Shown here piece after piece: positions 1 to 64,000 of a stretch of DNA of 64,000 nt (within the stretch, counting starts at the first letter, position 1; every line of letters begins with the position of its first letter). The DNA lies in contig JAFWNM010000032.1 of assembly GCA_017510335.1 (NCBI GenBank), positions 1 through 64,000 of the forward strand, in the 5' to 3' direction. This DNA comes from Paracoccaceae bacterium. Its GTDB lineage: Bacteria > Pseudomonadota > Alphaproteobacteria > Rhodobacterales > Rhodobacteraceae. Position numbers and translations under genes: made by a program. A model generated the notes under the pieces. The model made no database searches and had not been told where the DNA came from. It worked only from the letters and a program-made list of their open reading frames with translations.

Positions 1-50
1 CTAGCGCCCCGTGCGCTGATCAGGCACTTTTTCCTGAAAACAGGCCAAAA

Positions 51-134
51 GGTATCAAACCCCGTGAAATGGCCCCTTCGCAAACCATTGAAAACCAAGC
101 ACAAAAAAATCAGCCGGTATCAAACCTGTTGAAA
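51..134. repeat. Three degenerate copies of CAAACC(n)GTTGAAA
   Basis: The leftmost 188 bp hold no gene. Three related 13-14 nt words lie at 56-69, 81-93 and 121-134; the first and third are each preceded by GGTAT. Similar words occur before the carboxypeptidase gene (about 24161-24173) and between the LysR gene and xdhA (32195-32207). Function is unknown; a binding site or chance are both possible. Confidence 0.35.
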
Positions 135-149
135 GCCGTCAGGTGCTGC

Positions 150-169
150 CGGGGGGCGGCCGCCCCCCG
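150..169. terminator. Perfect 20-nt GC palindrome after the peroxidase-related gene
   Basis: Positions 150-169 form an uninterrupted self-complementary sequence (CGGGGGGCGG and its complement) 19 bp beyond the stop of the minus-strand gene at 189. It could end the operon, but no T-run follows on the minus strand, so intrinsic termination is uncertain. Confidence 0.4.
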
Positions 170-188
170 TCCCCCTTCCCGGTCACAT

Positions 189-755
189 CTACCGCGCCAT
201 GGCATGATAATCGGGATTGGGCTCCATACCTGTGGCCGACGCCACCCTGTTGGACATCGAAAAGAACCCCACCACTGCGATAATGTCAAAAATATCGCGG
301 TCGGAAAACCCGTGCGCGCGCAGGGCGTGGCGGTCGCCCTCGCTCACCTTGGCGCTGGCCTCGGTGACCAAGGCCGCGAAATCCAGCATGGCACGCGTGC
401 GCGCGTCCAGTGGCGCGGCGCGGTAATTCATGACCATCGCTTCGCCCAGCGCGGGGTCGCCGGACAACTCGCGCACCGCCGCGCCATGGGCGACCTGACA
501 ATACCAGCAGCGGTTGATGGAAGACACCACCACGGCAATCATCTCGCGCTCCAGCTTGCTCAGCGCACTATCGCCCAGCATCAGGTCATTATACATGCCC
601 ACAAATGCGTCGAATTTCGTCACATCGAACAGATAGGCCCGCAAAACATTCGGCACCATGCCCAGCTTCTGCTCCGCAAGGTCCAGATATTTTTGCGTGC
701 GTTCGGGCAGCGGGTCTACAGCGGGCAGGTTCAGCTTTGTCACTTGCGTGGTCAT
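189..755 (-). CDS. Peroxidase-related protein of the AhpD/carboxymuconolactone decarboxylase fold
   Basis: This 188-residue protein matches the 'uncharacterized peroxidase-related enzyme' group of the AhpD-like superfamily. The CWYC pair with a following His (CQVAHG, about residues 84-90) is the thiol/proton-relay motif of AhpD-type alkylhydroperoxidases, which suggests a thiol-dependent peroxidase or reductase role in the cytoplasm. The substrate cannot be told. The start is fixed by a strong AGGAGG six bases upstream, lying inside the end of the neighbouring acetyltransferase gene, so the two are probably co-transcribed and translationally linked. It is the last gene of a minus-strand run that begins with an FMN reductase. 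Confidence 0.8.
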   Translation of the reverse strand: MTTQVTKLNLPAVDPLPERTQKYLDLAEQKLGMVPNVLRAYLFDVTKFDAFVGMYNDLMLGDSALSKLEREMIAVVVSSINRCWYCQVAHGAAVRELSGDPALGEAMVMNYRAAPLDARTRAMLDFAALVTEASAKVSEGDRHALRAHGFSDRDIFDIIAVVGFFSMSNRVASATGMEPNPDYHAMAR

Positions 756-756
756 G

Positions 757-1473
757 TCAGTCCTCCTTCTGACGATAGGAATACTGCACCATTACCTGCA
801 TGCCCAGTGCGTCATACAGCGCGCGCGCCGGTGCGTTTGCTTCGGTCACGGCCAGTGCCAGCCATTGTGCGCCCTGCCCCTGCGCCCAGAACGCGGCCCC
901 TTGCAAAATCATGCGTGCCACCCCCTTGCGGCGCAGCGCGGGGGCCACTTCGACAGCGTGCACCATCGCGATGCCGTCATGGACCGCGCAAAATGCCGCA
1001 CCCGCGGCACGGTCATGGCTGCGTGCAATCAAGCCCGCTTTTGGCCCGCGCGCCCGCGCCATGACCTGCACCCGTGCAGGTCCAATACCCCCGTCAGCCC
1101 ATATCCTTCGCATGATCGCCAGGGGCGGCCAGACCGGATACAGGCTTATGGCAGGGGGGTCTTTTGCAATGGCGGCGACCGGGGCTGCATAAATCACGCT
1201 GGGATCAACCCGGCCATAGCCACACGCAGCCAGCCGGTCTTGCAAAACTGTCTGCGTGTCGCGCAGCATGAACAGCGGCTTTTGGGACAGCGCGTGCATG
1301 GCCGCTTCTGCAACAGCGATATCTGCGCCTTCATCCTTTGTGGTGGCCGCGCTGACGCGCTTGCCACCGCCTGCACCGTCGCGGATGGTCCACTGCGCCG
1401 CACTGAAAACAGACTGCGCCGGCCATGTCCCTTCCAGCGCCGCGAACAGCGCGTCAGGGGCAGGCAGTGTCAC
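757..1473 (-). CDS. GNAT-family N-acetyltransferase
   Basis: A 238-residue protein with a C-terminal GNAT domain: the acetyl-CoA loop appears as RRKGVARMIL, followed by the usual 'N..A..LY..LGM' segment. The N-terminal half is poorly conserved. The frame is open further upstream, but the likely start is the GTG at 1473-1471, because it overlaps the TGA of the upstream CinA-type gene as GTGA and the longer version would run deep inside that gene. Substrate unknown. Part of a four-gene minus-strand group. Confidence 0.75.
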   Translation of the reverse strand: MTLPAPDALFAALEGTWPAQSVFSAAQWTIRDGAGGGKRVSAATTKDEGADIAVAEAAMHALSQKPLFMLRDTQTVLQDRLAACGYGRVDPSVIYAAPVAAIAKDPPAISLYPVWPPLAIMRRIWADGGIGPARVQVMARARGPKAGLIARSHDRAAGAAFCAVHDGIAMVHAVEVAPALRRKGVARMILQGAAFWAQGQGAQWLALAVTEANAPARALYDALGMQVMVQYSYRQKED

Positions 1474-2201
1474 GCAACGGCCTCCGGGAACAGTTCTGAC
1501 AGGCGCACCATGGCCGCATCGACCTGCGCGCGCGCCTGCCCGCGCACAACGACATTCGCCCCATACGCCCCGTCGCGCTGGAACGGGTAACACCCGATGG
1601 ACAAATCCGGGTATGCATCGGCCAGCGCGGACAGATCGGCGGCAATCTCGCCCTCGCCACGGTTGACGCACAAGGTCTGGCTGTATAGCGCCTGCCCCGA
1701 TGTCAGCAGCGGCAGCACCGACGCGACCATCGCCTGAAACACCGCCGGAACGCCCGCCATCACATGCACATTTTCCAGGGTAAACCCCGGGGCCGAAGAT
1801 ACGGGGTTGTCAATCAGGGTGGCCCCGTCGGGAATGCGCGCCATGCGCAGCCGTGCAGCGTTCAGTTCCAGCCCGGTGCGCTGGTAATGCGCGGCCAGAA
1901 TGGCGCGCGCGTCGTCGCGGATGTCAACATTCACCCCGAACGCGGCCGCCACGGCATCGGCGGTAATGTCATCATGCGTGGGACCAATGCCCCCTGACGT
2001 GAACACATGGTCATAGTCCACCCGCAGCGCATTCAGTGCCGCCACGATCTTGTCGTGCTTGTCCGACACAATCCGCACTTCAGCCAGATCAATGCCGCGC
2101 GTGCACAACTGACCGGCCAGATAATGCATATTCGCATCACGGGTGCGCCCCGACAGGATTTCATCACCGATGACCAGCATCGCGGCGGTGGGGTTCGACA
2201 T
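1470..2201 (-). CDS. CinA-type molybdopterin-binding domain protein
   Basis: A 243-residue protein holding only the MoaB/MogA-like (COG1058) domain of CinA: GDEILSGRT at residues 12-20 and GGIGPTHDD at 70-78. The C-terminal NMN deamidase domain of full-length CinA is absent, as is usual for this alphaproteobacterial form. In related proteins this domain binds molybdopterin-like or ADP-ribose-type nucleotides; the activity here is not established. The start MSNP is preferred over a 25-codon longer ORF because GGAG lies about ten bases upstream. It is followed by an overlapping GNAT gene. Confidence 0.8.
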   Translation of the reverse strand: MSNPTAAMLVIGDEILSGRTRDANMHYLAGQLCTRGIDLAEVRIVSDKHDKIVAALNALRVDYDHVFTSGGIGPTHDDITADAVAAAFGVNVDIRDDARAILAAHYQRTGLELNAARLRMARIPDGATLIDNPVSSAPGFTLENVHVMAGVPAVFQAMVASVLPLLTSGQALYSQTLCVNRGEGEIAADLSALADAYPDLSIGCYPFQRDGAYGANVVVRGQARAQVDAAMVRLSELFPEAVA

Positions 2202-2292
2202 TGGCAACTCCGATATATACAGGCGTGCATCTGGTATAGAAGCGCCGCGCGCGGGTTTCAAACCCTTGTCGCACAAACGCGCGGGCCTTTTG

Positions 2293-2838
2293 TCAGGCGC
2301 GGGTCAGTTTTGCCTCGTTGCGCAGCGCGCCCATCAGGTCGGACAGCAGGTTGACATAGCTTTCGGTCGTCAATGTGCCGTCTTCGCCGAAATGGTCCTT
2401 GGGGCTGGCCACCAGAACTTCCGGCCCCTGCAACAGGCGCGGGCGAAACGGCACCATCATCAGGCGCAGCGCGAATTGCGCCCGCTCCCCGCCCGCGCGA
2501 CCTGCCGCTGCCGACACAATCGCCACAGGCTTGCCTGCCCAGGGCGCGCCGCCACGGCTAATCCAGTCCAGCGCGTTTTTCAGCACACCGGACGGGGCTT
2601 TGTTATATTCGGGGCAGGCAATCACAATTGCATCGGCGGCCTTGATCTGGTCCTTCAGCCGGGTCACTTCGGGCGGAAGGCCCTGCGCCTCCAGGTCCTC
2701 ATCGAACAGGGGCAGGCGCAAATCCCCTTCGGTAAAGTCCGCGCCATCAAACAGGCGCGCAGCTTCCAGCAACAATTTGCGGTTAAAGGATTGCGCGCGC
2801 AGCGACCCGCACAGACCGACAAGTTTCAAATCCGACAT
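2293..2838 (-). CDS. NADPH-dependent FMN reductase family protein
   Basis: A 181-residue flavodoxin-like reductase. GSLRAQSFN at residues 11-19 matches the FMN phosphate loop (GSLRxxSxN), and PEYNKAPSGVLKNALDW from residue 76 is the second signature of the ArsH/ChrR/YieF-like NADPH:FMN reductase family. It should transfer electrons from NAD(P)H through FMN to quinones or other acceptors. AGGAGG stands six bases before the ATG. It is the first gene of the minus-strand group and is divergent from the thiamine-diphosphate enzyme gene at 2962. Confidence 0.88.
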   Translation of the reverse strand: MSDLKLVGLCGSLRAQSFNRKLLLEAARLFDGADFTEGDLRLPLFDEDLEAQGLPPEVTRLKDQIKAADAIVIACPEYNKAPSGVLKNALDWISRGGAPWAGKPVAIVSAAAGRAGGERAQFALRLMMVPFRPRLLQGPEVLVASPKDHFGEDGTLTTESYVNLLSDLMGALRNEAKLTRA

Positions 2839-2961
2839 GGAACCTCCTTCAAGGGTATGGGTTCATAGCTAGCGACAAACCGGCAAATGGCAATCATCGC
2901 GGTTGAACCTGGGGGAGCAATCTTCCAGACTGGCGCGGATTACAAGCAAAACGAGGCATTT

Positions 2962-4620
2962 ATGACCATGCGACATGGCGGGCAAATACTGGTGGACCAA
3001 CTGAAGGCGCAGGGCGTGCGCCGCGTATTTTCCGTTCCGGGGGAGAGTTTTCTGGCCGCGCTGGACGGTCTGCACGAATCGGGCATTGAAAATATCGTTT
3101 GCCGCCACGAAGGGGGCGCGGCCATGATGGCCGAAGCGCATGCCAAACTGACCGGCCAGCCCGGCGTTGTTTTTGTCACGCGCGGGCCGGGGGCCACGAA
3201 TGCATCCAGCGGGATTCATGTCGCCATGCAGGATTCCACGCCGCTGATCATGTTTGTGGGCCAGATCGACAACCGCCACCGCGACCGGGAGGCGTTTCAG
3301 GAAGTCAATTACCGCGAATTCTTCAAACCCATCGCCAAATGGGCCGCCGAGGTGGACCACACCGACCGCCTGCCCGAATATGTCAGCCGCGCCTTTCATC
3401 AGGCCAGTTCTGGCCGCCCCGGCCCTGTGGTGCTGGCATTGCCCGAAAACATCCTGTCGGCGCGCGCCGATGTGCCCGACCTGCCTGCCGCGGCACCCAC
3501 GCCACCTTCGGTGTGTTCCGAACAGATTGATGCCGTGCTGGACATGCTATGCACCGCCAAGCGCCCGCTGGTGATTGCAGGCGGGTCGGTCTGGTCCAGC
3601 GACACAGCGCATGCCCTTGCGCAATTTGCCGAGAATTTCGAGCTGCCGGTGTGCGCAACATTCCGGCGCATGGACCGGATCGACAACCGCCACCCCAATT
3701 ACGCAGGCGATCTGGCGGTGGGTATGAACCCGAAACTGGCGCAGCGCCTGCGCGATGCCGATTGCCTGCTGGTTCTGGGGTCTCGGCTGGGCGATATTGT
3801 GACAGGGGGGTATGACCTTGTCGACCCTGCCTGCCCGAACAAGACCATCATCCACATTCACCCCGATCCAAATGAACTGGGCCGCGTCTATCGCCCCGAT
3901 CTGGCGCTGGCGGCCCCTGCGGTGGATTTCATTGCCAAACTGGCAAAGCGCGATGCGCCCGCGCATGCGGACTGGGCCGACTGGACGCGCGCGGCGCATG
4001 CCGATTATCTGGATTGGGTCACCCCTGTTGAAACGCCGGGTGCGGTGAAACTGGAACAAATCATCCACACCCTGTCAGACCACCTGCCCGAAGATGCGAT
4101 TGTGACCAATGGCGCAGGCAATTACGCGGCCTTCTTGCACCGCTATTTGCGTGCGCGCGCCTTTCCGGGCCATCTGGCACCCACATCAGGGTCCATGGGC
4201 TACGGATTTCCCGCTGCAATTGCCGCGAAACTGGAACACCCTGAACGAACCGTGGTGTGTTTCGCAGGCGATGGCTGTTTTCAGATGACCCTGAACGAGA
4301 TGTCCACCGCCCGCCAGCATGGCGCGAATATCATCGTGATCCTGTGCAATAACGGTCAATACGGCACCATCCGCATGCATCAGGAAAAAACCTATCCCGG
4401 ACGGGTCAGCGGCACGGCGCTGTTCAACCCCGATTATGCGGCGCTGGCGGCAGCCTATGGCGGGCATGGCGCGCGGGTGGAACGCACGGAAGATTTCCTG
4501 CCCGCTTTTGACCGCGCGGTGGCGGCGGGGCGGCCTGCGATTGTGGAACTGGTGCTGGACCCCGACGCGTTGTCGCCATCACTGACTGTCGCGAAGGCGC
4601 AGGCACTTGCAGAGGTGTGA
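2962..4620 (+). CDS. Thiamine-diphosphate-dependent enzyme, acetolactate-synthase-like
   Basis: A 552-residue protein with the three-domain layout of the ThDP enzyme superfamily: an N-terminal pyrimidine-binding domain with the catalytic Glu (CRHEGGAA, Glu50), a central domain, and a C-terminal pyrophosphate domain with GDG near residue 436 and NN near 461. It resembles acetolactate synthase large subunits and related decarboxylases, but no small-subunit gene is adjacent, so a branched-chain biosynthetic role is not implied. The substrate could be pyruvate or another 2-oxo acid. The start at 2962 has GAGG seven bases upstream; an in-frame ATG at 2887 lacks such a site. Confidence 0.85.
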   Translation: MTMRHGGQILVDQLKAQGVRRVFSVPGESFLAALDGLHESGIENIVCRHEGGAAMMAEAHAKLTGQPGVVFVTRGPGATNASSGIHVAMQDSTPLIMFVGQIDNRHRDREAFQEVNYREFFKPIAKWAAEVDHTDRLPEYVSRAFHQASSGRPGPVVLALPENILSARADVPDLPAAAPTPPSVCSEQIDAVLDMLCTAKRPLVIAGGSVWSSDTAHALAQFAENFELPVCATFRRMDRIDNRHPNYAGDLAVGMNPKLAQRLRDADCLLVLGSRLGDIVTGGYDLVDPACPNKTIIHIHPDPNELGRVYRPDLALAAPAVDFIAKLAKRDAPAHADWADWTRAAHADYLDWVTPVETPGAVKLEQIIHTLSDHLPEDAIVTNGAGNYAAFLHRYLRARAFPGHLAPTSGSMGYGFPAAIAAKLEHPERTVVCFAGDGCFQMTLNEMSTARQHGANIIVILCNNGQYGTIRMHQEKTYPGRVSGTALFNPDYAALAAAYGGHGARVERTEDFLPAFDRAVAAGRPAIVELVLDPDALSPSLTVAKAQALAEV

Positions 4621-4635
4621 GCCTTGGCGAAGGGT

Positions 4636-4654
4636 GCGAGGGCGCTGCCCTCGC
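4636..4654. terminator. Hairpin between convergent genes, with Rhodobacterales-type downstream motif
   Basis: An 8-bp perfect stem (GCGAGGGC / GCCCTCGC) with a 3-nt loop lies between the convergent ThDP-enzyme and HAD genes. It is followed by GGGATATTTTTGCCAGAATG at 4661-4680, a word I recall as frequent in Rhodobacterales spacers. Probably a bidirectional transcription end. Confidence 0.5.
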
Positions 4655-4683
4655 GCTCCCGGGATATTTTTGCCAGAATGAAA

Positions 4684-5331
4684 TCAGATGCGCAGCAGGG
4701 CGGGCAGATCGGCCATGTTGTGAAAGACTGTCGCGCCATGGGCGGCAAGTCCCGCGCCGGTGTCATGGGGGGCATAGCCCATGCAAGCCATGCCCGCGCG
4801 CTGCGCCGCCAATGCGCCGGTCGGGCTGTCCTCAATGACGATGCAGCGCGCGGGCGCGATGTCAAAGGCGCGCGCAGCATGCAAAAACAGGTCCGGCGCA
4901 GGTTTTGGGGCGGGCACATCTTCGGCAGCATAGAGCCGCCCCGAAAGCCGGTTCCACAGTGCCTGATGCTGGCCGATGGTGATGGCCATTTTTGCATGCC
5001 GCCCGTTCGAGCCGACACAATAGGGGATTGCAGCGCTATCCAGCCGGTCAAGCACTGTTTCGATGCCTGCGATAAGGGGTGTACCCTGTTTGAGCCGCGC
5101 ATACAGGCGGTCATAGAACCCTTCGACCCAGTCGGGGGGCAGATCCGCGCCATGGCTGCGGGCCTTGGCGGCCACGCCTGACATGGTGGCACCGATGAAC
5201 ATATCCATTGCACGATCGAGCGGCAGGTCCAGCCCGCGCGCAGCCAGATCATCGCGCAGCATGTGCAATGTCGGCCCTTCGCTGTCAACAATGACGCCGT
5301 CGCAATCGAAAATTACCAGATCCGGTGTCAT
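4684..5331 (-). CDS. HAD-superfamily hydrolase, phosphoglycolate phosphatase/beta-phosphoglucomutase-like
   Basis: A 215-residue HAD subfamily I protein. The nucleophile motif FDCDGVIVDSEG starts at residue 8, with a helical cap after it, then the motif II Ser/Thr-type loop (GSNGR) and the acidic motif IV region VIEDSPTG near residue 165. It probably dephosphorylates a small sugar or organic phosphate, with the true substrate unknown. Its ATG overlaps the stop of rsmD by four bases (ATGA), so it is translated from the reductase-rsmD-HAD message. Confidence 0.85.
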   Translation of the reverse strand: MTPDLVIFDCDGVIVDSEGPTLHMLRDDLAARGLDLPLDRAMDMFIGATMSGVAAKARSHGADLPPDWVEGFYDRLYARLKQGTPLIAGIETVLDRLDSAAIPYCVGSNGRHAKMAITIGQHQALWNRLSGRLYAAEDVPAPKPAPDLFLHAARAFDIAPARCIVIEDSPTGALAAQRAGMACMGYAPHDTGAGLAAHGATVFHNMADLPALLRI

Positions 5332-5897
5332 GCCGTCCCCTGACGTGTTAGAAGTGTTACATGGGTGTCCCCATAGCGGCGCTGGTCCAGAAGGTGCAAG
5401 CCGGGGGGCGCGGGTTGGGGGGCGTTTTCTTCCCAGACGATCATGGCATCATCCGCCAGCCAGCCGCCAGCCAATGCCGAGGCCAGCGCCCGCGCGCCCA
5501 AGCCCTGACCATAGGGCGGGTCCAGAAACACCAGCGAAAAGGCCGGGCCGCGATTTTCGCCCAAGGCAGTGGCGTCGCGGCGAAACACCTTGGTGCAGCC
5601 CATGGCGCGCAGTTTTTCGATATTCTGGCGCAGCAACCCGCGCGCCATTGCGCCATCATCAATGAATGTGACATGCGCGGCCCCGCGCGACAACGCTTCC
5701 AGCCCCAGCGCGCCGGTGCCTGCAAACAGGTCCAGCACACGCGCATCTTGCAGCACATCGCCATAGCCGCCATTGACCAGCAGGTTGAAAATGGATTCGC
5801 GCACGCGGTCTGATGTGGGGCGCAAATGCGCCTGCGCGTCGCCGCTGCCCAGTTCGGCCAGTCTGGTGCCGCGGAAGCGCCCGCCAATCACCCTCAT
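5328..5897 (-). CDS. rsmD: 16S rRNA (guanine-966 N2)-methyltransferase RsmD
   Basis: A 189-residue class I methyltransferase. It opens with MRVIGGRFRG, shows the SAM-binding segment VLDLFAGTGALGLEALSRGA, and has the catalytic DPPYGQGL motif near residues 124-131, all typical of RsmD/YhhF, which methylates G966 of 16S rRNA in the 30S subunit. Length matches the family (about 185-200). It overlaps the genes on both sides by four bases, so expression depends on the upstream reductase gene's promoter. Confidence 0.93.
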   Translation of the reverse strand: MRVIGGRFRGTRLAELGSGDAQAHLRPTSDRVRESIFNLLVNGGYGDVLQDARVLDLFAGTGALGLEALSRGAAHVTFIDDGAMARGLLRQNIEKLRAMGCTKVFRRDATALGENRGPAFSLVFLDPPYGQGLGARALASALAGGWLADDAMIVWEENAPQPAPPGLHLLDQRRYGDTHVTLLTRQGTA

Positions 5898-7099
5898 TGC
5901 TGCAACAGGGATTTCAGGTCGGTGGCGGGGTCTGTCACCTGTGCGGGGTCGGGGCTGCGCCCTGCCGCAATTAGGCGTTTGGCCAGCATGAAGGCGCGCG
6001 GGTCGTTCAGGGCATCCACCGCCAGCAGCTTGTCGCCCGCGTAATACCAGTGGCTGCGCACCCCTGCTGCATCGCGCACCGCCACATGGTCATAGCCCAG
6101 ATTCAGCCCTGCGATTTGCAGCTTCAGATCATACTGGTCCGACCAGAACCACGGCATGGGGTCATACGCCAACCCGGCACCCAGCATGTTCTGGGCCACA
6201 AGTTCAGCCTGATCTATGGCGTTTTGCACCGATTCCAGCCGCAACCGCTGGCCGCGCCACGGAAAGGACGCGCAATCGCCTGCGGCCCATATGGTATGGT
6301 CGGACGTGCGGCCCTGTGCATCAACCGCGATCCCGTTTTCCAGATACAGACCAGCCGCTTCGGCAAGGGCGGTGTCGGGCAGCACGCCAATTCCTGCGAT
6401 CACGAAATCGGCGGGTAACACCTCATCTGTGGTCAGGCGCACGGCGGTCACGCGGTCCGCGCCTTCCAGTGCTGCCAGCCCGGTATTTTCCAGTATCCGC
6501 ACGCCGTGCGACAGGTGCAACGCGCGAATCGCATCTGATGTTTGGGGCGCTGCCACACGTTGCAAAATACGCGGGGCCATTTCCACAACGGTCACGTCCA
6601 GCCCGCGCTTGGCCGCCACGGCCGCCGCTTCCAGCCCGATATACCCGCCCCCGATGATGACAAGCTGGCGGCCCGCAACGAATTCCGGTGCCATCGCGTC
6701 GACATCTGCCAGGGTGCGCACAGTATGCACGCCCGCCAACGCCCCCCCCATTGCCGCAGGCAGGGTGCGCGGCACTGTGCCGGTTGTCAGCGCCAGCTGG
6801 TCATAGGCAAGAACCTGCCCCCCCACAGCAATGGTGCGCGCGGCGCGGTCAATCGCAGTCACCGGCGCACCCAGATGCAGGTCGATGTCATGCTCCGCAT
6901 AAAAACTGGCCGGGCGCAGGAACAGGCGTTCCAGCGCCATTTCACCCAGCAGATAGGCCTTGGACAAGGGCGGGCGTTGATAGGGCGGCACGGTTTCCTG
7001 CCCGATCAGGGAAATTTTGCCCGCGAACCCCGATGCGCGCAATTTTGCCACCAGTGATGCGCCCGCCTGTCCGGCACCTATGACCACTATTCTTTCCAT
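5894..7099 (-). CDS. FAD-dependent ferredoxin reductase (putidaredoxin/rhodocoxin reductase type)
   Basis: A 401-residue pyridine nucleotide-disulphide oxidoreductase. It has an N-terminal FAD Rossmann motif (VVIGAGQAGASLVAKLR), a second NAD(P)H-binding motif (IIGGGYIGLEAAAVA, about residue 150), the FAD-contacting WAAGDCAS, and a C-terminal reductase domain. This order fits reductases that pass electrons from NADH to a [2Fe-2S] ferredoxin serving oxygenases or P450s. No partner ferredoxin or oxygenase lies in this window. It heads the rsmD-HAD operon and is divergent from the peroxiredoxin gene, 86 bp away. Confidence 0.88.
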   Translation of the reverse strand: MERIVVIGAGQAGASLVAKLRASGFAGKISLIGQETVPPYQRPPLSKAYLLGEMALERLFLRPASFYAEHDIDLHLGAPVTAIDRAARTIAVGGQVLAYDQLALTTGTVPRTLPAAMGGALAGVHTVRTLADVDAMAPEFVAGRQLVIIGGGYIGLEAAAVAAKRGLDVTVVEMAPRILQRVAAPQTSDAIRALHLSHGVRILENTGLAALEGADRVTAVRLTTDEVLPADFVIAGIGVLPDTALAEAAGLYLENGIAVDAQGRTSDHTIWAAGDCASFPWRGQRLRLESVQNAIDQAELVAQNMLGAGLAYDPMPWFWSDQYDLKLQIAGLNLGYDHVAVRDAAGVRSHWYYAGDKLLAVDALNDPRAFMLAKRLIAAGRSPDPAQVTDPATDLKSLLQQ

Positions 7100-7185
7100 C
7101 TGCTGCCCCGCTGCCTCTGGCCTAATCTGTGTGTGACCCTATATCTTGGATAGTGGCAAACACAACAGAACGAGGAGCATATACA

Positions 7186-7674
7186 ATGGCAATCACCACA
7201 GGCGATACCCTGCCCGACGCAACATTCAGCCGTATCGGCGCAGAAGGGCCGGAACAGATTGACCTGTCCAGCCTGACCAAAGGGCGCAAGGTCGCAATTT
7301 TCGCGGTGCCGGGCGCATTTACGCCCACCTGCCATTCTGCGCATGTGCCCAGCTTCATCCGCACCAAGGACGATTTTGCCGCCAAAGGCGTGGATGAGAT
7401 CATTTGCATTGCGGTCAATGACCCCTTCGTGATGAAGGCGTGGGGCGAAGCCACGGGCGCAACAGAAGCGGGCCTGACCTTGCTGGCAGATGGCACAGGG
7501 GCCTTTACAAAAACCATCGGCATGGATTTCGACGCGCCACCTGTCGGGCTGATGGGCCGGTCCAAGCGCTATGCCATGCTGGTCGAGGATGGCAAGGTCA
7601 GCGTGCTGCATACCGAAGAAAGCCCCGGCACCTGCGACGTGTCCGGCGGCGAGGCGCTGTTGGCCGCGATCTGA
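7186..7674 (+). CDS. Peroxiredoxin, Prx5/AhpE-like redoxin family
   Basis: A 162-residue peroxiredoxin. PGAFTPTCHSAHVPSF carries the peroxidatic Cys (Cys49) in the Prx5-type context, and Cys150 in GTCDVSGGE could act as a resolving Cys. It should reduce hydrogen peroxide and organic peroxides in the cytosol with glutaredoxin or thioredoxin. The ATG at 7186 is preceded by GAGGAG nine bases upstream; an in-frame ATG at 7129 lacks a site. The next gene begins three bases after its stop. Confidence 0.92.
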   Translation: MAITTGDTLPDATFSRIGAEGPEQIDLSSLTKGRKVAIFAVPGAFTPTCHSAHVPSFIRTKDDFAAKGVDEIICIAVNDPFVMKAWGEATGATEAGLTLLADGTGAFTKTIGMDFDAPPVGLMGRSKRYAMLVEDGKVSVLHTEESPGTCDVSGGEALLAAI

Positions 7675-7677
7675 TCC

Positions 7678-8847
7678 ATGGACGGGGGCGCGCTTTCGGT
7701 CACGCTGGTTCCTGATCTGGGGCATGTCAGCCCGCAGGATTGGGATGCCTGCGCCTGTCCGGAAGCGGCCCTTGGCCGTGCAACTGACCCGTTTACGACA
7801 TATCGTTTCCTGCGCGCGCTGGAAACATCGGGGTCTGTTGGGGCGGCAGCGGGGTGGGAACCCCGGCACCTGATTGTGCAAAACGGGGGACAACTGGTTG
7901 CAGCCGCGCCCATGTATGTCAAATCGCATTCCCAAGGCGAATATATCTTCGACCATGCCTTTGCGCAGGCCTATGGCCGCGCGGGTGGCGACTATTACCC
8001 CAAGCTGCAAATCGCGGTGCCCTTCACGCCCGCAACGGGGCGGCGCTTGTTATGCGCGCCGGATATGAATGACCCAGGGCGCGCGGCCCTGCTTCAGGCG
8101 CTTGCACAGATTGCCCGCGACAATGCCCTGTCATCGGCGCATGTCACCTTCTGCACCGAGGGCGAGGCCGCAGCAGGCGCGGAATTCGGGTTCCTTCCGC
8201 GCGTCACAGAACAGTTCCACTGGGAAAATCGGAACTATACCAGTTTTGACGATTTTCTGGCCGATCTGTCGTCGCGCAAGCGCAAGACCATCCGCAAGGA
8301 ACGCGCGCAGGCGCAAGGCTTTGGCGGGGACATCCGGCACTATACGGGCGCGGACATCCAGCCCGCGCATTGGGACGCCTTCTGGACCTTCTATCAGGAC
8401 ACGGGCGCGCGGAAATGGGGAACGCCTTATCTGACGCGCGCGTTCTTCGATCATATCCATGATACGATGCGCGATGACATTTTGCTGGTGCTGGCAGAAC
8501 AGGGTGGCCGGCCCGTCGCGGGGGCGCTGAATTTCATTGGCCGTGACTGCCTGTTCGGGCGCTACTGGGGCTGCATCGAGGACCATCCCTGCCTGCATTT
8601 CGAACTGTGCTACTATCAGGCCATGGACTTTGCCATTGCCAACGGAATGCAACGGGTGGAAGCGGGCGCGCAGGGTATCCACAAACTGGCGCGCGGGTAT
8701 ATGCCCTCGCGCGTGCATTCATTGCATTACTTCCCGCAACCGGGGTTTCAAAAGGCTGTGGCACGCTACCTGACCGACGAAACGCAGGCCATCACGCAAG
8801 AAATGGACATCCTGCGCGACCATGCGCCGTTTCGCAAACACACCTGA
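7678..8847 (+). CDS. COG3146 (DUF482) GNAT/FemAB-like acyltransferase-fold protein
   Basis: A 389-residue protein of the COG3146 family, often annotated as a 'peptidogalycan biosynthesis protein'. The conserved pieces are FDHAFAQAYGR near residue 95, the central SSRKRKTIRKERAQA, and the C-terminal segment around HFELCYYQAMDFAIANG and GAQGIHKLARGYMP. The fold is related to FemAB/GNAT aminoacyl transferases, but the reaction is unknown. It starts almost directly after the peroxiredoxin gene and is followed 18 bp later by the pterin dehydratase gene, so the three are probably one message. Confidence 0.8.
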   Translation: MDGGALSVTLVPDLGHVSPQDWDACACPEAALGRATDPFTTYRFLRALETSGSVGAAAGWEPRHLIVQNGGQLVAAAPMYVKSHSQGEYIFDHAFAQAYGRAGGDYYPKLQIAVPFTPATGRRLLCAPDMNDPGRAALLQALAQIARDNALSSAHVTFCTEGEAAAGAEFGFLPRVTEQFHWENRNYTSFDDFLADLSSRKRKTIRKERAQAQGFGGDIRHYTGADIQPAHWDAFWTFYQDTGARKWGTPYLTRAFFDHIHDTMRDDILLVLAEQGGRPVAGALNFIGRDCLFGRYWGCIEDHPCLHFELCYYQAMDFAIANGMQRVEAGAQGIHKLARGYMPSRVHSLHYFPQPGFQKAVARYLTDETQAITQEMDILRDHAPFRKHT

Positions 8848-8865
8848 CACACCGGAGCAAATGAT

Positions 8866-9156
8866 ATGGCTGTAAAACTGACCGATACCACAAAACTGGA
8901 CGCGCTGCTGGCCAATGGCTGGCAAAGAACGGACGGGCGCGATGCGATTGAAAAGAAATTCGCCTTTGCCAATTTCGTCGAAGCCTTCGGATGGATGACG
9001 CGCTGCGCAATCCTTGCCGAGAAGATGGACCACCATCCCGAATGGTCCAATGTCTACAAACACGTGAATGTGGTGCTGACAACACATGACGCGGGCGGGG
9101 TTACCGATCTGGACGTGAAACTTGCCCGCAAGATGGACCGGTTCGCCGCCAAGTGA
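8866..9156 (+). CDS. phhB: 4a-hydroxytetrahydrobiopterin dehydratase (pterin-4a-carbinolamine dehydratase)
   Basis: A 96-residue protein with the family signature [13 protein letters not shown] at residues 52-64 and a further His at 66 and 74, the residues that bind and dehydrate the pterin carbinolamine. It recycles the cofactor of aromatic amino acid hydroxylases and is also linked to molybdopterin metabolism in some bacteria. No hydroxylase gene is in the window. CGGAGC lies nine bases upstream of the ATG. Confidence 0.92.
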
Positions 9157-9203
9157 CGGGGCGATCCACCACAGACCAGCCCTGCGCCCGGCCAGCGTGG
9201 CAA

Positions 9204-9226
9204 GTGCACCGCGCCACGCGGTGCAC
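9204..9226. terminator. 10-bp perfect hairpin after phhB
   Basis: GTGCACCGCG and its complement flank a CCA loop, 48 bp after the phhB stop. No T-run follows, so it may be a processing or protection hairpin, or a terminator needing Rho. Confidence 0.45.
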
Positions 9227-9309
9227 GGGGGCGGGTGGGTGGGCCACGTTGGTCGGGCGCATTCCTTTTTCTTCTGGCACAGGGCCGTAATTCCCCCTAT
9301 GCGACTGCC

Positions 9310-10413
9310 ATGAACCAGTCATCCTTTCCCGTATTCCTTGCCTGCCTGCCGGGGCTTGAACCTGTCGTCGTGCACGAAGCGCAGGCATTGGGCCTGCCTG
9401 CCCCCGTCGCTGTTCCCGGCGGGGTGGAAACAACCGGCACATGGCCCGACATCTGGCGTGCAAATTTGTGGCTGCGCAGCGCCAGCCGCGTTCTGGTCCG
9501 CCTGGGTGCATTCCGCGCCCTGCATCTGGCACAGCTGGACAAACGCGCCCGAAAATTCCCCTGGGCTGATGTGCTGCGCCCTGATCTTCCGGTCAGAATT
9601 GACGTCACCTGCACCCGTTCGCGCATCTACCACCAGAAAGCCGCTGCGCAGCGCATTGCAACCGCGATCACCGAAACCCTTGGCGCGCCAGTCACCGCGG
9701 ATGCCGAGTTGCGCCTGATGATCCGCATTGACGATGACATGGTCACCATCTCACTGGACACATCTGGCGACGGGCTGCACAAACGCGGCCACAAACTGGC
9801 CACGGGCAAGGCCCCCTTGCGCGAAACCATGGCGGCGGCGTTCCTGCACCAGATGGGGTTTGACGGCACGCAACCCGTGATTGACCCGATGTGCGGGTCG
9901 GGAACCTTTGTTGTGGAAGCGGCGGACCGCGCCGCGGGCCTGCCACCGGGCAGAACCCGCACCTTTGCCTTTGAAAACCTGTCCAGCTTCGACGCGCCCG
10001 CCTGGGCACGCCTGCGGGCGCACAGCGCCAAATCGCCCCCCTTGCAGTTTTTCGGCTTCGACCGCGATCAGGGCGCGATCCAGAACGCGCGCGACAATGC
10101 CGCGCGAGCTGGTCTGACGGCCTGCACCGCGTTTGCCTGCCAGCCCATCAGCGCGCTGACCCGTCCCGACAGCCCCCCCGGCCTGATCATGGTCAACCCG
10201 CCCTATGGCGCGCGCATCGGCAACCCTGCCAAACTGTTCGGACTATATGCCACGCTGGGGCAGGTGCTGCGTGAACACTTCAAGGGCTGGCGGCTGGGGC
10301 TTGTCACATCGGACCGCAAACTGGCGCATGCCACCGGCCTGACCCTGCAGCCCGGCCCCCCCATTCCCCATGGCGGGTTGAAAGTGCAGCTGTTCCAAAG
10401 CGGCCCGCTATAG
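9310..10413 (+). CDS. THUMP-domain class I RNA methyltransferase (RlmL/TrmN-like, UPF0020)
   Basis: A 367-residue protein with an N-terminal THUMP-type RNA-binding region and a C-terminal Rossmann methyltransferase domain: PVIDPMCGSGTFVVEAA is the SAM loop and NPPYGARIG near residue 296 is the N-methyltransferase active-site motif. This is the layout of the N-terminal half of RlmL (23S G2445) and of archaeal/bacterial tRNA G6 methyltransferases; the exact RNA target cannot be decided. The ATG at 9310 is used because the longer ORF has no ribosome site and no conserved sequence before it. Confidence 0.85.
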   Translation: MNQSSFPVFLACLPGLEPVVVHEAQALGLPAPVAVPGGVETTGTWPDIWRANLWLRSASRVLVRLGAFRALHLAQLDKRARKFPWADVLRPDLPVRIDVTCTRSRIYHQKAAAQRIATAITETLGAPVTADAELRLMIRIDDDMVTISLDTSGDGLHKRGHKLATGKAPLRETMAAAFLHQMGFDGTQPVIDPMCGSGTFVVEAADRAAGLPPGRTRTFAFENLSSFDAPAWARLRAHSAKSPPLQFFGFDRDQGAIQNARDNAARAGLTACTAFACQPISALTRPDSPPGLIMVNPPYGARIGNPAKLFGLYATLGQVLREHFKGWRLGLVTSDRKLAHATGLTLQPGPPIPHGGLKVQLFQSGPL

Positions 10414-10420
10414 CGCAGGC

Positions 10421-10449
10421 TGGACATGGCTTGTCGTCGCGCGCACAAT
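10421..10449 (+). promoter_or_regulatory. Candidate sigma-70 promoter for kdsD-kdsB-kdsA
   Basis: TGGACA (10421-10426), a 17-bp spacer and CACAAT (10444-10449) sit 58 bp before the kdsD start. Spacing is ideal and the -35 is near consensus; this is a sequence match only. Confidence 0.4.
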
Positions 10450-10507
10450 CTGAAACAAACCCGTCACTGCCCCGCATACGGCACGTCTGAACCCGAAAGG
10501 CCACAAG

Positions 10508-11500
10508 ATGGCACATATTTCAACATCGCCCCCTGACCCGGAAGCGGCGCCTGACATCATCCGCAAGGCTGCGGCTGACACCGTCACCATTGAAGCGCGC
10601 GCGCTGGACTATCTGGCCCACAACCTGCCCGCCGATCTGGAACCTGCCATCCACCACATACTGAACATCAAGGGCCGTGTCATTGTGTCGGGCATTGGCA
10701 AATCCGGCCATATCGGGCGCAAGATTGCGGCCACACTGGCATCGACAGGCACGCCCGCCTTCTTCGTGCATTGCGCCGAGGCCAGCCATGGCGATCTGGG
10801 TATGGTCACCAATGACGATATCTGCCTGCTGATCTCCAACTCAGGCGAAACCACCGAATTGCGCGACATGCTGTTTCATATCAAGCGCTTTTCGATTCCC
10901 ATGATGGGCATTTCGTCCCATCCTGACAGCACATTGATGCGGGCCGCAACCTACCGGCTGACCCTGCCGCTCCTGCCCGAAGCCTGCCCCATCGGCATGG
11001 CACCCACCACATCGACCACCCTGACGCTGGCGCTAGGCGATGCGCTGGCAGTGGCGTTGATGCAGGTGCGCGGTTTCATGCCCGAGGATTTTCGCCTGTA
11101 TCATCCCGGCGGCAAACTTGGCGCGCAGCTTAAAACCGTGGCGGATTTCATGCATGAAGGCGACGCATTGCCGCTGCTGGACCATCGCGCAGACATGCAA
11201 ACTGCCCTGCTAACCATGACATCCAAAGGATTCGGCGTTGCAGTATTGATGGATGACACGCGCGTTACGGGCGTCATGACTGATGGCGATTTACGCCGCA
11301 ACATGGACAGCCTGATGAGTGTGCGCCCCGCCGATATCGCAAATCCAAGCCCCGTGACCGTGCAACCCGACATGCTTGCCGCTGAAGCGCTGGCGCTGAT
11401 GAATGCACGCAAGATCAGCGTGTTGCTGGTGGTCACGCCGCAGAATACACCCATAGGCATTGTTCATATCCACGATTTTTTACGCGCGGGGGTCATGTGA
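10508..11500 (+). CDS. kdsD: D-arabinose-5-phosphate isomerase (KdsD/KpsF family)
   Basis: A 330-residue protein with a SIS sugar-isomerase domain (about 45-180; VIVSGIGKSGHIGRKIAATL, and SNSGETTEL) followed by two CBS domains (about 205-325), the standard KdsD layout. It converts ribulose 5-phosphate to arabinose 5-phosphate, the first committed step to Kdo of the lipopolysaccharide inner core. It is the first of three overlapping genes that cover the whole path to CMP-Kdo except KdsC phosphatase, which is not in the window. Confidence 0.95.
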   Translation: MAHISTSPPDPEAAPDIIRKAAADTVTIEARALDYLAHNLPADLEPAIHHILNIKGRVIVSGIGKSGHIGRKIAATLASTGTPAFFVHCAEASHGDLGMVTNDDICLLISNSGETTELRDMLFHIKRFSIPMMGISSHPDSTLMRAATYRLTLPLLPEACPIGMAPTTSTTLTLALGDALAVALMQVRGFMPEDFRLYHPGGKLGAQLKTVADFMHEGDALPLLDHRADMQTALLTMTSKGFGVAVLMDDTRVTGVMTDGDLRRNMDSLMSVRPADIANPSPVTVQPDMLAAEALALMNARKISVLLVVTPQNTPIGIVHIHDFLRAGVM

Positions 11501-12288
11501 AAACCGTTTTGTTCATTCCGGCACGCTATGCGTCCACCCGCTATCCCGGCAAGCCGCTGGTGTCACTGCGCCAGCGCGACGGGACCACAAAATCCCTCAT
11601 CCAGATGAGTTGGGAAGCCGCCCTTCAGGTGCGCGGTGTGGACGCGGTGTTTGTCGCCACCGATGATGACCGCATCGCAGACGCTGCGCGCGGTTTCGGG
11701 GCCGATGTGGTCATGACATCCGAAAGCTGCGAAAATGGCACAGCGCGCTGCGCCGACGCGTTGGCACGGCTGGCCATGGCGCCCGATCTGGTCATCAACC
11801 TGCAAGGTGACGCGCCGCTGACCCCGCCGTGGTTTGTCGAGGCCCTGATCGACGCCATGAAAGCTGACCCGTCAGTGGGCATGGCGACACCTGTGTTGCG
11901 CTGTGACCGCCAGACCTATGAAAATTTCATCGACGACCGGCGCAACGGGCGGGTTGGCGGCACAACGGCCGTGTTCGACCAGAATATGAACGCACTTTAT
12001 TTTTCCAAGGAAGTTCTGCCCTTCATCGATGCGGGCAAACTGCCAGACCCTATTCCCGTGTTCCATCATGTGGGTGTCTATGCCTACCGCCCGGCAGCCT
12101 TGGCAAAATACGCCGCCACGCCCCCGTGTGCGCTGGAAAACCTGGAAGGGCTGGAACAGCTGCGCTTCCTGTATGGGGGAATTCCGGTTCGCTGCGTGGA
12201 AGTGGACGCACGCGGGCGGGTGTTTTGGGAATTGAACAACCCCATGGACGTCGGGCGCATCGAATCCGCATTGCAGGAGGCACCATGA
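11497..12288 (+). CDS. kdsB: 3-deoxy-manno-octulosonate cytidylyltransferase (CMP-Kdo synthetase)
   Basis: A 263-residue nucleotidyltransferase with IPARYASTRYPGKPL at residues 6-20, the CTP-binding signature of KdsB, and later NLQGDAPLTPP. It activates Kdo with CTP for transfer to lipid A. The start is GTG at 11497, overlapping the kdsD stop (GTGA). The ATG two bases earlier is out of frame. The C-terminal 'ELNNPMDVGRIE' is the usual family ending. Confidence 0.95.
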   Translation: MKTVLFIPARYASTRYPGKPLVSLRQRDGTTKSLIQMSWEAALQVRGVDAVFVATDDDRIADAARGFGADVVMTSESCENGTARCADALARLAMAPDLVINLQGDAPLTPPWFVEALIDAMKADPSVGMATPVLRCDRQTYENFIDDRRNGRVGGTTAVFDQNMNALYFSKEVLPFIDAGKLPDPIPVFHHVGVYAYRPAALAKYAATPPCALENLEGLEQLRFLYGGIPVRCVEVDARGRVFWELNNPMDVGRIESALQEAP

Positions 12289-13130
12289 TCGAAACAACCC
12301 CCATCCAGATTGGCGACATCACCATTGGCGGCACGCATCCATTCGCGTTGATCACCGGCCCGTGCCAGTTGGAAAGTCTGGATCATGCGCGCATGATGTG
12401 CGAACGCATTGCTGCAGCCTGCGCACCCACGGCGACGCGCTTCATCTTCAAGGCCAGCTATGACAAGGCAAACCGGTCATCCATCGGCACGCAACGCGGG
12501 CTGGGCATGGACGAAGGTTTGCGCATTCTGGACCAGATCAAGCGCGAATTCGGTGTGCCGGTGCTGACCGATGTGCATGACGCGCGCCAATGTGCACCTG
12601 CCGCACAAGTGTGCGATGTGCTGCAAATCCCGGCCTTTTTGTGCCGGCAGACCGACCTTCTGCTGGCCGCAGGGGAAACCGGCAGCGCCATCAATATCAA
12701 GAAAGGGCAGTTTCTGGCCCCTTGGGACATGGGCAATGTTGCCGCCAAAATCGCGTCTACCGGCAACACGCGCATCATGCTGTGCGACCGTGGCACGTCT
12801 TTTGGCTACAACACGCTTGTCAGTGACTTTCGCGGTCTGCCCACAATGGCGCAAACCGGCTACCCGGTGGTGTTTGACGCCACGCATTCGGTGCAGCAAC
12901 CCGGCGGCCAAGGCACCACATCAGGCGGGCAACGCGAATTCGCGCCCGTTCTGGCACGGGCTGCAGTGGCAGTGGGCGTGTCGGCGCTGTTCATCGAAAC
13001 CCATCAGGACCCCGACACCGCACCATCTGACGGGCCGAACATGATACCAGTGGACAAGATGGAAGCCATTATCGGCCAGCTGCGCGCACTGGATGACCTG
13101 ACGAAATCCCAGCCGCATATCGCGCTGTAA
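12285..13130 (+). CDS. kdsA: 3-deoxy-8-phosphooctulonate synthase (Kdo-8-phosphate synthase)
   Basis: A 281-residue aldolase with ITGPCQLES near residue 23, the FKASYDKANRSS substrate loop and the final FIETHQDPDTAPSDGPN, all KdsA signatures. It condenses arabinose 5-phosphate with phosphoenolpyruvate. The true start is the ATG at 12285, which overlaps the kdsB stop by four bases and has AGGAGG just upstream; the open frame runs 53 codons further inside kdsB and is not coding. Confidence 0.96.
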   Translation: MIETTPIQIGDITIGGTHPFALITGPCQLESLDHARMMCERIAAACAPTATRFIFKASYDKANRSSIGTQRGLGMDEGLRILDQIKREFGVPVLTDVHDARQCAPAAQVCDVLQIPAFLCRQTDLLLAAGETGSAINIKKGQFLAPWDMGNVAAKIASTGNTRIMLCDRGTSFGYNTLVSDFRGLPTMAQTGYPVVFDATHSVQQPGGQGTTSGGQREFAPVLARAAVAVGVSALFIETHQDPDTAPSDGPNMIPVDKMEAIIGQLRALDDLTKSQPHIAL

Positions 13131-13201
13131 CTGGCCGCGAACATGTGGCGCTATCGCAGGGGGCAAAGGGCCTGAAGGGGTCATTGGGCGAAATACCCGA
13201 G

Positions 13202-13232
13202 TGCGGACTTCATCCAACTGTCAACGTCCGCA
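13202..13232. terminator. Inverted repeat between convergent kdsA and trmD
   Basis: TGCGGAC (13202-13208) and GTCCGCA (13226-13232) can pair around a 17-nt loop; AAAA follows on the plus strand. Placed between two convergent operons, it may end one or both transcripts. Confidence 0.35.
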
Positions 13233-13266
13233 AAAGGCATTACCCACCCAACGCACAACCTCGCGC

Positions 13267-14073
13267 CTAACTGTCGTCCCCGTCACGCGGGCGCGCCAGC
13301 CATGCAGCCCACAAGTCTGGCCTGCGCGCCTGTGTCAACTGCTCGGACTGGCTCTGGCGCCAGCGTGCAATCTCGGCGTGGTTACCTGATTGCAGCACTG
13401 GCGGAATGCCAAGCCCCTGCCATTCTGCGGGCCGGGTATAGTGCGGGTGTTCCAGCAAACCGCGCGCGAAACTTTCTTCCTCAACCGAGGCCGCATTGCC
13501 CAGAACATCCGGCAACAGACGCACTGTGGCATCAATCATGGCCTGCGCGGCAATCTCGCCGCCAGTCAGGACAAAATCCCCAAGGCTGACTTCCTCAATC
13601 CCGAAATGGTCGATCACGCGCTGGTCAATCCCTTCAAACCGCCCGCAAATCAATGTGACACCAGCGCCGCCCGCCCAACGCCGCGCTGTGGCCTGCGTGA
13701 AGGGGGCGCCGCGCGGGGATAAATAGACCAACGGGCAATCACTACGCCCCCGCTGCACCATGTTGATAGCACGCCCCAGAACATCAGCGCGCAGCACCAT
13801 GCCCGCACCGCCACCCGCTGGCGTGTCATCAACATTGCGGTGCTTGCCATCGCCAAACAGCCGCAGATCAAGCGTATCAAGCCCCCAAAGCCCCGCGTTC
13901 AGCGCCTTGCCAGTCAGGGACAGGCCCAGCACACCGGGGAACGCTTCGGGAAACAGCGTGATGATGCGCGCCTGCCATGCCTGCACCAAAGGGCGCGGCG
14001 CATCCAGATCACGCGGGCTAAGCGAGGGCGTTACCGCAATGCGGCCTGCCGCGCGCCTGGGCCTGTCGGTCAT
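13267..14073 (-). CDS. trmD: tRNA (guanine-37 N1)-methyltransferase TrmD
   Basis: A 268-residue SPOUT-family enzyme with IITLFPEAFPGVLGLSLTGKAL after a 35-residue extension, GKHRNVDDTPAGGGAGMVL, and the trefoil-knot SAM site LTGGEIAAQAMIDA near residue 168. It methylates G37 of tRNAs with a G36, preventing +1 frameshifts. The ATG overlaps the rimM stop (ATGA), supporting the extended start. It is the last gene of the ffh-rpsP-rimM-trmD operon. Confidence 0.96.
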   Translation of the reverse strand: MTDRPRRAAGRIAVTPSLSPRDLDAPRPLVQAWQARIITLFPEAFPGVLGLSLTGKALNAGLWGLDTLDLRLFGDGKHRNVDDTPAGGGAGMVLRADVLGRAINMVQRGRSDCPLVYLSPRGAPFTQATARRWAGGAGVTLICGRFEGIDQRVIDHFGIEEVSLGDFVLTGGEIAAQAMIDATVRLLPDVLGNAASVEEESFARGLLEHPHYTRPAEWQGLGIPPVLQSGNHAEIARWRQSQSEQLTQARRPDLWAAWLARPRDGDDS

Positions 14074-14579
14074 TCAATCAAACCTTCGGGCGGGTCGGCA
14101 ATGATCCGGCGGCTGGCCAGATCCACGGTCGGCACAGCCGCTTGTGTAAAGGGCAACAAAATCGCGCCTTTGCGCCCCGGTGCCACAATTTCCAACAGGT
14201 CCGACGCGCCGTGGTTCAAAACGGCCTTCACGCGGCCCAGTTCCGCACCGCCTGTGTCAAACACCTGCAGGCCAATCAGGTCGGCGTGGTAGAATTCATC
14301 ATCGGGCAGGTTCGCCAGACGGTCACGGTCCACAAACAACCGCACCCCGCGCAGCGCGTCAGCCGCATCGCGGCTGTTCACCCCCCCCAGACGCCCGGCG
14401 AACCCTTGGGCCACCTGCGCACCAAGGGTCAGCGTGAACTGTCGCGCCCCATCTTCGGACCACAGCGGGCCATACTCACCAATCGCACGGGGGTCGGCGC
14501 AAAAGCTTTTCAGGCGCACTTCGCCGCGCACCCCATAGGCGCCCATAATCGCCCCGACACAGATTCGCGCTTTGCTCAT
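14070..14579 (-). CDS. rimM: 16S rRNA processing/ribosome maturation factor RimM
   Basis: A 169-residue two-domain protein: an N-terminal RimM barrel starting ICVGAIMGAYGVRGEVRLKS and a C-terminal PRC-barrel with HADLIGLQVFDTGG. It binds S19 and helps 30S head assembly. Start MSKA at 14579 is chosen over a 25-codon longer ORF. The bases just before it (about 14581-14604 on the complement) read CGAGTATTTTGGGCAAGATGA, similar to the motif at 4661-4681. Confidence 0.94.
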   Translation of the reverse strand: MSKARICVGAIMGAYGVRGEVRLKSFCADPRAIGEYGPLWSEDGARQFTLTLGAQVAQGFAGRLGGVNSRDAADALRGVRLFVDRDRLANLPDDEFYHADLIGLQVFDTGGAELGRVKAVLNHGASDLLEIVAPGRKGAILLPFTQAAVPTVDLASRRIIADPPEGLIE

Positions 14580-14617
14580 GTTGCTTTCATCTTGCCCAAA
14601 ATACTCGCGGGGGGGGT

Positions 14618-14660
14618 ATTGCCCGCAAAGTGCGGGCAATATGGGGGGCAGCAAGCCCCC
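14618..14660 (-). ncRNA. Tandem hairpins in the rpsP-rimM spacer
   Basis: A 10-bp perfect stem (14618-14627 with 14631-14640, 3-nt loop) is next to a second G/C stem (14643-14649 with 14655-14660). They fill the 95-bp gap between rpsP and rimM. With no T-run in the direction of transcription, this looks like an RNA element that attenuates, processes or stabilises the message so that S16 can be made in excess over RimM and TrmD. Confidence 0.5.
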
Positions 14661-14674
14661 CTGCTTTCGCCAGA

Positions 14675-15028
14675 TTATTCGGCAGCAGCTTCTTCGGATT
14701 TGGCAGCTTTCTCGGCTGCGCGCTCCAGCGCTTTCTTGCCGGGCTGGGCCTTTTTCATGTTGGCGCGGGTTGTTTTTTCACGCACGCCCGCAGCTTCCAG
14801 AAAACGTGCAACCCGGTCAGTGGGTTGTGCGCCCAGGTCCAGCCAATGCTTGACGCGGTCAAGGTCCATCTTGATGCGGTCTTCGCTGTCTTTGGCCAGA
14901 AGCGGGTTATAGGTGCCCAGTTTTTCCAAGAAGCGGCCATCGCGCGGCATGCGCGAATCAGATGCGACGATCGCATAATGGGGGCGCTTCTTGGACCCAC
15001 CACGGGCCAGACGGATTTTCGTTGCCAT
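14675..15028 (-). CDS. rpsP: 30S ribosomal protein S16
   Basis: A 117-residue S16: the opening [18 protein letters not shown] and the middle GTYNPLL are diagnostic. The body is about 80 residues; the remaining tail is Lys/Ala/Glu-rich ([16 protein letters not shown]), an extension common in alphaproteobacteria. AAAGGAG lies nine bases before the ATG, the strongest site of this operon. Confidence 0.98.
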
Positions 15029-15079
15029 GTCAGTTTCTCCTTTAAGTGGCAGTCGCGGGACGACCCCGCAAATTCAGTG

Positions 15080-15376
15080 TCAGCGTTGCATTCCCTCGTG
15101 GTGACGGATCACTTCCGAGATGATGAAATTCAGGAATTTCTTGGCGAATTCCGGGTCGAGATCGGCCTCTTTGGCCAACCATTCCAGCCGTTCTATCTGG
15201 CGTTCTTCGCGCGCAGGGTCGGACGGGGGAAGATCATGCTGCGCCTTCAGGCGGCCTACAGCCTGCGTGTGCTTGAAACGCTCGCCCAGCGTATAGACAA
15301 GGATCGCGTCCAGCCGGTCGATGCTGTCACGGTGGTTTGCCAGTAGTTCGGCGGCGCGGCTGATATTGTCATTCAT
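15080..15376 (-). CDS. Chorismate mutase, AroQ class
   Basis: A 98-residue all-helical protein of the AroQ (type II) chorismate mutase family, with RDSIDRLDAILVYTLGERF near the start and REERQIERLEWLA in the middle. It turns chorismate into prephenate for Phe/Tyr synthesis. It stands alone, not fused to prephenate dehydratase, as is normal at this position between ffh and rpsP in Rhodobacterales. Its ATG overlaps the preceding acetyltransferase stop by four bases. Confidence 0.9.
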   Translation of the reverse strand: MNDNISRAAELLANHRDSIDRLDAILVYTLGERFKHTQAVGRLKAQHDLPPSDPAREERQIERLEWLAKEADLDPEFAKKFLNFIISEVIRHHEGMQR

Positions 15377-15936
15377 GCATAGGCCTCTGGGTTGCCGTCA
15401 TTATCTGCGCGCGCAATCGGGTGGCGCCAGACCTGCACTGTCGAAAACCCGCCCGGCGTTGCGGCAGATGTGTCTTGCACACATCCAAGCCTTTGCGCCA
15501 GGGCCAGACTGCGCAGGTTGTCGGGCGCGATATAGCTGACTGCCGTATCCCAACCCAGATGATCCTGGACATGGTCGCGCACGGCACTGACCGCTTCAAA
15601 GGCGTAGCCCTTGCCCTCGGCCAGCGGGTTCCACAAAAGCCAGCCAAGTTCCTGTTCCGGCCAGCCTAGTGGAAACCACGGCCCCGCCGACCCAAGCACC
15701 GCACCGGAATAACGGTCTGTTATGACGAACTGGCCAAACCCGTGCAGCACCCAATGCCCGATAAAATGACCAAATGCGCGCCATGCCGCGTTGTCATCAC
15801 GCGCCAGCGCGTTCACGAATTGCGCCCGATCGGTTGCCATGAATTCGCGCCACGCGGGCCAATCGGAGGCGACGGGCGCGCGCAACACCAGTCGCGCGGT
15901 TTCCAGAACAGGGGTGTGGGCCAGTGCAGGGGTCAT
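15373..15936 (-). CDS. GNAT-family acetyltransferase, RimJ/RimL-like
   Basis: A 187-residue protein with LETARLVLRAPVASDWPAW at the N-terminus and the acetyl-CoA region EGKGYAFEAVSAVRDH followed by PDNLRSLALAQRLG. These are marks of the RimJ/RimL branch that acetylates protein N-termini or small amines. The substrate is unknown. It overlaps both ffh upstream and the chorismate mutase gene downstream by four bases. Confidence 0.85.
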   Translation of the reverse strand: MTPALAHTPVLETARLVLRAPVASDWPAWREFMATDRAQFVNALARDDNAAWRAFGHFIGHWVLHGFGQFVITDRYSGAVLGSAGPWFPLGWPEQELGWLLWNPLAEGKGYAFEAVSAVRDHVQDHLGWDTAVSYIAPDNLRSLALAQRLGCVQDTSAATPGGFSTVQVWRHPIARADNDGNPEAYA

Positions 15937-17420
15937 TTCTTCTTGAACATCCCTGACAACCCGCCGGGCAACCCACCGCTGCCGCCCAGTCCGGGCATGC
16001 CGCCCAATTGGCGCGCGGCCTGCTGCATCAGCTTGGGGTCCATCTGGGCCGGGTCTGGCATGGCGTCCGCGCCTTTGCCCTTGCCCATCATGCCGGCCAT
16101 CGCCTGTTTCAGCATGCCTTTTTTGCCCAAGGTTTTCATCATGTCGGCCATCTGGCGGTGCTGCTTCAGCAGTTTGTTCAGGTCGGACACATCCAGCCCC
16201 GCGCCCGCTGCAATGCGTTTCTTGCGACTGGCTTGCAGAATGGCGGGGTTGGCGCGTTCTTTCTTGGTCATGGAATTGACCAGCGCAATCTGGCGTTTCA
16301 GCATGGAATCGTCAAAACCGGCGGCTTCGGCGGCCTTGGACATTTTGCCCATGCCCGGCATCATGCCCATGACGCCCTGCATGCCGCCCATTTTCAGCAT
16401 CTGTTCCAGCTGCAGTTTCAGGTCGTTCATGTTGAACATACCCTTCTGAAACCGCTTCATCATGCGTTCGGCCTGCTCAACCTCCAGCACTTCCTGGGCT
16501 TTCTCCACTAGGGCGACAATATCGCCCATGCCCAGAATGCGGCCTGCCACGCGTTTGGGGTCGAACACTTCCAGCGCGTCGGTCTTTTCGCCCAGGCCCA
16601 CAAAACGGATGGGCTTGCCGGTGACAGCGCGCATCGACAGCGCCGCACCGCCGCGCCCGTCGCCGTCCATGCGTGTCAGCACAACGCCGGTGACACCCAG
16701 TTTGCCGTCGAACTCGGCGGCCACATTGACCGCATCCTGCCCCGTCAGGCCATTGACAACCAGCAGCGTTTCGCGCGGGTTGGCGACATCGCGCACGGCC
16801 TGCACTTCGTCCATCAGCACATCGTCAATATGCAGCCGCCCTGCCGTGTCCAGCAAGAACACGTCATACCCGCCCAGCGTGGCCTGCTGTTTGGCGCGTT
16901 TGGCAATTTCAACCGCCGTTTGCCCCTTGACGATGGGCAGCGTATCAACCCCGATCTGGGTGCCCAGAATGGCCAACTGTTCCATCGCGGCAGGGCGGTT
17001 GGTGTCAAGGCTGGCCATCAACACGCGCTTGCCCTCGCGCTCTTTCAGGCGGCGGGCCAGTTTCGCAGTGGTCGTCGTTTTGCCCGACCCCTGCAAACCG
17101 ACCATCAAAACAGGCGCGGGCGGGTTGTCGATTTTCAGCGCGCCGGTTTCTTCGTCGCCTTCCAGCATGGCAATCAGTTCGTCATGAACGATCTTGACGA
17201 CCTGCTGGCCCGGCGTGACGGATTTGGTAACCGATGCGCCAGTGGCCTTTTTCTGCACGCGCTTGATGAAATCGCGGGTCACGGACAGGGAAACATCAGC
17301 TTCCAGCAGGGCCACGCGCACTTCGCGCAGGGCGGCGCGCACATCATCTTCGGACAGCGCGCCCTGTTTTGTCAGGCGATCAAAGACACCAGACAGGCGT
17401 TCGGACAGATTCTCGAACAT
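15933..17420 (-). CDS. ffh: Signal recognition particle GTPase Ffh
   Basis: A 495-residue SRP54 homologue: N domain, GTPase G domain (GLQGSGKTTTTAKLA near residue 107, DTAGRL, TRMDGDGRGGAALS) and a Met-rich M domain that ends in a Gly/Met tail. It binds 4.5S RNA and targets nascent membrane proteins to FtsY. The start MFENLSERL is chosen because AAGGAG lies nine bases upstream; the longer ORF and the in-frame ATG three codons earlier sit on or before this site. It heads the ffh-GNAT-mutase-rpsP-rimM-trmD operon. Confidence 0.97.
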   Translation of the reverse strand: MFENLSERLSGVFDRLTKQGALSEDDVRAALREVRVALLEADVSLSVTRDFIKRVQKKATGASVTKSVTPGQQVVKIVHDELIAMLEGDEETGALKIDNPPAPVLMVGLQGSGKTTTTAKLARRLKEREGKRVLMASLDTNRPAAMEQLAILGTQIGVDTLPIVKGQTAVEIAKRAKQQATLGGYDVFLLDTAGRLHIDDVLMDEVQAVRDVANPRETLLVVNGLTGQDAVNVAAEFDGKLGVTGVVLTRMDGDGRGGAALSMRAVTGKPIRFVGLGEKTDALEVFDPKRVAGRILGMGDIVALVEKAQEVLEVEQAERMMKRFQKGMFNMNDLKLQLEQMLKMGGMQGVMGMMPGMGKMSKAAEAAGFDDSMLKRQIALVNSMTKKERANPAILQASRKKRIAAGAGLDVSDLNKLLKQHRQMADMMKTLGKKGMLKQAMAGMMGKGKGADAMPDPAQMDPKLMQQAARQLGGMPGLGGSGGLPGGLSGMFKKK

Positions 17421-17536
17421 GCGCGTCATCTCCTTGCCCCGGGGGGCACATCTTTTGCCCCGACGGGCGACAAACCATAATCGCACCCACGGGCGCAACG
17501 CGCTGGTGGATGGCGATCTTTGCACATAGGCAAAGA

Positions 17537-17558
17537 CCGGAAGCGTTCAAACTTCCGG
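17537..17558. promoter_or_regulatory. 7-bp inverted repeat upstream of ffh
   Basis: CCGGAAG and CTTCCGG are separated by 8 nt, 117 bp before the ffh start and 58 bp from the end of regB. It could be an operator or the end of the regB transcript; GGCCGGAAG recurs 26 bp away. Confidence 0.3.
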
Positions 17559-17618
17559 AATCAACGGTTCGTTTATGCACAGACAGGCCGGAAGTCAAGC
17601 CTTTCGGCGGCGCACGCT

Positions 17619-19007
17619 TTAGGCTGTCATCGAAGGGTTCGGGTCAAGCCCCTGGGACATATCGGCGGCAATGGCCGAAAGCGGCCAGCGAATTTCCACC
17701 AATGCCCCGCGCAGGTCTGGCGCATGAGGCAGGGTTTTGACCAATCCATCGCAATTCATGAAATCCAGTCTGGCGCCAGTGCGTTCCAGCAGTGTTTTCG
17801 CAATGAACGTGCCCAGTCCCATTCCGTCATAGCCCGGCCGCCGCTTGCTGCGCGCAGGGTCGCGGCGCCGGCCCAGAAACGGCTCGCCTATGCTGGCCAG
17901 CACCTGCGGCGGGAACCCTGCGCCGTCGTCAATGATGCGCACTATCAGGGTTTGCGGGGTCCAGCGCGCGTCAACCCACACTTCGGATTGCGCAAAATCA
18001 ACTGCGTTCTGGACCAGGTTGCGCAGCCCGTGAATAATTTCGGGGCGGCGCAGGATCAGGGGCTGGCTGTCAGGCGCGCCCCCTTCCGGTGTCAGCAGGA
18101 AATGCACCTGCTTGCCACGGTTGCGATGGGGGTCTGCGGCCTCGTGCAGCACTGCTTCAAGGGGGGCGCGGTGCATATGCGTGTCGTCCTTGCCGCTGCG
18201 CCCCATGGCGCGCAGAATGTCGCGGCAGCGGTCCACCTCGCTGGCCAGCAGGCGCACATCTTCCAGCAGGTCGGGGCGGTCGGTCAGTTCGTCGGCCAGT
18301 TCGGAACTGACCAGTTTGATAGTGGCCAGCGGCGTGCCAAGTTCATGCGCCGTGGCCGCCACCACCCCGCCCAGATCGGTCAGCTTCTGTTCGCGCGACA
18401 ATGCCATTTGCGCCGCCAGCAACGCATCGGCCATCGAGTCCGATTCGGCGGCAACCCGGTGGGCATAAAATGCCTGAAACACGACCCCGATCACGATTGC
18501 CGCCCAGAAACCGAAACTCAGGATCGGGGGCACAACCAGAATGGTGCCATCCATGAACCGAAGCGGCTGATAGGCCACACTGACCAGTGTAATCAACCCG
18601 GTGGCCACCAGCGCAAGCATCATGGTGGAACGCGGCTGCAATGCCATGGCGGAAATGGCGACAGGGGCCATGATCAGCAGTGCAAAGGGGTTTGTTATTC
18701 CCCCCGTCAGATACAGCAGGCACCCCAATTGCGCGATGTCGAACAAGAATGTCAGCGACGCTTCCACGTCCGACAGCCGCTTGGTGGGCGGGAACAGGAA
18801 CAAGGCCAGCAAAATGGACACCGCCGCCGCACCGATGACCAGCGCCACCAACCCCAGATCAAAGCGCAGGTCAAACACCACCACGGCCAGCAAGAACGCC
18901 CCCACCTGCCCCACAAGCGCCACAGCACGCACATAGGTCAATGTGCGCAGCCGCACCCATTCGCCGCGGTTTTCCTGACTGATTTCGCCAAAAGTGGGCG
19001 CTTTCAT
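17619..19007 (-). CDS. regB: Redox sensor histidine kinase RegB/PrrB
   Basis: A 462-residue membrane kinase, the same length as known RegB/PrrB proteins. Six hydrophobic segments fill residues 25-200; GGITNPF in the third loop is the ubiquinone-binding signature. The H-box HELGTPLATIKL has His221, and the redox-sensing Cys is Cys261 (EVDRCRDIL), the same 40-residue spacing as His225/Cys265 of Rhodobacter capsulatus RegB. An HATPase domain follows. It phosphorylates RegA under low oxygen. The start MKAPTFGE has AAGGA nine bases upstream, better than a GTG 12 codons earlier. Divergent from senC. Confidence 0.96.
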   Translation of the reverse strand: MKAPTFGEISQENRGEWVRLRTLTYVRAVALVGQVGAFLLAVVVFDLRFDLGLVALVIGAAAVSILLALFLFPPTKRLSDVEASLTFLFDIAQLGCLLYLTGGITNPFALLIMAPVAISAMALQPRSTMMLALVATGLITLVSVAYQPLRFMDGTILVVPPILSFGFWAAIVIGVVFQAFYAHRVAAESDSMADALLAAQMALSREQKLTDLGGVVAATAHELGTPLATIKLVSSELADELTDRPDLLEDVRLLASEVDRCRDILRAMGRSGKDDTHMHRAPLEAVLHEAADPHRNRGKQVHFLLTPEGGAPDSQPLILRRPEIIHGLRNLVQNAVDFAQSEVWVDARWTPQTLIVRIIDDGAGFPPQVLASIGEPFLGRRRDPARSKRRPGYDGMGLGTFIAKTLLERTGARLDFMNCDGLVKTLPHAPDLRGALVEIRWPLSAIAADMSQGLDPNPSMTA

Positions 19008-19121
19008 GGGGTGTTCCTTCTGGCCGGCGGGGCTTGATGTCACAGTTGCGGGATAAGGGATTGTTAGGCCGCGCGCATTCCGTCATCAAGACGCCATTAT
19101 CCCGAAGTTGGAGAGGGTGCG
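19008..19121. promoter_or_regulatory. Divergent regB/senC control region with interleaved inverted repeats
   Basis: CTTGATG (19033-19039) pairs with CATCAAG (19084-19090), and CGGGATAA (19049-19056) pairs with TTATCCCG (19097-19104), in the order A-B-A'-B'. In related bacteria this spacer is bound by RegA and holds both promoters; the repeats here are seen directly, but their role is inferred. Confidence 0.4.
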
Positions 19122-19742
19122 ATGATTCGCCTGTATTCACTTATTGCCGCCGGACTGATTGCCGCCCTTTTGGGGGGGCTTGGCTACATGGTCATGACAG
19201 GGTCCAATCAGGCTGGTCTGGGGCAATGCCGCGAAACGTCAATTGCGGGGGGGGCGGGGTCCATTGGCGGGCCGTTCGAACTGGTGGACCACACAGGGCG
19301 CACCGTCACGGATGCCGATTTCGCGGATCGTCCGGTTCTGCTGTATTTCGGCTATACCTTCTGCCCCGATGTGTGCCCGCTGGACACTGCACGCAATGCG
19401 CAAGCGGTCGATCTGCTGACGGAACGCGGTTATGATGTGACGCCGGTGTTCGTATCTGTGGACCACCAGCGCGACACACAGGACTTGCTGGCGGAATTTG
19501 TGCGTTTCATGCACCCCGACATGGTCGGCCTGACAGGCACGGAAGAACAGATCCGCGCTGCCGCGCGGGCGTATCGCGTGTATTACGCCGCACAGGAAAG
19601 TGATGATGATTTCTTCCTGATCGACCATTCCACATTCAGCTATTTCATGCTGCCCGAACATGGTTTTGTCGACATTATCCGCCGCGACCAGTCCCCCGAA
19701 CAGGTTGCCGACACGCTGGCCTGTTTCATTGACAATGCATAA
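19122..19742 (+). CDS. senC: SCO1/SenC (PrrC) copper chaperone-like protein
   Basis: A 206-residue thioredoxin-fold protein anchored by an N-terminal membrane helix (about residues 5-25). It carries the copper-binding CPDVCP motif (Cys81, Cys85) and the distal His in LIDHSTFSY. SCO proteins deliver copper to cytochrome c oxidase in the periplasm, and PrrC has been tied to redox signalling through RegB/PrrB. Its place between regB and regA is the classical arrangement. The ATG is preceded by GGAGAGGG. Confidence 0.95.
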   Translation: MIRLYSLIAAGLIAALLGGLGYMVMTGSNQAGLGQCRETSIAGGAGSIGGPFELVDHTGRTVTDADFADRPVLLYFGYTFCPDVCPLDTARNAQAVDLLTERGYDVTPVFVSVDHQRDTQDLLAEFVRFMHPDMVGLTGTEEQIRAAARAYRVYYAAQESDDDFFLIDHSTFSYFMLPEHGFVDIIRRDQSPEQVADTLACFIDNA

Positions 19743-19812
19743 CGGCACCCGATGAAATTGACCTTTCGTATATCCCGCCCTAAATGTGGCAAACAGGAAA
19801 GCGGGTGTGAAT

Positions 19813-20370
19813 ATGGAAGATAGCGCAAAGATTGACCTTGGGCCTGATCCGTCACTGCTATTGGTCGATGATGACGAGGTGTTCTTGAAGCGCTTGTCAC
19901 GGGCGATGGAAAAGCGCGGCTTTCAGGTGGAAACCGCGACATCTGTTGTCGCTGGCAAAGTGATCGCCAAGGCCCGCCCGCCCGCCTATGCGGTGGTTGA
20001 CCTGCGGCTGGAAGACGGGAACGGACTGGATGTCGTGGAGGCGCTGCGCGCTGCGCGCGACGATGTGCGCGTGGTTGTTCTGACAGGCTATGGCGCAATT
20101 GCAACGGCGGTTGCAGCCGTCAAGATTGGCGCAACAGACTATCTGTCGAAACCCGCTGATGCGAATGACGTTCTGCGCGCCCTTCTGGCACTGCCGGATG
20201 ATGAATTGCCCGACATTCCCGACAATCCCATGTCCGCCGACCGCGTGCGATGGGAACATATCCAGCGCGTGTATGAGCAATGCGACCGCAACGTGTCAGA
20301 AACGGCGCGCAGGCTAAGCATGCACCGCCGGACATTGCAGCGCATCCTTGCCAAACGCTCTCCACGGTGA
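19813..20370 (+). CDS. regA: Global redox response regulator RegA/PrrA
   Basis: A 185-residue regulator: receiver domain with phospho-acceptor Asp63 (VVDLRLEDG), a proline linker (PDDELPDIPDNP) and a C-terminal Fis-type helix-turn-helix (NVSETARRLSMHRRTLQRIL) that is nearly invariant in RegA/PrrA. It controls photosynthesis, respiration, carbon and nitrogen fixation and hydrogen genes in relatives. No such target genes lie in the window. The start MEDS is supported by length; GTG two codons earlier is possible, as AGGAAAG fits either. Confidence 0.97.
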   Translation: MEDSAKIDLGPDPSLLLVDDDEVFLKRLSRAMEKRGFQVETATSVVAGKVIAKARPPAYAVVDLRLEDGNGLDVVEALRAARDDVRVVVLTGYGAIATAVAAVKIGATDYLSKPADANDVLRALLALPDDELPDIPDNPMSADRVRWEHIQRVYEQCDRNVSETARRLSMHRRTLQRILAKRSPR

Positions 20371-20424
20371 CAGGCTGGACTGGCGCGTTGATGCGCGCGC
20401 CTTGCTGACCGGGGGCACCGAAAC

Positions 20425-20796
20425 ATGCGCCATCTGCTTTTGATCGCGGCCATCCCTGCGCTGCTTACCGCCTGCAGCACACCGCAGGACCGCTGCATCC
20501 GTGCCGCGCAGTCGGATTTGCGTGATGTCGACGCACAGATCATGGACGTGGAAACCGCGCTGGCCCAAGGCTACAGGGTTATTCCCGCGCAAGAAGGCCT
20601 GACGCGCATAAGCCTGTGCGCATGGCCGCGCGAACCCGTGCTGTTTTGCACCCAGTCCATTCAACGCCCACAATCTGAATCGCGCGAAACAATTGACCGG
20701 CAGGCCGAACAAACGCGCCTGCAGGACTTGCGCCAAAGGCGTGCGGAACTGGTCATTGCGTCAACAGATCGCGTGTCGGCGTGTCGGCTGCCGTAA
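20425..20796 (+). CDS. Small putative lipoprotein
   Basis: A 123-residue protein with a lipoprotein signal peptide ending LLTACS, so Cys17 would be lipidated. The mature part is polar, with four further Cys (DRCIRAA, SLCAWP, LFCTQ, ACRLP) and a probable helix rich in Arg/Gln/Glu near the end. I do not recognise a family. It lies 54 bp after regA on the same strand and may share its transcript. It is followed by a strong pair of hairpins. Confidence 0.7.
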   Translation: MRHLLLIAAIPALLTACSTPQDRCIRAAQSDLRDVDAQIMDVETALAQGYRVIPAQEGLTRISLCAWPREPVLFCTQSIQRPQSESRETIDRQAEQTRLQDLRQRRAELVIASTDRVSACRLP

Positions 20797-20907
20797 CCTA
20801 GCCCAAACGGCCTGAACATATCATGTCAGGATGCAAGCGCAGGACAGGACGCAGCCTGAAGGGGACGTTTGGGGGGCTGAACCAGCGCGGAATCAAGGCC
20901 GCAGGCC

Positions 20908-20952
20908 GCCGCACTATCGGCGGGCCGTTCCGCGGCCTGCCGATAGTGCGGC
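20908..20952. terminator. 20-bp hairpin between convergent genes
   Basis: Arms 20908-20927 and 20933-20952 pair over 20 positions with a single mismatch that is a G-U wobble on the plus-strand RNA, around a 5-nt loop. It lies between the lipoprotein gene and the convergent SDR gene and is directly followed by a second hairpin. It is unusually long for a terminator and may be a palindromic repeat element. Confidence 0.6.
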
Positions 20953-20987
20953 CTATATCCAAGCGCGAACGCCCCCTTGGACATAGG
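20952..20987. repeat. Second hairpin abutting the first
   Basis: CCTATATCCAAG (20952-20963) pairs with CTTGGACATAGG (20976-20987), 12 positions with one mismatch that is a G-U wobble on the minus-strand RNA. Each hairpin is thus best on a different strand, as expected for the two ends of convergent transcripts. Confidence 0.5.
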
Positions 20988-21000
20988 CATGATATGTTCG

Positions 21001-21822
21001 TCAATGCGCGGGAACCGACACCGGGTCCATCAGCGTGCGCCCGCCGTCGATTGTAATAATCTGGCCTGTCATGAAGGCCGCTGCATCGGATGCAAGGAAT
21101 TGCACGGCCTCGGCCGCTTCAGAGGCGGCACTGATACGGCGCATCGGGGTTTGCTGCACAATCAGGTCGCGGTAATCTTCATTCGCGCCGATCTTCTCTT
21201 TCAGGTTCGCACTCATGACACTGCCAAGGGCCACCCCATTTACGCGAATGCGCCGCCCTGCCAGCGCCACTGCCATCGCGCGCGTCATCTGGTCCAGTGC
21301 CGCGCTGGCGATGGAATAGGCCATCAGTTCAGGCTGGGACCGGCGCGCGGCAATCGATGACAGGTTGATGATGGACCCAATCGCATGACGCCCGCTTGCG
21401 CCTGCGCCGCCATCCCCTTCGGCCTGCCCCAGCATGCGCTTTGCGACCAACTGGCTAAGTTTCAGACTGGCAAGCAGGTTTTGCTGCAGCGATTGTTCCA
21501 CCGCATCGCTTTGGTCATCCAGCGGGTCGGACGGCGCGCATTGGCGCGTGGCATTCACCAGAATATCGACCTTGTCGAACGCATCGACTGTGGCCGAAAT
21601 CAGGTTCGCCAAGGTCAGACGCTCGCGCAGATCGCCTGCAAAGAAGATCGCATGTTCATCAGACCCAGACATTTTGGCGACTTCGGCCTTCAGCTTGGCC
21701 TCATCCCGGTCCGCAAGCACGACGCGCGCGCCCTGCCCCACGAAATGATGCGCAATGGCCAGCCCCACGCCATTGGCGGCGCCGGTGATGATTGCTGTCT
21801 TGCCTGCTATGGAATAGCTCAT
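21001..21822 (-). CDS. Short-chain dehydrogenase/reductase family protein with altered active site
   Basis: A 273-residue Rossmann protein with the cofactor loop TGAANGVG (residues 14-21) and a C-terminal GQIITIDGGRTL typical of classical SDRs. The catalytic region reads NLSSIAARRSQPELMAYSIASAAL without break in the family pattern: Ser and Tyr are kept, but the Lys four residues after Tyr (YxxxK) is Ser, encoded AGC. The usual NAG is NAT. It may be a non-catalytic or changed-mechanism member. It is translated 13 bp after the rsmC-like gene, in a clpS-rsmC-SDR run. Confidence 0.85.
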   Translation of the reverse strand: MSYSIAGKTAIITGAANGVGLAIAHHFVGQGARVVLADRDEAKLKAEVAKMSGSDEHAIFFAGDLRERLTLANLISATVDAFDKVDILVNATRQCAPSDPLDDQSDAVEQSLQQNLLASLKLSQLVAKRMLGQAEGDGGAGASGRHAIGSIINLSSIAARRSQPELMAYSIASAALDQMTRAMAVALAGRRIRVNGVALGSVMSANLKEKIGANEDYRDLIVQQTPMRRISAASEAAEAVQFLASDAAAFMTGQIITIDGGRTLMDPVSVPAH

Positions 21823-21835
21823 CTTATGTGCCTTT

Positions 21836-22900
21836 TTACCGCTTGCGGCGGGTCACAGTGCCCGTGCCCTTGCCGATGCGCTTGGGGGCGGTTGCCTGCC
21901 AGACACGGAATGCGCCGTTTTCCACCAGAATTTCTACCTGCGTAAACGCAGCCGCCAAGGCCCCTTCATAGGGCAAGTGCCGATTCGCAACCATCCACAA
22001 CCGCCCACGGGGGGCCAGAATACGCGCGGCTGCCGCAATAAACGCCAATCCAAGTTCCGGCTGCGCCTTGCGCCCTGTGTGGAATGGGGGGTTCATGACA
22101 ACCCCATCCAAGCGCGCGGGCAGGGTAAGCTGCGTCGCATCCGCCCAGTGAAATTGCGCGCGCGCGTCCCTGATGTTGCCCCGCGCCAGGTCAAGGGCAA
22201 TGGCATCGGCTTCAACCAGATGCAGGGTTTTTACAGTGTCGCGCGCCAGAACAGCAGCGGACAAATACCCCCAGCCCGCGCCCAGATCAGCCATTGTGGC
22301 AGGCAGGTCATCCGGCAGGGCCTGCGCCAGCATCTGCGATGCAAGGTCGACGCCGTCAGCGGAAAACACCCCCGCCACTGTCTGGAACTGCCCCAGATCA
22401 GGGTCGGAAACAGGGGTCCGGCGAAACGCCAGATCTGTCAGGTCTACGCCGCGCGGGTCAAACCAGAACAGCTTTCCATGCGCTTTGGACACCACGCCAG
22501 CCACATCAACGCGGGCGCGCAGCGCCTTGAACATAGAATCAATCCCGTCGGTTTTCTGCCCGTCCACCAGAACCAGTTCAGCCCCCAGTGCGCCTGCTGC
22601 CTGTGCGATCAGGCCGAAAGCTTCGGCCTTGGAGCGTGGCAGACATACCAGCACACTCGGCGCAGGGCGCGCGGCAACCGCCACGTCATAACCGGCGGCC
22701 AGCAATGCGTCATGGTCCGGGCGAAAACCCTGCGCCACCTGCAGGCGGGACATATCCAGCGGGTCAAACCGTTCGGCCGCACGCGGGCGCAGCACATTAA
22801 CCGGCCCGTCAGGCAGCACCAGCCCTTCGGCCATGGCAAGGGTCAGGCGTGCATCGCGCGGGGCCGGATCAGCGGCAAGGACAGGGGGGATGTATGTCAT
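21836..22900 (-). CDS. RsmC-like rRNA small-subunit methyltransferase
   Basis: A 354-residue protein of the RsmC/RlmG group: a degenerate N-terminal methyltransferase-like domain and a C-terminal active one with the SAM segment MADLGAGWGYLSAAVLA and the catalytic NPPFHTGRKAQPELG. RsmC methylates G1207 of 16S rRNA; which nucleotide this one modifies cannot be shown. The start MTYIPP is chosen 13 bp after the clpS stop; the longer frame overlaps clpS. Confidence 0.85.
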   Translation of the reverse strand: MTYIPPVLAADPAPRDARLTLAMAEGLVLPDGPVNVLRPRAAERFDPLDMSRLQVAQGFRPDHDALLAAGYDVAVAARPAPSVLVCLPRSKAEAFGLIAQAAGALGAELVLVDGQKTDGIDSMFKALRARVDVAGVVSKAHGKLFWFDPRGVDLTDLAFRRTPVSDPDLGQFQTVAGVFSADGVDLASQMLAQALPDDLPATMADLGAGWGYLSAAVLARDTVKTLHLVEADAIALDLARGNIRDARAQFHWADATQLTLPARLDGVVMNPPFHTGRKAQPELGLAFIAAAARILAPRGRLWMVANRHLPYEGALAAAFTQVEILVENGAFRVWQATAPKRIGKGTGTVTRRKR

Positions 22901-22913
22901 GGGCGCGCGGCGC

Positions 22914-23240
22914 CTATTCCTTTTCCAGCGTGCATTGCAGCGGGTGTTGATGACGGCGCGCAAAATCCATTACTTGCGCCACCTTGGTTTCCGCCACCTC
23001 ATAGGAGAAGACGCCGACAACAGCCACCCCTTTCTTGTGAACGGTCAGCATGATGTCAAAGGCCATGGCGTGCGACATGCCAAAGAAGCGTTCCAGCACA
23101 TGCACGACGAATTCCATGGGCGTGAAGTCATCATTCAGAAGCATGACCTTATACATGGGCGGGCGCTGGGTGCGGGTGCGGGTTTTGGTGACAACTGCAC
23201 TGTCGTTGTCTGGTCCGTTCTTGTCGTCACGGTCTGTCAT
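22914..23240 (-). CDS. clpS: ATP-dependent Clp protease adaptor ClpS
   Basis: A 108-residue adaptor with an unstructured N-tail and the ClpS core: [24 protein letters not shown], where the Asn-Asp pair and the hydrophobic pocket bind N-degron substrates, then [19 protein letters not shown]. It hands N-end-rule substrates to ClpA. The upstream in-frame ATG at 23258 is an alternative start; neither has a strong ribosome site. Divergent from the HAD gene at 23357. Confidence 0.94.
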
Positions 23241-23356
23241 GATGGGAACATGGCGCATGCGGGATTTTGGCCTTTTCAGTGCTGGATGGCGCGATTACTG
23301 GGCAATATAACGCAACTGAAGCTACAGAAAAGCCCCGAAGCCGAAGACAGGACCAG

Positions 23357-24061
23357 ATGACACGGATCACCACGCTTGGTTTCGACGCCGATGACACATT
23401 GTGGCACAATGAACGCTTCTTCCGGCTGACGCAGGAAAACTTCGCCACCCTGCTGGCCGAATATACGGATAAGGACACCTTGATGGCCCGCCTGCTGGAC
23501 GCGGAACGCCGCAACCTTGGGCATTACGGGTTCGGGATCAAGGGGTTTGTCTTGTCGATGATCGAAACCGCGATCGAGGTGACAGAAGAACGCGTGCCTG
23601 CCTCGGTAATTTCGCAGCTTCTGGCGGCAGGGCAGGACATGCTGCGCTATCCCATCGAATTGCTGCCTGATGTGGAAACCACGATTGCCACATTGGCCCC
23701 GTCGCACAGGCTGGTGCTGATCACCAAAGGGGACTTGCTGGACCAGGAACGCAAGCTGGCCCAGTCGGGGTTGGGCGACATGTTCGACGCGGTCGAAATT
23801 GTATCGCACAAGACCCCCCAGACCTATGCCCGGATTTTCGAGCGCCACGGGCACGGTGCCGAAGCGGCCCTTATGGTCGGAAATTCCATGCGATCGGATG
23901 TCATTCCGCCCATTCTGGCCGGTGGCTGGGGGGTATATGTGCCCCATGGGCCGGTTTGGGAAATTGAATACGCGGAACCGCCCGTCACACATCCGCGATA
24001 CCGCACGCTGACCAGTCTGGGCGCGCTGCCGGAATTGATTGGCTGGATTGACGGTAGCTGA
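23357..24061 (+). CDS. HAD-family hydrolase
   Basis: A 234-residue HAD protein with motif I FDADDTLWHNE at residues 9-19, a helical cap, motif II LITKGD, motif III Lys (SHKT) and motif IV VGNSMRSDVIPPILAG. The DADDTLWHNE variant is typical of a proteobacterial group of uncharacterised phosphatases. The substrate is unknown. The start at 23357 has only a weak site (AGGA); the open frame begins 30 codons earlier, without conserved sequence. Confidence 0.85.
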   Translation: MTRITTLGFDADDTLWHNERFFRLTQENFATLLAEYTDKDTLMARLLDAERRNLGHYGFGIKGFVLSMIETAIEVTEERVPASVISQLLAAGQDMLRYPIELLPDVETTIATLAPSHRLVLITKGDLLDQERKLAQSGLGDMFDAVEIVSHKTPQTYARIFERHGHGAEAALMVGNSMRSDVIPPILAGGWGVYVPHGPVWEIEYAEPPVTHPRYRTLTSLGALPELIGWIDGS

Positions 24062-24268
24062 CCACCGCGAAAACGCAAAATGGCCATGCCCCCTCGAAAT
24101 GTGGTGCACGCAGTTGCCAAAAGCACAACACCTTCCCTGCAAACACATGAAGTTTACCCAAAAACCTGTTGAAATTTCAGACTTTTCGGAATGGCCTCAT
24201 TATGCTACCATCCTATCAGAGCAGTCAGACCGCATATAAAAAAAGCGGCGTAAAGTGAAGGCAGTAGG

Positions 24269-26260
24269 ATGCAAGCGCGATTCGGGCGGATGATCCGTCA
24301 CGCATTGGTATGTTCCATTCTGATGATCGGCTATCTGGCTGCAGTGCCCGCACTTGCAGCCCCTTACGCCGCCATGGTGATGGATGCACGCAATGGCGAA
24401 GTCATCTTTGCGCGCAACCACGACACCAAGTTGCACCCCGCATCGCTGACCAAAATGATGACGCTTTATGTCGCGTTCGAGGCGGTGAAACATGGCGAAG
24501 TGACACTGGACACAATGTTCACCACCAGCCGCCGCGCCACACAACAGGCCTGTGTGTGTCTGGGCCTGCGCGAAGGTCAGAAGATTTCCTTGCGCCATCT
24601 GATCCGCGCCGCTGCGCTTCGGTCAGCCAATGATGCGGCGGTTGTCATCGCAGAAGGGATCTCTGGCTCGGTTGAAGGGTTCGCCGACCGCATGACAGCC
24701 ACCGCGCGCGCCATGGGCATGTCCAACACCACCTTTCGCAACCCGCATGGCCTGACCGAAGCGGGCCATTTGTCCACAGCGCGCGACATGACCATTCTGG
24801 GCCGTCAGCTGTATTTCGACTATCCGCAATATTTCAACATCTTCTCTCGGCGCAGTGACCATGCAGGCGTGGCCACCGTGCCCAACACCAACCGCCGTTT
24901 TCTGGATGCCTATTCCGGCGCGAACGGAATCAAGACCGGCTATACGCGTGCTGCGGGGTTCAACCTGACGGCTTCGGCCGAACGCGGCGGCAAGCACATC
25001 ATTGCAACCATGTTTGGCGGGTCATCAACTGCGGCACGCAACGCCCATGTGGCCGAATTGCTGGATATCGGGTTCAACCGCGCAGGCGCGCGTGTTGCCA
25101 CCCGCGCACCCGCAACCCCCGCCTACAGGGGGCGCGGCGCAGTTGCCGTTGCCCAAGCCCCCGAAAACAGCGGCGACAGGCCCGCATCCGCGCGCACGAT
25201 CCGGCTGCAAACAGCAGTGCGCACCAGCCCGCGCCCGCAGCCCCGCCCCGAACGCGCCCCATCGCCAGATATGCTGATCGCGCTGCGCGACGGGGTGGAA
25301 GCCGCCGTATCCCAGATTGCAGCCGTCACCCCGGCACAAGCCGAACAGCCCGCGGCCCCTGCTGTCGAAGAAGACTCCACCACCATGGCACTGGCGGCAC
25401 TGGCACCCGACACCCCGACAGTCACGCCGCCCGCCCGCCCGGAAGATTTTGGCGCCGCAGAGGCCCTGACGAACACCCCTGACACAGCCACAGACACACA
25501 AACGCCCGATCTTGCGGCAGCCCAAGCCGCCGGCTTTAGCATTGCGCATATCGATGATCTGGCCGCGCTGGATGACGCAGTGACGGCCCCCGCGCCGGAC
25601 ACAGACGACGCAGACATGGAATTTGTGGATGCCCCGCCAGCGCGCCCTGAAACAGTCCTGAACACGCAAACAGCGGCGCTTGATCAGGAAAATGCCCCAG
25701 AAATTGAATCCGACACCATCTGGATCGGGGCGTCGGAAACAGTTTTGCTAACGGGGTTTGCGACCGACACCGCGCAAACCACACTTGACGATCTGTATAC
25801 CCCAACCCAGGATGGCGCGGCCCAGATCATGGCACAGGATGCCCTGGCACCGCCCCCCCAAATGGCCGACGCGCCCGAACCGGCGCAACCGCGCCCGACC
25901 ATCATTCTGACCAGCGCCGCGCAGCCGGACAGCGACACCAACGCCTTTGCCACAGCCACAGTCAGCGAAGCCAGCGCCGCCGCCGCCGACCCCGAGATTG
26001 TAAGCCGCGTGTCCACGTCCGATGGCGGGCGGTTGTGGGGTGTGTCGCTTGGCGAATTCACATCGCGCAATGCCGCCGAACGCGGCATTATAACGGTGAA
26101 AATGGCCGAAGCGGCGGCACTGGGCAATGGAATAAGCCGAATTCGTCAAACCAGCGGGCGGTTCGAGGCCAGTTTCGCAGGCTTGACTTCCGCCGAGGCA
26201 GAACGCGCCTGTCTGCGTCTGTCTGCGCGCGGGATGGATTGCACCATCGCGCACCCATGA
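24269..26260 (+). CDS. D-alanyl-D-alanine carboxypeptidase with long linker and C-terminal SPOR domain
   Basis: A 663-residue class C-type low-mass penicillin-binding protein. A signal peptide ends at PALAA (about residue 30). The peptidase S11 domain holds SLTK (about 58-61), SAN (about 117-119) and KTG (about 217-219), the three serine-DD-peptidase motifs. Residues about 275-585 form an Ala/Pro/Thr/Asp-rich, disordered-looking linker, and the last 75 residues are a SPOR domain, which binds denuded septal glycan. It should trim peptidoglycan stem peptides in the periplasm, probably at the division site. The ATG is preceded by AGGCAGTAGG. Confidence 0.9.
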   Translation: MQARFGRMIRHALVCSILMIGYLAAVPALAAPYAAMVMDARNGEVIFARNHDTKLHPASLTKMMTLYVAFEAVKHGEVTLDTMFTTSRRATQQACVCLGLREGQKISLRHLIRAAALRSANDAAVVIAEGISGSVEGFADRMTATARAMGMSNTTFRNPHGLTEAGHLSTARDMTILGRQLYFDYPQYFNIFSRRSDHAGVATVPNTNRRFLDAYSGANGIKTGYTRAAGFNLTASAERGGKHIIATMFGGSSTAARNAHVAELLDIGFNRAGARVATRAPATPAYRGRGAVAVAQAPENSGDRPASARTIRLQTAVRTSPRPQPRPERAPSPDMLIALRDGVEAAVSQIAAVTPAQAEQPAAPAVEEDSTTMALAALAPDTPTVTPPARPEDFGAAEALTNTPDTATDTQTPDLAAAQAAGFSIAHIDDLAALDDAVTAPAPDTDDADMEFVDAPPARPETVLNTQTAALDQENAPEIESDTIWIGASETVLLTGFATDTAQTTLDDLYTPTQDGAAQIMAQDALAPPPQMADAPEPAQPRPTIILTSAAQPDSDTNAFATATVSEASAAAADPEIVSRVSTSDGGRLWGVSLGEFTSRNAAERGIITVKMAEAAALGNGISRIRQTSGRFEASFAGLTSAEAERACLRLSARGMDCTIAHP

Positions 26261-26302
26261 AGGTAGTGGCCTTGGCGATATGACCCGCGCTATACTGCGG
26301 TC

Positions 26303-27556
26303 ATGCCCGCGTTATGCCGTGACTGTCTGACCAGCTTTGATGCAGGCCCGCGTTGCCCGGCCTGCCATTCGCCGCGCATTGTGGCGGACCCTGAATTGCT
26401 GGACCTGAACATCGCGCATATGGATTGCGATGCCTTTTACGCCAGTGTCGAAAAACGCGACAATCCTGCCTTGCGGGATAAGCCTGTCATCGTGGGCGGC
26501 GGGCAGCGCGGTGTCGTCACAACCGCCTGCTATATCGCGCGCATTCATGGGGTGCGTTCTGCCATGCCCATGTTCAAGGCGCTGCAGCTTTGCCCCGAAG
26601 CCGTTGTTGTGAAACCCAGATTCGACGCCTACGCCACTGCATCGCGTGAAATTCGCGCAATGATGGAAGACCTGACCCCGGCCATCGAACCGCTGTCGCT
26701 GGACGAGGCCTTTCTGGACCTGTCGGGCACAACGCGGCTGCATGGAATGGCCCCGGCCGTGTCCGTTGCGCGCCTGATTCGCCGTATGGAAGCAGAACTG
26801 CGCCTGTCTGCATCCATCGGGTTGTCGCATAACAAGTTTCTGGCCAAGATCGCGTCAGACTTGGACAAACCGCGCGGCTTCGCGGTTATTTCGCGCGCGG
26901 GCACAGAAAGCTTCTTGCGGGGCAAACCCGTGGGCATGATCTGGGGTGTGGGGGCCGCGACGCGCGGTCAACTGGCGCAGGCAGGGATCGCAACAATTGA
27001 CGATCTGCTGCGCTGGGAACAATCTGATCTGGTGGCCCGGTTCGGTGCAATGGGGTTGCGGCTGTGGCATCTGGCACGGGGGCAGGATACACGCCCCGTC
27101 AGCCGTGACCCGAATGTGAAATCCATATCCAAGGAAACCACCTTCGACAGGGATCTACACGACCTGCACATGCTGGAAGGGCATTTGTGGCGCCTGTCCG
27201 ACCAGGTGGCCAGCCGCGCCAAGGCCAAAGGGTTGGCCGGACTGGTGGTGACACTGAAACTGAAACGCGCCGACCACCGCATATTGACCCGGCGCATCAG
27301 TTTGCACAGCCCGACCTGTCTGGCCGATGTGATCTATCGCACAGCCGCGCCACTGCTGGTGCAGGTCTTCGACAAGGGGCCATTCCGGCTGTTGGGCGTG
27401 GGAATTTCGGAGCTTGGCAAAGACAGCGGCGCCGGTTTCAACCCCGACCTGCTGGACCCCGGCGCCGAGGGGCGCGCGCGCGCCGAACGTGCCATAGATG
27501 CGCTGCGCGCACGGTTTGGCCCTGACGCCGTGATCAAGGGCCGCAGCCTGCGCTGA
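26303..27556 (+). CDS. dinB: DNA polymerase IV (Y family) with N-terminal zinc-ribbon-like segment
   Basis: A 417-residue translesion polymerase. The Y-family core starts at HMDCDAFYASVE (Asp41, Asp43) and has the second metal site SLDEAFLDLSG near residue 138, followed by thumb and little-finger domains. Ahead of it are two CxxC pairs (Cys5/Cys8 and Cys18/Cys21), spaced like a zinc ribbon. The C-terminus (AVIKGRSLR) has no clear beta-clamp-binding QLxLF motif. It lies 42 bp after the carboxypeptidase gene. No LexA-type box was recognised. Confidence 0.93.
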   Translation: MPALCRDCLTSFDAGPRCPACHSPRIVADPELLDLNIAHMDCDAFYASVEKRDNPALRDKPVIVGGGQRGVVTTACYIARIHGVRSAMPMFKALQLCPEAVVVKPRFDAYATASREIRAMMEDLTPAIEPLSLDEAFLDLSGTTRLHGMAPAVSVARLIRRMEAELRLSASIGLSHNKFLAKIASDLDKPRGFAVISRAGTESFLRGKPVGMIWGVGAATRGQLAQAGIATIDDLLRWEQSDLVARFGAMGLRLWHLARGQDTRPVSRDPNVKSISKETTFDRDLHDLHMLEGHLWRLSDQVASRAKAKGLAGLVVTLKLKRADHRILTRRISLHSPTCLADVIYRTAAPLLVQVFDKGPFRLLGVGISELGKDSGAGFNPDLLDPGAEGRARAERAIDALRARFGPDAVIKGRSLR

Positions 27557-27627
27557 TCTGCATAGGCAAAACCCGGCTGACATACCTGACCGAAGGGTTC
27601 TTTGGGAAAGCTGCTAGCGGCATCCGG

Positions 27628-27673
27628 TTTGAAATTGCGACAAGGCAATACCAGAAAGCCTGTCGCCTTCAAA
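27628..27673. terminator. Hairpin between convergent dinB and the response regulator gene
   Basis: Nested arms TTTGAA/TTCAAA (27628-27633, 27668-27673) and GCGACA-a-GGC/GCC-TGTCGC (27637-27646, 27658-27666) enclose an 11-nt loop. The right arm overlaps the stop codon of the minus-strand gene. Likely a shared terminator. Confidence 0.55.
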
Positions 27674-28379
27674 TCATGGGTTGCTCGCGCAACCGCTGGC
27701 GCAGCATCAAGGCAAGCTCGGTAACGCGCCCGCTGTCACGCGCATTGACCACAGCGGACATCAGGGCCGTATCGCCCAGACTGCGCCCCAATGCGTCAAT
27801 GAACTGCAGCGCATAGGCGCGTTGTTCGCCCGCGCCGCCGCCCTGCAACAGATCGCACGCCATATAGACATCATCGCGCAGCGCGGCCGAATCATGGGCA
27901 GGGACGGGCATCGCGCCCATGTGGTGACGCAGATTGAAGAATACCGGCGCCAGAATGCCCCGGAAATCCGCCACGCTGGAAATGGGTTTTGGCAGAAAGT
28001 GATCAGCGCCCGCATCCAGCGCCGAATCAGCAAGGTCCGCCTGCCCTGACGTCGCAACAATCAGCCCGACACGCGGCCTGCGCCGGTCCAGTTCGGCAAT
28101 CAGGTCCAGCCCGCACCCGTCCGGCAGACCGATATCGACAATAACCGCATCAGGTGTGTAAAGGTCCAGATGTTGCTGCGCCGCGCGCAAACTGTCGACA
28201 CGCCGCAATCTTGCGCCCGCGCCGCGGAACATAAGGCGTATGGAATCGCTGGCAACATGGCTGTCTTCCACCAGAAGCAGGGTTCCGCCCTGCGCATGCT
28301 GACGGGGGGGCACCATTGCAGACACCGTTTTCCACCGTGCTGTTGCTGTTCGGTCAGACGTGTTCATCGCTCCCTCCAT
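27669..28379 (-). CDS. Orphan response regulator with receiver domain and unassigned C-terminus
   Basis: A 236-residue protein. Residues about 33-155 are a CheY-like receiver (LLLVEDSHVASDS; phospho-Asp in VIVDIGLPDG; Lys in FLPKPIS). The remaining 80 residues are helical (ALRDDVYMACDLLQGG, ALQFIDALGRSL) and show no DNA-binding motif I recognise, so output may be by protein contact. No kinase is adjacent. An in-frame ATG four codons in (MNTSD) is an alternative start. Confidence 0.8.
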   Translation of the reverse strand: MEGAMNTSDRTATARWKTVSAMVPPRQHAQGGTLLLVEDSHVASDSIRLMFRGAGARLRRVDSLRAAQQHLDLYTPDAVIVDIGLPDGCGLDLIAELDRRRPRVGLIVATSGQADLADSALDAGADHFLPKPISSVADFRGILAPVFFNLRHHMGAMPVPAHDSAALRDDVYMACDLLQGGGAGEQRAYALQFIDALGRSLGDTALMSAVVNARDSGRVTELALMLRQRLREQPMI

Positions 28380-28438
28380 CTTCTGCTGAAGACCCGCAGT
28401 TCACCGCAAATTGCCTAATTTCGCGTAAAGACGCCGGC

Positions 28439-28463
28439 CCATGCGGCAGGGCCTGCGGCATGG
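28439..28463. promoter_or_regulatory. Imperfect palindrome in the divergent response regulator/mce spacer
   Basis: CCATGCGGCAGG is followed by GCCTGCGGCATGG, an inverted repeat with few mismatches centred between the two divergent starts. A possible operator; no regulator can be named. Confidence 0.3.
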
Positions 28464-28531
28464 CACCCCCTTGCATCAACTGCAATTCGCACGCATAAGC
28501 CTGCGCAACATTGTTACGTTGGGGGATTTCC

Positions 28532-28936
28532 ATGATCGGACGCTTGAACCATGTTGCCATCGCTGTGCCGGATCTGGAAGCGGCGGCAGCGCAGTATCGC
28601 GCCACACTGGGCGCGACTGTCGGCGCACCACAGGATGAACCTGATCACGGTGTCACGGTCGTGTTCATCACCTTGCCCAATACCAAGATCGAACTACTTT
28701 ACCCATTGGGTGACAACAGCCCCATTCAAGGGTTTCTGGACAAGAATCCCGCAGGGGGCATTCACCATATCTGTTACGAGGTCGAGGATATTCTTGCCGC
28801 GCGCGACAAGCTGAAAGCCAGCGGGGCGCGCGTTCTGGGCACGGGGGAACCGAAAATCGGCGCGCATGGCAAACCGGTCCTGTTCCTGCACCCCAAGGAT
28901 TTCAACGGCTGTCTGGTTGAACTGGAGCAAGTCTGA
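28532..28936 (+). CDS. mce: Methylmalonyl-CoA epimerase
   Basis: A 134-residue glyoxalase-fold protein. LNHVAIAVPDLE (His7), GGIHHICYEVED (the metal His pair) and the final CLVELEQV (metal Glu) are the cobalt/zinc ligands and context of methylmalonyl-CoA epimerase. It interconverts (S)- and (R)-methylmalonyl-CoA, linking propionyl-CoA carboxylase to the mutase, and also serves the ethylmalonyl-CoA pathway. GGGGGA stands before the ATG. The next gene starts on its stop codon (TGATG). Confidence 0.94.
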   Translation: MIGRLNHVAIAVPDLEAAAAQYRATLGATVGAPQDEPDHGVTVVFITLPNTKIELLYPLGDNSPIQGFLDKNPAGGIHHICYEVEDILAARDKLKASGARVLGTGEPKIGAHGKPVLFLHPKDFNGCLVELEQV

Positions 28937-29202
28937 TGTCGATCATGTCCGCAATCGCGCTGTATGGCGTCATATGGTTCATGACCATGTTTCTGGTCCT
29001 GCCCTTTCGTATGAAAACCCAGGGCGAAGCAGGCCAGGTTGTGCCGGGCACGCCATCTTCTGCCCCTGATGACGCCCAGATGCTGCGCAAGGTCAAGATT
29101 GTGACCGCCATTGCAACAGGGGCGTTTGTGGTGATTTCAGCAGTGATCCTGTCAGAAATCATTACCTTTGACATGATCGAACGGGTCACGCGCGGGGTGT
29201 GA
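28936..29202 (+). CDS. DUF1467 family small membrane protein
   Basis: An 88-residue protein with two predicted membrane helices (about residues 5-23 and 55-75) around a polar loop containing LPFRMKTQGE. It matches the DUF1467 family, found beside mce in most alphaproteobacteria. Function unknown. Its ATG overlaps the mce stop by one base, so translation is coupled. Confidence 0.88.
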   Translation: MSIMSAIALYGVIWFMTMFLVLPFRMKTQGEAGQVVPGTPSSAPDDAQMLRKVKIVTAIATGAFVVISAVILSEIITFDMIERVTRGV

Positions 29203-29290
29203 CCCGCCTGTATGCCCGTTCACGATACCTTGCGCAGCGCGCGCTTGCGGTATCCGGCCCCCTGCGCGGGCAACGTGACGGTGGCACACC

Positions 29291-29399
29291 GTCCAGAGCA
29301 TGTTGCTCAAAATTGGGAACCGGTTTTGAGCTTCTCGAACATGGAAAATCAATAAGTTAAAGCATGTCGTGTGAATACGACTGAACCCGACATGGTCTA
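29291..29399. repeat. Alphaproteobacterial-type palindromic intergenic repeat
   Basis: This stretch is less GC-rich than its surroundings and holds nested inverted repeats: GCTCAAAA/TTTTGAGC (29305-29312, 29324-29331) and CATGTCG/CGACATG (29363-29369, 29388-29394). Its order (GAGCATGTTGC..., a TTTTGAG arm, AACATG, an AAAATCAATAAGTTAAAGC segment) resembles a dispersed repeat I recall from Rhizobiales and Rhodobacterales spacers. It also covers the end of the nitroreductase gene. Confidence 0.55.
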
Positions 29400-29972
29400 A
29401 TCCAGAAATCGCGTTATTGCCGCAACATCTGGGCGGGGGCGTTCCGGCGGGGTGGATGATGCGGTTCCGATGTGAATAAACCCCGCAACCCATTCATCTT
29501 GCGTAATGTCCAGCGCATGCGCGACGAATTCGGCGTCATGCGCCACCCATCCTGTCAGCCAGTTCGCGCCAAACCCGCTTGCAAGCGCGGCATTCACCAC
29601 CCCAAGGCACACTGCGCCTGCGGTCAATGTCTGTTCAATCGCCGGAACCTTGTCAGACGGTTTTGGGCTGGCCACCACAGTGACAACCAGATGCGCCTGC
29701 CCGAAGGTCATGCTGGCTTTGGTGATCTTTTCATCCTCGATCGCCTTGTCCTTGCCATGGGCGACAATCATCTGCGCCATCCGCGCACATGCTGCCCCGT
29801 CCAGCACAACAAAACGCCACGGTTCCAGCTTGCCATGATCAGGCACCCGTGAGGCCGCTGTCAGCACGCCCATCAGGGTGTCGCGGTCAGGAACCGGCAG
29901 CCCCAACAGCTTGGCCGGGCGCGAACGGCGTGTTTGCAAGAATGCCATCACGGCGGGATCTGTGTTCATCAT
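29397..29972 (-). CDS. Nitroreductase family protein, YdjA-like
   Basis: A 191-residue FMN-dependent oxidoreductase of the compact YdjA type: RRSRPAKLLG at the N-terminus binds the FMN phosphate and SRVPDHGKLEPWRFVVL is the second signature. It probably reduces quinones or nitroaromatics with NAD(P)H; the physiological substrate is unknown. Two ATGs stand in tandem; AAGGTG just upstream fits either. Confidence 0.88.
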   Translation of the reverse strand: MMNTDPAVMAFLQTRRSRPAKLLGLPVPDRDTLMGVLTAASRVPDHGKLEPWRFVVLDGAACARMAQMIVAHGKDKAIEDEKITKASMTFGQAHLVVTVVASPKPSDKVPAIEQTLTAGAVCLGVVNAALASGFGANWLTGWVAHDAEFVAHALDITQDEWVAGFIHIGTASSTPPERPRPDVAAITRFLD

Positions 29973-30046
29973 GTCACCTTGCCAATTGCGAAGGGTGACA
30001 TAACCCCTTCTGCCCCAAGAGGAAAGCGCCCCTACGCCACTTTCAT

Positions 30047-30070
30047 ATGCAGATGCAGATGCAGATGCAG
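30047..30070 (+). repeat. Tandem hexamer (ATGCAG)4 upstream of galE
   Basis: Four perfect copies of ATGCAG sit 150 bp before galE, in frame with it through an open stretch without conserved sequence. Such a tract can change length by slippage and may alter the leader. Confidence 0.6.
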
Positions 30071-30220
30071 GTCAGGACTGCTGCTTTGCGTGGGACTTGT
30101 CAGGTGCTGAACGCAAATTTCAGGCAAACGCAGATAAAAACACCCCATCCCCTTTCATTAGGGCAAATTTTGCACCAGAACCGAAACCGGAATCCCTCCG
30201 CATTTCGGAAAGGTTTTTTT

Positions 30221-31222
30221 ATGAACGGCACGAAGAACATCCCCAATGTGCTGGTAACAGGTGGTGCGGGCTATATCGGCTCTCATGCGTGTAAATTGCT
30301 GACAAGGGCCGGCTACAGGCCGGTGACCTTCGACAATTTGTCCACCGGATGGGCCGCGGCGGTCAAGTTCGGGCCGCTTGTGACCGCCGATTTGCTGGAC
30401 CGTGCCGCCCTTGACGCGGCGTTTGCGCACTACCAGCCCGTGGCCGTAATGCATTTTGCCGCCCTCAGCCAGGTGGGCGAGGCATCGCGCGATCCTGGCC
30501 TGTATTGGCGCAACAACGTAGGCGGGTCGCTGAACCTGATCGAAGCCATGGTTGCAGCAGGTTGCCGTAACATGGTGTTTTCATCAACCTGCGCAACCTA
30601 CGGGGACCATGACGGGGTGGTTCTGGACGAAAACACGCCCCAACTGCCCCTGAACGCCTATGGTGCATCCAAGCGCGCGGTCGAGGATATCTTGCGCAAT
30701 TTCGGGGCCAGCCATGCGTTGAATTCCGTGATTTTTCGCTATTTCAACGTAGCGGGCGCTGACCCGGACGCCGAAGTGGGCGAATGGCACCAACCAGAAA
30801 CACATCTGATTCCCGTCATGATCGAAGCAGCGGCAGGCGCGCGCGATGCGCTGGTCATCAATGGCGATGATTATCCCACACATGACGGCACCTGTATCCG
30901 CGATTATGTGCATGTCATGGATCTGGTGCAGGCCCATGTTCTGGGGCTGGAATGGCTGCTTGCGCAAAAAGGGTCGCAGGTGTTCAATCTGGGAACGGGG
31001 GTCGGTTTTTCCGTGGCCGAGGTTATTCGCCAGTGTCGCGCAGGCACCGGCCACAAGGTGCCCCATAGCTTCGGTCCGCGCCGCGCAGGGGATGCGGCGG
31101 CGCTGGTGTCAGGCAGTCGCCGCGCGATCGAAGACCTGGGTTGGGTGCCGCAGCGGTCTTCCCTTAAACAAATGATCGAAGACGCCTGGCGCTGGTATCA
31201 GACGGGTGGCTATTCGCGCTGA
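30221..31222 (+). CDS. galE: UDP-glucose 4-epimerase
   Basis: A 333-residue extended SDR. GGAGYIGSHACKLL is the NAD loop near residue 14, and the catalytic pair is Ser in FSSTCATYG and YxxxK in YGASK. GDDYPTHDGTCIRDYVHV is the GalE signature. It interconverts UDP-glucose and UDP-galactose for polysaccharide and LPS. The ATG at 30221 follows GGAAAGG and a T7 spacer; the open frame extends 58 codons upstream through the ATGCAG repeats, which I do not consider coding. Its end overlaps the convergent LysR gene by 13 bp. Confidence 0.95.
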   Translation: MNGTKNIPNVLVTGGAGYIGSHACKLLTRAGYRPVTFDNLSTGWAAAVKFGPLVTADLLDRAALDAAFAHYQPVAVMHFAALSQVGEASRDPGLYWRNNVGGSLNLIEAMVAAGCRNMVFSSTCATYGDHDGVVLDENTPQLPLNAYGASKRAVEDILRNFGASHALNSVIFRYFNVAGADPDAEVGEWHQPETHLIPVMIEAAAGARDALVINGDDYPTHDGTCIRDYVHVMDLVQAHVLGLEWLLAQKGSQVFNLGTGVGFSVAEVIRQCRAGTGHKVPHSFGPRRAGDAAALVSGSRRAIEDLGWVPQRSSLKQMIEDAWRWYQTGGYSR

Positions 31223-32154
31223 TCATGGGAATGCCAACTGCCGTCTGCCTGTTCGCGCGCCCGCATGGCGGCCTTGCATTCGCTGACCATGAAATCGGCA
31301 AATAGCCTTATTTTCGGATCTTGCTGGCGCCGGTGCGGATAGACACAGGCGAAAATGGCAGGTTCTGGCGGGGTTTGGGTCAGTAGTTCGACCAACTCGC
31401 CCGAACGCAGGTATCGCGCCAGTTCATGACGCGGGCGGTTGACAACACCCGCCCCTTGCAGCGCCCAATCGACCAGAACACCGGCATCATCGCAATCAAG
31501 CTGGCCTTGCAGGTCCAGCCGCACTGGCCCGTCAGGTGTTTGCAATGTCCAGAAATATTCCGGGGATCGCGGATAGCGCAACAACAGGCAATCATGGCTG
31601 CGCAAATCATCGGGGGTCAGCGGCGTGCCGCGCGCTGAAACATAGGCCGGGCTTGCGGCCAAAACGCGCGGCGCGTCCATGATCTTGCGCTGCTTCATGC
31701 TGGAATCCGGCAAAATACCCAGAACGAACGCCATATCGATCTGATCCTCGACAATATCAACGCGTCGGTCGGACAGGCGCAAATTCAGGTGTATTTCAGG
31801 GTAGTCGCGGGCAAAACGCCGGGCGCGCGGGGCAATCAACGCCCGCCCCAACCCAAGGGGCGCGGTCACCCGGATGGTCCCGCGCGGCTGGCCGGACAGG
31901 CCCGCTATGGCGGCTTCTGCTTCTTCCAGCGCGGCAATGACCTTGCGCGCATGGTCATAGAAATCGCGGCCTATTTCCGTGGGCACCAGTTTGCGGGTCG
32001 TGCGGTTGAACAACCGCACCCCAAGGCGCGCTTCCAGTTCCTTGATACGTTTGCTGGCAACAGCTGGTGTCAGCCGCAAATCCCGCCCGCCAGAGGTGAT
32101 GGACCCCAGTTCACTGACCCGCACAAAAACGCGCAGCGCTTCCAGATAGGACAT
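31210..32154 (-). CDS. LysR-family transcriptional regulator, likely controlling xdhABC-guaD
   Basis: A 314-residue regulator with an N-terminal winged helix-turn-helix (SITSGGRDLRLTPAVASKRIKELE region, about residues 17-40) and a LysR substrate-binding domain. It belongs to the branch that acts on metabolic genes nearby. It is divergent from xdhA across 142 bp that hold a clear inverted repeat, so control of the purine operon is the simplest inference; the effector may be a purine. Confidence 0.88.
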   Translation of the reverse strand: MSYLEALRVFVRVSELGSITSGGRDLRLTPAVASKRIKELEARLGVRLFNRTTRKLVPTEIGRDFYDHARKVIAALEEAEAAIAGLSGQPRGTIRVTAPLGLGRALIAPRARRFARDYPEIHLNLRLSDRRVDIVEDQIDMAFVLGILPDSSMKQRKIMDAPRVLAASPAYVSARGTPLTPDDLRSHDCLLLRYPRSPEYFWTLQTPDGPVRLDLQGQLDCDDAGVLVDWALQGAGVVNRPRHELARYLRSGELVELLTQTPPEPAIFACVYPHRRQQDPKIRLFADFMVSECKAAMRAREQADGSWHSHDQRE

Positions 32155-32191
32155 GTGCGCCCCCGATTGCCCTGATTTGCAGCAGATTTGC

Positions 32192-32235
32192 CAACAAACC
32201 GTTGAAACAGTCTAACCGTTTTACCTGTTTTGTTG
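32192..32235. promoter_or_regulatory. Candidate LysR operator between the regulator gene and xdhA
   Basis: CAACAAA (32192-32198) with TTTGTTG (32229-32235), and inside them AAACAG (32205-32210) with CTGTTT (32225-32230), make a dyad centred about 80 bp before xdhA. AACCGTT also occurs twice in it. This fits a LysR regulatory site, by position and symmetry only. Confidence 0.45.
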
Positions 32236-32296
32236 AAAGTGGGAATAAGCGAATATCTAAGCAAATTATGTCCCCGCCAATAGCCGAAGGTTCAAT

Positions 32297-33748
32297 ATGC
32301 CCCATCGTCAGGAGATCCGCTTCTTGCTGAACGACCGCCCCGTAACCCTAACCACGGTCGGGGCCAGCGACATGTTGCTGGACCACCTGCGGCTTGACCA
32401 GCGCCTGCGCGGCACCAAGGAAGGCTGCGCCGAAGGGGATTGCGGGGCCTGCACTGTTCTGGTGGGGCGCATCGGGGGGGACGGGCTGGCCTATGACCCC
32501 GTGAATGCCTGCATTCGTCCGCTGGCGTCATGTGACGGGTGCCATGTCGTGACCATCGAACACCTGCGCGGGCATGATGGCGCGCTGCATCCGGTGCAAC
32601 AGGCCATTATTGACCATCACGGCAGTCAATGCGGGTTTTGCACGCCAGGGTTTGTGATGGCGCTTTATGCCCTGTGGATGCACAACCCGCACCCGTCCGA
32701 AGATGAACTGGACCGCGCGCTTCAGGGCAATCTGTGCCGCTGCACAGGCTATGCGCCCATCATCCGCGCGGGGTTGGCAATGGGCAGCTATGGCACATCT
32801 GACCCGCTTATCGGGGAACGCGCGCAGGTGGAACGCACCCTGCGCAACTGGCACGACGGCGCGCGCGTGGATGTCGCAAAGGGGGGCAGCCGCGCCATTC
32901 TGCCCGCCAATACCGATGATCTGGCCCATATTCTGGCGCAACACCCCGACGCCCGTATCATCGCCGGCGCCACAGATGTGGGCCTGTGGGTCACAAAATT
33001 CCTGCGCGATGTGCCGCTTGCGGTCCTTATCGGTCATCTGGATGAATTGCGCGACATTCAAGATACCGGCGATGCCCTGCATCTGGGGGCCATGGTCAGC
33101 TATGCGCAGGCGCATGCCCCGCTGTGCCAGCATTTCCCGCATATGGGGCGCTACTGGGACCGGATCGCGGGCTGGCAGGTGCGCGCCATGGGCACGCTGG
33201 GGGGGAATATCGCCAATGGGTCGCCCATCGGGGACACGCCGCCCGCCTTCATCGCGCTGGGGGCGCGGCTGGTGCTGCGCTGCGCGGCAGGCCGACGCGA
33301 AATCCCGCTGGAAGCGTATTTTCTGGACTATGGCAAGCAAGACCTGCGCGCGGGCGAGTTTGTCGAAAAGATCATCCTGCCCAAAGCTGCGCCAAACACC
33401 CTGCACGCCGCCTACAAGATTTCCAAGCGCAGGGATGAAGATATTTCAGCCGTGGCGGCAGGGTTTTCCGTGACGGTTGAAGGGGGCATGATCACCAGCG
33501 CGCGCGCGGCCTTCGGCGGGATGGCGGCAACACCAAAACGCGCAAGCCATGCCGAAGCCGCGCTGACAAACCAGCCCTTCACCATGGCAAGTTTCCAGCG
33601 CGCAGCAAGCACCCTGCCACAGGATTTCACGCCCTTGTCGGACATGCGCGCCAGTGCGGAATACCGCATGCGCGCCGCGCAAAACCTGTTCACCCGTTTC
33701 TGGCTGGAAGCAAACGGCACCCCTGCCACGCTGGAGGATGCAGTATGA
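32297..33748 (+). CDS. xdhA: Xanthine dehydrogenase small subunit (Fe-S/FAD)
   Basis: A 483-residue subunit. The N-terminal plant-type [2Fe-2S] domain has CAEGDCGACTVL near residue 44, then the second cluster domain with CGFCTPGFVMALY and LCRCTGY. The rest is a CO-dehydrogenase-type FAD domain (IIAGATDVGLWV; MGTLGGNIANGSPIGD). It passes electrons from the molybdenum site in XdhB to NAD+. It starts the xdhABC-guaD operon and its stop overlaps xdhB (ATGA). Confidence 0.97.
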   Translation: MPHRQEIRFLLNDRPVTLTTVGASDMLLDHLRLDQRLRGTKEGCAEGDCGACTVLVGRIGGDGLAYDPVNACIRPLASCDGCHVVTIEHLRGHDGALHPVQQAIIDHHGSQCGFCTPGFVMALYALWMHNPHPSEDELDRALQGNLCRCTGYAPIIRAGLAMGSYGTSDPLIGERAQVERTLRNWHDGARVDVAKGGSRAILPANTDDLAHILAQHPDARIIAGATDVGLWVTKFLRDVPLAVLIGHLDELRDIQDTGDALHLGAMVSYAQAHAPLCQHFPHMGRYWDRIAGWQVRAMGTLGGNIANGSPIGDTPPAFIALGARLVLRCAAGRREIPLEAYFLDYGKQDLRAGEFVEKIILPKAAPNTLHAAYKISKRRDEDISAVAAGFSVTVEGGMITSARAAFGGMAATPKRASHAEAALTNQPFTMASFQRAASTLPQDFTPLSDMRASAEYRMRAAQNLFTRFWLEANGTPATLEDAV

Positions 33749-36060
33749 AGGACACCCCCCGCATAGACGGTGCGGCGCATCACGACACCCCTCATGACAG
33801 CGCCATCAAGCATGTGACGGGCCGCGCTGAATATACCGATGACATTGCCGAACCCGCCGATTGCCTGCATGCCTATATCGGCACTGCGGGCATTGCGCAT
33901 GGCCATATCACCACCCTTGATCTGGACGCCGTGCGCCGCGCGCCGGGCGTGGTGGCCGTGCTGACAGCACATGACATTCCCGGCCGCAACGACATTTCGC
34001 CCAGCGGGCTGAAGGACGAACCGATATTCACCACCGATCTGGTCCAGTTTCACGGCCAGCCCGTGTTTGCCGTGGTGGCGACAACCCGCGATCTGGCGCG
34101 GCGCGCGTGCCAGTTGGCGCGCATTGAATATGCCCCCCTGCCCCATGCCTGCGATATTGATGCCGCCGAACACGCCGCCTATCCTGATGTAACAGCCCCC
34201 CTGACACTGGAACGCGGGCAGGTTGGCCCGGCGCTGGACAGCGCCCCGCACCGCATTCAGGGGCGCATGCGCGTGGGCGGGCAGGATCATATGTATCTGG
34301 AAGGGCAAATCGCGCTGGCCATTCCCGGCGAAGATGACGAAGTGTCACTGTTCGCATCCACCCAACACCCAAGCGAGGCGCAGCACATGGTCGCCCATGC
34401 GCTGGGTGTGCCTGCCAATGCCGTGGTGGTGAATGTGCGGCGCATGGGCGGCGGCTTTGGCGGCAAGGAAACGCAGATGAACCTGTTTTGCGCCATTGCC
34501 GCGCTGGCCGCGAAACAACTGGGCCGTGCCGTGAAATTACGCCCTGACCGTGATCAGGATATGGAAATCACTGGCAAACGGCATGATTTCCGCATTGATT
34601 ACGATGTGGGGTTCGACGATCACGGGCGTATTCTGGCCGTGGACGGCGTGTTTGCCGCGCGCTGTGGCTGGTCGTCCGACCTGTCCGGCCCCGTGACGGA
34701 CCGCGCGCTGTTTCACGCCGACAACGCCTATTTCTACCCAGATGTGCGCCTGAAATCCCGCCCGATTAAAACCAACACTGTCAGCAACACGGCCTTTCGC
34801 GGCTTTGGCGGCCCGCAGGGTGTGATTGCCGCCGAACGCATGATCGAAGAAATCGCCTATGCGTTGGGCCGTGACCCGCTGGAGGTGCGCCGCGCCAATT
34901 TCTACCGCGATGGCGCGGATGTGACCCCCTATCACCAGACAGTCGAGGATAACATCCTGCTGCGGCTGGTGGGCGACCTGGAACAGTCCTGCGACTATCA
35001 GGCCCGGCGTCGCGCGGTGCTGGACTGGAATGCCAAGGGCGGCATCATCCGCAAGGGTATCGCGTTGACCCCTGTGAAATTCGGCATCAGCTTCACGGCC
35101 ACATGGTATAATCAGGCTGGTGCCTTGGTGCATGTCTATAATGACGGGTCGATCCAACTGAACCATGGCGGCACCGAAATGGGACAGGGGCTGTATACCA
35201 AGGTCGCGCAAGTGGTGGCCGAAGCGTTCGGCGTCGATATAGCCCGTATCAAGATTACCAAGACCACCACCGAAAAAGTGCCCAACACATCGGCTACGGC
35301 TGCCAGCAGCGGGTCGGACCTGAACGGCATGGCCGCCCTTGATGCCTGCACCCAGATCAAGACGCGGCTGGTGGACTTTGCGGCAACCCATTGGGGCGTT
35401 GCCCCCGATACTGTGCACTTCCTGCCCGGTCGCGTCGCGGTGGGCGCGCAGGTCATGACATTCGCGGAATTGGTCCATGCGGCCTATATGGCGCGCATCC
35501 AGCTTTCGGCGGCGGGGTATTATAAAACGCCGGAAATTCACTGGGACCGTGCCAAGGGGCGAGGCCAGCCCTTCTATTATTATGCCTATGGCGCGGCCTG
35601 TGCAGAAGTCAGCATTGACACATTGACCGGCGAAACCCGCGTGGACCGCGCAGATGTGCTGCATGATGTGGGCCGGTCGCTGAACCCCGCGCTGGACATC
35701 GGGCAGGTCGAAGGCGCGTTCGTGCAGGGCATGGGCTGGCTGACATCGGAAGAACTGGTCTGGGATGACAAGGGCCGGTTGCGCACGCATGCGCCATCCA
35801 CCTACAAAATCCCGCTGGCGTCTGACCGGCCACGCATTTTCAATGTCCGGCTGGCAGAATGGTCCGAAAACGTCAAACCCACGATCAAGCGGTCAAAAGC
35901 GGTGGGGGAACCCCCCTTCATGCTGCCGATTTCCGTGTTCGAGGCCATCGGCATGGCTGTGGCGTCGGTTGCGGATTACCGTATCTGCCCCCGACTTGAT
36001 GCGCCCGCCACACCCGAACGCGTGCTGATGGCAGTGGACAGGTTGCGGGCGCTGTCATGA
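33745..36060 (+). CDS. xdhB: Xanthine dehydrogenase molybdopterin-binding subunit
   Basis: A 771-residue Moco subunit. GGGFGGKETQ and FRGFGGPQG contact the molybdopterin, and the C-terminal GEPPFMLPISVFEA carries the catalytic Glu that starts hydroxylation of xanthine or hypoxanthine. Length and order match bacterial XdhB. It overlaps xdhA before and xdhC after by four bases each. Confidence 0.97.
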   Translation: MKDTPRIDGAAHHDTPHDSAIKHVTGRAEYTDDIAEPADCLHAYIGTAGIAHGHITTLDLDAVRRAPGVVAVLTAHDIPGRNDISPSGLKDEPIFTTDLVQFHGQPVFAVVATTRDLARRACQLARIEYAPLPHACDIDAAEHAAYPDVTAPLTLERGQVGPALDSAPHRIQGRMRVGGQDHMYLEGQIALAIPGEDDEVSLFASTQHPSEAQHMVAHALGVPANAVVVNVRRMGGGFGGKETQMNLFCAIAALAAKQLGRAVKLRPDRDQDMEITGKRHDFRIDYDVGFDDHGRILAVDGVFAARCGWSSDLSGPVTDRALFHADNAYFYPDVRLKSRPIKTNTVSNTAFRGFGGPQGVIAAERMIEEIAYALGRDPLEVRRANFYRDGADVTPYHQTVEDNILLRLVGDLEQSCDYQARRRAVLDWNAKGGIIRKGIALTPVKFGISFTATWYNQAGALVHVYNDGSIQLNHGGTEMGQGLYTKVAQVVAEAFGVDIARIKITKTTTEKVPNTSATAASSGSDLNGMAALDACTQIKTRLVDFAATHWGVAPDTVHFLPGRVAVGAQVMTFAELVHAAYMARIQLSAAGYYKTPEIHWDRAKGRGQPFYYYAYGAACAEVSIDTLTGETRVDRADVLHDVGRSLNPALDIGQVEGAFVQGMGWLTSEELVWDDKGRLRTHAPSTYKIPLASDRPRIFNVRLAEWSENVKPTIKRSKAVGEPPFMLPISVFEAIGMAVASVADYRICPRLDAPATPERVLMAVDRLRALS

Positions 36061-36875
36061 ATGGCGCGCGCGACATGCTAAGCGGCCCCGCCGCCGTGAT
36101 CCATGCACGCATTTCGCGCGTGCGCGGGTCCAGCCCCCGAGAGGTCGGCGCAGAAATGTTCATCACCGCGCAGGGTATGGCAGGCACCATCGGCGGCGGA
36201 CAGGCCGAATGGCTGGCACTGGGCCGCGCGCGCGAGATGCTGGCACAAGGTGAAATGCGCGCGACACTGGATATCGCCCTGGGGCCGGAAATAGGCCAGT
36301 GCTGCGGCGGGCGGATCGCGATAGACCTTGTGCGCCTTGGCGACAGCGCGCGCGCGACACATCTTGCGCGCCTGCAAGGGGCGGTGCGCCCGCATGTGCT
36401 GATCCTTGGCGCGGGCCATGTGGGCCGCGCCCTGGCGCGCATCATGGCAACCCTGCCCTGCGACACATTCCTGATCGACACGCGCGCGACCGAACTGGCA
36501 CAAGCCCCCAAGGGCGTGCAAACCCGCCTGACCCCCTTGCCCGAAGCGGAAATTGCACAGGCCCCGCCAGCAAGCGCGTTCATTGTCGCCACGCATGACC
36601 ACGGGCTGGATTTTCTGCTGGCGCTGGCCGCGCTGCGCCGCAAGGATGCGGCCTATGTCGGGTTAATCGGGTCTGCCACAAAGCGCGCGCGGTTTGACCG
36701 TTTCGCGCGTGACCACGGCGCAGGCACAGACAGCCATGCGCTGGTTTGCCCCATCGGTGCGGCGGGCCTTGGCGACAAGCGCCCCGAAGTGATTGCGCTG
36801 ATGACAGCGCAGGAAATCCTTACGGCCTTGCGCGCGGCCACCCCGGCACAGGCCGGGGCCGCTGCCGCGCTATGA
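36057..36875 (+). CDS. xdhC: Xanthine dehydrogenase accessory protein XdhC
   Basis: A 272-residue XdhC/CoxI protein. VRGSSPREVGAEMFIT at the start and the Rossmann-like ILGAGHVGRALARIMATLPC near residue 115 are the two conserved parts; YVGLIGSATKRARF follows. XdhC binds Moco, protects its sulfuration and inserts it in XdhB. It is needed for active enzyme and is correctly placed after the structural genes. Confidence 0.94.
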   Translation: MNGARDMLSGPAAVIHARISRVRGSSPREVGAEMFITAQGMAGTIGGGQAEWLALGRAREMLAQGEMRATLDIALGPEIGQCCGGRIAIDLVRLGDSARATHLARLQGAVRPHVLILGAGHVGRALARIMATLPCDTFLIDTRATELAQAPKGVQTRLTPLPEAEIAQAPPASAFIVATHDHGLDFLLALAALRRKDAAYVGLIGSATKRARFDRFARDHGAGTDSHALVCPIGAAGLGDKRPEVIALMTAQEILTALRAATPAQAGAAAAL

Positions 36876-36888
36876 AGAAAGCCCGGTT

Positions 36889-38190
36889 ATGACCCGAACC
36901 CTGATCCGTGCGCGGTTGCTGACCTTCCTGCGCGAACCCCAAGGCGCCGATGACAAGACCAGTTTTCGTTATATTGAAGATGGCGCCCTGCTGATTGAGG
37001 GCGGAATGATCCGCGCCATGGGTGAATTCGCCCAGATGACCGCACCTGATGCGGCAGTGATCGACCACCGCCCGCATCTGGTCCTGCCCGGTTTTATCGA
37101 CACGCATCTGCATTTCCCGCAAACGCAGGTGATCGCAAGTTGGGCGGCAGAATTGCTGGACTGGCTGAACGACTACACCTTTCCGGAAGAAACCCGTTAT
37201 GGCGACCCCGCGCTGTGTGCTGCCATGGCCAGCGCCTTTCTGGACCGGCTGGCGGATCACGGCACCACCACTGCAGTGGCCTATGCCTCGGTTCACGCAG
37301 CATCTGCTGACGCGCTGTTTGCCGAGGCATTGAAACGTGACATGCGGCTGATTACCGGCAAGGTGTTGATGGACCGCAACGCGCCGGACGGCCTGCGCGA
37401 CACGGCGCAATCAGGCTACGATGACACCAAGGCGCTGATCGCGCGCTGGCATGGCACGGGGCGGCTGGCCTATGCAATCACGCCGCGTTTTGCCATCACA
37501 TCCACCCCCGACCAGATGGCGGCGGCGCAAGCCTTGGTGGCTGAACACCCCGATTGCTACATTCAGACCCATCTTAGCGAAAACCACGCCGAAATCGCGC
37601 TGTCATGCCAGCTATACCCCGATGCAGTGGATTATACCGACATTTACGCCCGCTACGGGTTGCTGGGGCCAAAATCATTGCTGGGGCACGCGATTCACTT
37701 GTCTGACCGTGAAATAGGCGTCCTTGCAGATGCAGGGGCAAAGCCCGTATTTTGCCCGACATCCAACCTGTTTCTGGGCAGCGGCCTGTTTGATGATGCG
37801 AAATTGCGTGCGGCGGGGCTGGTCAATGCGATCGCCACAGATATTGGCGGCGGCACCAGTTATTCCATGCTGCAAACCCTGGCCGAGGGCTACAAGGTGC
37901 TGCAACTGCAACGCCAGCGCCTGCACCCGCTGCGCGCCTTTCACTGGATCACGCGCGGCAATGCGGTAGCCCTTGGGCTGGAGCATTGCATCGGCACGCT
38001 GGACACGGGCACAGAAGCTGATTTTGTCGTCCTGAATGCCCGCGCAACCCCTGCCATGGCCCAGCGCATGGACCGCGCGCAAACCCTGACCGAAGAATTG
38101 TTCACCTTGCAGGTCATGGGCGATGACCGCGCCATCGTGCAGACCTATATCGCCGGAAAGCCACAAAAAGGCGCGCGCAACACCCCCTGA
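36889..38190 (+). CDS. guaD: Guanine deaminase
   Basis: A 433-residue amidohydrolase. Metal ligands are seen in FIDTHLHFPQ (near residue 68), QTHLSENHAE, LLGHAIHLSD and ATDIGGGTSYSM, the order of guanine deaminases. It turns guanine to xanthine and ammonia, feeding the xanthine dehydrogenase encoded just before it. It starts 13 bp after xdhC, so all four genes form one purine-salvage or catabolism operon; no urate-degrading genes follow in the window. Confidence 0.95.
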   Translation: MTRTLIRARLLTFLREPQGADDKTSFRYIEDGALLIEGGMIRAMGEFAQMTAPDAAVIDHRPHLVLPGFIDTHLHFPQTQVIASWAAELLDWLNDYTFPEETRYGDPALCAAMASAFLDRLADHGTTTAVAYASVHAASADALFAEALKRDMRLITGKVLMDRNAPDGLRDTAQSGYDDTKALIARWHGTGRLAYAITPRFAITSTPDQMAAAQALVAEHPDCYIQTHLSENHAEIALSCQLYPDAVDYTDIYARYGLLGPKSLLGHAIHLSDREIGVLADAGAKPVFCPTSNLFLGSGLFDDAKLRAAGLVNAIATDIGGGTSYSMLQTLAEGYKVLQLQRQRLHPLRAFHWITRGNAVALGLEHCIGTLDTGTEADFVVLNARATPAMAQRMDRAQTLTEELFTLQVMGDDRAIVQTYIAGKPQKGARNTP

Positions 38191-38220
38191 AACGCGGAAC
38201 AGACAGGGGTTTCAGCGCGG

Positions 38221-40485
38221 CTACAGGCGCAGCCAATAGCTGTAGTCGCCCGTTTGGGGCGGGGTGTCGCCGTCCATATCGGCGGGCTGTCGCAAACTGG
38301 ACACCTGCTGCAGCACACGTTTCAGCCGCCGCAACGCCACAGGCTTGGTCATCACCATCATGCCTGCGCCCTGCGCGCGCTGCGCAAGGTCCCGGCTGTG
38401 GTTTGCGGTGATCAGAATCGCAGGAATTGCGCCGTATTGGCGGCGCAGCTGGGCAACAATGTCGATACCGTTTTCCCCGTCATCCAACAGGAAATCAGCC
38501 AAAATCACGTCAGGGGCAACCCCAAGTTCAGCCACTTGCTGGTCAGCTTGCGCCAGATTGGCAGCTTCCAGCGGGCTTGCGCCCCAATGTTCAAGCACTT
38601 CCATCATGGCGGCACGCACACCGGCGTCATTTTCCACCACAAGCACAAGCAAATCATCCAGTGGGCTGCGCACGACATCCGCCGTGGCCGGTTCGGTCGG
38701 GTTTGGCTGGGACATGGCAGACCGTGGCACAGTCAGCGAAAAAACAGTCCCCTTGCCCAGTTCGGACCGCAATTCCAGCGGGTGGCCCAACAGCGCGCTT
38801 GCCTGTTCCACAATCGCCAGCCCCAACCCCATGCCCGATTCCGCATTGGGGGCAAGGCGGGTGAATTCCTGAAATATCTCGGACTGCTTGTCTGGCGGGA
38901 TTCCCGTCCCTGTGTCCCACACGTCCAGCCGCAACCGCGCGCCCTGATTGCGCGCGCCCACAACAACACGCCCCTGCGCAGTGTAGCGGATGGCATTCGA
39001 CAGAAGGTTTTGCAATATCCGCTTCAGATAGACAGCATCACTTTGCACAACCGCTGTGCTGGGCACCACGACCAGACGCAAACCCTTTGCCTGCGCGACG
39101 GGGGTGAACTCCTCTCTCAGGCGGTCCAGAAGCGGGCCAAGGGCAATGGGTTCAATCTTGGCGCGCGCCGCACCAATGTCGAACTTTGAAATATCCAGCA
39201 ACGCCCCAAGTATCTGTTCAACACTGCCAAAGGCACTGCGGATACGTTCGGTCAGGCGCTGCTGGCCCGGGTCCAGCGCAGTTGTGGACAATGACCCAAG
39301 AAACAGCTTGGCCGCATTGAGGGGTTGCAAAAGATCATGACTGGCCGATGCCACAAAACGCGACTTGGTGGTATTTGCGCGTTCGGCCAGGTCGCGGGCG
39401 GATTCCAATTCCAGCGTGCGGTTGCGCACCCGCGCTTCCAGCGTGTCATTCAAGCGGTGCAGTTCGGAAATGGCCCCGCGTTCCTTGGTCATGTCGGTCA
39501 GCGACATCACAAAACCACTGTCGGGCATGGCCTGTGCGGACAAGTGCAGAATGGTTCCGTCATCTTGGATGATTTCAAGCGACAGCGGCGGGCGGTTGGG
39601 TGGCCCCTGCACCCATTGAAGCAATACTTGCGTGACATGGCCCTGCCCCAACTGGCGGCGGCGGGCCAGATCGTCCACAATCGCATCAAACGATGTGCCG
39701 ATCGCCAGCAATTCCACCGGCGGCAGGAACATTTCACGCAAACGCCGGTTCCACCCCGCCAGCCGGGCCTTCGCATCGAAGATGACCACCGCCTGATCAA
39801 TGTGATCAAGGGTCGCGCGCACCATCCGGGCCTGTTCATCCAGCAGTTTGGCGCGTTCTTCGCGTTCATTGCGCACCATTGCGGTAACATCGGTCTGGGT
39901 CACCGCTGTCCCCCCCGAGGGCATGCGCTGTTCGCTGACCTGCAGCCATTGATCATCGCGCAGCGGCACAATGAAGTTCACATTCTTGCGACGGTGGCTT
40001 TCCAGACGCTGTTCCACCCAGCCCGCGCGAGTCTGCCCGTCGGGCAGATGCAGATAGGGGCTTTCGGACACCAGCCGCACATAATCCCGAAATGCAAGGC
40101 CCGTACCGATACGGCGGCGCAAATCCGGCAGACCAGCACAAAAGCGCGAATTCCACATGACAAGCATATCCTGCGCATCAAACAGCGCGAACCCTTCGCG
40201 CATGGCTTCCAGTGCGTCAGTCAGGCTGTTGCGGGCGCGCACGGCCATGCGTTCGGCCTGCGACAGCCGCGAATTGGCAATGCGCAACTTGTCCAGTGTT
40301 CCCGCCAGATCGCGCGTGCGGCTGCGCACCTGCTGTTCCAGTGCAACGACATGCTGCAACTGCCCCGCCGGGCGGCTGGGCGACTGCCCACGTTCGGAAC
40401 GGTCCATCAACGCGGCGACAATCGCGCGCAGACGTTGATTTTCATCTTCTGGGGACAGGCCCGGCGGCAGGAAATCCTTGTGCAT
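38221..40485 (-). CDS. Hybrid sensor histidine kinase, NahK/ErcS'-like
   Basis: A 754-residue cytoplasmic protein with no membrane segment. Layout: N-terminal coiled coil (about 25-85), two PAS domains (about 90-200, FALFDAQDMLVMWN; and about 225-335, AVVIFDAKARLAGWN), a HisKA domain with FVASASHDLLQPLNAAKLF, an HATPase (NLLSNAIRY, DTGTGIPP, GMGLGLAIV) and a C-terminal receiver with Asp in ILADFLLDDG. The ASHDLLQPLNAA H-box is typical of the Pseudomonas NahK/ErcS' group. It overlaps the FIST gene by one base (TGATG), so the two are probably sensor and partner. Confidence 0.9.
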   Translation of the reverse strand: MHKDFLPPGLSPEDENQRLRAIVAALMDRSERGQSPSRPAGQLQHVVALEQQVRSRTRDLAGTLDKLRIANSRLSQAERMAVRARNSLTDALEAMREGFALFDAQDMLVMWNSRFCAGLPDLRRRIGTGLAFRDYVRLVSESPYLHLPDGQTRAGWVEQRLESHRRKNVNFIVPLRDDQWLQVSEQRMPSGGTAVTQTDVTAMVRNEREERAKLLDEQARMVRATLDHIDQAVVIFDAKARLAGWNRRLREMFLPPVELLAIGTSFDAIVDDLARRRQLGQGHVTQVLLQWVQGPPNRPPLSLEIIQDDGTILHLSAQAMPDSGFVMSLTDMTKERGAISELHRLNDTLEARVRNRTLELESARDLAERANTTKSRFVASASHDLLQPLNAAKLFLGSLSTTALDPGQQRLTERIRSAFGSVEQILGALLDISKFDIGAARAKIEPIALGPLLDRLREEFTPVAQAKGLRLVVVPSTAVVQSDAVYLKRILQNLLSNAIRYTAQGRVVVGARNQGARLRLDVWDTGTGIPPDKQSEIFQEFTRLAPNAESGMGLGLAIVEQASALLGHPLELRSELGKGTVFSLTVPRSAMSQPNPTEPATADVVRSPLDDLLVLVVENDAGVRAAMMEVLEHWGASPLEAANLAQADQQVAELGVAPDVILADFLLDDGENGIDIVAQLRRQYGAIPAILITANHSRDLAQRAQGAGMMVMTKPVALRRLKRVLQQVSSLRQPADMDGDTPPQTGDYSYWLRL

Positions 40486-41663
40486 CAGTCCGCCCCGCCC
40501 GTCAGGGAAAAGAGGGTTTCTGGTTCGGGCTGGGGCGGATAGAAGGCAAGCCCCGTAAACGTCTGGTTCACATGCATCATGTTGAACTGTTCGCCATAAG
40601 TGTTGAACCCCGCCACCTGATAGCGTTCCAGAACAGTGCTGATGCGGCTGCGGTTCTGTGTGTGCTCTGCCTCCAGCCGGCGCAGAATGCAGTCACAGGC
40701 CAGGATCGCGGGCAGCGGCCCGTTGCCTGCCAACCCCGCAAGCTGGCTGTCCAGATGCGCGACCAGATCAACACTTGTCGCCAGGCGCAGCACCAGCCCC
40801 GGTTCTACTGCGGAAAAAAAGCGCAGCGTGCCATCAGGTTCAACCCGTTGAATGGCAAGGACGTGGTGATCCTTGCCAATCTTGGACACCACGGGATTGG
40901 CCGCAAAAATGAACGGGCTCAGGTGTTGCGGGTCCTTACCCAGAAGCCGCGCATATTCCGGCCCGGCGGGCATACCGTTGATCTGGCGCACCAGTCGTTG
41001 GTCGGGGTCGGCATCAGTAACCACCATGCGCATATCGGTGGGGTTCAGATGGTCAAAGCGAAAGGCGGTTACCGTGCAGGGCGTGCGCAGCACCGCCAGA
41101 ACCGCCGCATCGGTCATGAACCGGCCCTGATGCAGAACATGGGTCTGGCCAAAGCGCAACCCGTCACCTGCCGACCCGCCGACAAGCGGTGACTGGCTCA
41201 GGGCTTCGGATAAGGCCCAGACAAGCTGATCTTCCATCAGCGACAACCCGTCTGTCAGCAAAAATGCAACTTCGTTGGACCAGTCCGCCGTCGAGAATGT
41301 CAGTTCCGCACGCAATTCAAACGCAAGATCGCGCGCCTGTTCGGGGCTGAAGTCGCGCAACCCTTCGATATGGCCCACAGCCACACGAAACAGCTCGCGC
41401 GGCAGGCCGATCGCTACGATATGCCCTTCCAGATACCCGCCGCGCCCGATTTCGCCAGCAGTGGTGCACCCGATGACCGGCAATCTGGACGGCAGGCCCT
41501 GCAGCGCAGCTTCAATGCGGTGCAAATCATGCCCCTCGCCCACGAACAGGATAACCAGCGCCAGATCGGCGGGGGACAGATCTGCCAGTATCCGGGCCAT
41601 GGCCTGTGCGGTGTCACTTGCCCCTGATTGCGCATGTCTGAATAGTGCAGCATTGTTTTGCAT
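40485..41663 (-). CDS. FIST-domain sensory protein, NosP-like
   Basis: A 392-residue protein made of FIST N (about 25-215; PVIGCTTAGEIGRGGYLEGHIVAIGL, and VGGSAGDGLRFGQTHVLH) and FIST C (about 220-375). Members of this family next to a NahK-type kinase include NosP, a haem protein that senses nitric oxide and inhibits its kinase. The haem ligand cannot be confirmed here, so NO sensing is an inference from the gene pair. It is cytoplasmic and co-translated with the kinase. Confidence 0.85.
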   Translation of the reverse strand: MQNNAALFRHAQSGASDTAQAMARILADLSPADLALVILFVGEGHDLHRIEAALQGLPSRLPVIGCTTAGEIGRGGYLEGHIVAIGLPRELFRVAVGHIEGLRDFSPEQARDLAFELRAELTFSTADWSNEVAFLLTDGLSLMEDQLVWALSEALSQSPLVGGSAGDGLRFGQTHVLHQGRFMTDAAVLAVLRTPCTVTAFRFDHLNPTDMRMVVTDADPDQRLVRQINGMPAGPEYARLLGKDPQHLSPFIFAANPVVSKIGKDHHVLAIQRVEPDGTLRFFSAVEPGLVLRLATSVDLVAHLDSQLAGLAGNGPLPAILACDCILRRLEAEHTQNRSRISTVLERYQVAGFNTYGEQFNMMHVNQTFTGLAFYPPQPEPETLFSLTGGAD

Positions 41664-41756
41664 ACCGGCCCCCGTTTGACTGCAAGGTTGCCACCCCGCG
41701 CCCCAGCCCCGAACATGGCGCGACGCGCAGGCCGGACAAGGCCGCCCGCCCCGGCA

Positions 41757-42464
41757 TCAGGACACCCCGCCATCCCGCAAGATCGATGCAAATGACGCTG
41801 AATTGGCGATCCGCACAGCCTGTGTCCGGCTTTGCGCACCCATTTTGCGCAAAATCGCAGTGACATGGGCCTTGACGGTGGTTTCACTGATCGACAGTTC
41901 GAACGCGATTTGCTTATTCAGATACCCTTCGCAAACAAGGGCCAGAATCCTGCCTTGTTGCGGGGTCAAGGTGGCCAGCTTATCCACCACACCATGATCG
42001 CCCCCCCCGGCGCCACCCGTTGGCGGTGTATAATTTTCCGGCAGATAGGTGCCCCCGCCCATGACCTTGCGGATGGCGGCAATGAACCCTTCGCGGGGGC
42101 TGTGTTTGGGCACGAATCCGGCAGCGCCCGCCTGCAGCACCGCCGCCACGATCCTGTCATCGGCCATGGAGGACACCACCACCACCGGCACCCCCGGAAC
42201 TGCGTTGCGCAACCGCGTCAACCCGTCCAGCCCGGCCACATCGGGCAGGTTCAGGTCCAGCAAAATGGCATCTGGTTCGGGGCCTGTGCGCAAATCCTCC
42301 AACGCTTGGCCAAGGGAATTGGACGCATGAATCCGTGTCACCGCCAGCGTTTCGGTCAGTGTCATTTGCAGCGCTTCGCAAAAAAGCGGGTGATCATCGA
42401 TAATCATGATCATGTCGGTCTCATTGCCTGTCGCCGCCCCGATGGTGATCATTCTGGTTCTCAT
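41757..42464 (-). CDS. NarL/FixJ-type response regulator (LuxR HTH)
   Basis: A 235-residue regulator: receiver with IIDDHPLFCEAL and phospho-Asp in ILLDLNLPD, a Gly-rich linker (GGAGGGDHG), then a LuxR HTH (LTPQQGRILALVCEGYLNKQIAFEL...). It is the first gene of the regulator-FIST-kinase set, all on the minus strand, with a 93-bp spacer before the FIST gene. It resembles ErbR/AgmR-type regulators. Targets are unknown. The start may be the second Met (MITIG). Confidence 0.88.
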   Translation of the reverse strand: MRTRMITIGAATGNETDMIMIIDDHPLFCEALQMTLTETLAVTRIHASNSLGQALEDLRTGPEPDAILLDLNLPDVAGLDGLTRLRNAVPGVPVVVVSSMADDRIVAAVLQAGAAGFVPKHSPREGFIAAIRKVMGGGTYLPENYTPPTGGAGGGDHGVVDKLATLTPQQGRILALVCEGYLNKQIAFELSISETTVKAHVTAILRKMGAQSRTQAVRIANSASFASILRDGGVS

Positions 42465-42589
42465 TATGTGCCTGTCACTGCGCGCGTGGCCTGCGCCATA
42501 ATTTGCAGTCTAGCCCAGTCTGGCAAGAAAATGTGCCCCTTCTTAAGTCTTACGCGCGCCCCACGCCACATTGCGCGGCGGGCAGCAAC

Positions 42590-43033
42590 CTAGACCGCCA
42601 GCAGTGCCGCGACCCGCCGTAGCGCCAGTTGATAGCCAAGCGTCCCGCACCCCGCGATGACCCCGTCGGCGCGCGCGCTGACATAGGAATGATGGCGGAA
42701 GGCTTCGCGCTTGTGGATATTGGAAATATGCACTTCCAGCACCGGACCGTCAAACGTGTTCAGCGCGTCCAGAATCGCCACGGATGTATGGGAATATGCA
42801 CCGGGGTTGATGATGATCGCGCGGGCTGCATCGCGGGCTGTGTGAATCATGTCCACGATTGCGCCTTCGTGGTTGGATTGCATCAGCGCGGTTTCCACGC
42901 CCAATTCCTGCGCCAGTGCCGCACAATCGCGCGCCACATCGTCCAGGGTTTCATGGCCATAAATCTCTGGCTGTCGGCGCCCCAGAAGGTTCAGGTTCGG
43001 GCCGTTCAGAATATGGATCATCGGAAGTGACAT
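42590..43033 (-). CDS. aroQ: 3-dehydroquinate dehydratase, type II
   Basis: A 147-residue dodecameric dehydratase: [19 protein letters not shown] with the catalytic Tyr, [12 protein letters not shown], and [13 protein letters not shown] with the catalytic Asn/His context, then [17 protein letters not shown]. Third step of the shikimate pathway. The start MSLP at 43033 has AAAGGA eight bases upstream; the longer ORF overlaps the divergent pmbA leader. Confidence 0.96.
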
Positions 43034-43195
43034 CGGACATCCTTTTGCAACTGGCCCCCTTAGTGCCATAGCCCTGCCGGTGCGGAAAGTGCCAAGATGG
43101 GCAGTTTGGCGCAGAAAAACCCGCGCGGGCATTTCATTCGGACAAGGTTCGGCTTACATCAGACCGAAGATTCATCAACCGACCAAAGGCCAGAT

Positions 43196-44557
43196 ATGTC
43201 CAGCACCCCCCTGACCGACGCCCTGTCCCCTGTGACACAGGCCCTTCTGGCCGCAGCACGCGCGGCTGGCGCGGATGCGGCCGACGCCATCGCCATCGAG
43301 GGGCGCTCGGTGTCTATTGATGTGCGCAAGGGCGGGCTGGAACAGGCCGAACGCGCCGAAGGGCTGGATATCGGGTTGCGGGTCTTCATAGGGCAGCGTC
43401 AGGCCTGCATCTCATCGTCTGACACGCGCCCCGAAACCTTGCAGGCCATGGCCAGCCGCGCAGTGGCCATGGCCCGCGAAGCCCCGCAAGACCCCTATGC
43501 CGGACTGGCCGACCCGGACCAGCTGGCGCAGTTACGCAGCGCGGCGGGGCTGGAATTGTTCGACCCCAGCCCCGAACCCGACCCCGCGACACTGGAAGAT
43601 GACGCGCGCCGCGCCGAAGCGGCGGCGCTTGCTGTCAAGGGCGTAACGCAAGTGCAATCGGCATCTGCCGCCTATGGACAGCAGGCCGTCTGGATGGCCG
43701 CCAGCAACGGGTTTGAAGGGGGCTATGCCCGCAGTTCGCGCCATATTTCCTGCGTGGCAATCAGTGGCGAAGGCACCGGCATGGAACGCGACTGGTGCGG
43801 CGAAGGGCGCATATTCCAGGCAGACCTGCCCAGTGCCGAATATGTGGGCCGGCTGGCGGCAGAACGCACCATTGCACGGGCAGGCGCGCGCCGGCCAAAA
43901 ACCGGCACCTATCCGGTGATGTATGACGAACGCATCGCGTCCAGTCTGATCGGGCATTTGCTGGGGGCCATCAATGGCAGCGCCATTTCGCGCGGGTCCA
44001 GTTGGTTGCGGGATGCGATGGGCACGCCCGTGTTGCCCGATGGGGTGTCCCTGCATGAAGACCCGCTGCGCATTCGCCGGTCCGGTAGCCGCCCCTTCGA
44101 CGCAGAAGGGCTGGCCAGCCGCGCAAAGGTGCTTGTGCAAGACGGCGTGCTGCAAACATGGGTGCTGGATCTGGCGAATGCGCGCAAACTGGGCCTTGCC
44201 AGCACGGCCAATGCCGTGCGCGGCACATCCGCGCCCCCCAGCCCGTCAACGTCCAATGTGATCCTGACCCAAGGGGATAAAACGCGCGCAGCGCTGTTGC
44301 AGGACATGGGAACCGGGCTTCTTGTCACCTCGCTGATCGGGTCCACGATCAACCCCAACACCGGCGATTATTCGCGCGGGGCCAGCGGGTTCTGGGTGGA
44401 AAACGGTGAAATCGCCTATCCGGTGAATGAATGCACCATCGCGGGCAACCTGCGCGACATGCTGCGCCGGATCATCCCGGCCAATGATGCACAGGACCAT
44501 TTGTCCAGTGTCGTGCCCTCGCTTCTGGTGGAAGGGATGATGCTTGCTGGCGACTGA
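43196..44557 (+). CDS. pmbA: TldD/PmbA family protein (TldE)
   Basis: A 453-residue PmbA/TldE homologue: EGLDIGLRVFIGQRQACISSSD near residue 58 and the C-terminal TGLLVTSLIGSTINPNTGDYSRGASGFWVENGEI region. TldE pairs with TldD to make a metalloprotease that degrades unfolded peptides and matures some peptide products; the zinc site is in TldD, which is not in the window. AAAGG precedes the ATG. Its end overlaps the next gene by 14 bp. Confidence 0.92.
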   Translation: MSSTPLTDALSPVTQALLAAARAAGADAADAIAIEGRSVSIDVRKGGLEQAERAEGLDIGLRVFIGQRQACISSSDTRPETLQAMASRAVAMAREAPQDPYAGLADPDQLAQLRSAAGLELFDPSPEPDPATLEDDARRAEAAALAVKGVTQVQSASAAYGQQAVWMAASNGFEGGYARSSRHISCVAISGEGTGMERDWCGEGRIFQADLPSAEYVGRLAAERTIARAGARRPKTGTYPVMYDERIASSLIGHLLGAINGSAISRGSSWLRDAMGTPVLPDGVSLHEDPLRIRRSGSRPFDAEGLASRAKVLVQDGVLQTWVLDLANARKLGLASTANAVRGTSAPPSPSTSNVILTQGDKTRAALLQDMGTGLLVTSLIGSTINPNTGDYSRGASGFWVENGEIAYPVNECTIAGNLRDMLRRIIPANDAQDHLSSVVPSLLVEGMMLAGD

Positions 44558-45329
44558 TGATCTGGATTTGCTGACCCGCGCCGCGCAGGATGCCGGTCAA
44601 ATCGCGCTGCGCCACCTGACGGCAGGCCCGAAGGTCTGGCAAAAGTCCGATGGCCAGGGGCCTGTCACGGATGCGGACCTTGAGATAGACCGGATGCTGC
44701 GCAACACCCTGTGCGCCGCGCGCCCCGAGTATGGGTGGCTGTCCGAAGAAAGCCGCGACACGCCCGAACGGCTGGGCCGCGCGCGGGTGTTCATTGTTGA
44801 CCCGATCGACGGCACACGCGCCTTCGCGCAGGGACAGCACGGGTTTGCCCATGCCCTTGCGGTGGTCGAACACGGCCAGCCCATTGCCGCGGTCGTGCAT
44901 CTGCCGGTGCCCGGGCTGACCTATCATGCCCTGCGCGGGCAGGGGGCATTCCTGAATGGCCAGCGCATTATGGCCACGGACCGCACTGCAGTGACCGGCG
45001 CGCGCGTTCTGGCCCCGCAATCGCAATTCGCGCCGGAATTCTGGCAAGGGGGCGTGCCCTTGATCGCGCCCCATTTCCGCCCGTCACTGGCGTGGCGCAT
45101 GGCGCTTGTGGCCGAAGGACAGTTCGATGCCATGCTGTCCCTGCGCCAGACCTGGCATTGGGACATTGTCGCAGGCGCGCTGTTGATCGCAGAAGCGGGC
45201 GGCAAGGCCAGCGATGGACAGGGACAGGCCCTGCATTTCAACACGAAATCCGCCTTTTCGGACGGCATTATTGCAGCCGGGGCCAAGGTGCATTCTGGCC
45301 TGCTTGACCTGCGCATTCCGCCCGTCTGA
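44544..45329 (+). CDS. Inositol monophosphatase family protein, CysQ-like
   Basis: A 261-residue Li+-sensitive phosphatase-fold protein. LSEESRDTPERL supplies the first metal Glu, VDPIDGTRAF the central motif, and WDIVAGALLIAEAGGKAS the last Asp. It resembles 3'(2'),5'-bisphosphate nucleotidase CysQ more than SuhB, so adenosine bisphosphate turnover in sulfate assimilation is likely but unproven. It overlaps pmbA, an arrangement common in Rhodobacterales. Confidence 0.88.
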   Translation: MLATDDLDLLTRAAQDAGQIALRHLTAGPKVWQKSDGQGPVTDADLEIDRMLRNTLCAARPEYGWLSEESRDTPERLGRARVFIVDPIDGTRAFAQGQHGFAHALAVVEHGQPIAAVVHLPVPGLTYHALRGQGAFLNGQRIMATDRTAVTGARVLAPQSQFAPEFWQGGVPLIAPHFRPSLAWRMALVAEGQFDAMLSLRQTWHWDIVAGALLIAEAGGKASDGQGQALHFNTKSAFSDGIIAAGAKVHSGLLDLRIPPV

Positions 45330-45339
45330 CGAAAAAGAT

Positions 45340-45353
45340 GCCCCGTAAGGGGC
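45340..45353 (+). terminator. Small GNRA-loop hairpin after the phosphatase gene
   Basis: GCCCC-GTAA-GGGGC, 11 bp after the stop, with no T-run. A weak terminator or mRNA-end hairpin. Confidence 0.3.
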
Positions 45354-45495
45354 GCCACCCCCTGAAATGGCTGTGCACGCCGCAGATAAGGTGGACAAAT
45401 TATTGCTTTTTTCATGTCTGCGTGGTGAAAAGCGCCTGCCCAAGCATGCGACATCTGTGAAAACGGCACCTATGCCCCCAAATGAAAGGCCCCCC

Positions 45496-45741
45496 ATGAA
45501 AAAACGCCTGCACCTTGTTTTCGGCGGAGAGTTGAAAGACCCGCGCGGAACTGAATTTGTCGATACGGACGCGATCGACATTGTCGGCCTGTTCCCGGAT
45601 TACGCGTCTGCACATGCGGCCTGGAAGAATGCCGCCCAGCGCACCGTTGACAGTGCGGAAACACGCTATTTCATCGCACATTTGCATCGCTTGATCGAAG
45701 AAAGCGACGAAACCAGCGCAACCCGCACCCTGGAAGGCTGA
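45496..45741 (+). CDS. DUF4170 domain protein
   Basis: An 81-residue protein of the DUF4170 family (LVFGGELKDPRGTEFVD, then the end of the domain at RYFIAHLHRLIEE). It is found next to lipid A and Kdo genes across alphaproteobacteria, as here (followed 14 bp later by the waaA-like gene and lpxK). Function unknown. The start at 45496 has AAAGG nine bases upstream; the frame is open 43 codons earlier without conserved sequence. Confidence 0.85.
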   Translation: MKKRLHLVFGGELKDPRGTEFVDTDAIDIVGLFPDYASAHAAWKNAAQRTVDSAETRYFIAHLHRLIEESDETSATRTLEG

Positions 45742-45755
45742 CATACAGCACCACA

Positions 45756-46976
45756 ATGCAGCATTCCGCCCCCGAGCAGTTGTATCTGATGTGGACGCGC
45801 CGCGCGGGCCAGACTTCGCAGCCCGCGCCCGTGCCCCATCTGGATGGTCCGGTTATCTGGCTGCATGCTGACACCCAGCACGCCGTGGGGCAGCTTGATG
45901 CATTGTCAGGGGCCATGATGTTGCAGCAGGCGCAACAGGGAAAACATGTGTCCGTGTTGCTAAGCCATGCGGCAGGGTTGCACCCCCCCGCGGAAATACC
46001 AGGCCGCGCCACCTTGCCCATAGCGGCGGATTGCGCGGACATCATGACGGGCATCATGGCGCGTCTGGCCCCTGTGGCGGTGCTGGTGGCCACAAGGCGC
46101 TTGCCCGTCGCGCTGATCAGCATTGCCGCAGCCGCAGGCGCGAAGGTCATGATCGCCGATATGGACAGCCCCCGCTTGCCCGGGTTCTGGGGCAGCGTTC
46201 CGGGGTTGTCACGCAACCTTCTGGGGCGTGTTCACCGCCTTTTCCTGTCGAACGCTGCGCATCGCACAGGCTGGGCAAAAGCCGGGGTTTCCACGGAACA
46301 GATGCTTTTGTCCGGCCCCCTGAATGATGCGCCCCTGGCCCTTGGCTGCAACGAAAACGAACGCGACCTGCTGGCCCAAAGTTTTCGCCAGCGCACTGTC
46401 TGGCTGGCCATCGGGGTGCCGGAAGTCGAAGAAGCCATGATCGTGGCGGCCCACCGCGCGGCATTGCGCGATTCCCACCGCGTGGCCCTGATCCTGCATC
46501 CTGCCGACCCTATGCGCGGTCCCGCCCTGAAGGCCGAACTGACACCGAAATTCAACACGGCCCTGCGGTCTGACGATGACATGATCACACCAGAAACCCA
46601 GGTCTATATTGTTGATACCGAAGGGGAACGCGGGCTGTGGTACAGGCTTGCGGTTGCGTGTTATATTGGCGGCACCCTTGAGCAGACCGGCGCGACAGTC
46701 AGCCCGATGGAAGCGGCAGGGCTGGGTTGCGCAATTGTGCACGGGCGTGAAACCGGACAATTTGGCCAGGCGTTCCATCGTCTGACCGCCGCCAAGGCCA
46801 CCAGCCGCATTCAGCGCCCCGAAGCATTGGGGCAGGCCATTTGCGCCGCACTTCGCCCCGATCAGGCCGCGCAAATGGCGCATCAGGGCTGGCAGGTCGT
46901 GTCCGAGGGGGCGGAAACCGCCGATATGATCATTGCCGCGCTTCTTGAAACGCTTGGCACTGCGGGGGCCAGCTGA
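45756..46976 (+). CDS. waaA: Kdo-transferase-like glycosyltransferase (WaaA family) with degenerate motifs
   Basis: A 406-residue GT-B protein placed between DUF4170 and lpxK, where Rhodobacterales annotate Kdo transferase. However, the family's N-terminal HAxSVGE motif, with the catalytic Glu, reads [10 protein letters not shown] (about residues 37-46), and the CMP-binding GGHNxLEP motif near the C-terminus reads GATVSPMEA after YIGGTLEQT. There is no N-terminal membrane anchor. It may still transfer Kdo by a changed mechanism, or be a divergent paralogue with another role. Stop and lpxK start overlap (TGATG). The gene symbol is by context. Confidence 0.7.
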
Positions 46977-47986
46977 TGCGCCCGCCCGCGTTCTGGCACA
47001 CCCCCCCCGACAAGCCCGCCGCGCTGGCGCGCGTGCTGGCACCCCTAGGGGCCTTGTATGCCGCCGCAACTGCGCGCCGCGTGGCCCGCCCCCCGCATTG
47101 GCGCCCGCCTGTGCCGGTCATCTGCGTGGGGAACCTGAATATAGGGGGCACGGGCAAAACACCGACCGTCATTGCAATTGTCCAGAAGCTGCAGGCGCTG
47201 GGGGTCACTGCGCATGTCATATCGCGCGGCTATGGCGGCAGTCTGGAAGGGCCGGTTCAGGTGCGCGAAGGTCAGCATACTGCCGCGCAGGTGGGGGATG
47301 AGCCGCTGTTGCTGGCGGCATTTACCCCTGTATGGGTCGCGCGCGACCGTGCGGCGGGTGCGCGTGCCGCAGTCGATGCGGGTGCGCGGATGCTGGTTAT
47401 GGATGACGGGTTTCAAAACCCGTCCTTGCGCAAGGATCTGTCGATTGTTGTTGTGGATGCGGCAACAGGGTTCGGCAATGGCCGTGTCATTCCGGCGGGT
47501 CCCTTGCGCGAACCTGTGGCGGCGGGACTGGCGCGCGCCGATATGGTGCTAAGCATCGGGGCGGACGCGGCGCAGCGCCAGTTCACCACCCTATGGGGCG
47601 GGCAGATCAAACAACCACATCTGTGCGCACGTCTGGACCCGCTGCAAATGGGCATGAACTGGCAGGGTTTGCGCGTTCTGGCCTTCGCGGGGATCGGGCA
47701 CCCCGAAAAATTCTTTGCCACGCTGCGCAATGAAGGGGCGGAACTGCTGCGCGCCGAAGCACTAAGCGACCACCAACCCCTGTCCGACGGGCTGATGAAA
47801 CGCCTGGAGCTGGAGGCAACCGCGTTGGGGGCGCAAATGGTGACCACCGAAAAGGACGCTGTGCGACTGCCCTACAGTTTCCGGCGCAAGGTTCTGACCT
47901 TGCCTGTGCGATTGCAGTTCGATGATGCAACAGCGCTGGACGCCGCTTTGCACACGCTGGCCACTGCAGGGCCTGATTCCCATTAA
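46976..47986 (+). CDS. lpxK: Tetraacyldisaccharide 4'-kinase LpxK
   Basis: A 336-residue inner-membrane-associated kinase with an early hydrophobic segment ([17 protein letters not shown]) and a Walker [13 protein letters not shown] at residues 53-64; [11 protein letters not shown] is the catalytic LpxK motif with Asp. It phosphorylates the 4' position of the lipid A disaccharide. It is translationally coupled to the waaA-like gene. Confidence 0.94.
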
Positions 47987-48009
47987 TCCGCCGGAACCCA
48001 CCGGATTTT
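47985..48009 (+). terminator. Candidate terminator overlapping the lpxK stop
   Basis: AATCCG and CGGATT can pair around an 11-nt loop and are followed by TTTT within TTTTCTTGCGTTTGTT. Short stem but good T-tract. Confidence 0.4.
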
Positions 48010-48078
48010 CTTGCGTTTGTTACATGGATTTCCTATGCGGGCGGCTCATGTCACTGCACAAGAAGGGTGGGACAGTTC

Positions 48079-49983
48079 ATGCCGGATAAGGTGTTTCAGA
48101 CTTACGGAATTCACCGCTGGGGCGCAGGTATGTTCGCCCGGCTGGAGAATGGGGATCTGGGCATCGTAAACCCCGCGCGCCCTGACGCACCGGCGGCCAG
48201 CCTGACCGAACTGCTAAACAACCTTGATGCGCGCGGGGTGCAAACGCCCGTTCTGGTGCGCGTCGGGGCATTTTTGCGCCGTCAGCTTGAATCATTGAAC
48301 AATGCCTTCGCGCATGCCATCGCCGCGAACGGATATCAGGCCCCCTATCGCGGGGTTTTCCCCATCAAGGTGAACCAGCAAGCCGAAGTGATTGACCGTA
48401 TCGTGGATTACGGACGTCCCTACACATTCGGGCTGGAAGCTGGGTCCAAGCCCGAATTGATTCTGGCGCTGTCACGGGATTTGCCCAAAGATGCGCTGCT
48501 GATCTGTAACGGGATCAAGGATGCCGAATTCATCCGGCTTGGCATTCTGGCGCGCAAGGCAGGGATCAACTGTGTTCTGGTTATCGAAAGCCCCGCCGAA
48601 GCAGACACGGTTATTGCGGAAGCCAAACGCCTTGGCGAAAAACCCGCGCTTGGCGTGCGCATCAAGCTGACGCGGCGGGTTAGCGGCAACTGGGCCGACA
48701 GTTCGGGGGACCGCTCCACTTTCGGGCTGACCACCAAGGAAGTGGTGGACCTGATCGACAAGCTGCGCGCCGAAAACATGCTGGATTGTCTGGTGCTGCA
48801 GCATTCACATCTGGGGTCACAAGTCCCGCAGATGCTGGATATTCGTCAGGCCGTGGACGAAGCGTGCCGCTTCTACACCGAACTGCGCCGCCTTGGCGTG
48901 CCGCTGACCTATCTGGATCTGGGCGGCGGGCTTGGCATTGACTACACCGGCGAAGCGCGCGCGACTGATAATTCGGTGAATTACACGCTGGAAGAATACT
49001 GCGCCAATATTGTGGAAACTGTCAAATACCAGATGGATGAAGCCGAAGTGCCGCACCCCACATTGGTCACAGAATCCGGCCGCGCGATTGTGGCGTATTC
49101 GTCCATGCTGCTGTCGGATATTCTGGAAGCCAGCTATTTCGACCGGTCCGCACCCATTACGCCGGAAGAAGACGATCATCACATGTTGTCGGACATGGCG
49201 GCTATTGTGGGGTATCTGTCGCCCCGCCGCCTTCAGGAATGCCTCAATGATGCCGAATATTACCGCGAGGAATTGCGCGCCCTGTTCCGCCGTGGCGTGA
49301 TCGGCATCGAAGAAGTCGCGCGCGCCGAGCAGATATTCCTGTATGTCGTGGGTCGCATCAAGGATCTGGTGGCCCAAACGCCGGATGTGCCGCAAGAAGT
49401 GCTTGAAGAACTGTCCGCGCACCGTGACATTTACCGCGCGAATTTCAGCCTGTTCCAGTCCCTGCCGGATGTATGGGCGATTGACCAGCTTGTGCCCATC
49501 GCGCCCCTGCAGCGCCTGAACGAGGTGCCCACCCGCCGCGCGGTGTTGTCAGACATCACCTGTGACAGTGACGGCAAGATTGACCAGTTTGTTCTGGGCG
49601 ATGGCATTGGAAACGCGCTGCCGGTCCATGAACTGCGCCCGAACGAGCGGTATTTCATCGGCATTTTCCTTGTGGGCGCCTATCAGGAAACGCTGGGCGA
49701 CCTGCATAACCTGTTTGGCGACACCAATGTTGTGACAGTGGATTTCAATGAAGATGGCGTGCTGGAACTGCAGCACGAAGTAGAAGGCGACACCGTGGCC
49801 GAAGTGATGGCCTATGTCGAATATGAACCCAAACAATGCCTTGATGCGTTCAAACGCATCGTGGAACGCGGCGTGCGCAACGGCACGCTGAACCCGTCAC
49901 AGCGGCGCATGCTGATGGAAACCTATCGCCATGCCATCAATGGCTACACCTATTACGAACATGAGGAGCACACCCATGGCTGA
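48079..49983 (+). CDS. speA: Biosynthetic arginine decarboxylase
   Basis: A 634-residue fold-III, PLP-dependent decarboxylase of the SpeA type: PIKVNQQAEVIDRI carries the Lys that binds PLP; GLEAGSKPELILAL, HSHLGSQ and LDLGGGLGIDY follow in family order. It converts arginine to agmatine. The ATG at 48079 is preceded by AAGGGTGG; a GTG four codons earlier lies on that site. It is the first of four overlapping polyamine genes. Confidence 0.95.
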   Translation: MPDKVFQTYGIHRWGAGMFARLENGDLGIVNPARPDAPAASLTELLNNLDARGVQTPVLVRVGAFLRRQLESLNNAFAHAIAANGYQAPYRGVFPIKVNQQAEVIDRIVDYGRPYTFGLEAGSKPELILALSRDLPKDALLICNGIKDAEFIRLGILARKAGINCVLVIESPAEADTVIAEAKRLGEKPALGVRIKLTRRVSGNWADSSGDRSTFGLTTKEVVDLIDKLRAENMLDCLVLQHSHLGSQVPQMLDIRQAVDEACRFYTELRRLGVPLTYLDLGGGLGIDYTGEARATDNSVNYTLEEYCANIVETVKYQMDEAEVPHPTLVTESGRAIVAYSSMLLSDILEASYFDRSAPITPEEDDHHMLSDMAAIVGYLSPRRLQECLNDAEYYREELRALFRRGVIGIEEVARAEQIFLYVVGRIKDLVAQTPDVPQEVLEELSAHRDIYRANFSLFQSLPDVWAIDQLVPIAPLQRLNEVPTRRAVLSDITCDSDGKIDQFVLGDGIGNALPVHELRPNERYFIGIFLVGAYQETLGDLHNLFGDTNVVTVDFNEDGVLELQHEVEGDTVAEVMAYVEYEPKQCLDAFKRIVERGVRNGTLNPSQRRMLMETYRHAINGYTYYEHEEHTHG

Positions 49984-51199
49984 AAACAAGGACGTTCTGG
50001 TTATCGGCGCGGGCGGCGTCGCATCTGTAACCCTGCACAAGATGGCAATGAACCGCGACCTGTTTCCGGGCCGCATTGCAGTGGCCAGTCGCACGCTGTG
50101 CAAATGCGACGCTATTGCCGCATCCATCAAGGACCGCACCGGGCAGGTGATTGAAACCTATCAGGTGGATGCCGATGATGTGGCGCAGACAGTTGCGCTG
50201 ATCGAAACCGTGAAACCCGCGCTTCTGGTCAATCTGGCGCTGCCCTATCAGGATCTGGCGCTGATGGACGCGTGCCTGAAAACCGGCGTGCATTATCTGG
50301 ACACCGCGAATTATGAACCGCCAGAAGAAGCGAAGTTCGAGTATTCGCACCAGTGGAAACTGCATGACCAGTTCAAACAAGCGGGGCTGATGGCCACGCT
50401 GGGTGTGGGGTTTGACCCGGGCGTGACCAGCATTTTTGCCGCCTATGTGCGCAAGCACCATCTGGCAGGCATTCGCCAGATTGATATTCTGGACTGCAAC
50501 GGCGGCGATCACGGCCACCCTTTTGCGACCAACTTCAACCCCGAAATCAACATCCGCGAAGTGACCGCAGACGTGAAGCATTGGGAAAATGGCGGCTGGG
50601 TCACCAGCCCTGCCATGTCCACCAAAGTGCCGTTCGATTTTAAAGCGGTTGGCGAAAAGAACATGTATCTGATGTATCACGAGGAATTGGAGTCGCTTGT
50701 GACCCATTTCCCCGAGATCGAGCGTGCGCGCTTCTGGATGACCTTTGGCGATGCCTATATAAACCATGTCACCGTGTTGCAAAATGTCGGCATGACAGGG
50801 ATCGAGCCTGTGGACTATAACGGGCAGCAGATCATCCCGCTGCAGTTCCTGAAGGCGGTGTTGCCCAACCCGGGCGATCTGGGCGAACGCACCAAAGGCA
50901 AGACCAATATCGGCGACATCATCACTGGCCCTGCCAGGGACGGGTCGGGCGAAAAGACTGTCTATATTTACAACATATGCGATCATGAGGAATGCTTCCG
51001 CGAAGTGGGGTCGCAGGCGGTCAGCTATACCACCGGCGTGCCTGCCATGATTGGCGCGGCCCTTATGCTGAATGGCACATGGTCCGGCGCGGGGGTGTTC
51101 AACACCGAACAGCTGGACCCCGACCCGTTCATGGAAATGCTGAACCAGCACGGCCTGCCATGGCAGGTTGTGGAACTGTCAGGGCCGGTTGATTTCTGA
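49976..51199 (+). CDS. Carboxynorspermidine/carboxyspermidine dehydrogenase (saccharopine dehydrogenase family)
   Basis: A 407-residue NADPH-dependent enzyme: VLVIGAGGVASVTLHKMA at the N-terminus, LALPYQDLALMDACLKTGVHYLDTANYEPP, and GVGFDPGVTSIFAAYV are marks of the CASDH branch. It condenses putrescine with aspartate semialdehyde to carboxyspermidine. The ATG is eight bases inside the speA end with GAGGAG upstream; its stop overlaps the nspC start. Confidence 0.93.
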   Translation: MAENKDVLVIGAGGVASVTLHKMAMNRDLFPGRIAVASRTLCKCDAIAASIKDRTGQVIETYQVDADDVAQTVALIETVKPALLVNLALPYQDLALMDACLKTGVHYLDTANYEPPEEAKFEYSHQWKLHDQFKQAGLMATLGVGFDPGVTSIFAAYVRKHHLAGIRQIDILDCNGGDHGHPFATNFNPEINIREVTADVKHWENGGWVTSPAMSTKVPFDFKAVGEKNMYLMYHEELESLVTHFPEIERARFWMTFGDAYINHVTVLQNVGMTGIEPVDYNGQQIIPLQFLKAVLPNPGDLGERTKGKTNIGDIITGPARDGSGEKTVYIYNICDHEECFREVGSQAVSYTTGVPAMIGAALMLNGTWSGAGVFNTEQLDPDPFMEMLNQHGLPWQVVELSGPVDF

Positions 51200-52365
51200 T
51201 GGCAATGCAAACGCATGCAGGCGATCCGGGCGCGTTTCGGGGGTTTGACCTGACGCGCGTTCCGTCCCCCTGTTTTGTGGTGGACGAAGCGCGGCTTGAA
51301 CAAAACCTGCAGGTGCTTGCCGATATTCAGGCGCGTTCGTGCGCAACTGTTCTATGCGCGCTCAAGGCGTTTTCCATGTGGTCGCTGGCCCCCTTGGTCA
51401 GCCGCCACTTGTCAGGGGTGTGCGCATCCGGCCTGTGGGAAGCGCGGCTTGGGCGGGAACATTACGGCGGGATCGTGGAAACCTATTCGGCAGGCTACAA
51501 GCCCGATGAAATGGGCGAAATCATCGCGCTGTCAGACCACATCATCTTCAACACCCCCGCCGCAAAAGACCGTTTTCTGCCCATGATCAAGGCAGCGGGC
51601 AAGGAAGTGCATGTGGGCCTGCGTTTCAACCCCGGCCTGCCTATGGGGGATGACGCGAAATATGATCCCGCCGCCCCCGGTTCCCGCCTAGGCACCCCGA
51701 TGGACAGGCTTGACGCCACCGCACTGGACGGCGTGGACGGGTTGCATATGCACACGCTGTGCGAACAGGACCTTGAACCGCTGCTGGCCATCTGGGACCA
51801 TATCGCGCCGCGCATCCGCGACCTTGCCCCGCACCTGAAATGGATCAATTTCGGGGGCGGCCACCACATTACCCGCGCCGATTATGACCGCGAAGGGTTG
51901 ATTGCGTTCCTGCAGCGCGTAAGCGCAGAGACGGGTTTGCACTGCTATCTTGAACCCGGCGAAGCGGTCGCGCTGGATTGCGGCATTCTGGTGGGCGAAG
52001 TGCTGGATCTGGTCGAAAATGACGGCGCGAATGCCATTCTGGACATTTCCGCCACCTGCCATATGCCCGATGTGATCGAGGCCCCCTACCGCCCCGCCCT
52101 GCTGGGTGAAGGGGGGGACACGCAAGTGCGCCTTGGCGGGCCGTCATGCCTGGCGGGCGATGTGATCGGGCGCTATGCATTTGAAAAGCTGCCCGAAATT
52201 GGCACGCGCATCGCGTTTCTGGATCAGGCGCATTATTCGATGGTCAAGACCACCACCTTCAACGGGGTGCGCCTGCCGTCCCTTGCCATCTGGAACAGCA
52301 CCACCGACGCGCTGCGCGTGGTGCGCCAGTTCGATTACACTGACTTCAAAGGCCGCCTGTCATGA
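51199..52365 (+). CDS. nspC: Carboxynorspermidine/carboxyspermidine decarboxylase
   Basis: A 388-residue fold-III PLP enzyme. VPSPCFVVDEARLEQNL then CALKAFSMWSLAPLV (PLP Lys), GLHMHTLCEQ, INFGGGHHITRADYD and EPGEAVAL are NspC signatures. It decarboxylates carboxyspermidine to spermidine (or the nor-form to norspermidine). Start on the preceding stop (TGATG); end overlaps speB by four bases. Confidence 0.95.
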   Translation: MAMQTHAGDPGAFRGFDLTRVPSPCFVVDEARLEQNLQVLADIQARSCATVLCALKAFSMWSLAPLVSRHLSGVCASGLWEARLGREHYGGIVETYSAGYKPDEMGEIIALSDHIIFNTPAAKDRFLPMIKAAGKEVHVGLRFNPGLPMGDDAKYDPAAPGSRLGTPMDRLDATALDGVDGLHMHTLCEQDLEPLLAIWDHIAPRIRDLAPHLKWINFGGGHHITRADYDREGLIAFLQRVSAETGLHCYLEPGEAVALDCGILVGEVLDLVENDGANAILDISATCHMPDVIEAPYRPALLGEGGDTQVRLGGPSCLAGDVIGRYAFEKLPEIGTRIAFLDQAHYSMVKTTTFNGVRLPSLAIWNSTTDALRVVRQFDYTDFKGRLS

Positions 52366-53225
52366 TTTTCCTGAATTCCGAACTGTCCGTCACTGAACGC
52401 AGCCCGAAGGCCCGGTTTCATGTCGTGCCGATGCCGCTGGAAAAAACCGTGTCCTACGGGTCCGGCACCGCGGACGGGCCTGCCGCGCTGATTGCGGCGT
52501 CAGATCAGTTGGAACGGTTGTGGCGCGGGTTTGAACCCTGCGCGGCAGGCATTTGCACCACCCCGCCCATCGACTGCTCTGGTGCGCTGGACGTGGCATT
52601 GTCGGCGCTTGCCACCCGCACCGAAGGAATTGCCCGCGCGGGACAAATTCCCGTCACGCTGGGCGGTGAACACAGCCTGACATGGGCCGCGGTCATGGGC
52701 GTGAAGCGCGCATTGGACCGGCCCATCGGCATTATCCAGATCGACGCACATGCAGACCTGCGCCGCGCCTATCAGGGGTTTCGCCATTCCCATGCGTCGG
52801 TCATGCAGCTTCTGACCGAAGAAGAAGGCCTGCCGCTTGCGCAATATGGCGTGCGCGCCCTATGCGCTGAAGAAGTGGACTGCCGCGCGCGCAACAATGT
52901 CATTTTCATTGATGCCGAAGACCTGGTTACCGGCAACATCCATGATGTGACCCTGCCTGATGATTTCCCCGAAGATGTCTATGTCAGCTTCGATGTGGAC
53001 GGGCTGGATGCGGCCATCATGCCCGCCACCGGCACACCTGTTCCCGGCGGTCTGGGCTATTACCAGTCGCTTGCGCTGGTGCGCTCGGCCCTGAAGGGGC
53101 GGCGCTGCGTGGGCCTTGATGTGGTCGAACTGGCCCCTATTGATGGCGCCGATGTCTGGGACTTTACGGCGGCGCAATTGACCTATGCGCTGATCGGTAT
53201 TGTGCAGCAAAACGAACACGCCTGA
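52362..53225 (+). CDS. speB: Agmatinase (ureohydrolase family)
   Basis: A 287-residue manganese ureohydrolase: VTLGGEHSLTWA, QIDAHADLR, and VSFDVDGLDAAIMPATGTPVPGGL hold the metal-binding His and Asp residues. It hydrolyses agmatine to putrescine and urea, closing the route from SpeA to the CASDH/NspC pair. It is the last gene of the operon; gyrB follows 129 bp later with its own promoter. Confidence 0.93.
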   Translation: MIFLNSELSVTERSPKARFHVVPMPLEKTVSYGSGTADGPAALIAASDQLERLWRGFEPCAAGICTTPPIDCSGALDVALSALATRTEGIARAGQIPVTLGGEHSLTWAAVMGVKRALDRPIGIIQIDAHADLRRAYQGFRHSHASVMQLLTEEEGLPLAQYGVRALCAEEVDCRARNNVIFIDAEDLVTGNIHDVTLPDDFPEDVYVSFDVDGLDAAIMPATGTPVPGGLGYYQSLALVRSALKGRRCVGLDVVELAPIDGADVWDFTAAQLTYALIGIVQQNEHA

Positions 53226-53297
53226 AAACAGCACCCGCCACCAGTGCGGCACCACTTGGCAGACAACGGCGTAAACGCTAAATCTTGTGTCTTGGGC

Positions 53298-53326
53298 GTG
53301 ACAATCCCGCGCGAACTGCCTATAAC
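53298..53326 (+). promoter_or_regulatory. Sigma-70 promoter of gyrB
   Basis: GTGACA (53298-53303), 17-bp spacer, TATAAC (53321-53326), placed 29 bp before the gyrB ATG. Very close to consensus; predicts a short leader with AAGGA before the start. Confidence 0.65.
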
Positions 53327-53339
53327 TGCGGCAGTCTAA

Positions 53340-55772
<2,433 letters not shown>

Positions 55773-55794
55773 CGCGCTGTGCAATTGCGAAAAC

Positions 55795-55826
55795 TGAAAC
55801 AGGGGGCAGCAATGCCCCCTGTTTCA
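55795..55826. terminator. Bidirectional terminator between gyrB and proV
   Basis: A 14-bp perfect stem (55795-55808 with 55813-55826) closed by a GCAA tetraloop lies between the convergent genes, with A-rich sequence on the left that gives T's on the minus strand. Confidence 0.8.
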
Positions 55827-55846
55827 TGCGACCGGCTGAATGATGA

Positions 55847-56860
55847 TCAGGACCGCATCGCTTGCAGCGCATCTTTCAAGGTGACAGCACCAATCAGCCG
55901 TCCCTCTTTGTTGGCAACAGCAAGCCGCTGGTCCGGTGCATCCACAAGCTGCGTCAGCGCATCTTCCAGCAAGGTATCACCGGACAGGGGCGCGCCCTGT
56001 TCCGGAGGCTGGCCAGTTGCCAGACTGCCCAGACGAATGACCCGCCCGCGATTGATATCCTTGATGAAATCGCGGATGTAATCGTCGGCGGGCTTCAAAA
56101 CGATTTGTTGCGCATCGCCTTGTTGCACCATCGCACCATCGCGCAGAATGGCAATATTGTCGCCAAGGCGCAGCGCTTCATCCAGATCATGGGTGATGAA
56201 AATGATCGTCTTGTGCAGTTCGTTCTGCAATTCCAGCAGGATTGATTGCATGTCATAGCGGATAAGCGGGTCCAGCGCGGAAAACGCTTCGTCCATCAGC
56301 AGGATTTCCGCATCGGTGGCCAGCGCGCGGGCCAGCCCGACACGTTGCTGCATGCCGCCGGACAATTGCGCAGGATAATGGTCTTCATAGCCGCTCAGGC
56401 CCACACGGTCGATCCAGTGGCGTGCCTGCTTGTCGCATTGCGCGGCACTTTTGCCCTGCACAACCAGACCATAGGCCACATTTTCGATGATCCTGCGATG
56501 GGGCAGAAGCCCGAATTTCTGGAACACCATCGACGCCTTGAAGCGGCGCAAATCCTGTAGCTGGCTGTCGGACATGGACAGGACATCTTCGCCATCAATC
56601 AGGATTTCGCCTGCGGTCGGTTCGATCAGGCGGTTGATATGGCGTATCAGGGTGGATTTGCCCGAACCCGAAAGGCCCATAACCACCTGAATGCGCTTTT
56701 CCGGGATATCAAGCGACACATTCTGGATGCCCAGAACATGGTTGTGTTGTTCCAGCAGGTCAGTTTTTGACAAACCATCCCTGACCAGCGGCAACACCTT
56801 CTGCGGGGCCTTGCCAAATATCTTATACAGGTTTGAAATGCGGACCTTGGCATCAGTCAT
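55847..56860 (-). CDS. proV: Glycine betaine/proline-type ABC transporter ATP-binding protein
   Basis: A 337-residue ATPase. Walker A GLSGSGKST at residues 62-70, signature LSGGMQQRVGLARAL, Walker B ILLMDEAFSALDP, and a C-terminal CBS-like regulatory region (about 270-337). This layout is that of ProV/OpuAA, which energises betaine or choline uptake. The ATG at 56860 overlaps the proW end by eight bases; AAGGGG lies seven bases upstream, and the longer frame is not supported. Confidence 0.92.
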   Translation of the reverse strand: MTDAKVRISNLYKIFGKAPQKVLPLVRDGLSKTDLLEQHNHVLGIQNVSLDIPEKRIQVVMGLSGSGKSTLIRHINRLIEPTAGEILIDGEDVLSMSDSQLQDLRRFKASMVFQKFGLLPHRRIIENVAYGLVVQGKSAAQCDKQARHWIDRVGLSGYEDHYPAQLSGGMQQRVGLARALATDAEILLMDEAFSALDPLIRYDMQSILLELQNELHKTIIFITHDLDEALRLGDNIAILRDGAMVQQGDAQQIVLKPADDYIRDFIKDINRGRVIRLGSLATGQPPEQGAPLSGDTLLEDALTQLVDAPDQRLAVANKEGRLIGAVTLKDALQAMRS

Positions 56861-57743
56861 GGCCATGCCCCTTACGATGGGCCTGCAACCGCTTGCCATA
56901 GGTTTGCGACACGCGGTCAAAGATAATGGCGAGTGCAACAATCGCCAGCCCGTTCATGACGCCCAGCGCCAGATACTGGTTGGAAATGGCGCGCAACACT
57001 GGCACGCCCAACCCCTGCACCCCGATCATGGACGCAATCACCACCATTGCCAGCGCCATCATGATGGTCTGGTTCACACCTGCGAAGATATTGGGCAACG
57101 CTAGGGGCACCTGCACCCCCCACAATTTCTGCCGCGGCGAGGCCCCGAACGCATCTGCGGCTTCCAGAATGTCCTTGTCCACCAGCCGAATGCCCAGATT
57201 GGTCAAGCGCACAATGGGCGGAATAGCATAGATGCACACAGCAATCAGCCCCGGCACCTTGCCAATGCCCAGCAACATGACAACAGGAATAAGATACACA
57301 AAGGACGGGATGGTTTGCATCACATCCAGAACCGGCGTGATGGCCGCCTGCATCCGGTCGGACCGCGCCATCACAATGCCCAATGGAATACCGATTGCGA
57401 TGCACAGGAATGTCGCAACTGAAATGATTGCCAACGTCGACATGGTGTCTTCCCACATGCCGAAATACCCGATCGTCACAAATGCCAGCACAGACGCCGC
57501 CGTAATTTTCCAGCTGCGCGCGCCTGCAAAGCATAACCCGCCAATCACAATCAGGATGACGGGCCAGGGCGTGGCCAGCAACAGGTTTTCGAACCAGACC
57601 AGAAAGCGCAACAAAGGGTTGAAAAAGCTTTCCAGCGTTTCCGCCCAGCTGCGCGTGAAGTCACGAAACGCCCCGTCGATGGACCGGCGCAACGACGCCA
57701 GTTCCGCACGCGACAATGACGGGAATTCCATGAAAAAATCCAT
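56853..57743 (-). CDS. proW: Glycine betaine/proline-type ABC transporter permease
   Basis: A 296-residue membrane protein with about seven helices and the inner-membrane component loop AADAFGASPRQKLWGVQVPLALPNI (EAA motif) near residue 200. It forms the channel for the substrate held by ProX. It follows proX after an 89-bp gap with a strong hairpin and is translationally coupled to proV. Confidence 0.92.
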   Translation of the reverse strand: MDFFMEFPSLSRAELASLRRSIDGAFRDFTRSWAETLESFFNPLLRFLVWFENLLLATPWPVILIVIGGLCFAGARSWKITAASVLAFVTIGYFGMWEDTMSTLAIISVATFLCIAIGIPLGIVMARSDRMQAAITPVLDVMQTIPSFVYLIPVVMLLGIGKVPGLIAVCIYAIPPIVRLTNLGIRLVDKDILEAADAFGASPRQKLWGVQVPLALPNIFAGVNQTIMMALAMVVIASMIGVQGLGVPVLRAISNQYLALGVMNGLAIVALAIIFDRVSQTYGKRLQAHRKGHGHD

Positions 57744-57782
57744 TTATCTGTCCTTTGAATCTGATGTGCCAGCCCAATGCAT

Positions 57783-57810
57783 CAAAGGCCCGCAGGTTTG
57801 CGGGCCTTTG
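57783..57810 (-). terminator. Hairpin between proX and proW
   Basis: A 12-bp perfect stem with a 4-nt loop, 23 bp beyond the proX stop. The minus-strand RNA has no long U-run after it, so partial termination or 3'-end protection of a proX-only message is likely, giving excess binding protein. Confidence 0.65.
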
Positions 57811-57832
57811 GTCGTTTGGGTTTTGCAGCGCG

Positions 57833-58843
57833 TTACAGTGCGCCCCGGATGCGGTCGGCCACGTCGTCACTGACCCATTGGGTCCAGACATCTTCATGCG
57901 TCAGCAGGAATTCGAACGCGGCATCTTCGCCCAGCGCCTGATTTTCGTTCATGAACACCAGCATTTCGTTCATCACATCACCGGGGAAAACGCGGTTTTC
58001 GAAATAGGAGGCCGCTGGACCTGCCTTGTCCATGAACCCCGATGTGACAACGGTTTCCACCTCGGACACAGTCCAGGAAGTGGGTTGGGGGTCCAGACAA
58101 TCCTGTTCGGCCAGCGCGATGCAGCTGTCCCAGTTTTCAGTGCCGGCCCATTCGGCCTCGAATGGCAGCAAGACCATTTCATATTTGCCAATCATGGATG
58201 TGGGCGCCCAGTAATAGCCGAACCATGGCACACCACGTTCGGCCGCGCGGGCCATCGACCCATCCAGCCCGGCCGCCGACCCCGGGTCAACCAGACGCCA
58301 GCCCTTGTCTTCCATTTCAAACGCGCGGAACAGGTTTGCATTGACCAACTGACAGCCCCAACCGGCAGGACACCCGATAAAGGCCCCTTTGGACGGGTCT
58401 TCGGGATGGGGGAACAGGTCGGGGCGTTCCAGCAGTTTTTCAACTGTGTCCAGTTCGGGGTATTCGGCATGGAATGCGGGCGTCACCCACCACCCTTCAC
58501 CAAGGTCGGTGATGGGCGCGGGGTTCAGGGCCTGCAAGCTGCCTTCTTCCTTGGCGGTTTCCAAGGCGATGCGCACCGCATTGATCCACAATTCCGGGGC
58601 CACATCAGGCTGGCCGCGTTCACTCATGGAAGCGAAGGTGGTTTCAGTGGCACCTGGAACAAGCGTCACATCGCATCCGAACCCTTCTTCCAGAATGATC
58701 GCGTCGACATTCGCCATCAGTTCCGCCGAGGCCCAGTTCATTTCTGCAATCGACACTGCGCCGCACTCATCTGCGGCGGCGGCCTGCGTCATGCCGATGG
58801 TCAATGCAAGCGCGCCGGCGGCGCCCAGAATTCCAGTTTTCAT
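57833..58843 (-). CDS. proX: Periplasmic substrate-binding protein of the betaine/choline ABC transporter
   Basis: A 336-residue OpuAC/ProX-type protein with a signal peptide (cleavage about residue 24, QAAAADE). Conserved parts are EMNWASAELMANVDAIIL near the start and the Trp/Tyr-rich region (WFGYYWAPTSMIGKYE) that could box a quaternary amine. Betaine, proline betaine or choline are possible ligands. Here it is the first gene (order X-W-V), unlike proVWX of enterics. Confidence 0.9.
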   Translation of the reverse strand: MKTGILGAAGALALTIGMTQAAAADECGAVSIAEMNWASAELMANVDAIILEEGFGCDVTLVPGATETTFASMSERGQPDVAPELWINAVRIALETAKEEGSLQALNPAPITDLGEGWWVTPAFHAEYPELDTVEKLLERPDLFPHPEDPSKGAFIGCPAGWGCQLVNANLFRAFEMEDKGWRLVDPGSAAGLDGSMARAAERGVPWFGYYWAPTSMIGKYEMVLLPFEAEWAGTENWDSCIALAEQDCLDPQPTSWTVSEVETVVTSGFMDKAGPAASYFENRVFPGDVMNEMLVFMNENQALGEDAAFEFLLTHEDVWTQWVSDDVADRIRGAL

Positions 58844-58920
58844 GATGATCTCCCTGTTTCATTCGCATTTTTGTGCTTCATTGGACCGGATCCTCCAGAA
58901 CACTGGTGGCTTTGCCGTAG

Positions 58921-58968
58921 GGATTTGGCAAAAAGCGACACATCCGGCCCGCTAATGTCGCAAAAAGA
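58921..58968. promoter_or_regulatory. Repeat-containing control region upstream of proX
   Basis: GCGACA (58935-58940) and TGTCGC (58956-58961) form an inverted repeat about 95 bp before proX, and GCAAAAAG occurs at both sides (58928-58935 and 58960-58967). It could be the site of an AraC/GbdR-like or other osmolyte regulator. The whole proX/MFS spacer (58844-59129) holds no gene. Confidence 0.45.
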
Positions 58969-59129
58969 CCATAAGCAACCTGTGTTGTAAAGCTGCATTC
59001 ACCAAATCCCGGTTTCGGGCAGGCGACATGCCCCAAGTCACGGCACTACGCACAACATCTGCAGCACAATCCGCTTGCCAGCCAGCATGCAGCCTGCGTT
59101 AATTGGGTGGGACAATCCAAAGGGGCAGC

Positions 59130-60485
59130 ATGGACAGCGCGCGCAAACGTATCTGGGGGTGGTGGGCCTTTGACTGGGCGAACCAACCCTATAACACCTT
59201 GCTACTGACGTTCATTTTCGCACCCTATTTTGCCGCATCGGTCGCGCCGGACCCGGGCAGCGGGCAGGCCATGTGGGGCTGGATGCTGGCCATTTCGGGG
59301 GTGCTGACCGCGTTCTTTGCGCCCATTCTTGGCGCAGTTGCGGACAATACGGGCCATAAACGCGCATGGATATCACTGTGGTCGCTGTTGTATGTTGTGG
59401 GCGCATTTGCGCTGTGGTGGGCCACGCCGGATGCGGATCAGATGACGATTGTGCTGGTCTTGCTGGCATTCGCCATAGGGCTGGTGGGGCTGGAATACGG
59501 CATCGTTTTCACCAATTCGATTTTGCCAAGCCTTGGCCCGCGCACAGAACTGGGGCGCATTTCGGGCACGGGATGGGCCTTGGGGTATGTGGGGGGCCTG
59601 ATGTCCCTGGCGGTCATGCTGGCAGTGCTGGCGGAAAATGACGCGGGCGTGACCATGCTGGGGATCGCGCCGCTGTTCGGTCTGGACCCGGAGTTGCGCG
59701 AAGGCACGCGCGCCGTCGGTCCTTTCACGGCGCTTTGGTATATCGTCTTCGTCATCCCGTTCTTTCTGTGGGTCAGGGAACCGGGCGCCCCGCCAAAAGC
59801 GCCGGGTGCTGTGGCGCGGGGCCTGACCGAACTGAAGGCAACGCTGCGCGCCCTGCCCACTCGGCGCAGCCTGTTTGCCTATCTGGGGTCGTCAATGCTG
59901 TATCGGGATGCGCTGAACGGCATCTATGCCTTTGGGGGTATTTACGCGGCAGGTGTGCTGGAATGGACCATCATCCAGATTGGCGTTTTCGGCATTCTGG
60001 CGGCGGCGGTGGGCGCTGTGGCGTGCTGGTTCGGCGGCAAGCCGGATTCCCGCTTTGGGCCGAAACCCGTCATCATTGGCTGTATCCTGCTGTTGATTGT
60101 CGTGTGCATCATCATTGTGGGGACAGATCGCACCATGGTCGTGTTTGTTGGCGTTGAGCCATCCTCGAACCTGCCCGATATCGTGTTCTACATTTGCGGC
60201 GGGCTGATCGGCGCGGGCGGGGGCACACTTCAGGCAGCGTCGCGCACCATGCTGGTGCGGCAGGCCAACCCCGAACGCATGACCGAAGGGTTCGGGCTAT
60301 ATGCGCTGTCGGGCAAGGTGCTGTCCTTCATCGCACCCGCGCTGATTGCGTTGGCCACCACCGTGACAGGCAACCAGCGGCTGGGGATCACACCGTTGAT
60401 CGGGCTGTTCGTAGTAGGGCTTGTGCTGTTACTGTGGGTCAACCCCAAAGGAGAGCCGGAATTCGAATGCGCGCCATCATCCTAG
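59130..60485 (+). CDS. MFS transporter, UMF1/Atg22-like family
   Basis: A 451-residue protein with about 12 membrane helices. WAFDWANQPYNTLLLTFIFAPYF at residues 11-33 and LGRISGTGWALGYVGG are the marks of the UMF1 (Atg22-like) MFS family, thought to export amino acids or similar small molecules; the substrate is unknown. AAAGGGGC precedes the ATG at 59130. Its end overlaps mepA by 19 bp. Confidence 0.88.
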   Translation: MDSARKRIWGWWAFDWANQPYNTLLLTFIFAPYFAASVAPDPGSGQAMWGWMLAISGVLTAFFAPILGAVADNTGHKRAWISLWSLLYVVGAFALWWATPDADQMTIVLVLLAFAIGLVGLEYGIVFTNSILPSLGPRTELGRISGTGWALGYVGGLMSLAVMLAVLAENDAGVTMLGIAPLFGLDPELREGTRAVGPFTALWYIVFVIPFFLWVREPGAPPKAPGAVARGLTELKATLRALPTRRSLFAYLGSSMLYRDALNGIYAFGGIYAAGVLEWTIIQIGVFGILAAAVGAVACWFGGKPDSRFGPKPVIIGCILLLIVVCIIIVGTDRTMVVFVGVEPSSNLPDIVFYICGGLIGAGGGTLQAASRTMLVRQANPERMTEGFGLYALSGKVLSFIAPALIALATTVTGNQRLGITPLIGLFVVGLVLLLWVNPKGEPEFECAPSS

Positions 60486-61351
60486 CCCTGTTCATTGCCG
60501 CCACCCCTATGGCGGTCACCGCACAATCGCTTGCCAACCAGATGTTTGGCGCACATTCCATGCCATCCTTGCAAACGCCCGAAGCCATCGGGTCCTATGC
60601 GAATGGCTGCGCGGCGGGCTTGGTGCGGCTGCCGGAAACAGGACCGACATGGCAGGCCATGCGCCTGTCGCGCAACCGCAACTGGGGCCACCCGGACGCG
60701 ATTGCCTATGTGCAGGACCTGTCACGCAAGGCCGTGCAGATTGGCTGGAACGGGCTGTATATCGGGGATATCAGCCAGCCGCGCGGCGGGCCAATGACAT
60801 CCGGTCATGCCAGCCACCAGATTGGCCTTGATATCGACATATGGATGTTGCCGCCCGCGCGCCTGAACCTGTCACATAACGAACGCGAAACCCTAAGTTC
60901 GATTTCCGTGCGCACCGACGACCAGCGCAGAATCAATTCCAACTGGACACCCGCACATCATGCCTTGATGAAACACGCAGCACTTGACCCGCGCGTAGAC
61001 CGCATTTTTGTGGCGGCGGCGGTCAAGCTGGAAATGTGCAGAACCGCAACCCGCGCCGATACAGCCTGGTTACAGAAAATCCGGCCTGCGGTCGGGCATA
61101 ACTATCATTTCCATGTGCGCCTGTCCTGCCCGCGTGGAAACCGCCATTGCGTGACGCAATCGCCCACTGTCGCGGACCTGTCCAATGGCGGGAATGGCTG
61201 CGATGAAACACTGGACTGGTGGGTGACCGATTTCCTGAACCCGCCACGGCGCGAACGCACTGAACCCCCGGCACCGCGCGCACGCCACCCGCGCGAATTC
61301 ACCATGGCCGATTTGCCCGCGCAGTGCCAGCAGGTGCTGGCCACACAATAA
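60467..61351 (+). CDS. mepA: Penicillin-insensitive murein endopeptidase
   Basis: A 294-residue periplasmic metallopeptidase with a signal peptide (about 1-19). The zinc site is SGHASHQIGLDIDIW (His114, Asp122 region) and HNYHFHVRL near residue 208, as in MepA, which cuts D-Ala-meso-DAP cross-links. Six or more Cys suggest disulphides. The start lies inside the MFS gene end with AAAGGAG 14 bases upstream, a long spacing. Confidence 0.9.
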   Translation: MRAIILALFIAATPMAVTAQSLANQMFGAHSMPSLQTPEAIGSYANGCAAGLVRLPETGPTWQAMRLSRNRNWGHPDAIAYVQDLSRKAVQIGWNGLYIGDISQPRGGPMTSGHASHQIGLDIDIWMLPPARLNLSHNERETLSSISVRTDDQRRINSNWTPAHHALMKHAALDPRVDRIFVAAAVKLEMCRTATRADTAWLQKIRPAVGHNYHFHVRLSCPRGNRHCVTQSPTVADLSNGGNGCDETLDWWVTDFLNPPRRERTEPPAPRARHPREFTMADLPAQCQQVLATQ

Positions 61352-61448
61352 GCGCGCCAGACTTGCCTTTTGGTGCCAGTCTGGCTATCTGGCGCCATGC
61401 CGCTTGCGGCACAAGTCTCCGCAACCTTGAAAAAACGGAATACATATC

Positions 61449-62084
61449 ATGACCCGCGCCCACCTGCCCGGCATCATTGCCATGGCGGCGATTGTCGTCG
61501 CATCCAATATCCTTGTTCAATTCCTGTTCGGAAACTGGCTGACTTGGGGGGCTTTCACCTACCCGCTGGCGTTTCTGGTCAATGACGTGATGAACCGCGT
61601 CTATGGCCCGCAGGCCGCGCGCCGCGTGGTCTGGGTCGGTTTCGCTGTGGGCGTTGCCTGTTCGCTGATCGGCACGCAGATTGTCGGGGAATATGGCCCG
61701 CTTGTAACACTGCGTATCGCGCTGGGGTCGGGCATCGCGTTCCTGACCGCGCAACTGGTCGATGTGGCCATATTCGACCGCCTGCGCGAAGACAAACACG
61801 GCGGCCCATGGTGGCGCGCGCCGCTGGCATCCACACTTGTGGGGTCCACATTGGACACTGCCTTATTTTTCAGCATCGCCTTCTCGGCATCATTGGCGTT
61901 TGTCGAACCCGGCAATGATGTGTCATGGGCCGGTGAAATTCTGCCTATGCTGGGGTTTGGGCCTGAAGTGCCGCTATGGGTCAGCCTGGCTGTCGCGGAT
62001 TGGGGCGTGAAACTGGGGCTGGCGTTGCTGGCTTTGGTGCCATTCAGGGTCATTGTCAGGAAAATATCGCAACCTGTCGCATAA
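61449..62084 (+). CDS. Queuosine precursor transporter (YhhQ/VUT family)
   Basis: A 211-residue membrane protein with six helices. FTYPLAFLVNDVMNRVYGPQAARR is the conserved VUT/YhhQ segment, and the final pairs (WGVKLGLALLALVPF) fit. YhhQ imports preQ0/preQ1 for queuosine in tRNA. The start ATG at 61449 has only weak Shine-Dalgarno sequence. The next promoter begins seven bases after its stop. Confidence 0.88.
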   Translation: MTRAHLPGIIAMAAIVVASNILVQFLFGNWLTWGAFTYPLAFLVNDVMNRVYGPQAARRVVWVGFAVGVACSLIGTQIVGEYGPLVTLRIALGSGIAFLTAQLVDVAIFDRLREDKHGGPWWRAPLASTLVGSTLDTALFFSIAFSASLAFVEPGNDVSWAGEILPMLGFGPEVPLWVSLAVADWGVKLGLALLALVPFRVIVRKISQPVA

Positions 62085-62090
62085 TTTCTT

Positions 62091-62119
62091 TTGACAAACA
62101 CAAAATATGTGCCACCATC
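62091..62119 (+). promoter_or_regulatory. Promoter for the small transcript upstream of arfB
   Basis: A perfect TTGACA (62091-62096), then 17 bp and ACCATC (62114-62119). The -35 is full consensus; the -10 is weak. Transcription would start near 62126, just before the extreme ribosome site. Confidence 0.45.
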
Positions 62120-62138
62120 CCCTTAACCGCAACGCAAT

Positions 62139-62155
62139 GAAAGGAGGTGATCCAG
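62139..62155 (+). promoter_or_regulatory. Extreme Shine-Dalgarno sequence (17-nt match to anti-16S 3' end)
   Basis: GAAAGGAGGTGATCCAG is complementary along its full length to the usual alphaproteobacterial 16S rRNA 3' end (...CTGGATCACCTCCTTTC). Normal sites use 4-7 of these bases. GGAGG stands seven bases from the GTG at 62155. Confidence 0.8.
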
Positions 62156-62211
62156 TGTCTAGAGTGATGTTGGAGAGAGGTGCAAAGACAGTCAAAGGGG
62201 GCAAAACCTGA
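62155..62211 (+). CDS. 18-codon small ORF with GTG start, possible leader peptide or regulatory mRNA
   Basis: From GTG at 62155 the frame encodes an 18-residue basic peptide (starts M/V-S-R-V-M-L-E-R-G-A, ends KGGKT) and stops at TGA-C (62209-62211). In the same frame the sequence stays open for 24 more codons, with three Trp, to TAG at 62284-62286, right at the terminator stem. TGA followed by C is a leaky stop context. An in-frame ATG at 62137 exists but would put the ribosome site inside the gene. I know no named family. It lies just before arfB, a ribosome-rescue gene. It may be a true microprotein, a readthrough product or an sRNA that uses the site to bind 30S. Confidence 0.5.
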   Translation: MSRVMLERGAKTVKGGKT

Positions 62212-62284
62212 CGGCAGCCCCGATGGGGACACCCTTTTGATTGGGCCAATGCTCTAACTTGGCTCCATCTCCTGAAGCTCGTTT

Positions 62285-62312
62285 AGGGCCGCCTTGTTTC
62301 AGGCGGCCCTTT
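62285..62312 (+). terminator. Terminator or attenuator before arfB
   Basis: A 9-bp perfect stem (62285-62293 with 62302-62310), 8-nt loop, followed by TTT. It ends the small transcript or attenuates readthrough into arfB, which starts 34 bp on. Confidence 0.65.
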
Positions 62313-62345
62313 CGATTCACCATCCGGTTCCGAACAGTTACGCCC

Positions 62346-62762
62346 ATGCGCATCAATGACGACATCACCTTGCAGGATTGGGAACTGACCGAATCCTTCA
62401 CCCGCGCATCAGGGCCGGGGGGGCAGAATGTGAACAAGGTTTCCACTGCCGTAGAGCTGCGGTTCGAGGCCGAACGCAGCCCGAACCTGCCCGCACCCGT
62501 AAAAGCACGCCTGAAACGGCTTGCAGGGCGGCGCTGGACACAGGATGGCGCCCTTGTTCTGCGCGTGGAAGACACGCGGTCACAGGCGCGCAACCGCGAA
62601 ATCGCCCGCACAAGACTGGCAGAACTGATCTGTCAGGCGGCAACCCGCCCCAAACCCCGCATCGGCACACGGCCGACACTGGCCAGCAAACGCCGCCGCC
62701 TTGAAAGCAAAGCCCATCGCGCCGATATCAAGGCGCTGCGCAGCACGCCCAGACCGGACTGA
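62346..62762 (+). CDS. arfB: Alternative ribosome-rescue factor B (peptidyl-tRNA hydrolase ArfB/YaeJ)
   Basis: A 138-residue release-factor-like protein with GPGGQNVNKVSTAVELRF (GGQ at residues 25-27) and a basic, unstructured C-terminal tail (KPRIGTRPTLASKRRRLESKAHR) that enters the empty mRNA channel of stalled ribosomes. It releases peptides on non-stop complexes, backing up tmRNA. Its start has almost no Shine-Dalgarno, in contrast to the small ORF before it, so its translation may be low or coupled. Confidence 0.94.
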   Translation: MRINDDITLQDWELTESFTRASGPGGQNVNKVSTAVELRFEAERSPNLPAPVKARLKRLAGRRWTQDGALVLRVEDTRSQARNREIARTRLAELICQAATRPKPRIGTRPTLASKRRRLESKAHRADIKALRSTPRPD

Positions 62763-62835
62763 CGACCACATTGGGCATTCCTTCATGTTTGCGTCATACT
62801 ATCCAGCCATCTACTGACTACAGGAGTCGACATTT

Positions 62836-63291
62836 GTGAACGCCGTGGCCATGTCCAGAACGCTGTTGAACCTGATTGCAGATCAGGTGCGCCCCGCTTT
62901 TGTGCAGGCGGCGGCCTTGTGCCTGCGCGACCGTCCCACCGGGCCAGAGGTGTTGCTGGTCCGCACATTGCGTTTGCGCCAATGGGTCATTCCAAAGGGC
63001 TGGCCAATGAAAGGCAAATCACTGGCCCAAGCCGCCGCAATCGAAGCATGGGAAGAAGCCGGGGTGCGCGGCACTGTGTCCGAAACCCCGATCGGGGCGT
63101 TCACATACACAAAAATCAAGAAAAGCGGCCTTCCCGTGACCTGCCGCGCGCAGGTCTACCGGCTGGACGTGCTTGAAACTGCAAACACCTATCCCGAAGC
63201 CCGCAAACGCCACCGCCAATGGTTTCCAGTCGCCGAAGCTGCCGAAATTGTGCGCGACCCCGAAGTGCAGGCCCTGTTGCAAAAACTATAG
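62836..63291 (+). CDS. NUDIX hydrolase with non-canonical Nudix box
   Basis: A 151-residue Nudix-fold protein. The box region GWPMKGKSLAQAAAIEAWEE keeps the metal-binding EExG glutamates, but the first Glu of GX5E is Lys and the Arg of REUxEE is Ile. PKGWPMKGKS resembles the PKGG-type boxes of diphosphoinositol/dinucleotide polyphosphate hydrolases. It may cleave Ap4A-like or other nucleoside diphosphate substrates. The GTG start has AGGAG nine bases upstream. Confidence 0.85.
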   Translation: MNAVAMSRTLLNLIADQVRPAFVQAAALCLRDRPTGPEVLLVRTLRLRQWVIPKGWPMKGKSLAQAAAIEAWEEAGVRGTVSETPIGAFTYTKIKKSGLPVTCRAQVYRLDVLETANTYPEARKRHRQWFPVAEAAEIVRDPEVQALLQKL

Positions 63292-63343
63292 CGCCCGCGC
63301 CCGTTCCATCATCTGGGCGCAACACGCTTCACGCATTTATAGC

Positions 63344-63389
63344 GCATGTTCGCAAAGCAAAATGCCGGTCCCGCCTTTTTGCAACATGC
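63344..63389. repeat. Inverted repeat in the NUDIX-pit spacer
   Basis: GCATGTT-c-GCAAA (63344-63356) pairs with TTTGC-AACATGC (63378-63389) with one bulge, around a 21-nt loop. It may end the NUDIX transcript. A weak match to a Pho box (63457-63474) lies 16 bp before the pit start. Confidence 0.4.
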
Positions 63390-63489
63390 CCCGAACAACC
63401 GCCTTAGCGACCGCGATGCATGTTGTCGTGCACTGCGAATCCTGATACCGCGCCGCATGTCATAAATTCGTTACAAACGGGTGTTCACG

Positions 63490-64000
63490 GTGTCCAATCT
63501 TTCGGAAAAATCCTGGAAGACGCTCAACAAGGATCTGGCGCGGCTTTCGGCGATGGAACGCGCGATGGCCTATTCCGCGCGCCCGCTGGTGGCACCGGGC
63601 CTTGCGCTGGCCTTTATGGTGGTGACCGGGCTTGCAGTGGCGGCGTTCATCGGGTTTGAACCGCTGGGCCTGATCGTCATCGCCGCCGCGATCATCGGGG
63701 CGTATATGGCCATCAATATCGGCGCGAATGACGTTGCCAACAATATGGGGCCATCGGTTGGCGCCCGCGCGCTGACAATCGGAACCGCGCTTATTGTTGC
63801 GGCAATCTGCGAAACCGCAGGCGCGCTTATTGCCGGCGGGGATGTCGTCAACACAGTATCACGCGGCATTATCGCACCCGAATCCGTTGCTGAAACGCAA
63901 GTGTTCATCTGGGCCATGATGGCGGCGCTTCTGGCAGGCGCATTGTGGATCAACCTTGCAACATGGATTGGCGCGCCAGTTTCGACCACGCATTCCATCG
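63490..64000 (+). CDS. Inorganic phosphate transporter, PiT family (5' part, cut by window end)
   Basis: The frame from GTG at 63490 is open to the last base. After a 45-residue polar and amphipathic start it shows membrane helices and NIGANDVANNMGPSVGARAL, the PiT signature that binds phosphate, then a second region near WIGAPVSTTHSI at the window edge, the matching conserved loop. It should import phosphate with H+ or Na+. A GTG three codons earlier (63481) is an alternative start; an in-frame TAA at 63463 excludes anything longer. Neither has a strong ribosome site. Confidence 0.88.
   Translation, partial: MSNLSEKSWKTLNKDLARLSAMERAMAYSARPLVAPGLALAFMVVTGLAVAAFIGFEPLGLIVIAAAIIGAYMAINIGANDVANNMGPSVGARALTIGTALIVAAICETAGALIAGGDVVNTVSRGIIAPESVAETQVFIWAMMAALLAGALWINLATWIGAPVSTTHSI

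Follow-up and report, generated by a model that had tools for sequence, protein, structure and literature searches.

A candidate structured RNA of Rhodobacterales with a near-complete complement of the 16S rRNA tail and a short reading frame

In the genome of a Paracoccaceae bacterium, the space between two protein-coding genes carries 17 nt that could pair with the 3' end of 16S rRNA along their entire length, at the very start of a reading frame of 18 codons, which raises the question of what an RNA with such a site would do, and whether it serves the gene next to it. We studied this locus in a stretch of 64,000 nt (contig JAFWNM010000032.1, positions 1 to 64,000; hereafter the window). The original prediction had described a small transcription unit marked by a TTGACA element, the 16S complement, the short open reading frame (ORF) and a hairpin, all of which were reproduced from the sequence by direct reading and with a script (Table 1). 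The GTG start codon comes immediately after 16 nt of complement and adds, with its initial G, the 17th complementary nucleotide. Upstream, a Vut_1 gene, which we take to be yhhQ, ends at 62084; downstream, an arfB-like gene with a Pfam RF-1 domain, presumably arfB itself, starts at 62346. Our overall reading, to which we give about an even chance, is that the whole element is an independent, structured RNA of roughly 180 nt that represents, in Rhodobacterales, a design shared by RNAs of many alphaproteobacteria.

Table 1. Features of the element in the window, with the basis of each assignment.
Feature	Positions	Strand	Basis
-35-like element, TTGACA	62091..62096	+	sequence
Short 5' leader with AAC element (GCAACGCAAT), just 5' of the Shine-Dalgarno	62129..62138	+	AAC enrichment
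17-nt complement of the 16S rRNA 3' end, GAAAGGAGGTGATCCAG	62139..62155	+	sequence, same-genus 16S
Steadier core of the 16S complement, GAAAGGAGGTG	62139-62149	+	kept in synteny-found loci
P1a, 5' strand, GGAGGTG (Shine-Dalgarno core)	62143..62149	+	pairing count
H1, 5' strand, TCCAGTGTC, contains start codon	62151..62159	+	pairing count
18-codon ORF, GTG start, VSRVMLERGAKTVKGGKT*	62155..62211	+	translation; frame kept in other loci
H1, 3' strand, GATGTTGGA	62166..62174	+	pairing count
P2, 5' strand, A1 columns 50-57	62179..62186	+	covariation
P3, 5' strand, CAGTCAAAGGG	62189..62199	+	covariation
P3, 3' strand, CCTTTTGATTG	62233..62243	+	covariation
P2, 3' strand, A1 columns 160-167	62258..62265	+	covariation
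P1a, 3' strand, CATCTCC	62266..62272	+	pairs with Shine-Dalgarno
Intrinsic-terminator-like hairpin	62285..62310	+	predicted fold; recurrence in other loci

A search for the 16S gene gave no match in this draft assembly. In a genome of the same genus (L207), the 16S 3' end reads ...CGGCTGGATCACCTCCTTTCTAAGG, and thus all 17 nt of the window complement can pair; the predicted match is exact against this same-genus 16S, the organism's own 16S being absent from the draft. The predicted duplex has an energy of -35.0 kcal/mol, and with the same L207 tail the mean is about -32 kcal/mol in Rhodobacterales-type and other loci alike. A chance origin of the match was rejected on the uniqueness of the 14-mer AAGGAGGTGRTCCA, which occurs once in the 3.6-Mb assembly, and on the finding of one site for the 17-mer with up to three mismatches in the window against 0.08 expected. 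The 11-mer GAAAGGAGGTG occurs twice in the assembly, and its reversed control once.

Conservation beyond the source strain, the lack of which would have counted against the original prediction, was found in genomes of the same genus, family and class. Of 37 same-genus genomes, 34 gave a match to a 281-nt query, the source genome included; besides the latter, 32 matches had 83-93% identity over the matched stretch and one spanned just 54 nt. With a 251-nt query, matches were obtained in 113 of 149 family genomes, many of them spanning only ~44 nt around the Shine-Dalgarno. The exact 21-nt pattern was present in at least 120 stretches across genome contigs, with Methylobacterium, Brevundimonas, Azospirillum, Sphingomonas and Donghicola, that is five orders, among the matches listed. 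In a sample of the class, a 20-nt pattern occurred within one mismatch in 75 of 385 genomes, the reversed-pattern control giving none among the matches listed for the same 385; in a sample of the phylum, the pattern was found in 76 of 398 genomes and its reverse in 2 of 398. Counted from the result rows, the phylum matches comprised 76 of 135 alphaproteobacterial genomes and none of 263 genomes of other Pseudomonadota. Across these lineages a common design recurs: an AAC leader, GAAAGGAGGUG plus an extension, a start codon, a frame of mostly 14-35 codons, and a terminator. Among the class genomes matching the pattern, 74 of 75 have a single copy. One genome of the same class (G048, family f13) has two copies of the block, whose extensions differ. 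Among the matches listed for the exact 21-nt pattern, the only one labelled as another phylum is a Gemmatimonadota metagenome bin (L101; E 0.041 with Rfam family RF01867, discussed below), which may reflect a binning error or a chance match. For the comparisons that follow, loci were divided into a Rhodobacterales type and others according to the sequence of the body and irrespective of taxonomy. In the "other" group, yhhQ precedes the RNA at four loci, which probably belong to divergent Rhodobacterales.

Since most loci were found by the motif, its invariance among them is circular. We therefore ran a motif-free test, a search for the yhhQ protein in 26 genomes (20 of the 36 family genomes without a 251-nt match, and 6 further genomes), of which 23 had no match, one had the 54-nt match and two matched the 251-nt query. 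yhhQ was found in 20 of the 26, and 19 loci could be evaluated. The core, as (G/A)AAAGGAGGTG, was located 53-93 nt behind the yhhQ match in 12 of these 19 loci, and was missing in the remaining 7. In all 12 loci with a core, a start codon lies 14-16 nt behind its first base. The ORF has exactly 18 codons in 10 of them and 23 and 25 in the other two; the 18-codon frame is retained also in the synteny-found loci with changed spacing, four in number. The extension of the complement beyond the core (ATCCAG in the window) had at least 3 mismatches in 6 of the 12. Invariance of the whole 16-nt block was therefore rejected, the extension being often altered or shortened in synteny-found loci that hold the core; the full 17 nt vary more than the core, the start codon and the length of the frame.

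The flanks of the block are also shared. An AAC is found at most 14 nt 5' of the Shine-Dalgarno in 92.5% of thinned Rhodobacterales-type loci (n=40) and in 97% of the others (n=96), compared with 26% and 14%, respectively, in nearby control windows. TTGNMN occurs upstream in 34 of 40 and 43 of 96 of these loci, as raw counts without a control. Among thinned loci, 39 of 40 of the Rhodobacterales type and 92 of 96 others have a hairpin with a T-rich tail between +95 and +235, control stretches giving 13/40, 22/39, 29/91 and 24/93. In the window, the terminator-like hairpin has a predicted energy of -21.3 kcal/mol (62283-62312) and its weak point is the short T run that follows (TTTCGATT); it was not among the terminators called in a scan of the window. 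A promoter scan found no full sigma-70 promoter, and we infer the position of a -10 element and of the transcription start. As a whole, the RNA folds only mildly better than shuffled sequences (z -1.96; 7 of 200 shuffles as good). Elsewhere in the window, a match to Rfam RF01793 (ffh sRNA; 17476-17527, minus strand, 61.9 bits) was the sole RNA family match at gathering level.

The reading frame is a constant part of the design. In all 229 unique loci with the block at up to two mismatches, a start codon stands right behind the 16 nt (GTG in 185, ATG in 43, TTG in 1), and no stop follows for 14-59 codons; open lengths in the remaining two frames vary widely, down to 0-1 codons. We compared the other group, of which 96 of 124 loci were left after thinning, with 100 dinucleotide-shuffled sets: at least 14 codons were open in 96 of 96 loci (shuffled mean 70.9, best set 81), and the frame was 14-35 codons long in 94 of 96 (best shuffled set 39). 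The stop codon precedes the hairpin, with 5 nt of leeway, in 92 of 92 thinned other loci, and at a locus with 19% GC the frame is open for 27 codons. In Rhodobacterales the stop may be TGA, TAG or TAA, in the same alignment column in many rows. These comparisons indicate that the short reading frame is under selection. The peptide itself shows a different picture. Pairwise divergence among 37 Rhodobacterales sequences is 5.36/5.66/5.96 over the three codon positions, with hardly any third-position excess; the synonymous share is 0.338 in the ORF frame and 0.268 and 0.246 in the other frames, and a GAG codon is invariant. Peptides are alike within groups (MSRVILERGVGTVRG.., MSHCHxPRSS..TWIVAS..) and unlike between groups, and the letters that they share coincide in part with RNA helices. 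Judged by these patterns, the peptide is weakly constrained and the constraint is mostly at the RNA level; translation as such, or the site where the ribosome stops, may weigh more than the peptide.

Some loci depart from this scheme in their ORF or body. L136 (Azospirillum sp. B21) and L214 have the same initiation block with ORFs of 59 and 56 codons, and their peptides start like a secreted protein (MSHGA..LLTAG.A..), unlike those of the remaining thinned loci. In ATG-type loci (among them L082, L094 and L154), a GGRGCAGCCY-like element was seen by eye near the end of the ORF, and in Rhodobacterales it comes after the stop codon; since the reading frames differ, or the element sits past the stop, it looks RNA-level. 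In six Bradyrhizobium-type loci (L112, L119, L125, L126, L153 and L155) the ORF ends in KRCHLAGIAR, with 14 codons where counted, and the nearly fixed body includes CACCTCGCTGGGATC, a stretch that looks like the 3' end of 16S rRNA itself.

The fold of the Rhodobacterales form was analyzed in an alignment (A1) of 53 sequences from 56 thinned Rhodobacterales-type ones, L074, L084 and L163 being omitted for their divergent bodies. Terminator pairs were left uncounted in A1 because several rows end inside the terminator, and P1a was counted by script because its 3' element is one column out of register in some rows. P1a joins the Shine-Dalgarno core to the 3' element, which mostly reads CAUCUCC: 7 of 7 pairs can form in 51 of 53 sequences, against 0 of 53 with a control window, the element being taken as the best of a 26-nt stretch in both cases; the 3' element shows 32 pair-preserving versus 2 pair-breaking substitutions, and P1a is paired in the minimum-energy fold of the window RNA. 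For H1, the hairpin that encloses the start codon, 98.1% of cells over the 53 sequences are paired (slid controls, 36-48%), and the helix is so nearly invariant that covariation is uninformative for it. P2 is paired in 94.0% of cells, with both-sided changes in 4 of 6 pairs and 0 of 500 shuffles as high; in the window sequence itself, 4 of the 6 pairs can be formed, by eye. P3 has both-sided changes in 9 of 11 pairs, amounting to 58 both-sided cells versus 23.3 in shuffles (0 of 500 as high; counted together with a helix P1b, which adds none), and its score halves on sliding by one column. By this measure P2 and P3 covary in Rhodobacterales. The four helices are mutually compatible, save one base common to P1a and P2 in some sequences. 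H1 and P1a were also considered as mutually exclusive states, and constrained folds gave their coexistence. The helix P1b (columns 41-44 with 155-159) is 97.6% paired, yet it was dropped because it shows one-sided changes only, overlaps H1 and crosses the better supported P2.

Left unconstrained, RNAalifold gives a consensus with H1 and P2 in which the Shine-Dalgarno pairs with an arm of the terminator; P1a and P3 are missing from it. The arm pairing (A1 columns 17-21 with 195-199; in the window, 62146-62150 with the terminator 5' arm) forms in 94.3% of cells, has a both-sided change in 1 of 5 pairs and is equalled by 16 of 500 shuffles; it would be an alternative, antiterminator-like state. 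Predicted accessibility separates the two groups. In Rhodobacterales (n=40), the probability of being unpaired is 0.14 for the Shine-Dalgarno and 0.13 for the start codon, versus 0.38 and 0.44 with shuffled bodies; in other orders (n=96) it is 0.40 and 0.46, versus 0.34 and 0.42 in shuffles. A longest-run test in Rhodobacterales gave a milder result, at least 8 pairs in 80% of loci and in 29% of shuffles, with a median empirical p of 0.20 and 20% of the 40 loci at p 0.05. Alignments made by hand had suggested sequestration in all orders, and an earlier analysis of 40 of 105 Rhodobacterales-type and 60 of 124 other loci gave a mild signal (median z of -1.7 and -1.4). Sequestration of the Shine-Dalgarno throughout the class was rejected, the accessibility test being unsupportive outside Rhodobacterales, and thus the fold part of our model applies to Rhodobacterales only. 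A closing helix beside the terminator in all orders was likewise set aside: it is visible by eye in many lineages, but its energy was better than the shuffled mean by over 3 kcal/mol in just 29% of 120 loci. The predicted cost of exposing the 17 nt in the window RNA is about 10 kcal/mol in ensemble energy, versus about -35 for the duplex, both calculated for naked RNA. On these estimates an ordinary site of 4-7 bp would hardly open the Rhodobacterales fold, and a long 16S match could.

Searches with Rfam models relate the element to CC2171 (RF01867), an sRNA of Caulobacter under which Rfam covers part of the design. The window matches the RF01867 model from its first to its last position with 33.4 bits (E 1.2e-5; the gathering score is 75), and at the gathering threshold RF01867 has no match in the window. 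The alignment runs through the 5' block, which is identical in the two (GAAAGGAGGUGAUCCAGUGUCU), and the terminal hairpin; both RNAs have a CAAC-like leader and a G+C-rich 3' terminal hairpin. They differ in that the closing helix of CC2171 beside the terminator (CAUUGUC/GACAAUG) falls in model positions that are mostly gaps in the window match, and in that the window body is unalignable to CC2171, P1a, H1, P2 and P3 being Rhodobacterales features. Among 18 diverse non-Rhodobacterales loci, 9 score above the RF01867 gathering threshold, and those above the cut-off likewise carry the short ORF; Rfam files CC2171 as an sRNA, and the available description and passages make no mention of an ORF. 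In the class sample, 13 of 385 genomes are above the cut-off and 85 match at E 0.001, and among 14 control genomes Caulobacter vibrioides alone matches. Of the 85, 16 are absent from the pattern list: 11 have the block with up to two mismatches, 2 have it with changed spacing, and the other 3 matches (one per genome), which have no block, are probably false. Some other genomes have second, weak RF01867 matches. In the available text, the family is mentioned in one row of a table of the Rfam 15 paper (PMC11701678) and as entry MH_s33 in a Mesorhizobium list (PMC5596092); the accessible parts of the open-licence literature, subscription journals being outside its scope, yielded nothing on the function of CC2171. 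According to the accessible part of one source (PMC5988900), CrfA was the only one among the 27 RNAs from Landt et al. 2008 to have been characterised by 2018. This RNA was not found in the available sections of PMC11005374 and PMC12559287, from which no Caulobacter R number could be assigned, and those of a S. meliloti sRNA survey and a Caulobacter cell-cycle ncRNA paper held nothing useful on it. The window RNA is a divergent relative of CC2171 and not a curated member of its family. Common descent of the two appears likely from their sequences, though not proved: the 16S block alone could be of convergent origin, whereas 16S does not dictate the AAC leader, the length of the frame, the terminator or the UC that follows the start codon.

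Type I toxin mRNAs have a short ORF and an initiation site governed by mRNA folding, and the window RNA is similar in both respects. They encode a hydrophobic peptide; VSRVMLERGAKTVKGGKT, in contrast, does not look hydrophobic by eye. Such toxin mRNAs with a sequestered Shine-Dalgarno are described in the accessible part of PMC6733600. According to the available text of PMC10117765, rnTrpL/peTrpL of Sinorhizobium is also a small RNA with a very short ORF and a role at the RNA level; it is leaderless, begins with AUG and is the trpE attenuator, in contrast to the window RNA with its extreme Shine-Dalgarno and no fixed downstream gene. Of 54 translated sORFs newly identified in S. meliloti, 33% sit on annotated sRNAs according to the same text, which by analogy fits the idea of a small mRNA. 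In Staphylococcus aureus, extended Shine-Dalgarno sites likewise exceed the canonical helix towards the start codon, by two extra pairs and in ordinary mRNAs as far as the accessible part of PMC13009471 shows, whereas in the window as many as 17 pairs could form right next to the start codon, in one small RNA.

The neighbourhood bears on the proposal that the RNA controls arfB. In 98 of 103 Rhodobacterales-type loci and 4 of 121 others, yhhQ ends no more than 250 nt upstream of the RNA; arfB begins no more than 600 nt downstream in 74 of 99 and 3 of 113, respectively. In 7 of the 25 Rhodobacterales-type loci (of 99) that have no arfB within 600 nt, the gene is 0.7-2.9 kb off. Outside Rhodobacterales, the next ORF, called naively, is on the same strand in 51 loci and on the opposite one in 66 (117 loci), and the largest cluster of like neighbours has 4 members. 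Comparison of loci thus indicates that the RNA is a unit independent of its neighbour genes. The original prediction had proposed conservation and synteny with arfB as a check: the RNA is conserved, and the synteny is incomplete in Rhodobacterales and not kept in other orders. Its first interpretation keeps the conserved, near-complete 16S match and the layout of a transcription unit, and loses control of arfB by attenuation. An arfB leader or attenuator, as it had proposed, would agree with the co-directional arfB that follows it in the window, with an arfB at most 600 nt away at three quarters of the Rhodobacterales-type loci (74/99), and with the Shine-Dalgarno/terminator-arm pairing, a potential antiterminator present in 94.3% of cells. 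We consider it very improbable, given the 25 of 99 RNA-bearing loci without a near arfB, the 3 of 113 with one in other orders, the steadier association with yhhQ, and an antiterminator-like pairing that shows a both-sided change in one pair and is matched by 16 of 500 shuffles.

The reading that we prefer, and that we judge evenly balanced, is a small RNA that is both structured and translated, and that needs ribosome binding to determine how it folds. Comparison across loci bears out the complement, the frame, P2, P3, the terminator-like end and the independence from neighbours, and pairing counts bear out P1a and H1; from these we infer transcription, translation and a competition between fold and ribosome. 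The element would be an independent structured RNA of ~180 nt and probably also a small messenger. In Rhodobacterales, the 3' element (mostly CAUCUCC) would pair with the Shine-Dalgarno and a hairpin would hold the start codon; a 30S subunit would land on an unpaired GAAA and then displace the fold through the long complementarity. With free 30S available the RNA would be translated, and with 30S scarce it would refold, so that the availability of ribosomes would set how the RNA folds, how long it lasts and any effect that it has in trans.

Several other readings draw on the same features. Tight ribosome binding is possible, and with it a role as sponge or as ribosome sensor. As a sponge or 30S-protecting RNA, it would pair with the whole 16S tail and use the ORF merely as a release path. 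The strong duplex with the L207 tail in both groups (mean about -32 kcal/mol) agrees with this, and so does the single copy in 74 of 75 pattern-matching class genomes, which means that a sponge would act as one dedicated RNA. A pure trap, however, could do without an ORF, and 96 of 96 thinned loci of the other group retain the frame; a single gene would titrate ribosomes only if expressed very highly, and in Rhodobacterales the site is predicted to be largely paired. We regard this reading as doubtful. About as doubtful is a sensor in which the competition between the RNA fold and the 16S tail reports the level of free 30S and acts in trans. The RNA would be either open and translated or closed and stable, with a trans output on ribosome or growth control, in the manner of a riboswitch whose ligand is the ribosome and whose output is other than the next gene. 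Its basis is fold evidence from Rhodobacterales only, and evidence on initiation site and ORF from the whole class.

The element might also be a plain small-protein gene, whose product is the peptide of mostly 14-35 residues and whose folding sets the dose only. The selected ORF, the strong initiation region with its AAC leader and the likeness of peptides within groups speak for it; the differences between groups, the near lack of a third-position excess, the invariant GAG codon and the shared letters that fall partly in RNA helices make it unlikely. Alternatively, the anti-Shine-Dalgarno-like CAUCUCC could block other mRNAs when the RNA is free of ribosomes, making it a trans-acting sRNA. 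This pyrimidine-rich 3' element is conserved, and the available text of PMC12559287 describes an anti-Shine-Dalgarno motif common to the Caulobacter sRNAs SisA-D; the predicted fold, however, pairs the element with the RNA's own Shine-Dalgarno, and we find this quite unlikely.

The preferred reading, a translated RNA that folds according to ribosome binding, concerns a design that is present in many alphaproteobacteria and is filed, if at all, as an sRNA, and that has a selected short frame behind a start site able to pair with almost all of the free 16S tail. If it is translated, this would alter what the CC2171 family is, and if its state tracks the supply of ribosomes, the RNA would be a simple measure of translation capacity.
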